Virus record (IMG/VR): IMGVR_UViG_3300012931_000083
Coordinates: 1 to 20,471 of that record
Origin: a virus
Reading direction: 5' to 3' (one strand)
Length of the DNA: 20,471 bases
Below are positions 1 to 20,471 of this stretch, one piece after another. Both the position numbers and the translations under genes were made by a program. Within the stretch, counting starts at the first letter, position 1; the number at the start of each line of letters is the position of its first letter. The notes beneath the pieces were generated by a model that did no database searches, was not told where the DNA came from, and worked only from the letters and a program-made list of their open reading frames with translations.

Positions 1-468
1 AAAAGAATTATCGTCGCCTGTTGTATTTGCTTCTCCGCTATCTTTGCCAAAAAAAGAATTATAATTCCCTGTTGTAGTTTTATTTCCGCTACTTTTTCCA
101 AAAAAAGAATTATCAATTCCTGTTGTGTTTACAAGCCCGCTATCTTTGCCAAAAAAAGAATTATCGTCGCCTGTTGTATTTGCTTGTCCGCTCCAGTCTC
201 CAAAAAAAGAATTATTATTCCCCGTTGTATTTTCATATCCACTATTTTGACCAAAAAAAGAATTACTAATCCCTGTTATGTTTTCAAAACCCGAACTATA
301 CCCAAAAAAAGAATTATAATTCCCTGTTGTATTTTTATATCCACTATTTTGACCAAAAAAAGAATTACTAATCCCTGTTATGTTTTCAAAACCCGACCTA
401 TACCCAAAAAAAGAATTATAATTCCCTGTTGTATTTGCTTGTCCGCTATCTTTGCCAAAAAAAGAATT
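1..468 (-). repeat. Tandem 51-bp coding repeat, nine full units plus partial
   Basis: Reading leftwards from 468 there are nine full 51-bp units and the first three codons of a tenth. Each encodes NSFFG-xx-SG-xx-N(T/I)TG-xx. The codons for NSFF give a run of seven T on the coding strand in every unit. Variable residues sit after FFG (KD, YR, QN, YS, DW, KS), after SG (QA, FE, YK, YE, LV, NK, EA) and after TG. Two non-adjacent units share the FEN-ITG-IS variant and alternate with QNSGY units, suggesting duplication of a two-unit block. All copies are in frame. Confidence 0.95.
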
Positions 469-978
469 ACTATTCCCCGTTGTATTTGATCGCCCTGCTT
501 TTTGTCCATATATGGTATTATATGACAAAAATTCATTTGCAGTTAATCCTGTATTCACAAAATAACCATCAATGTATATGAAGTCTCCGGTTGTTACCGA
601 CCCGTTATGTAACTCAATTTTCATTCCGTTTTCAGAAGTTGAAGAAAAAATCTTTGCTTGATTAGTTCCTAAAGTTGTACTTTGAGCTACCAAAGAAAAG
701 GTTGTCCATGTCGCACTCCTTAAACGTTTTACGGTCCATTCATAACCACCGCCTGAAATAAATGCACCGTCATAATAAGGTACTCCGGGTAAACTCATTA
801 AATATCGTGTAGGAGTATCCGGCGGAAAATTTGCCGTATTAATATATATAGGTGCTATTAACTTTATAACATTTGTCTCTGTAGGGTCTGGCGTAATTAA
901 CCCCGTTGATACAAATCTATAATAACACGTTGGTGTATTTGTAACAGGATCTTTTGTGGACTGTAAAATATAATTCAT
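1..978 (-). CDS. Tail fibre / adhesin with 17-residue repeats (3' end beyond window)
   Basis: The frame is open from the ATG at 978 to the left edge, 326 codons with no stop, so the C-terminus is missing. The ATG sits in an ATGA overlap with the stop of the hub gene, with an AGGAG-like site just upstream. Residues 1 to about 155 form a non-repetitive head that probably docks on the baseplate. From about residue 160 the protein becomes a tandem array of 17-residue units of the form NSFFGxxSGxxNTTGxx, preceded by one degenerate copy (YGQKAGRSNTTGNS). Such NTTG..N.F.G...G repeats are known from trimeric beta-helical phage fibres and surface adhesins, which often end in an intramolecular chaperone; that part is not in the window. 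Its place after the hub gene fits a receptor-binding or side fibre. Fibre role is well supported; the receptor is unknown. Confidence 0.85.
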   Translation of the reverse strand, partial: MNYILQSTKDPVTNTPTCYYRFVSTGLITPDPTETNVIKLIAPIYINTANFPPDTPTRYLMSLPGVPYYDGAFISGGGYEWTVKRLRSATWTTFSLVAQSTTLGTNQAKIFSSTSENGMKIELHNGSVTTGDFIYIDGYFVNTGLTANEFLSYNTIYGQKAGRSNTTGNSNSFFGKDSGQANTTGNYNSFFGYRSGFENITGISNSFFGQNSGYKNTTGNYNSFFGYSSGFENITGISNSFFGQNSGYENTTGNNNSFFGDWSGQANTTGDDNSFFGKDSGLVNTTGIDNSFFGKSSGNKTTTGNYNSFFGKDSGEANTTGDDNSF

Positions 979-2552
979 TCATTACTCCTATTTTCTATTT
1001 CTTTATTCCATTTGAATTGAAGGTCAAATAACGATGGCTGATATACTCCAAATGTAACATCATATTTATCAATGCTGCCATTTGAAATATCAATACTTCT
1101 TTCAACAACATTAACATCATAATATTTAGTTCCTATTGCGAAAAAATGTATAAAATCAATTTTACAGTTTGTTAAATTAAAAGTTATAGCTTTTAATTTT
1201 TTTTCTGTTAAATCTAATTCAATATAATTCCATGCATCCGAAATATTAATATTAATGTTCCCTAAAGAAATCGTTGTAGAATCTTCTGAAATTAATAAAT
1301 ACCCATCATCTGTAGCCAAGCCATAATCATCATCAGTAGTCAAATAAGTAAAATCACTTTCATTGCTTATTATCCCAACATTTCCAAACCCGCCTTTACA
1401 AAATAATATTATTTTTTTTATATCTGCATAATTTTTTATTACTGGAAATGTATAAGTTGCTGTACCATTAACTAAAATAGAATACGTGCCGTCATAAGCA
1501 TCTGTTGATAATGTAGCATCGCCCGTCCAATTATCAAGGCTCTCCGTATCAATATCTTCTAAAAAATCATAATCCGACGGTAAAAAAACTCTTGCTTTTT
1601 GTCCAACTTTTAACTTGATTGTATTGTCAAGCCCTGATAATACAAGTTTTGTTTCTGGTAATATTTGAGATTGTACTTCTCCGTAAGCCCATTCTTTCGC
1701 TTCGGCTTCTGATAGACTATCAGCCGCTACAAGTTTCAAAACTTTGACCCCGATTATATCTTCAATATCAAAATAAGGATAGGTTGTTGAACCGTCTGGA
1801 ATTTGAGAAATAAATAAATCATCATCATCTTCTTGAGGAATGTAAAGATCAACTCTTGTATATTCAGTTGAATCATAGTTTTTTGTATAATCAAATTTTT
1901 CATATTGACTTGGATAAATAGTTTGACTAATTGTTGTATCTCTTTTTTTTACATATAAAAAAGCATCTGAATTTATACCCCAAAATGTATCGGCTTCGGT
2001 TTCCGCCCACTCTTCCAATATAGATGAAAGTTTTTCACTGTAATAACTCGGTGAATAAGTTCCTACGTCTGTAAAATTTATTAAACCGGATGCAAAATTT
2101 ATTTTTGAATCTGATTGTAAAGAAGAAATAACCGTATTTAAAATTTGCGTTTTTGTTTGATCTGTAAAATCTCCGGTATATAACAATTCTTTACAACGAT
2201 TTAACAAACTATTTACTTTTATGTTTCCGCCGGATATATCTGGGATTTCAACAACATATCCTATATAATCTCTATTTCCTTGAAAATTTATTACAATAAA
2301 ATCGCCATATTCTAAAAAAACTTCAAGATATTTCACCGTTATAGTAGCGTTTAATGAGCCTTTTTCACTTTCACTATATTTAATTTTTTCAATAACACAA
2401 TCAGGCGATCCTAACGAGTACGCCTTTTTTATGACAAAATCTTTATTATAAATTGTCAATAAATAATCATTCTGCGGAGTTGGAGCTACACTTAATAATT
2501 CTTTATTAACCCATTCGTCAAATAAAAAATTTTCATCAAAAATATAATTCAT
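975..2552 (-). CDS. Baseplate hub / tail-associated protein with inserted jelly-roll-like domain
   Basis: 525 aa, starting in an ATGA overlap with the distal tail gene. Position (immediately after the distal tail protein and before the fibre) and length fit the hub protein family that caps the siphovirus tail tip (gp27 / Tal N-terminal / Gp37-like). Residues 30-120 are beta-rich with an IGYVVEIPDIS segment typical of the first hub domain. Residues 130-240 contain helices and a W-rich stretch. The segment to about residue 325 (VGQKARVFLP) and the segment from about 477 (YYDVNVVERSIDIS) look like two halves of one beta domain, separated by about 145 residues that resemble a carbohydrate-binding jelly roll. 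No lytic domain is visible. The hub role rests mainly on order and fold impression. Confidence 0.7.
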   Translation of the reverse strand: MNYIFDENFLFDEWVNKELLSVAPTPQNDYLLTIYNKDFVIKKAYSLGSPDCVIEKIKYSESEKGSLNATITVKYLEVFLEYGDFIVINFQGNRDYIGYVVEIPDISGGNIKVNSLLNRCKELLYTGDFTDQTKTQILNTVISSLQSDSKINFASGLINFTDVGTYSPSYYSEKLSSILEEWAETEADTFWGINSDAFLYVKKRDTTISQTIYPSQYEKFDYTKNYDSTEYTRVDLYIPQEDDDDLFISQIPDGSTTYPYFDIEDIIGVKVLKLVAADSLSEAEAKEWAYGEVQSQILPETKLVLSGLDNTIKLKVGQKARVFLPSDYDFLEDIDTESLDNWTGDATLSTDAYDGTYSILVNGTATYTFPVIKNYADIKKIILFCKGGFGNVGIISNESDFTYLTTDDDYGLATDDGYLLISEDSTTISLGNININISDAWNYIELDLTEKKLKAITFNLTNCKIDFIHFFAIGTKYYDVNVVERSIDISNGSIDKYDVTFGVYQPSLFDLQFKWNKEIENRSNE

Positions 2553-3322
2553 AATGAAGTCTCGTAGTAAACAATAGTTACCGTTCCGTTACCGCCGGAA
2601 TAATATAATGTATTAGTTCCGCTTTGTAATTCAAAAGGCAAAGATCCAGCAGTTACCGCATTAGAAAGTAATCCGCCATTTAATGTTACCGTTATTGAAC
2701 TTTTTGTTAATGTTACAATAATTACATCGGATGTTAAAAAGCTATGTTCTAATCTGAACCCGAACCCTTCATAAGTTTTAAGACCGATAAAAGAGCTATC
2801 TGCGGATAATGTAAATGTATAAGTTGCGTAAACTCTAAAGCCTGCATTAACTATGTCAAATGATGGAAGTAGCGTTACAGCCGAATGAGTTGTCGCCGTT
2901 GCTGATTTAAAAAAACTTTCCTCACTTAAAATCATAATAGTCGCAGTAGATTTATAATAAACTTTTTCGTATTTTTCGCTGTCATTTAATTGAATCTGGC
3001 ATTCTATTTCATCAACAACATTAGAGCCTGCTATAATTTGTGTTCGTTGTAATTTTTTTGGTATAAAATAAGGAAGATCAATTATTTTTAATAAAGTTTT
3101 TCTGTCTGCAAGATCATTGCCTTTGAATTGTATATCAAGTTTTGCAGAATATCCGCCAAGAAAATTAGTACGTGATAAATTTGAACCGTCTGTTAATCTA
3201 TCAGTTTGTTTTATTTTTTTTGCGGGCAATCCGCCGTTAAAACTTGTAACATAATTCTCTAAATCAAGAGTATTTGCGTAAGAATAACCATATAATATTT
3301 TAAAACTTGTTGAAGTTGCCAA
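2549..3322 (-). CDS. Distal tail protein (Dit, siphovirus tail component)
   Basis: 257 aa. Dit forms the ring that joins the tail tube to the tip complex. The N-terminal half (residues about 25-135: GGLPAKKIKQTDRLTDGSN, then LDIQFKGNDLADRKTLLK) matches the tube-like belt domain of the Sipho_tail family. The C-terminal half is a beta sandwich ending with PFELQSGTNTLYYSGGNG, a close match to the usual PF.L..G.N.L.Y..G ending of that family. The start is a TTG directly adjoining the TAA of the tape measure gene, with AAGGA eight bases upstream; no ATG fits better. It lies exactly where Dit is expected, between tape measure and hub. Confidence 0.85.
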   Translation of the reverse strand: MATSTSFKILYGYSYANTLDLENYVTSFNGGLPAKKIKQTDRLTDGSNLSRTNFLGGYSAKLDIQFKGNDLADRKTLLKIIDLPYFIPKKLQRTQIIAGSNVVDEIECQIQLNDSEKYEKVYYKSTATIMILSEESFFKSATATTHSAVTLLPSFDIVNAGFRVYATYTFTLSADSSFIGLKTYEGFGFRLEHSFLTSDVIIVTLTKSSITVTLNGGLLSNAVTAGSLPFELQSGTNTLYYSGGNGTVTIVYYETSL

Positions 3323-5512
3323 TTATTTTATCCTTGCATTTTTTTGTCTTTCAATTAAAGAGCGTTCTATAAGTTCACCGTCGAGATAGATATTAATTGA
3401 TTGATTGCCGCCTGAACTATCGCCCTCTGCATATTGATTAACCATATTAACCATATTCTTATATGTATCATCTCTTAAAAGAACTTCATCCTTATTTGCC
3501 CGAAGCATTGTTGTATCGCCCGATATAGCACCGGTTGGAATTATACCGCCTTGCTCGCCTGAATAAGTTTGCGCGTTTACAATTCCTGTTTGCACGCCCG
3601 CCATTGCGAGAATAATTGCAGCCTCAGCCGCACCTACAATTGCGCCCGCTAGAGGTCCGAGTTGAGATACGCCCTGAGCAACAGCACCTATTGCTCCAGC
3701 CGCCGCATTAACCCATATCATGGCAATTTGCATTTTCTTTTGTTCTTCAAAACTTTTCTTTTTTGCGGCTGTAGTTTTCTTTTCTGCCTCTTCTTCAATT
3801 TGAGCTTTTTTTAATTCAGCCTGTTCTTTTATTTTTTGCTTTGCTAATTCTTCTTTTTTTATTTCAAGCTGTTCTTTTAATTCAGCTTTCTTTTTTACAT
3901 TATGAGTTTTAGCAATCTTTGCTTCAAGGTCTCCGATTTCTTTTTCAGTTGATGCAGTTGTATTCTCTTCAACAAGTCCTTGACTTTCATATTGTTCCTG
4001 TACCCATTCATCAACGCTTGCAAGTGAGTTTTCTTTCCATTCATCAATTGAAGTAATTTGATTGTCAAGTTGTGCCTGCATAGCCTCACTTGCTAAGCTC
4101 ATTGCTTGTCCAATTATGCCGGCTATTTTTGAAAAAGCACTTGATACCATATTAATTACAGAGCTTGCTTTTTCATCTGACGACATTGCCTTCCATGACT
4201 CTGCCCATTTTTCAGAAAAGCTTTTAGCCCCTTTTTCGCCCTTTCCATTTATATCGCCAATTACTTTTTTTTGTTTTTCAGCAGAATCGTTTGATTCTTT
4301 TTCCAACTTATCAGATAATTCTTTTTTCTTTTGCAAATAATAAGAATTATATTCATCTGCATTTTTTTTACTTTCAGTAAAAATCTTTTTTATATCTTCT
4401 GTTGCACCGACAACAATTGCCTTTGTATTATCAGCAACATTTCCCGCAAGCGTTTTTAGAGCCGATCCCGTTTCCGCAAATTGTTTTTTAACATCGTCCC
4501 ATTTCGCCTTACCTGTTATTAATTCAAAAACTTTTTCGATTGTTTTTCCAGCTTCTATAAGCGTTTTAACCCAGTCAACCCACGCTTGAATATTTAATTT
4601 TACAAAACCTACAACCATATTTAATCCGGCGTTCATAACACCAACGGCAATGCTGATAGCAGAAAAAGAAGCTTTACCGCCATCAAGATTTTTTGTCAAA
4701 TCTTTCCATAAATCAACAACAGGTTTAATTGCATCTTCAAGGCGTTTAAAAACATTAGAACCTATATCCATTACTATTTTTTTGAAAGTTTCAAACCCGG
4801 CTCCAATTGAAGATATTACTTTTGTATTTGTTAAAAAATTATTTAAAGCATTCGCTCCGTTTTTCATGGCATTAACTATGTCAATGCCAACAACTGACAC
4901 TATTTTTCCAAACGCTTCAAGATTATCCCCATTAATATTTTTTAGCTGATCTAATCCACCTGTAAAAGTTGCCGCCTTAGCCGTTGCTAAATCAAAACCT
5001 GCTGCGGCTTTTTCTTGAAGTATTGCCATTCGCTCTGCTTGCGTTCCGGCATTTTGCATTTCTGGAATGACACGATTAAGCATATTGAAATTTCCATTTT
5101 GAGCTTGCGATACCATTTTAAGGGCTTGATTAAGGTCTATCCCAAACGCTTCTGATAATCCAATAGCCGACTTTGTCGCATCGTTAATTTTTTCTCTTGT
5201 AATTCCTATTGAACCAGCGAGCGTTTGCATTGAAGTAATCTGATCATCTTCTAACGTTGTAGTACGCTGAATTGAGTTTGCAAATTTATTAAATTCTTCA
5301 ATATTTCCGCCGAGCTGTGTTTTTAAACGCGCTTGACCTTGTTCTGCTTCCCTAAATTCATTAATTGAATTTTTGACAGTATCTGAAAGAATTTGAAAAC
5401 CTTTTTTGATAGCTTCAACAGCAAGGGATGCCGTAATTATAGAGCCGGTTACTCCCTTAATAGCACCTGAAGCATTATCTTTGCCGTTAATTTCAATTTC
5501 AACTTTTGCCAT
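3323..5512 (-). CDS. Tail tape measure protein
   Basis: 729 aa, the longest gene in the window after the frameshifted chaperone, as expected for a tape measure, which sets tail length and is ejected with the DNA. Residues 1-55 are a small beta/helical start (MAKVEIEINGKDNASGAIKG) typical of tape measures; 60-200 are helical with glutamine-rich stretches; about 510-590 form a charged coiled coil (runs of K, E, A); about 590-650 are hydrophobic and Ala/Gly-rich, a candidate membrane-interacting segment; the end carries the common GGIIPTGAISGDTTMLRANK-type motif. With the usual relation of about 0.15 nm per residue the tail would be near 110 nm (inference). AAAGGA precedes the ATG. Several short overlapping ORFs on both strands are shadows of this gene. 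Confidence 0.92.
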   Translation of the reverse strand: MAKVEIEINGKDNASGAIKGVTGSIITASLAVEAIKKGFQILSDTVKNSINEFREAEQGQARLKTQLGGNIEEFNKFANSIQRTTTLEDDQITSMQTLAGSIGITREKINDATKSAIGLSEAFGIDLNQALKMVSQAQNGNFNMLNRVIPEMQNAGTQAERMAILQEKAAAGFDLATAKAATFTGGLDQLKNINGDNLEAFGKIVSVVGIDIVNAMKNGANALNNFLTNTKVISSIGAGFETFKKIVMDIGSNVFKRLEDAIKPVVDLWKDLTKNLDGGKASFSAISIAVGVMNAGLNMVVGFVKLNIQAWVDWVKTLIEAGKTIEKVFELITGKAKWDDVKKQFAETGSALKTLAGNVADNTKAIVVGATEDIKKIFTESKKNADEYNSYYLQKKKELSDKLEKESNDSAEKQKKVIGDINGKGEKGAKSFSEKWAESWKAMSSDEKASSVINMVSSAFSKIAGIIGQAMSLASEAMQAQLDNQITSIDEWKENSLASVDEWVQEQYESQGLVEENTTASTEKEIGDLEAKIAKTHNVKKKAELKEQLEIKKEELAKQKIKEQAELKKAQIEEEAEKKTTAAKKKSFEEQKKMQIAMIWVNAAAGAIGAVAQGVSQLGPLAGAIVGAAEAAIILAMAGVQTGIVNAQTYSGEQGGIIPTGAISGDTTMLRANKDEVLLRDDTYKNMVNMVNQYAEGDSSGGNQSINIYLDGELIERSLIERQKNARIK

Positions 5513-5513
5513 A

Positions 5514-5810
5514 TTATCCTTTTGCTATTCTTTCTCGATGTTCTTGTAATTCTTTTTGGAATTCAAAATCATATTTTGCATATATCATTTCTTTTCTTAT
5601 TTCTTCCCAAATACACATGAAAAATTCATCTTGATCATAATAACCGCCACTTCCTGGAAGATGAATCCAATTAAAATTATTAATATCAAGACATCCGACC
5701 GCATCTTGAACAAAACCAATCCATCTGCGATAGAACCTATCCTCTGATTGATTAATCCCTTGTAAAAAACTTCTAACCGTGAACTCTAATCCTGCAAAAT
5801 CAATTATTTG
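5514..5810 (-). CDS. Tail assembly chaperone, -1 frameshift extension (T part of G-T fusion)
   Basis: A frame of 98 codons opens exactly where the upstream chaperone ends and closes with TAA at 5514-5516, just before the tape measure start. It begins QIIDFAGLEFTVRSFLQG and ends EHRERIAKG, with a W-, D- and Y-rich middle (residues GGYYDQDEFFMCIWEE). It has no convincing start codon or ribosome binding site of its own. A -1 slip on the T9C run at 5810-5819 joins it to the upstream product, giving about 269 aa. In siphoviruses the two proteins made this way, the short G form and the longer GT form, coat the tape measure and recruit tube subunits. Order, length and slip site all fit; the read-through product is inferred. 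Confidence 0.82.
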   Translation of the reverse strand, partial: QIIDFAGLEFTVRSFLQGINQSEDRFYRRWIGFVQDAVGCLDINNFNWIHLPGSGGYYDQDEFFMCIWEEIRKEMIYAKYDFEFQKELQEHRERIAKG

Positions 5811-6322
5811 AAAAAAAAATTATTTGAAAAATCATCAATCTGTTTAATTATATATATAATTAATGGCTCATTTCCAATCGCTGAAAGGTATTCAAAGTTT
5901 AATTCTATTTTTTTTCCATCTTTATCGGTAAATGAATGTTTATCTTTATCAATTCCGTATTCAATCTTTATCTTTTCGATGTTAAGCGTAATATCATTCA
6001 TGTTTTCAGATTCTTTTGAATCTAAATTTAAACCCATATATATATCGAGTTTTTCTTCATCGGTAAGATTTTTATTAATATCCTTATATTCAACACCTTT
6101 TTCTTTTGCTTTTTTAAAGATAGCTTTACTTGTCGCCCCAGATAGAGTGTTTGTTGAAAGAAAATCAATTTTCTTTTTTATTGTATATGATATTTTTTTT
6201 ATAGTTACAAAATCTTCAAGAAATTTACCGGACGAATCAATATCTTTCATTTCATCCGGTATAAAATCACTAATTATTAATTTTTTTTCATTACTTTCAA
6301 TTATTTTATTAATATTTGCCAT
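5804..6322 (-). CDS. Tail assembly chaperone (G-like), unshifted product
   Basis: 172 aa, between tail tube and tape measure, the standard location of the tail chaperone. The sequence starts MANINKIIESNEKKL, is Lys/Asp/Ile-rich, and contains the segment NLTDEEKLDIYMGLNL and a helical end (PLIIYIIKQIDDFSNN). It ends NFFFK-stop, with the Phe codons forming the homopolymer used for frameshifting. I see no catalytic motif, as expected for a chaperone. AAAGGATAAACCG precedes the ATG. An open frame of 177 codons lies antisense to it, but the sense frame has the ribosome binding site and the conserved position. Family assignment is by synteny and the frameshift rather than by a recognised motif. Confidence 0.8.
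   Translation of the reverse strand: MANINKIIESNEKKLIISDFIPDEMKDIDSSGKFLEDFVTIKKISYTIKKKIDFLSTNTLSGATSKAIFKKAKEKGVEYKDINKNLTDEEKLDIYMGLNLDSKESENMNDITLNIEKIKIEYGIDKDKHSFTDKDGKKIELNFEYLSAIGNEPLIIYIIKQIDDFSNNFFFK
5810..5819 (-). promoter_or_regulatory. Predicted -1 frameshift slip site (T9C)
   Basis: On the coding strand the codons AAT TTT TTT TTC AAA TAA contain nine consecutive T followed by C. A -1 slip of two Phe tRNAs (TTT-TTC re-pairing as TTT-TTT) continues in frame as CAA ATA ATT GAT into the 98-codon extension. The unshifted stop is only three bases past the slip site. A run of nine T is also long enough for RNA polymerase slippage, so transcriptional slippage is an alternative mechanism. 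Confidence 0.78.
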
Positions 6323-6337
6323 TCGGTTTATCCTTTT

Positions 6338-7669
6338 TTAATAAGTTGTTGTATCTGCATCTACAACGCTAACATATATATGATTTGTATATGTGGCATT
6401 TGTTGGCTTTTCAGCACTACCCCCAAATTTTATTGTCATTCGATCAGGTGTAGAAAGAGTACTCGGTGCAGAATTGAATTTAAAAGCCGGTATTCTAACC
6501 ATTACCGAATAAGGTACTGATTTTGAAACATCTGCATAAGTATTTGATTTCCAATATACATATAATGAGCAAGCTGTTGAGTTAAGATAATTTGTCCTTA
6601 ACGGATATGATGTCGCTGTATTATTTGCAGTGCATGAAAATTCAATTGTTGACTTTTGTCTATCCTGTTCTTTTTTGTATTTGCTACCAATTACCCAGTT
6701 TGAATCAAGGTTTGCATTAATTGTCAAACTAAAATCTTTCAGCTCGTCAAGTTCTGTTAATGCACCTGTCGCATCTTCAATAACGGCTTTCATATTTAAA
6801 CAAGTAAAAGCCTGTATATTTGGAACACTTACCGATACATCGTTTTGATCTTGTAATTCCTGTTGAGCATCAACAGCTACATTGACCTTACAAAGATCGC
6901 CTGCGGCATTTGAAATGGCGACGGATTTAAATTTACTACCTATAACTCCAACCGATTTATTTGTCCCTAAAACTCTGTTGATCGTAAATGTATATGATGG
7001 TAAGCTAACACTTGCAGCAGCCGGCGATAGGTTATGAGTCTTAGCCAAAGTGGATGCTGTACCAACTACAGGGATTAATTTTCCACCAACTTTTACATCG
7101 TTTGTTATCAAATTAACAGCGGCAAAAGCGGCGATAGTTGATGTTAATGTTCCCGTCGGACCAAAGGCAATAGCATCAAATCCGGTATAAGCAGCAATAG
7201 CTGTAGCAACTTCTCCAACTGTATCAAAAGCTCCTGTTGTCAAATCCATAGTTCCGGTACTACAAAAAGCTGTATCCGCTCCCCATGTAGTTCCATTTGT
7301 TGAAGTTTCAGCAATAAGAGCGCTTCCTGTACATGAAATTCTTTCATAAGTAGCCGCCCCGCTATAAGAAATTAATAAATATGCAGTATTTGCATCTGCC
7401 GTGACATCTGTTCCAAGTATGCCGTGCAAAATTAATCCGGCTGTATCGCCATGAAAAGAACCTTCAAGCGATCCCTCAACTCCCTCTTTTACAGGAATAA
7501 ATTCTGTTGGATATAACTCCCCGATTAATGCGTTATCCTCAACATTTTCAATTTTATTTTCTAAACTTTCGCTTGAAGCTCTCCACATTGCATCGCCTGC
7601 ATTGTAAGAACCATAAGCATCTTCTTTTTTAAAAGCAATATTACCTAATCTTCCCGCGCGTATTGCCAT
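6338..7669 (-). CDS. Major tail tube protein with inserted domain
   Basis: 443 aa. The N-terminus (AGRLGNIAFKKEDAYGSYNA, then WRASSESLENKIENVEDNAL and GSLEGSFHGDTAGLILHGILG) fits the siphoviral tail tube family Phage_tube_2; family members are usually around 300 aa. The family pattern resumes at about residue 211 (THNLSP..., LPSYTFTINRVL) and continues to DRMTIKFGGSAEK near the end. Residues about 92-210 are therefore an extra Ala/Thr/Gly-rich beta domain probably projecting from the tube. Its ATG overlaps the stop of the upstream 58-aa gene (TAATG) with GAGGTAATATA ahead of it. No sheath-like gene is next to it, which indicates a non-contractile tail. Confidence 0.85.
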   Translation of the reverse strand: MAIRAGRLGNIAFKKEDAYGSYNAGDAMWRASSESLENKIENVEDNALIGELYPTEFIPVKEGVEGSLEGSFHGDTAGLILHGILGTDVTADANTAYLLISYSGAATYERISCTGSALIAETSTNGTTWGADTAFCSTGTMDLTTGAFDTVGEVATAIAAYTGFDAIAFGPTGTLTSTIAAFAAVNLITNDVKVGGKLIPVVGTASTLAKTHNLSPAAASVSLPSYTFTINRVLGTNKSVGVIGSKFKSVAISNAAGDLCKVNVAVDAQQELQDQNDVSVSVPNIQAFTCLNMKAVIEDATGALTELDELKDFSLTINANLDSNWVIGSKYKKEQDRQKSTIEFSCTANNTATSYPLRTNYLNSTACSLYVYWKSNTYADVSKSVPYSVMVRIPAFKFNSAPSTLSTPDRMTIKFGGSAEKPTNATYTNHIYVSVVDADTTTY

Positions 7670-7845
7670 TATATTACCTCACTTTTTTTTGACTTAAAAG
7701 TTTTTATTTCTTCAATTATTCCATTCTTAATCCATGATAAATCAGGTATAAAACTTTCCGGTAAACTTTCTCCTGCACAATAAGTTTTAATATTTCCTAA
7801 TTCGTCTTTTACATTTCTTAGTTTGTCTTTTATGACTCTATACAT
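7669..7845 (-). CDS. Small hypothetical protein (58 aa) in tail operon
   Basis: A 58-codon frame starting with ATG at 7845 (MYRVIKDKLRNVKDELGN...) and ending with GAGGTAATATAATG, where its TAA overlaps the tail tube start. AGAGG lies six bases upstream of the ATG. It fills a gap of about 190 bases between tail terminator and tube genes that would otherwise be empty in a densely packed operon. The sequence is charged, with a middle segment CAGESLPESFIPDLSWIKNG and a helical Lys/Glu end. I do not recognise a family. Stop-start coupling with the tube gene suggests co-translation with tail proteins. Confidence 0.7.
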   Translation of the reverse strand: MYRVIKDKLRNVKDELGNIKTYCAGESLPESFIPDLSWIKNGIIEEIKTFKSKKSEVI

Positions 7846-7856
7846 TTTTAACCTCT

Positions 7857-8327
7857 TTAATTTATTCTTATTTCAAATGACATTACGGCTTCTTTCATCA
7901 TTTGATTTTCTTTTTGATATAAGTCTGACTGTTCAATATCAGTCAATGCAATCCATGTAATTTTACTATCATTATATCCGTGTAATATTCTAATAATACC
8001 ATCGATATAATTTTCAATATGATTGATAAGTAATTCAGTATTACTTTTTGACATTATTATAATATTACATTTATAAATTTCCGTTAAAAGATCATAACTA
8101 TTTGTAAGTTCGCTTTCTTTTATTTGCGTGTCTGATTTTTCCATGTCGACAATGATTAAAGGAATCTGATTGAATCCCCACTTGTAAGTAATCAGATTTA
8201 TCTTTGGTGTTGTCTCTGTTCGCTCTATATCAATTGTATTTAAAATAACATTTAAACCTGTTGAAGTATCATTTAACAAGGTAAGAATTTTATCTCGTAT
8301 ATCTCGACTTATATATCTATTTAACAT
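7857..8327 (-). CDS. Probable tail terminator (neck) protein
   Basis: 156 aa from the ATG at 8327. A TTG six bases further upstream is open too, but AGAGG lies directly against that TTG and six bases from the ATG, which decides the start. Starts MLNRYISRDIRDKILTLLND, has a beta strand region (INLITYKWGFNQIPLIIVDM) followed by a strand-helix-strand pattern (YKCNIIIMSKSNTELLINHI...) and ends EAVMSFEIRIN. This alpha/beta organisation, the length and the position between the tail-completion protein and the tube fit tail terminator proteins, which cap the tube and join it to the neck. It overlaps the upstream gene by 11 bases. The family call rests mainly on order. Confidence 0.6.
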   Translation of the reverse strand: MLNRYISRDIRDKILTLLNDTSTGLNVILNTIDIERTETTPKINLITYKWGFNQIPLIIVDMEKSDTQIKESELTNSYDLLTEIYKCNIIIMSKSNTELLINHIENYIDGIIRILHGYNDSKITWIALTDIEQSDLYQKENQMMKEAVMSFEIRIN

Positions 8328-8799
8328 CGTCAACCTCTAAATGTTCGTTTGTCCTTTTTATTAACCAAACCCATGCACTCGGAGCGAGATCCTCTTTATC
8401 ATCAAAGAAAAATCTTGAATAAGTTAAATTACGTTTTGGACAACCGTATTGCTGCGCCGAAGCATAAGGCAAATCAATACCAAAATTTAAATTATTTTTA
8501 CTTACCTTTTCAAACCAACCGCCAGAGCCTTTCGTTGCCGCGTTATATAATGCATCCGTTCTTCTTAATGTTCGAGTACTGTTTTTTGTTTTATAGCTTC
8601 TCATTGTTGAAGGTTTCAAAGGCTTCCAATTATCGCCAAATACTTTGCCGTGCGTATCAAAAGCTTTTTTTAAAACATCTTGTCTATAAAAAGGTAAAAA
8701 GTCCTTCCAAATTAAAGACATATCTTCAACTCTTGACATAAGTTTTATAAATGTTGCCTTTGTCCGTTGTAAGCCTTTTTCTCTTAATTCTAAATTCAT
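8317..8799 (-). CDS. Tail completion / virion morphogenesis protein (Mu gpG, Phage_tail_S type)
   Basis: 160 aa. The core GDNWKPLKPSTMRSYKTKN, then RTLRRTDALYNAA and DLPYASAQQYGCPKRN matches the pattern W.PL...T...K...LR.TG.L......YA...QFG of the Phage_tail_S / gpG virion morphogenesis family. These proteins act at the neck in joining heads and tails. Preceded and followed by overlapping genes (4-base overlap with the connector gene, 11-base overlap with the terminator gene). The final F-F-F-D-D-K and WVWLIKR segments are also usual. Together with the Mu-type capsid, protease and portal it supports a Mu-like head-neck module. Confidence 0.78.
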   Translation of the reverse strand: MNLELREKGLQRTKATFIKLMSRVEDMSLIWKDFLPFYRQDVLKKAFDTHGKVFGDNWKPLKPSTMRSYKTKNSTRTLRRTDALYNAATKGSGGWFEKVSKNNLNFGIDLPYASAQQYGCPKRNLTYSRFFFDDKEDLAPSAWVWLIKRTNEHLEVDDVK

Positions 8800-9215
8800 A
8801 CCTTGTAATCCGCATCTATATAATTTTGACTTTCAAAACCGTTCTCAATAAAGCTTGTAGTCTCTCCGGTTACCGCTCCATATAATTCTGGACTTGTTTT
8901 TATTTCAGTAATTATTTTTTGATATTCATTCCAATAAAAATTTGGTTGTGTATTATCAGTTCCTGAATTGTTTCCAAATCCTGAATAACCTATTCTGCCT
9001 GCTGCACCAAAACTACAAGCAACCTTTAATCTTCCTAAAGTTGCTGCGTCTGTCGGGGTTGTTACAATTCCAACCGCCTTCAAAACAAAATCAATCTCAT
9101 TTGAGATATTATCAATTTCAGTTTGAATCTCTGTTAATTTTGGAATTGTCGCGGTACTATAATCCGCAGTATGACCAAGCAATACTTTAATGTCGTTTGC
9201 CAAACAATAAGCCAT
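8796..9215 (-). CDS. Head-tail connector / adaptor protein
   Basis: 139 aa, directly after the capsid genes and before the completion protein. It starts MAYCLANDIKVLLGHTADYS and has a long helical segment (LTEIQTEIDNISNEIDFVLK) followed by VGIVTTPTDAATLGRLKVAC, then an Ala/Gly turn region. The order short strand - helix bundle - Pro-turn-helix is what connector proteins of the gp6 / adaptor class show, where a ring docks on the portal. The ATG at 9215 has only a weak GGTG upstream. Function is assigned from position and helical pattern. Confidence 0.6.
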   Translation of the reverse strand: MAYCLANDIKVLLGHTADYSTATIPKLTEIQTEIDNISNEIDFVLKAVGIVTTPTDAATLGRLKVACSFGAAGRIGYSGFGNNSGTDNTQPNFYWNEYQKIITEIKTSPELYGAVTGETTSFIENGFESQNYIDADYKV

Positions 9216-9223
9216 GTTTACAC

Positions 9224-9469
9224 CTACTTCTTAATTGCTATCACCGCACCACTTGCGAGCGTAATAGCTGTAAAATTTCCATATAAAATATTAGGCGCAA
9301 CAAAAGTTGTCCCCGAAGTTAATGTATCTCCATCCCTATTTGCATCGGTTAATAAAGTAAACGCTGTATTTGTTACAATATTAATTTCGTTCCATACGCC
9401 TGTATTTGCTGCTGTATCATTTATAAGTGTAGAATAAACCGGATCATTAGCAGTCTTTGTTGTAATCAT
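9224..9469 (-). CDS. Small beta-rich virion protein candidate (81 aa)
   Basis: 81 aa, AAGGAA before the ATG. Starts MITTKTANDPVYSTLINDTA and ends GNFTAITLASGAVIAIKK, an ending of the type FT.I.L.SG.V.AY. that I associate with short capsid-surface or head-fibre proteins of tailed phages (from memory, not checked). Thr/Asn/Ala-rich, no charged helix. It sits between the major capsid gene (with its hairpin) and the connector gene, nine bases upstream of the latter. A decoration or head-fibre base role is plausible but not demonstrated. Confidence 0.5.
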   Translation of the reverse strand: MITTKTANDPVYSTLINDTAANTGVWNEINIVTNTAFTLLTDANRDGDTLTSGTTFVAPNILYGNFTAITLASGAVIAIKK

Positions 9470-9493
9470 TTAAATTTCCTTATTTTAATATAA

Positions 9494-9511
9494 GGGCGGA
9501 TTTAACCGCCC
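9494..9511 (-). terminator. Hairpin after major capsid gene (weak intrinsic terminator)
   Basis: Perfect inverted repeat of GGGCGG and CCGCCC with a 6-base loop, 13 bases past the capsid stop codon on the transcribed strand, followed by TTATATTAAAAT, an interrupted U-rich stretch. It is among the most G+C-rich patches of the region. It may partly terminate transcription or protect the abundant capsid mRNA from 3' decay. Confidence 0.6.
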
Positions 9512-9523
9512 CCCCAAGATCAA

Positions 9524-10438
9524 TTAATTATTGACCTTTACAATACCGAATGGTGAAAGTAATTTTACTGCAAATCTTGTTGTAAAAGAATATTTATGAA
9601 GTTGACTTTCAAAGTCATCTTCATAATTCCATTTTGGAGCTTCTCTTTCCTGTACAAGAATAGGTTTGAAAGGTGATTTGTCATTAACAAAATACCAATC
9701 ATTATTACTTGCACTCTGAAATGTATTAACAACAACTTTCGCTTGTCCTGCAAACTGGTTAGAAATGGTCCCGCTTGAATACACTAAGCCCATATTTGAA
9801 CCGAGTACATATTCAGCGATAAATTTCATATGCGAAGGCACAATACAAGTAATACTTGACATATCAGGATTAAACGGATTGTTATTTTTGTCTTTCATTG
9901 CCGCCATTTGATTATAAGCAAGCTGAAAATCATTACTAAAAGTTGCGTATGTATAAGCACTTGATAAAGTGCCGGTTGCTAAATTATTAATTACATTATC
10001 TCCGGTATCAAGATAGTTTGCTCTTGTGGCTACAAAGAACGCTGCACCATCAACCCATGTTCCGTTTGCTTCAAGTTCAGCTTGAATTTTTCTTTGTAAA
10101 TAGACCGGATAATCATCAACTATTCCCTTAACCCATGTCTCAACTGTTGAACCCAACACGCCTTTTGAGTCAGACATTGTGTCGTAATCAACTGCAAAAC
10201 CGTTGTAATATTTTTTATTTACAACCTCAAAATATTTCATTGCTTGATCAGAAAATCCTATTTTATCTGTAAACTCTTTCATTCCGGGAAGAGTTAACAA
10301 TACAGGATACTGCTCTTTATCTGAATTGCTTTTTGATTTTTGTAAAAAAGGCTCAAAAAAACTTGACGGCGCGGTCTGTACCATTTTCGCAAAATCAAGT
10401 TTCGATTCCTTAAGTACTGCAATTGGTGAATTAACCAT
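9524..10438 (-). CDS. Major capsid protein, Mu gpT type
   Basis: 304 aa, the size of Mu gpT. Segments that fit the Mu-like_gpT family are the start (SPIAVLKESKLDFAKMVQTA), the VNKKYYNGFAVDYDTMSD region, a conserved middle (DFQLAYNQMAAMKDKNNNPF, then CIVPSHMKFIAEYVLGSN) and a C-terminal DWYFVNDKSPFKPILVQERE followed by W-NYEDDF-E and FAVKLLSPFG. It has the HK97 fold by family knowledge. No N-terminal delta domain is present, consistent with a separate scaffold made from the protease gene. AAAGGAGAAAAATA precedes the ATG. It follows the protease and decoration genes in the usual order. Confidence 0.87.
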   Translation of the reverse strand: MVNSPIAVLKESKLDFAKMVQTAPSSFFEPFLQKSKSNSDKEQYPVLLTLPGMKEFTDKIGFSDQAMKYFEVVNKKYYNGFAVDYDTMSDSKGVLGSTVETWVKGIVDDYPVYLQRKIQAELEANGTWVDGAAFFVATRANYLDTGDNVINNLATGTLSSAYTYATFSNDFQLAYNQMAAMKDKNNNPFNPDMSSITCIVPSHMKFIAEYVLGSNMGLVYSSGTISNQFAGQAKVVVNTFQSASNNDWYFVNDKSPFKPILVQEREAPKWNYEDDFESQLHKYSFTTRFAVKLLSPFGIVKVNN

Positions 10439-10450
10439 TATTTTTCTCCT

Positions 10451-11305
10451 TTATTCCCAAATCTGATATTCAATAGCAAAAGTTCCTACAAGCCCTGCCA
10501 TTGTTGCTGATGCTGTTCCTAATACATAACCTGTAGAGGCGCATTTTCTAAACCCGTGCCCGTTTGTTCCCTGATAAGTTTCATCTAACGCATGAAATAC
10601 TCCGGTCGCAGGATTAAGATCGCAGCCATCAATAAGGGTATCTGAACCTGTTGTTGAGTTCGCACTTACCCCCGCGTCAATAGTTGCTGTTGCTGTTGAA
10701 ACAGTTGTAACATCAAGGATTAAATTTCTTACAAGGATAGCTTCTCCTGTAGGATTTGCCCAAGAAAAAACACCGCCTACAGCTGTTGACGTAACTGCTG
10801 TAAGATTTCCTCTTGCAATACAAGTTCCGTCTTTCTGATAGAAAGTATTTAATTCTACCCACCCTGAAGTTGCAGAGATATACATTACTAATGTGCCTAT
10901 CTTCACGCCTGCAATTTGTGTTTCATCACAAGTGTAATTATCACTTGCGTATACAGTCTTACCAACATCGCTCTGCGCGATCGCTGTAAAAGTTAGCAAT
11001 ACTCTTGCCTGTGTATGACAGAGTCTTACTGTTTTATCCCCAGCTGCTGAGCTTTTTTCTTCGCCTGTTCCAATTGAACCAGCGCTTGTAGTTGCTGCCG
11101 GTCCGGTAATATTGGCTGTATCATCTTTTGGTATACATACCAATCTGGCTTTATTATAATTTGAACTTGTCAAATTATCTAAATAACCTGTATCATCGAT
11201 ACAAGCAAGCGCACCTTTATAAATAGTTACGCCGCTTTTTACGGGAAACATAACCGGCTCTCCAAATGCTTTATATTCTATAGTTTTTTCTACTGTTACT
11301 GCCAT
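10451..11305 (-). CDS. Capsid decoration / cement-type protein, two domains
   Basis: 284 aa, all beta, between protease/scaffold and capsid genes. Residues 1-155 begin VTVEKTIEYKAFGEPVMFPV, then YKGALACIDDTGYLDN and end in DVGKTVYASDNYTCD and IGTLVMYISATSGWVEL, the pattern of small cement proteins of the DUF2190 type (pva.g...yKGal...d.tG..., G..VyA.dd.t). Residues about 165-284 form a second beta module (FSWANPTGEAILVRNLILDV..., ending GTFAIEYQIWE). Fusion of the two could extend the surface of the capsid. Preceded by GGAGGAATAACTA. The decoration role is inferred from fold type and place. Confidence 0.65.
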   Translation of the reverse strand: MAVTVEKTIEYKAFGEPVMFPVKSGVTIYKGALACIDDTGYLDNLTSSNYNKARLVCIPKDDTANITGPAATTSAGSIGTGEEKSSAAGDKTVRLCHTQARVLLTFTAIAQSDVGKTVYASDNYTCDETQIAGVKIGTLVMYISATSGWVELNTFYQKDGTCIARGNLTAVTSTAVGGVFSWANPTGEAILVRNLILDVTTVSTATATIDAGVSANSTTGSDTLIDGCDLNPATGVFHALDETYQGTNGHGFRKCASTGYVLGTASATMAGLVGTFAIEYQIWE

Positions 11306-11308
11306 TAG

Positions 11309-11839
11309 TTATTCCTCCAATGCTTTTTTAGCAAGTTTTCTATCTTCAATTTTATTAAGATCATATTTGCCACTTGCTTTAATTATTTCTAAATCTTCAT
11401 CTGAAAAAGTTAACTCTTCCATTGTTTCTTTATTTCCTGTCGTCAAATTATTTAATGCTTTATTTTCAGGAATTAAAGAAAGTTCTTTTTTAATTTTTTC
11501 AGGATTTTCAATATATTCCGCTTTTTTTAATTCTATAAATTTTTCTGACGGATTATATTTTCCTAACTCAACCGCTTTCTGTATAACTTCATTCGCTTCT
11601 TTTGTTAACTGCTCTACACGAATAGTTGTAAGCTGTGAATTCATTTGTGCATTAGCCGCATCCTGTGCTGCTATTTTTTCATCTTTAACAACCGCCTGTC
11701 CTGTAAGCTCTTGAACTTTTGCTGTTAAGTCTTCAAGTGCTTTTAGTATTTCAGGCATTGCTGCCATCACCGCATCGGGTGATACTTCTGCCGCTAAAGA
11801 TACGAATTTAGATAAACCTTTATAAGTTAGCTCGTTCAT
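11309..11839 (-). CDS. Nested in-frame scaffold protein (Mu Z-like)
   Basis: Met228 of the protease gene (ATG at 11837-11839) is preceded by AAAGGAGATC, one of the strongest Shine-Dalgarno matches in the window, with the AGGAG core ten bases from the ATG. The product would be 176 aa, MNELTYKGLSKFVSLAAEVS... to the shared C-terminus, predicted mostly helical with a coiled coil (LEDLTAKVQELTGQ, then a long KA/E-rich helix). This reproduces the arrangement of Mu gene Z inside gene I: free scaffold made in excess over the protease-scaffold fusion. In-frame position and ribosome site are directly visible; expression is inferred. Confidence 0.82.
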   Translation of the reverse strand: MNELTYKGLSKFVSLAAEVSPDAVMAAMPEILKALEDLTAKVQELTGQAVVKDEKIAAQDAANAQMNSQLTTIRVEQLTKEANEVIQKAVELGKYNPSEKFIELKKAEYIENPEKIKKELSLIPENKALNNLTTGNKETMEELTFSDEDLEIIKASGKYDLNKIEDRKLAKKALEE

Positions 11840-12520
11840 CTTGTTTGATCTCCTTTTGTTATTATCATTTACAAAAAATGATAAATTCATTTGTTCTTGT
11901 AGTACTGGCAAATTCCCCATCAAAGCTGGCTCGTTTGTAAGTGAAATTGTCGCTACATAATTTTTTATTTTATTTCCTTTGTTGTCTTCAATGTCTCCAA
12001 AACATGGAGAGATAGAAGAAAATACACCTTGCTTTACAAGGTCAATACCAAATTGATTTAATTTGATAATTCCATAAAGTCCATTTTTATCTCGTTCCCA
12101 ATTAAGTATGTTTCCAAAACTATCGTTGTGTTCGTGATTTTTGTCAATGTACGGTTTGCTTAACGACACATTAACAAAGTTTTTTTCTACGTCATTAAAA
12201 AATAAATCATTAAACTCTATATTTCTTTGATATTTTTGAATCCAAAATTTACCACGCGGAAACACTAATATTCTTTGATTGTCAAGTATAGGCTGTACCG
12301 CTTGCAATTCGAATAGTGTTCTTTCAGCTGTCATCTGTACAGGTAAGATTCCTTTTTTCATTGAATCCAACAAACCTATAATAACTTCTTCATTAATTTC
12401 TATTCCATTTTTATCTAAAAGCTTTTTTATCTCTGCAAGAATTTCAATCTTGCTTTTTTGTTTTGGTGCTGCCGGTTGCGCTTCTGGCTGAACGCTCGGA
12501 GCTGCTTGTATATCTGCCAT
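11309..12520 (-). CDS. Prohead protease with C-terminal scaffold (Mu gpI type)
   Basis: 403 aa. Residues 1-80 are a helical leader. The protease core is about 82-205: strand RILVFPRGKFW, the histidine motif PYIDKNHEHNDSFGNI (His129/His131), and the serine region GVFSSISPCFGDIE (serine among 168-171, probably Ser171) followed by VATISLTNEPALMGNLP, all characteristic of Mu-like_Pro and related prohead proteases. Residues 228-403 are Lys/Glu-rich and helical: the scaffold. In Mu the protease and scaffold come from one gene with an internal start; the same layout is present here. AGGAG lies before the ATG at 12520, and a strong terminator-like hairpin is just upstream of it. Confidence 0.88.
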   Translation of the reverse strand: MADIQAAPSVQPEAQPAAPKQKSKIEILAEIKKLLDKNGIEINEEVIIGLLDSMKKGILPVQMTAERTLFELQAVQPILDNQRILVFPRGKFWIQKYQRNIEFNDLFFNDVEKNFVNVSLSKPYIDKNHEHNDSFGNILNWERDKNGLYGIIKLNQFGIDLVKQGVFSSISPCFGDIEDNKGNKIKNYVATISLTNEPALMGNLPVLQEQMNLSFFVNDNNKRRSNKMNELTYKGLSKFVSLAAEVSPDAVMAAMPEILKALEDLTAKVQELTGQAVVKDEKIAAQDAANAQMNSQLTTIRVEQLTKEANEVIQKAVELGKYNPSEKFIELKKAEYIENPEKIKKELSLIPENKALNNLTTGNKETMEELTFSDEDLEIIKASGKYDLNKIEDRKLAKKALEE

Positions 12521-12543
12521 GTTTTTCTCCTGTAAAATAAAAA

Positions 12544-12577
12544 AGGACAGTCTCTACATTTCTGTAAAAACTGTCCT
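12544..12577 (-). terminator. Strong intrinsic terminator inside head gene cluster
   Basis: On the transcribed strand 15 bases (AGGACAGTTTTTACA) pair with 15 bases (TGTAGAGACTGTCCT), including two G-U pairs, around a GAAA loop of the GNRA type; six T, an A and four T follow immediately. It is a textbook intrinsic terminator for minus-strand transcription, lying between the 54-aa gene and the protease gene. Confidence 0.82.
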
Positions 12578-12605
12578 CTCGGATTTTAGTTTTTTATTTA
12601 AACTA

Positions 12606-12770
12606 TTAAAGTCTTAAACCACTTACCTTTATATCAACGTTTTTATCTTTATCATTATTTTTTATATCCGCTCTTATATCAAATCCGTATGTAATCTTAT
12701 TCATCATTGCAATTCGTAATAAAATACTTTCTAACTCTTGTCGTTCTTTTTCTTGTATTTCAAATTTCAT
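12606..12770 (-). CDS. Small hypothetical protein (54 aa)
   Basis: 54 codons from the ATG at 12770, which overlaps the stop of the upstream 88-aa gene as ATGA, to TAA at 12606. Begins MKFEIQEKERQELESILLRI and ends NVDIKVSGLRL. A helical N-terminal half and a charged beta-like C-terminal half. No recognised family. It is the last gene before the strong terminator, about 85 bases upstream of the protease gene. Translational coupling to the membrane protein suggests the two work together. Confidence 0.65.
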   Translation of the reverse strand: MKFEIQEKERQELESILLRIAMMNKITYGFDIRADIKNNDKDKNVDIKVSGLRL

Positions 12771-13033
12771 TTAACATCCTTTTTTATTGATAAGTTTTTA
12801 ATTTTCTCAATAATTTCTTGATCTAAATCCTTTAAAGCTTTTTCCTTTTCAAGTTTTATTTTTAATTCTTCTTCAAGAAACTTTTTATTTATAACATCAT
12901 TTATTTTTTTAATATCTTTTTCAGATAGTAAAGAACTAAGTTTATTATTATTCTTTATTTTACGCTGCGTGATTTTTCCAATTATATAAAAAAATATAAA
13001 ACAAGAACCAAAACCGGCAATAAATAAAACCAT
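12767..13033 (-). CDS. Small N-terminally membrane-anchored protein (88 aa)
   Basis: 88 aa with AGGAG five bases before the ATG. Residues 2-20 (VLFIAGFGSCFIFFYIIGK) are one hydrophobic segment, followed by a basic stretch (TQRKIKNNNK) and a long charged helix (residues 40-85) likely to form a coiled coil. By the positive-inside rule the C-terminus is predicted to be cytoplasmic. It has no lipobox or catalytic motif. It lies between portal-MuF and protease, an unusual place for a membrane protein. It could be a lysis-associated, superinfection or virion-assembly membrane factor; I cannot choose. Confidence 0.65.
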   Translation of the reverse strand: MVLFIAGFGSCFIFFYIIGKITQRKIKNNNKLSSLLSEKDIKKINDVINKKFLEEELKIKLEKEKALKDLDQEIIEKIKNLSIKKDVK

Positions 13034-13097
13034 ATTATCTCCTGTTATTTTCGTTTTTAAATATAATCCAAGATGAATCTCGAAATACTTGAATACA

Positions 13098-15215
13098 TTA
13101 ATTTAATCTCCATGCTGCCACTTGACAATGGCAATGATCCCCACCTAAACAATTTGCATTAACCGGTTGGTGCGTTTGTATTCCTGCGCTTTCAAGCTCT
13201 TCCATCGTGCCAATAAAACCATCCATCGGCGCGCACTCTTCGCAAGTAGATGCCGCAAGAACGCTTGTGTATAAATACAAATCAATCTTATCCTGCAATT
13301 CGTCTAAGGTTTCACCGCGTCCGTCTGTATACCCTGCTTCTGTCTCTGTAATCAAAGCTCTTTTTTCAGTTTTAAACCCGTTTTCATATTGTAATAAATA
13401 ATAATCAATGCCGCCTTTTTTATCAAGAGCAGTATCGGTTAATCTATTCATTACATTTTCCAAAGACGTTCTTATATTTCGATAATACTTTTTTACAAGC
13501 CGTCCTATATTATTCTGAAATTCTTTTTTATCTCCGGTTGTTATACTCAATTCAACATTTTTTTTTAACTTACTTACTTCTTTTATAACGTCTTTATTTC
13601 CTTTTTCTTTTGCATTAATATAAAGTGCTGTAAGCTCGTTAATTAAATCTTTTTCACTATCAATATTTATCCGAGCTTTTCTATTAGCCTTTAGTTGTGT
13701 TCGTATATTATCAAATAAATTTTTATTATGTTTATCAATAATTATTTGTGCTTTTTCTTGTATGGTTTCAAAGTGTTCGTTTGCGCTTTCAAGTTCAAAT
13801 ACATCTCTTTCAAAATTAAGAACTTCAAGACTTACTTTTCTTTCAATAACCTTTGCAGATAATTGTTTGTTGCCTTGCTGTATATTTTCAACCTCTTCCG
13901 TAGGTGCTGTATTTTTATCTACAATTTCAATATCTTTTTCAGGCAATCCTATTTGATCTCTAATTATATTCCAATCTCTTTCATCAATCTTCAAACCTGC
14001 ATCAAATAATGTTTTAAAAATATTTGCAGTCTTAAGCAAATCGGCTTGACCTATATTATTGAACTCAAACACCGGGTAATCTTCGTCTGAAATTCCTGCA
14101 AGAAAACTATTATCAATCATATAATCGATTTCTTGCTGTATATAATTTGAAACATCCGAAGCCCAATAGTTAATTGCTATTTCATACGGGCTCTTATGTG
14201 CATCCGTAGACGCACGGCTTCCATTAGCCCCAAGTCCTGCTGTAGCAAACTGGCTCATTGTATTATAAAATTTAGCTCGATTAATAAATTCTAAAAATGG
14301 CATTATATCAGATTGACTTTTAGGCTCTTCCAAAACAACACGCATTTTTGTTTCATCCATTGATGCCCATCCTTTGGACATCTGACAGATTGTTTCGCCA
14401 ATTTCTTTTATTTTTGCTTTTTGATCCTGTAAGTTTCCTTTTGTGTATATAATAGGAATACCCGCGCCACGTTGTATTCCAATTACCTTGCTTGTCATAA
14501 TTTTATTTGCAGCATCATAATAAAATCTGACCGGGCGTAATATAGAATTACCCCTTATGTCTCCATCAAGTTCGTTAAAAGAATAAACGCTTATTTTATC
14601 ATTTATATTTTTAATGAAAATTGATCTTTCACCGCTTACCAAACTATCGTTGCCGCGTTCTAATATATCTATATATTCACATCCTTTTTCAGGAATTCTT
14701 TTTTGATGTTGAACGCCTACCCAATCCATAGTCTCATTATAATATATTTTGCTTATAGTTTCGTTCTTAATCGAATTATATCTTATTACGCGATTTGTAA
14801 TTTTTTTAAACTCTTTTTCACCCTCAAAATATCTGTATTCGTCGCCTTGTTTTATAAGCTTCTCTGAAAAGCTGCAACCCAATTCAATAGCTTGTAATTT
14901 ATGTCTCAAAAAATAATCAAAGCCTTTATAGATATTAGACAAACACCATTCTATATAATCAGTTGCTTGTTTTGCTTTATCAGAATCACTCCCCACCTGT
15001 ATTCTATGACCGGCTGAAAGAATAGGATATTTAATAAGATTTAAGGTTGCCGTAATAATAGGGCAACCATTTGACATGTTCCAATATTCTTTTTGAAGTT
15101 CTGTCCACGTTTTTTCATCATAATCACTTGATGTTATTTCGCCGGACGCAACAAACAGCCCCGAATTTAAATCCGGTTTAACTTCTTTTTTAATTTTGTT
15201 TTTCTTTTTTGACAT
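13098..15215 (-). CDS. Portal protein (DUF935 / Mu gp29 type) fused to a MuF-like C-terminal domain
   Basis: 705 aa. Residues about 25-440 fit the Mu gp29 / DUF935 portal family: GCPIITATLNLIKYPILSAG near the start, the long helical clip and stem segments, NSILRPVRFYYDAANKIMTS, and GLPEKDIEIVDKN at the end of the portal part. About 450-600 is a charged helical linker. The last 130 residues resemble the MuF minor head protein C-terminus: ALITETEAGYTDGRGETLDE, then CEECAPMDG (Cys658, Cys661), a gap, and CLGGDHCHC (Cys689, Cys695, Cys697), probably a metal site. Portal and MuF are separate genes in Mu. The ATG sits eight bases after the terminase stop with a weak TAGG. Confidence 0.85.
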   Translation of the reverse strand: MSKKKNKIKKEVKPDLNSGLFVASGEITSSDYDEKTWTELQKEYWNMSNGCPIITATLNLIKYPILSAGHRIQVGSDSDKAKQATDYIEWCLSNIYKGFDYFLRHKLQAIELGCSFSEKLIKQGDEYRYFEGEKEFKKITNRVIRYNSIKNETISKIYYNETMDWVGVQHQKRIPEKGCEYIDILERGNDSLVSGERSIFIKNINDKISVYSFNELDGDIRGNSILRPVRFYYDAANKIMTSKVIGIQRGAGIPIIYTKGNLQDQKAKIKEIGETICQMSKGWASMDETKMRVVLEEPKSQSDIMPFLEFINRAKFYNTMSQFATAGLGANGSRASTDAHKSPYEIAINYWASDVSNYIQQEIDYMIDNSFLAGISDEDYPVFEFNNIGQADLLKTANIFKTLFDAGLKIDERDWNIIRDQIGLPEKDIEIVDKNTAPTEEVENIQQGNKQLSAKVIERKVSLEVLNFERDVFELESANEHFETIQEKAQIIIDKHNKNLFDNIRTQLKANRKARINIDSEKDLINELTALYINAKEKGNKDVIKEVSKLKKNVELSITTGDKKEFQNNIGRLVKKYYRNIRTSLENVMNRLTDTALDKKGGIDYYLLQYENGFKTEKRALITETEAGYTDGRGETLDELQDKIDLYLYTSVLAASTCEECAPMDGFIGTMEELESAGIQTHQPVNANCLGGDHCHCQVAAWRLN

Positions 15216-15223
15216 CTATTTAC

Positions 15224-16471
15224 CTATACAATAAAATCTGTTCTATAACTCTTAAACAATAATGAATCATCTGTAAAAGACCCATTTAATTTATTATGCG
15301 TATACAATGCATAACGTCTTGCATCCATCAAGTGATCTTTAAACTTTACAGGGCTATCTATTTTCTCACCGTCTTTATTCGTTGCCCAGCTATAAGTTTC
15401 ATTTTCTTTAATCAAATTTAAAGAATCACTTTTTATAAAAATCTTTTGCCTTTGACAATAATCAATACCAAAGTTCACCGCTTTGTCTGCGGGTAATGCA
15501 TTAAACCCAGCATCGCATAAAGCCTGTATTCGATCAGGCTCTGCATTATCGCAATAAATAGGCTTCTTTTTATCAATGCCTATTTCAATCATTTTTTTAA
15601 TTAAACTTGATGTTATTAACTTTCGTTCATATATCAACTCTTCTTCATAACAACCATCATCTGAAGTTATTTCTTTTATCAAAGCCGTCGGATTATTAAA
15701 CCCGAAATCTAATCCGTATATAAAGTTATCGTTCTTAGGCATATTTTCAACCGTTTTATAATTAGGATAAATAATGCCTTCTAAACTTCCAAACTCCCCT
15801 TTTCTATATACACGCCAAAGATTTATATTTTGATCTTTTAATCTATCAAGTTCTTTTTCAAACTCTAAATCTTTATATAGGTTGTCCTCAATGTTTACGC
15901 ATATTTTTTTCGCACTATCATAATTATGTATAAAATGATAGTCATACAACCAAACAAACCTTGACACCGGATTAAAAGTAAATATCCTTTGACTATATCT
16001 TGATTTTCCACCTCTTAACCTAAGTTTAAGTATTTCACTATATACCTGTAAGGGTATCTCATTTGCTTCTTCCAGCCATATAAAATCAACATCTGTAATA
16101 GATTTTGCTTTCTCGTAGTCGTCTTTATTGTTAACACTTACAAAGTAAATCTCGGAAAATTGACCAGCCTTAGCAATCATTGACTGCTCATTAAGTTTAT
16201 AACTTATGCCAAACTTTTCAAACTCTTGTTTTATTATCGGGCTGCACGTTCTACGTATTGACGGTAATGATCTTCTTACAATCATTATCTTTATGCCGAT
16301 GCCTTTACTTTCATTTACCATTATTTCTAATGCTAACTTATCAGCAACCGCATAACTCTTCCCGCTTCCGGCACCGCCGTAGAGGATTAAATCTCTATCG
16401 CGACTTAAAAAGAATTCTTTAAATTTCAAAGAACTATAATTTGTATTATCTCTAAAATTAATCTTTTTCAA
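15224..16471 (-). CDS. terL: Terminase large subunit (ATPase-nuclease)
   Basis: 415 aa. The packaging motor that translocates and cuts DNA at the portal. The ATPase has Walker A GGAGSGKS at 32-39, Walker B VDFIWLEEA at 128-136 with the catalytic glutamate at 134/135, and the coupling segment FTFNPVS at 164-170. The RNase H-like nuclease has YGLDFGFNNPTALI (Asp255), YCDNAEPDRI (Asp308) and KDHLMDARRYALY (Asp383), giving the three acidic metal ligands. Length and motifs are complete. The start is a TTG, with GGAAG about six bases upstream and a 14-base overlap with the small subunit; no ATG exists before the Walker A motif. Confidence 0.95.
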   Translation of the reverse strand: MKKINFRDNTNYSSLKFKEFFLSRDRDLILYGGAGSGKSYAVADKLALEIMVNESKGIGIKIMIVRRSLPSIRRTCSPIIKQEFEKFGISYKLNEQSMIAKAGQFSEIYFVSVNNKDDYEKAKSITDVDFIWLEEANEIPLQVYSEILKLRLRGGKSRYSQRIFTFNPVSRFVWLYDYHFIHNYDSAKKICVNIEDNLYKDLEFEKELDRLKDQNINLWRVYRKGEFGSLEGIIYPNYKTVENMPKNDNFIYGLDFGFNNPTALIKEITSDDGCYEEELIYERKLITSSLIKKMIEIGIDKKKPIYCDNAEPDRIQALCDAGFNALPADKAVNFGIDYCQRQKIFIKSDSLNLIKENETYSWATNKDGEKIDSPVKFKDHLMDARRYALYTHNKLNGSFTDDSLLFKSYRTDFIV

Positions 16472-16727
16472 GTATTTCTTCCGGTATTATAACAATACTT
16501 CCAGAAAGCTTATTATCAATCTCTTGTTTCTCTTTTCCGTACGCTCTTTCAAAAGCTATGTTCCAAAATGCCGGATTGCCGTCTTTCATCTTTTCATTAA
16601 CAACATCTATATTTTCAAGTATAAACTTCTTTAACCTTGTTTTATATTTAGGTACTCTTTTTTTTTCAGGCGCTGGCTGATTAGTAGAACTGAATCTATA
16701 TGCTTTGCTTAAATTTTCTTCATTCAT
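16458..16727 (-). CDS. Terminase small subunit (short type)
   Basis: 89 aa immediately upstream of and overlapping the large subunit. The basic opening AYRFSSTNQPAPEKKRVPKY is typical of a class of short small subunits without a clear helix-turn-helix, and AFWNIAFERAYGKEKQEIDN matches the common W..l.eR.yGKp.q segment of terminase small subunits. It would recognise packaging DNA and regulate the ATPase. It lacks a good ribosome binding site; an in-frame stop lies 10 bases before the ATG, so the start is fixed. A remnant gene ends 17 bases upstream. Confidence 0.72.
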   Translation of the reverse strand: MNEENLSKAYRFSSTNQPAPEKKRVPKYKTRLKKFILENIDVVNEKMKDGNPAFWNIAFERAYGKEKQEIDNKLSGSIVIIPEEILEKD

Positions 16728-16744
16728 CGTTTTTATCTACGTTT

Positions 16745-16849
16745 CTAAACCTCAAACCATTCAAATCTTACTGAACAATCAGATGTTTCTCCAGATGTGT
16801 TTTGAATAGTTATTAAACAAGTTGAATCAGGTTTTAATATTCTTCCATG
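16745..16849 (-). pseudogene. Remnant of a small beta-rich gene (C-terminal end)
   Basis: 34 sense codons with no start codon, HGRILKPDSTCLITIQNTSG followed by ETSDCSVRFEWFEV and TAG. The strand-turn-strand pattern and the aromatic FEWFE ending look like the end of a beta-sandwich virion protein. A TAG precedes it in frame. An ATG overlapping the stop of the glycosyltransferase gene opens a nine-codon frame (MFYYSMEEY) that would join this frame after a two-base deletion. A broken gene, or a sequence error, is the simplest reading. It could also be non-coding. Confidence 0.4.
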
Positions 16850-16862
16850 CTATAATAAAACA

Positions 16863-17564
16863 TTATTGCTCAACCCTTTTAAAATTAACTATTGGTCTAT
16901 CGTCTTGGTCGTTTGGAGTATGGACGTACCCAGAATGCCCTATTTTGCAATTGCAGTCAAGATATATATCATACCCGATCTCTTTAGCTTTTTCGCAAAA
17001 TATAAAATCTTCACCCTTATATTTAATCTCACCCTTTTTGCCAATAAAAGGCATTTCAAAAATATTATAATCATACTTTTTAAATAAATCCAATAATACT
17101 TTTTTGTGCATTAAAAAGAATCCAAAGCCGCAGCCATCTATTTTTAACAATCCATTGCTTTGTTCAAGTAAAGGATTATAAGCATCGAGCGTATCATTAA
17201 TTAAATATGAGCAAATAAACCGATCAGTAGGGTGCCTCTTTAAATAAGACCCTGTTAACAGGTTAAGGTTATTTATATCAAATGTTTTTAATAAATTTAT
17301 AAAGCTTTCAAAAGTAAATGTTTGATCAGAGTCAATCCATAATACTACATCATAATTATCAGGATGATCAATTATTTGCCTTGCTAATACATTTCTGCTT
17401 TCCGGAATGTAGCCATGATCTGTATAAGCGTAAGTCGGAAAAAACCCATTACAAAACAATTTATTTATAAATAACATCATAGTTTTATATGATGCGTTGT
17501 CTATTGTTTTGAGAACGGGTTGCAGGATTGCTATTCGTCTATATTTTTGAATTAAATCTTTCAA
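16863..17564 (-). CDS. GT-A-type glycosyltransferase (family 2-like)
   Basis: The frame is open from a TTG at 17636 (257 aa), but a TTG at 17564 has AAAGG seven bases upstream and lies behind a TATAAT, so I prefer the 233-aa form (LKDLIQKYRRIAILQ...). Motifs in 257-aa numbering: strand IAILQPVL at 35-42, PESRNVLARQII at 78-89, LWIDSDQTF with the metal-binding DSD at 102-104, GCGFGFFLMHKKVL at 168-181, KGEDFIFCEKAKEIGYDIYL with the acidic pair at 209-210, and KIGHSG at 231-236. These are the order and spacing of nucleotide-sugar glycosyltransferases. Substrate is unknown: virion proteins, host surface glycan, or modified DNA bases are possible. Its location next to the terminase genes is unusual. 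Confidence 0.78.
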   Translation of the reverse strand: MKDLIQKYRRIAILQPVLKTIDNASYKTMMLFINKLFCNGFFPTYAYTDHGYIPESRNVLARQIIDHPDNYDVVLWIDSDQTFTFESFINLLKTFDINNLNLLTGSYLKRHPTDRFICSYLINDTLDAYNPLLEQSNGLLKIDGCGFGFFLMHKKVLLDLFKKYDYNIFEMPFIGKKGEIKYKGEDFIFCEKAKEIGYDIYLDCNCKIGHSGYVHTPNDQDDRPIVNFKRVEQ

Positions 17565-17584
17565 ACAATTACCTTTAATATAAT

Positions 17585-17615
17585 GCCGGTTTTTTATTAT
17601 ATTGGATATACCGGC
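17585..17615 (-). promoter_or_regulatory. Palindrome around a TATAAT ahead of the glycosyltransferase gene
   Basis: GCCGGT at 17610-17615 and ACCGGC at 17585-17590 (read on the minus strand) are inverted and flank a TATAAT hexamer at 17596-17601. No convincing -35 box lies 16-18 bases upstream. The layout would suit a promoter with an overlapping operator, or a leader hairpin. Predicted transcripts would begin just before AAAGG and the TTG at 17564. Confidence 0.4.
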
Positions 17616-17645
17616 GGAAAATCCTTGTTTCCGCAACGTTTTGGA

Positions 17646-17668
17646 ATGACGGATTAATGTTCCGTCAT
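17646..17668 (-). repeat. Perfect hairpin between 71-aa gene and glycosyltransferase gene
   Basis: ATGACGGA at one arm and TCCGTCAT at the other, 8 bp with a 7-base loop. No U-run follows on either strand, so it is not a canonical intrinsic terminator. It may be a protein-binding palindrome or an mRNA stabilising or processing element at the end of the 71-aa gene's transcript. Confidence 0.5.
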
Positions 17669-17701
17669 CTATATTATCGGCATGATTGATACTTTTTTGT
17701 A

Positions 17702-17917
17702 TTATTTATCAAATAAATTTTTAATTAATTCATCTATTCGGGTAGGTTTTTTCTTTTGAGCTTTTATTATATTAACAATTTTTCTATATCGGCGTGTTTT
17801 TCTGGCGTGTTTATGTCCATTTTGTTCTAAAATATAAACAAACTTAAAATATACTTTTAACAAACTATATAAATCTTTTTCTTTTATTGCTGTTAAAAGC
17901 TTTTTCGCTATATACAT
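17702..17917 (-). CDS. Small basic hypothetical protein (71 aa)
   Basis: 71 aa, AAGGA four to five bases ahead of the ATG. Starts MYIAKKLLTAIKEKDLYSLL and has a very basic middle (HKHARKTRRYRKIVNIIKAQ) followed by KKKPTRIDELIKNLFDK. Two or three helices with high net positive charge suggest nucleic-acid or membrane contact, but no family is recognised. It lies between two hairpin clusters, so it may be transcribed as a separate unit. Confidence 0.62.
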   Translation of the reverse strand: MYIAKKLLTAIKEKDLYSLLKVYFKFVYILEQNGHKHARKTRRYRKIVNIIKAQKKKPTRIDELIKNLFDK

Positions 17918-17935
17918 ATTTTCCTTAACAAAATA

Positions 17936-17955
17936 AGCGGGTTTTTACGCCCGCT
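17936..17955 (-). terminator. Hairpin with short U-rich tail (probable terminator)
   Basis: On the transcribed strand AGCGGG pairs with CCCGCT around an 8-base A-rich loop, followed by TATTTTGTT. It lies about 40 bases past the end of the membrane protein gene and 20 bases before the start of the 71-aa gene. A second small hairpin, ACCTC-GTAT-GAGGT, is at 17975-17988. Together they probably reduce read-through from the 19.2 kb promoter. Confidence 0.55.
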
Positions 17956-17993
17956 ATGTTGGAGTTTATTACAAACCTCATACGAGGTAAGTT

Positions 17994-18431
17994 TCATTTA
18001 AGATAATCAAATTCATCATAATTTTTATTAAATCCAATAAACAATAATTTGTTATTTGCTCTGAATTTTGCAAAAGCTAAATTAGAATTATACTTTATAA
18101 TATCTTTTAATAAATCTTGTTGAATTTTAAGCTTTTCTTGCATATAATTATTATTCTCAATATTAACAAACTTTCCTGATTGATTTAATTTATAATAATC
18201 AGCCTCAATATTTTTTAACATTTCCCGTTTTAATTCAATATTTTTAGCATTAATCATAAATTGATTTTTTGCGTCAATATAAGTAAACATGTAACAAAAT
18301 ACTATAAAAAACATTATAACGGAAAAAATCCACATTATAGGACAAAACATATCATCCCATAAACCCCAACAAAAAACCTGACCTAAAATTGCTAAAACAA
18401 TTATTACAAAAATTAAAATTATCCATATCAT
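17994..18431 (-). CDS. Two-TM membrane protein with cytoplasmic helical tail (145 aa)
   Basis: The frame extends to a GTG at 18461, but AAAAAAGGAG lies five bases before the ATG at 18431, so the 145-aa form is preferred. Residues 1-20 (MIWIILIFVIIVLAILGQVF) and about 30-52 (CPIMWIFSVIMFFIVFCYMF) are hydrophobic segments with a short connecting loop (CWGLWDDMF). The remainder, residues 55-145, is soluble, Lys/Asn-rich and helical. No lysis or transport family is recognised; a holin-like or phage-exclusion function is possible on topology alone. It is co-transcribed after the 102-aa coiled-coil gene, 13 bases away. Confidence 0.65.
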   Translation of the reverse strand: MIWIILIFVIIVLAILGQVFCWGLWDDMFCPIMWIFSVIMFFIVFCYMFTYIDAKNQFMINAKNIELKREMLKNIEADYYKLNQSGKFVNIENNNYMQEKLKIQQDLLKDIIKYNSNLAFAKFRANNKLLFIGFNKNYDEFDYLK

Positions 18432-18444
18432 ATTTACTCCTTTT

Positions 18445-18753
18445 TTATTCGTCATCCTCACGCTCTTTTAGTTCTTTATCAAATTCCGCAAGATAAAATT
18501 CTTTACATGCCTCCTTTGCTTCTTCATGTGCTTTCTTTTCTGAACTCAACTCAACCAGCTTGTTAATGTTCAAGTTGTCAAAATTCTTTAATTCTGTATC
18601 AATCTGACTTTCAATCTCAACAATTCTTTTGCTTGCTTCGTCAAAGACGCTTTCAAATTTTCTTTTTGTCTCCCTGCGTTTGAATGGCTTTTTTGCCAGA
18701 TCAATAAATTCTTTTCCCTTACCATAAAATTCGTCAAAAATTCCTTTTCCCAT
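18445..18753 (-). CDS. Coiled-coil hypothetical protein (102 aa)
   Basis: 102 aa, AAGGAGAATTTT upstream of the ATG. Starts MGKGIFDEFYGKGKEFIDLA followed by a basic patch (KKPFKRRETKRKFES) and a long charged helix to the C-terminus (ending ELKEREDDE). Almost no prolines or glycines after residue 15, so an extended coiled coil is likely. No family is recognised. It is the second gene behind the consensus promoter and sits eleven bases after the 127-aa gene. Confidence 0.65.
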   Translation of the reverse strand: MGKGIFDEFYGKGKEFIDLAKKPFKRRETKRKFESVFDEASKRIVEIESQIDTELKNFDNLNINKLVELSSEKKAHEEAKEACKEFYLAEFDKELKEREDDE

Positions 18754-18764
18754 AAAATTCTCCT

Positions 18765-19148
18765 TTAATTTTTTTCACTATATTTATAAACCTTTCGCTT
18801 GAAAGGAATATTTTTTATTGTTGCAAGATCATGTAATGATATCCATATAGAGTTTAGCATGTCGGTGGAACAAGTTATTGTAATAGGTGCCACTGTTGCA
18901 ATTTGATTTAATGGGACTGCCGCCGCTTGATGACTAAAACCAACAGCAAAATTTGAAATTTCTGATCCCCAAGCCCAACTCATTTTATTTTCTTGCCCTT
19001 TAAACCATCCTTTATTGAAATAACTAATAAATTTTCTGGGTTCGCCGTCAAGCATATATTTCATATCCCCACTCCATACGTTCGGTATAGTATCACTATC
19101 TCCAACCCACGCATAAATTTTACCATTTTCTAAACTGTCTACTGCCAT
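18765..19148 (-). CDS. Hypothetical protein (127 aa) directly behind consensus promoter
   Basis: 127 aa starting MAVDSLENGKIYAWVGDSDT, with GAGGTGAG just before the ATG. Rich in Trp (VWSGDM, KGWFKGQ, MSWAWGSE) and beta-like, with a Val/Ile/Thr-rich region (NQIATVAPITITCSTDML) and a basic end (FKRKVYKYSEKN). No family is recognised and no signal peptide or TM segment is seen. The predicted transcript starts about 11 bases upstream, so this is the first and presumably best-expressed product of the operon. A structural or host-interacting protein is possible. Confidence 0.65.
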   Translation of the reverse strand: MAVDSLENGKIYAWVGDSDTIPNVWSGDMKYMLDGEPRKFISYFNKGWFKGQENKMSWAWGSEISNFAVGFSHQAAAVPLNQIATVAPITITCSTDMLNSIWISLHDLATIKNIPFKRKVYKYSEKN

Positions 19149-19165
19149 AACTCACCTCACTATTT

Positions 19166-19194
19166 ATTATAATTTATTTTTATTTATTTGTCAA
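19166..19194 (-). promoter_or_regulatory. Consensus sigma70-type promoter
   Basis: On the minus strand TTGACA at 19189-19194 is followed after 17 bases by TATAAT at 19166-19171, an exact match in both hexamers and spacing. The spacer is A/T only. Transcription should start near 19159, leaving a leader of about 11 bases that is little more than the GTGAGGTGAG ribosome binding site of the 127-aa gene. The -35 box lies inside the last codons of the 39-aa gene. Confidence 0.88.
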
Positions 19195-19299
19195 GCGTTT
19201 TACTAAAACATTTATTTCGTTTATAATATTTTTTAATTTTCTATTTCCTTTTGAATTATAAACATAATAAGAAGCATCGCTTTTTAATTTTTCTATCAT
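19180..19299 (-). CDS. Small hypothetical protein (39 aa)
   Basis: 39 codons from the ATG at 19299 (MIEKLKSDASYYVYNSKGNR...) to TAA at 19180; Lys/Asn-rich, predicted helical. It follows the 45-aa gene with one base between stop and start, and uses AAAGGA inside that gene's last codons as ribosome binding site. Its final codons contain the -35 element of the promoter that drives the downstream genes. Function unknown; it may persist partly because of the promoter it carries. Confidence 0.5.
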   Translation of the reverse strand: MIEKLKSDASYYVYNSKGNRKLKNIINEINVLVKRLTNK

Positions 19300-19317
19300 A
19301 TTATTTACCGTCCTTTA
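19294..19317 (-). repeat. 24-bp repeated gene junction, copy 1
   Basis: Identical over 24 bases to 20082-20105. Contains the end of one gene (GACGGTAAATAA), AAAGGA as ribosome site, and the ATG of the next. A diverged third copy is at about 19434-19457. Confidence 0.9.
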
Positions 19318-19438
19318 ATTCAAAATATTCAAAACTATTTTCTTTTACTCTTCTTTGTTTATTACAAAACCAACACTCAAATATTATTAAATTATCCGCC
19401 CAATGATAACGCTCATACCAACTATGAATAAGTTTCAT
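19301..19438 (-). CDS. Small CxxC protein (45 aa)
   Basis: 45 codons from the ATG at 19438 to TAA at 19301: MKLIHSWYERYHWADNLIIF, then ECWFCNKQRR and a charged end finishing FELKDGK. Two cysteines in CWFC spacing (residues 22 and 25) suggest half a zinc knuckle that may dimerise or use His5/His12 as further ligands. AAAGGATGG, the end of the upstream 94-aa gene, serves as ribosome site. The family is not recognised. The junctions on both sides are versions of a recurring motif. Confidence 0.55.
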   Translation of the reverse strand: MKLIHSWYERYHWADNLIIFECWFCNKQRRVKENSFEYFELKDGK

Positions 19439-19443
19439 TTTAT

Positions 19444-19728
19444 TTACCATCCTTTATATTTCGAAAGTATTTTTTTAATAATTGCTGTATCACATAATAA
19501 TGTACAGTCTATATCACAATCAATACAATTTTTATTAATAATAACTTCTATTTTTTCAATCAATTCGTTTTGTGTTTGCTGGGCGGCTTCGAGGTCTTTT
19601 AACATAGACTCGTAAAATTGCATTGCTTCCAATTTTTTAATAGAAAAATCCATTGACATTGGAATTATCCTATTTTTAACTTCATCATAATCTTCTTTTA
19701 ATTTTTCAATTATTTTTTCTATTTGCAT
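19444..19728 (-). CDS. DLEAAQQTQNELI-family hypothetical protein, copy 1 (94 aa)
   Basis: The frame extends to 19743, but AGGAG seven bases before the ATG at 19728 favours a 94-aa product starting MQIEKIIEKLKEDYDEVKN. Predicted helical throughout. The middle carries DLEAAQQTQNELI, shared with the 80-aa gene at 20089-20331; the C-terminus differs and contains four Cys (CIDCDIDCTLLC), a possible metal-binding cluster. It overlaps the 29-aa gene by 23 bases. No known function; together with its paralogue it defines a small repeated family. Confidence 0.65.
   Translation of the reverse strand: MQIEKIIEKLKEDYDEVKNRIIPMSMDFSIKKLEAMQFYESMLKDLEAAQQTQNELIEKIEVIINKNCIDCDIDCTLLCDTAIIKKILSKYKGW
19568..19596 (-). 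repeat. 29-bp direct repeat, copy 1 (codes DLEAAQQTQN)
   Basis: Identical over 29 bases to 20174-20202, 606 bp apart. About 16 of 29 bases are G or C, in contrast with the A/T-rich surroundings. In both copies it is read in the same frame. Confidence 0.92.
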
Positions 19729-19795
19729 TTTCAAACTCCTCATAAGCCTTTGGATAATTAGTTTTTATCTCATTCCAAAATTTAGCATCAAACAT
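19706..19795 (-). CDS. Mini-protein (29 aa) with EEFEN C-terminus
   Basis: 29 codons from the ATG at 19795, MFDAKFWNEIKTNYPKAYEE, then FENANRKNN and TGA. AGGAG lies six bases upstream of the ATG, a very good site for such a short frame. The EEFEN codons contain the AGGAG used by the next gene, and the same coding arrangement occurs in the 47-aa gene at 20318-20461. The NYPKAYEEFE segment resembles short phage sequences of the type YPKAWEKF..W. Possibly a real peptide or mainly a translation-coupling leader. Confidence 0.5.
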   Translation of the reverse strand: MFDAKFWNEIKTNYPKAYEEFENANRKNN

Positions 19796-20087
19796 ATTTT
19801 ACTCCTGTATGACTAAATTTCAAAGTGCAATGTATTGCATCTGAGTCATAACGAAAATCTCCACCACCTGATTTCCATAATTTTATAACCTCATAGTAAA
19901 TATTTTCATTATTTTTGGTTTTACCCATGATAATCTTTAATCCTATTTCACAATCAATGTATCGACCTTTATCATCAAACACAATCGGGAACTTGTCTTT
20001 GCCTGTCCATACTGAAGTATTATACCAGATATCTTTTATATACTTAGGCATTCCGCTTCTTCCTTTTTTTAAAAATTCAAGTATCAT
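19788..20087 (-). CDS. Hypothetical protein (99 aa)
   Basis: 99 aa from the ATG at 20087 (MILEFLKKGRSGMPKYIKDI...). A second ATG at residue 13 has AAGGA nine bases upstream, so an 87-aa form is equally possible. Mixed alpha/beta: WYNTSVWTGKDKFPIVFDDK, then GRYIDCEIGLKIIMGKTK and an end GGGDFRYDSDAIHCTLKFSH. No recognised domain; the alternating hydrophobic strands suggest a small beta barrel. It begins at the recurring AAAGGACGGTAAATAATATG junction and ends inside the start of the 29-aa gene (8-base overlap). Confidence 0.62.
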   Translation of the reverse strand: MILEFLKKGRSGMPKYIKDIWYNTSVWTGKDKFPIVFDDKGRYIDCEIGLKIIMGKTKNNENIYYEVIKLWKSGGGDFRYDSDAIHCTLKFSHTGVKYV

Positions 20088-20105
20088 ATTATTTACCGTC
20101 CTTTA
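20082..20105 (-). repeat. 24-bp repeated gene junction, copy 2
   Basis: Partner of 19294-19317; joins the 80-aa gene to the 99-aa gene. Confidence 0.9.
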
Positions 20106-20331
20106 TTAATAAAGCAATTATATTTATAAATGTTTTTTCATCAAAATATTTGCTTAATTCATTTATCAATTCATTTTGTGTTTGCTGGGCGGCTTCGAGG
20201 TCGGGTAAAATTTGATTTATTAATTCCCGTTTGCCTCTTATCTTTCCATTAGTTATTATTTCATTGTTTGGAGACTCACAAATCATTTCTGATATATTTT
20301 TCACCTTTTCAATTATTTTATTTATTGTCAT
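20089..20331 (-). CDS. DLEAAQQTQNELI-family hypothetical protein, copy 2 (80 aa)
   Basis: The frame reaches a TTG at 20346, but AGGAG lies seven to eight bases before the ATG at 20331, giving 80 aa: MTINKIIEKVKNISEMICES... with DLEAAQQTQNELI in the middle and an end KTFINIIALLIKDGK. N-terminus (I.KIIEK.K) and core are shared with the 94-aa gene; the rest is not. Its last codons AAA GAC GGT AAA TAA form the AAAGGA-type ribosome site of the 99-aa gene. Overlaps the 47-aa gene by 14 bases. Confidence 0.65.
   Translation of the reverse strand: MTINKIIEKVKNISEMICESPNNEIITNGKIRGKRELINQILPDLEAAQQTQNELINELSKYFDEKTFINIIALLIKDGK
20174..20202 (-). repeat. 29-bp direct repeat, copy 2 (codes DLEAAQQTQN)
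   Basis: Exact partner of 19568-19596. Flanking identity continues one mismatch further through CAATTC on the plus strand and then fades. Confidence 0.92.
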
Positions 20332-20461
20332 TCTCAAACTCCTCAAAAATATTATTTAAAATTTCTTCTTTAATTCTATCAGTAATAAAAAGTTGTGCAC
20401 CGTCAACATCTTTAAAACCCTTATCAAGCCCGTTTAAAATTTTTTGTTTTATATCATCCAT
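20318..20461 (-). CDS. Small hypothetical protein (47 aa) with EEFEN C-terminus
   Basis: 47 codons from the ATG at 20461, MDDIKQKILNGLDKGFKDVD..., ending NNIFEEFENDNK and TAA. An in-frame TAA lies two codons upstream, so the start is fixed; the window edge prevents a view of the full ribosome binding site. The EEFEN codons carry the AGGAG of the next gene, as in the 29-aa gene. No recognised family. Confidence 0.55.
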   Translation of the reverse strand: MDDIKQKILNGLDKGFKDVDGAQLFITDRIKEEILNNIFEEFENDNK

Positions 20462-20471
20462 TTTTTACATC

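Follow-up and report, generated by a model that had tools for sequence, protein, structure and literature searches.

We asked whether a run of nine T near the end of a small gene leads a phage to make two tail assembly chaperones, G and a G-T fusion, by a -1 slip, as the original prediction had it, and which machine would slip there. The sequence analysed is a 20.5-kb IMG/VR virus record of an uncultured phage with a GC content of 32%, referred to here, over its whole length, as the window. A -1 slip that yields two versions of the tail chaperone from one gene is common in tailed phages, and lambda gpG/gpGT, made by a programmed -1 frameshift on GGGAAAG, has counterparts across the long-tailed phages.

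Genome context and frame geometry

The minus strand of the window holds the late genes, namely those of the terminase, a Mu-type portal, a protease, a gpT-type capsid and head-tail proteins, followed by the tail tube, a 172-aa ORF, the tape measure and Dit. The gene of the 172-aa ORF (G) lies between those of the major tail protein and the tape measure, neighbours that were identified by PHROG matches and synteny. Elsewhere, a glycosyltransferase-like gene (16863-17636; phrog_1574, E=2.6e-21; phrog_34859, E=2e-11) lies upstream of the terminase genes, and the contig end (1-489) carries a tandem array of ~51-bp units in 9.5 copies, which also has a 102-bp period. The features of the locus are listed below; L023 and L024 are two relatives, IMG/VR 3300042535_000009 and IMG/VR 3300036712_000008, respectively.

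3323-5512, minus strand: tape measure protein (phrog_1272, E=0.0045; 38% identity over 722 aa to L023)
5514-5810, minus strand: T domain, 98 codons and a stop, -1 frame, no start of its own, open from CAA (5810)
5628-5669, minus strand: conserved T-domain motif W.HLP..GGYYDQD (P, GG and YDQD invariant across 9 phages)
5747-5753, minus strand: 3' arm AATCAAT of a possible AU-rich stem, pairing with ATTGATT
5798-5804, minus strand: 5' arm ATTGATT of that possible stem, located 5 nt past the slip, near the positions of the L023 and L024 stems
5804-5806, minus strand: 0-frame stop TAA of G, three bases (AAA) past T9C
5804-6322, minus strand: G, predicted tail assembly chaperone, 172 aa, 0 frame (position, homologues, weak fold match)
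5810-5819, minus strand: slip run T9C (T9 at 5811-5819, C at 5810), the only overlap of the 0 and -1 frames
5820-5822, minus strand: -1-frame stop TAA, directly upstream of the T run
6338-7669, minus strand: major tail tube protein (phrog_290 tail, E=1.9e-16; 49% and 47% identity to L023 and L024)

On the sense strand, G ends with GAT TTT TCA AAT AAT TTT TTT TTC AAA TAA, and its stop, after AAA, is where a 172-aa chaperone ending three bases past T9C had been described. The -1 frame is stop-free from the T run to the TAA at 5514-5516, 1 nt ahead of the tape measure ATG (5512), and thus fills the gap up to the tape measure gene, as was claimed. The claim that this 98-codon frame has no start of its own also held, no ATG, GTG or TTG occurring in it before the ATG of FF-M-CIWEE, at about two thirds of its length. 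Any shift would have to occur on TTTTTTTTTCAAA, the one stretch where the 0 and -1 frames overlap. The junction reads T9C, the pure-T slip site, unlike the GGGAAAG of lambda, that was originally proposed, with the small correction that it holds two overlapping in-frame heptamers, T_TTT_TTT and T_TTT_TTC.

The 98-codon open stretch is longer than any stop-free -1 or +1 stretch in the other genes (maxima of 69 and 72), and T9, the exact length of which comes from one metagenomic assembly, is the only run of at least eight T that the coding strand of the window contains. Synonymous resampling of the minus-strand genes showed one run of at least eight T where 3.2 were expected (P=0.05) and two runs of at least nine A where 6.1 were expected (P=0.01). 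This scarcity of long A and T runs outside the slip site is consistent with avoidance of slippage elsewhere. About 29 further in-frame A or T heptamers of the slip type are present in ordinary genes or in other parts of G, so a slip heptamer alone is not diagnostic.

The sequence around the slip site (5793-5840) is an imperfect 16-nt periodic repeat (TTTTTCAAATAATTTT / TTTTTCAAATAATTGA), for which the repeat analysis gave the 16-nt spacing in another register. As 16 is not a multiple of 3, the repeat copies at the slip site are read in different frames. Judging from this repeat, the T9 run may have originated by local duplication.

The downstream frame is a T domain

A profile built from the T domains of actinophages only was searched against all 397 stop-to-stop ORFs of at least 25 aa in the window. 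It matched the -1 frame with E=3e-6, while the next ORF had E=1, and the core common to the -1 frame and the actinophage T domains is W.HLP..GG.YDQD. Conservation at codon positions 1, 2 and 3 of the T frame was 0.65, 0.71 and 0.48, respectively, between the window and L023, and positions 1 and 2 were conserved above position 3 in both pairs that include the window. Between L023 and L024 the values were 0.51, 0.67 and 0.60 over 45 codons, position 1 not being above position 3. The prediction implied that the 98-codon frame should be conserved in sequence, and its protein is 48% identical in L023 and 40% identical in L024. On these comparisons, we consider that the downstream -1 frame is a real T domain.

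Two relatives share the fusion point

When viral contigs were scanned with the aligned T domain, seven loci were obtained, of which two, L023 and L024, are true relatives and the only close ones with G and T homologous to those of the window. The tail tube, G and T are syntenic in the three sequences, with identities to the window of 49%, 34% and 48%, respectively, in L023 and 47%, 31% and 40% in L024. The tape measure protein is 38% identical between the window and L023; the L024 contig ends before this gene. The T frame of L024 meets a stop at 4139-4167, inside the domain and 26 nt before the contig end, which is probably a contig-end error.

The L023 junction is GTC TTA AAA AAA AAG ACT (an A9G run) and that of L024 is TCC ATA AAA AAG TAG (an A6G run), and at both the T frame is entered by -1 on A_AAA_AAG. 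When the fused proteins were joined at the slip, all three aligned without gaps across the junction (FSNNFFF|QIID in the window, FSESFVLKKK|DYGG and FSNGISIKK|VEEV). The slip runs are thus at the same alignment position, and the junction DNA differs in each. The comparison of homologues that had been proposed for the frame overlap therefore came out in its favour, the position of the chaperone, the -1 direction and the fusion point being kept in L023 and L024; a separate start codon for the downstream frame, which together with a ribosome site would have spoken against the prediction, was found near neither junction.

Viral-contig scans with single proteins (G, T, tail tube, portal and capsid) gave no matches. 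Two genome scans, one queried with the portal and the other with the tail tube alignment, were equally empty, and no phage was matched when G, the tail tube, the capsid and the tape measure were searched by tblastn. The terminase matched many phages and eight viral contigs, and none of the eight contigs (0/8) matched other window proteins; these were set aside.

The G protein and the proposed G/GT pair

The predicted structure of G (pLDDT 74) had the HK97 tail assembly chaperone 2ob9 as its top PDB match, a weak one (E=0.77), and no confident match to a curated Pfam or PHROG family was obtained for G or T. A Pfam match of G to IF2_N (E=6e-5, below the cut-off of that family) was attributed to chance similarity in a Lys-rich helix, since it is absent from G of L023 and L024. 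Taken with the position of the gene and the T domain, the weak fold match indicates that the predicted function is tail assembly chaperone. The gene very probably encodes a lambda-type G/GT pair, whichever machine slips.

Most translation would stop at the TAA and give G (172 aa), and a minority fraction would shift -1 on T9C and give a 269-aa G-T fusion, made up of 171 aa of G up to FFF followed by QIIDF and the rest of the T domain. This fusion, of ~31 kDa, would carry the peptide SFLQGINQSEDR. With the ribosome as the main machine, tRNA-Phe would re-pair on U_UUU_UUU / U_UUU_UUC, RNA polymerase slippage on T9 possibly contributing. In lambda, G coats the tape measure protein and T binds the tube protein (PMC5009743). 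By analogy, we infer that G would coat the tape measure protein of this phage and that the T domain would recruit tail tube subunits; if G and T act as in lambda, we propose that the slip rate sets the G:GT ratio.

Ribosome or RNA polymerase

The original prediction left it undecided whether the ribosome or RNA polymerase slips. A stem a few nucleotides past the slip site is the usual layout of ribosomal -1 signals, and the tests for stimulators at the window, L023 and L024 covered stems. In L024, a 10-bp stem (GGTCGAGATT/AATCTCGACC) starts 7 nt after the slip, with a fold z of -3.6, and was matched by none of 2000 synonymous shuffles (P<0.0005). The stem of L023 has 7 bp and lies 6 nt past the slip (P 0.07-0.10 by synonymous shuffles). 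The possible ATTGATT/AATCAAT stem of the window is AU-only except for one pair; downstream structure in the window was not significant (fold z +0.5; P ~0.5), and this stem was rejected as a stimulator, about half of the synonymous shuffles matching it. No Shine-Dalgarno-like stimulator was seen by eye upstream of the window slip site. The strength of the stem seems to trade against the length of the slip run (strong with A6G, medium with A9G, none with T9C), a trend from three sequences, too few to establish it.

In Escherichia coli, U_UUU_UUC is an efficient heptamer of the H_HH.U_UU.Y class, and IS elements use it (PMC4066793); A_AAA_AAG is the dnaX site (PMC5009743). RNA polymerase slippage has a threshold of Tn, n>8 (PMC3711429), and runs of nine As or Ts slip in bacteria (PMC5009743). 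With a homopolymer of at least nine T or at least eight A at the junction as the criterion for transcriptional slippage, the length is reached by T9 of the window and A9 of L023; a long homopolymer is not kept in all relatives, L024 having A6 only. The junctions of the three sequences are all canonical in-frame heptamers (U_UUU_UUC or A_AAA_AAG).

For the group as a whole, the 10-bp stem 7 nt downstream in L024 makes ribosomal -1 frameshifting the best-supported mechanism, and since A6 is below the published polymerase limits, it is more likely that the ribosomal mechanism is the older one. Because the window stem is at chance level and T9 is at the polymerase threshold, either machine could slip in the window, with the ribosome favoured; it is probably the main one there. 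Both machines thus stay in play for the window, as had been suggested, and L023 and L024 tip the balance toward the ribosome.

It is possible, but rather unlikely, that RNA polymerase slips instead, some transcripts carrying U10 (or U7), normal translation of which would give the fusion. T9 meets the published limit of Tn, n>8 (PMC3711429; PMC5009743), L023 likewise has a 9-nt run (A9G), the window has no detectable ribosomal stimulator, and A runs of at least nine are depleted elsewhere in the phage, in which T9 is the sole T run of at least eight. However, L024 manages with a strong stem and A6G, a run shorter than the threshold, and the junctions in 3/3 cases hold a canonical in-frame X_XXY_YYZ heptamer, which the polymerase would not need. 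A more speculative idea, which we hold to be improbable, is that within one lineage the switch moved between machines, from ribosomal (L024) through mixed (L023) to mainly polymerase on T9 (window), with no change in the fusion point and presumably none in the product ratio.

The third reading, an assembly or sequencing error or a broken gene whose true form is one continuous ORF, is very improbable. Nine-base homopolymers are error-prone and the window is a single record, but the split recurs at the same position and in the same direction, on different DNA, in two independent relatives, the protein sequence of both halves is conserved, and the G/GT layout is the norm at such a genome position. 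Because the junction DNA differs in the window, L023 and L024, sequencing error or a decayed gene explains the shared layout poorly. That the T domain is made as a separate protein by re-initiation after the G stop is scarcely credible, since, although distant Marinitoga phages carry a T-like motif on a gene of its own that has an ATG and a ribosome site, no ATG, GTG or TTG lies near the start of the T frame in the window, L023 or L024, the first possible starts fall inside the domain at unrelated places, and re-initiation would need an ATT or ATA start that lacks a ribosome site.

Comparison with known systems

The layout favoured here, a frameshifted G/GT pair, resembles that of lambda in lying between the tail tube and tape measure genes, in the -1 shift near the 3' end of G, in the T frame without a start and in the short 0-frame tail past the slip. 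It differs in that the window slips on T9C, whereas lambda slips on G_GGA_AAG, and in having no demonstrable stimulator. The chaperones of actinophages (Rhodococcus phage Mbo2, Gordonia phages Jumbo and GMA3, and others; phrog_3096/phrog_9001) have the same W.HLP..GG.YDQD T domain, and G/GT frameshift joins are annotated in them between the tail tube and tape measure genes; unlike the window, they have actinobacterial hosts and other slip sites, and tblastn showed no similarity of the G domain to these chaperones. Compared with the window, L023 and L024 have A_AAA_AAG sites (A9G and A6G, respectively) and stronger downstream stems. The -1 frameshifting of the IS1 and IS3 families on U_UUU_UUC and the transcriptional slippage of the Shigella mxiE type on a homopolymer use the same kind of slippery run in unrelated genes. 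Our literature search turned up no paper in which a T run is named as the slip site of a phage tail chaperone.

Two other groups of phages gave side observations. The T-like motif of the Marinitoga phages is HLP..GG..DQ, and its placement in a separate gene is shared by the phage MPV1 and a second locus, L034. In MPV1, a terminator-like hairpin with a T tail (6322-6344) overlaps the G stop (0.1 expected), and by eye L034 has the same hairpin sequence; attenuation at this hairpin, in place of a frameshift, might determine the G:T ratio. In the Thermoanaerobacterium phage THSA-485A, an unannotated -1 frame (25856-26384) after a small pre-tape-measure gene would add a T-like domain (GWTFTELEQQPAYRIYQAMRF) and is probably a missed G/GT frameshift.

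The G/GT frameshift system is well known, as is the U_UUU_UUC heptamer, and the window is a divergent addition in which T9C differs from the A runs of its relatives. Through it, the known range of the conserved G/GT frameshift comes to include a low-GC, deeply divergent phage with a chaperone outside the family libraries, and the T domain of this phage is linked to the GGYYDQD T domains of actinophages. The series of three phages makes it testable whether ribosomal slippage can be swapped for transcriptional slippage with the same product.
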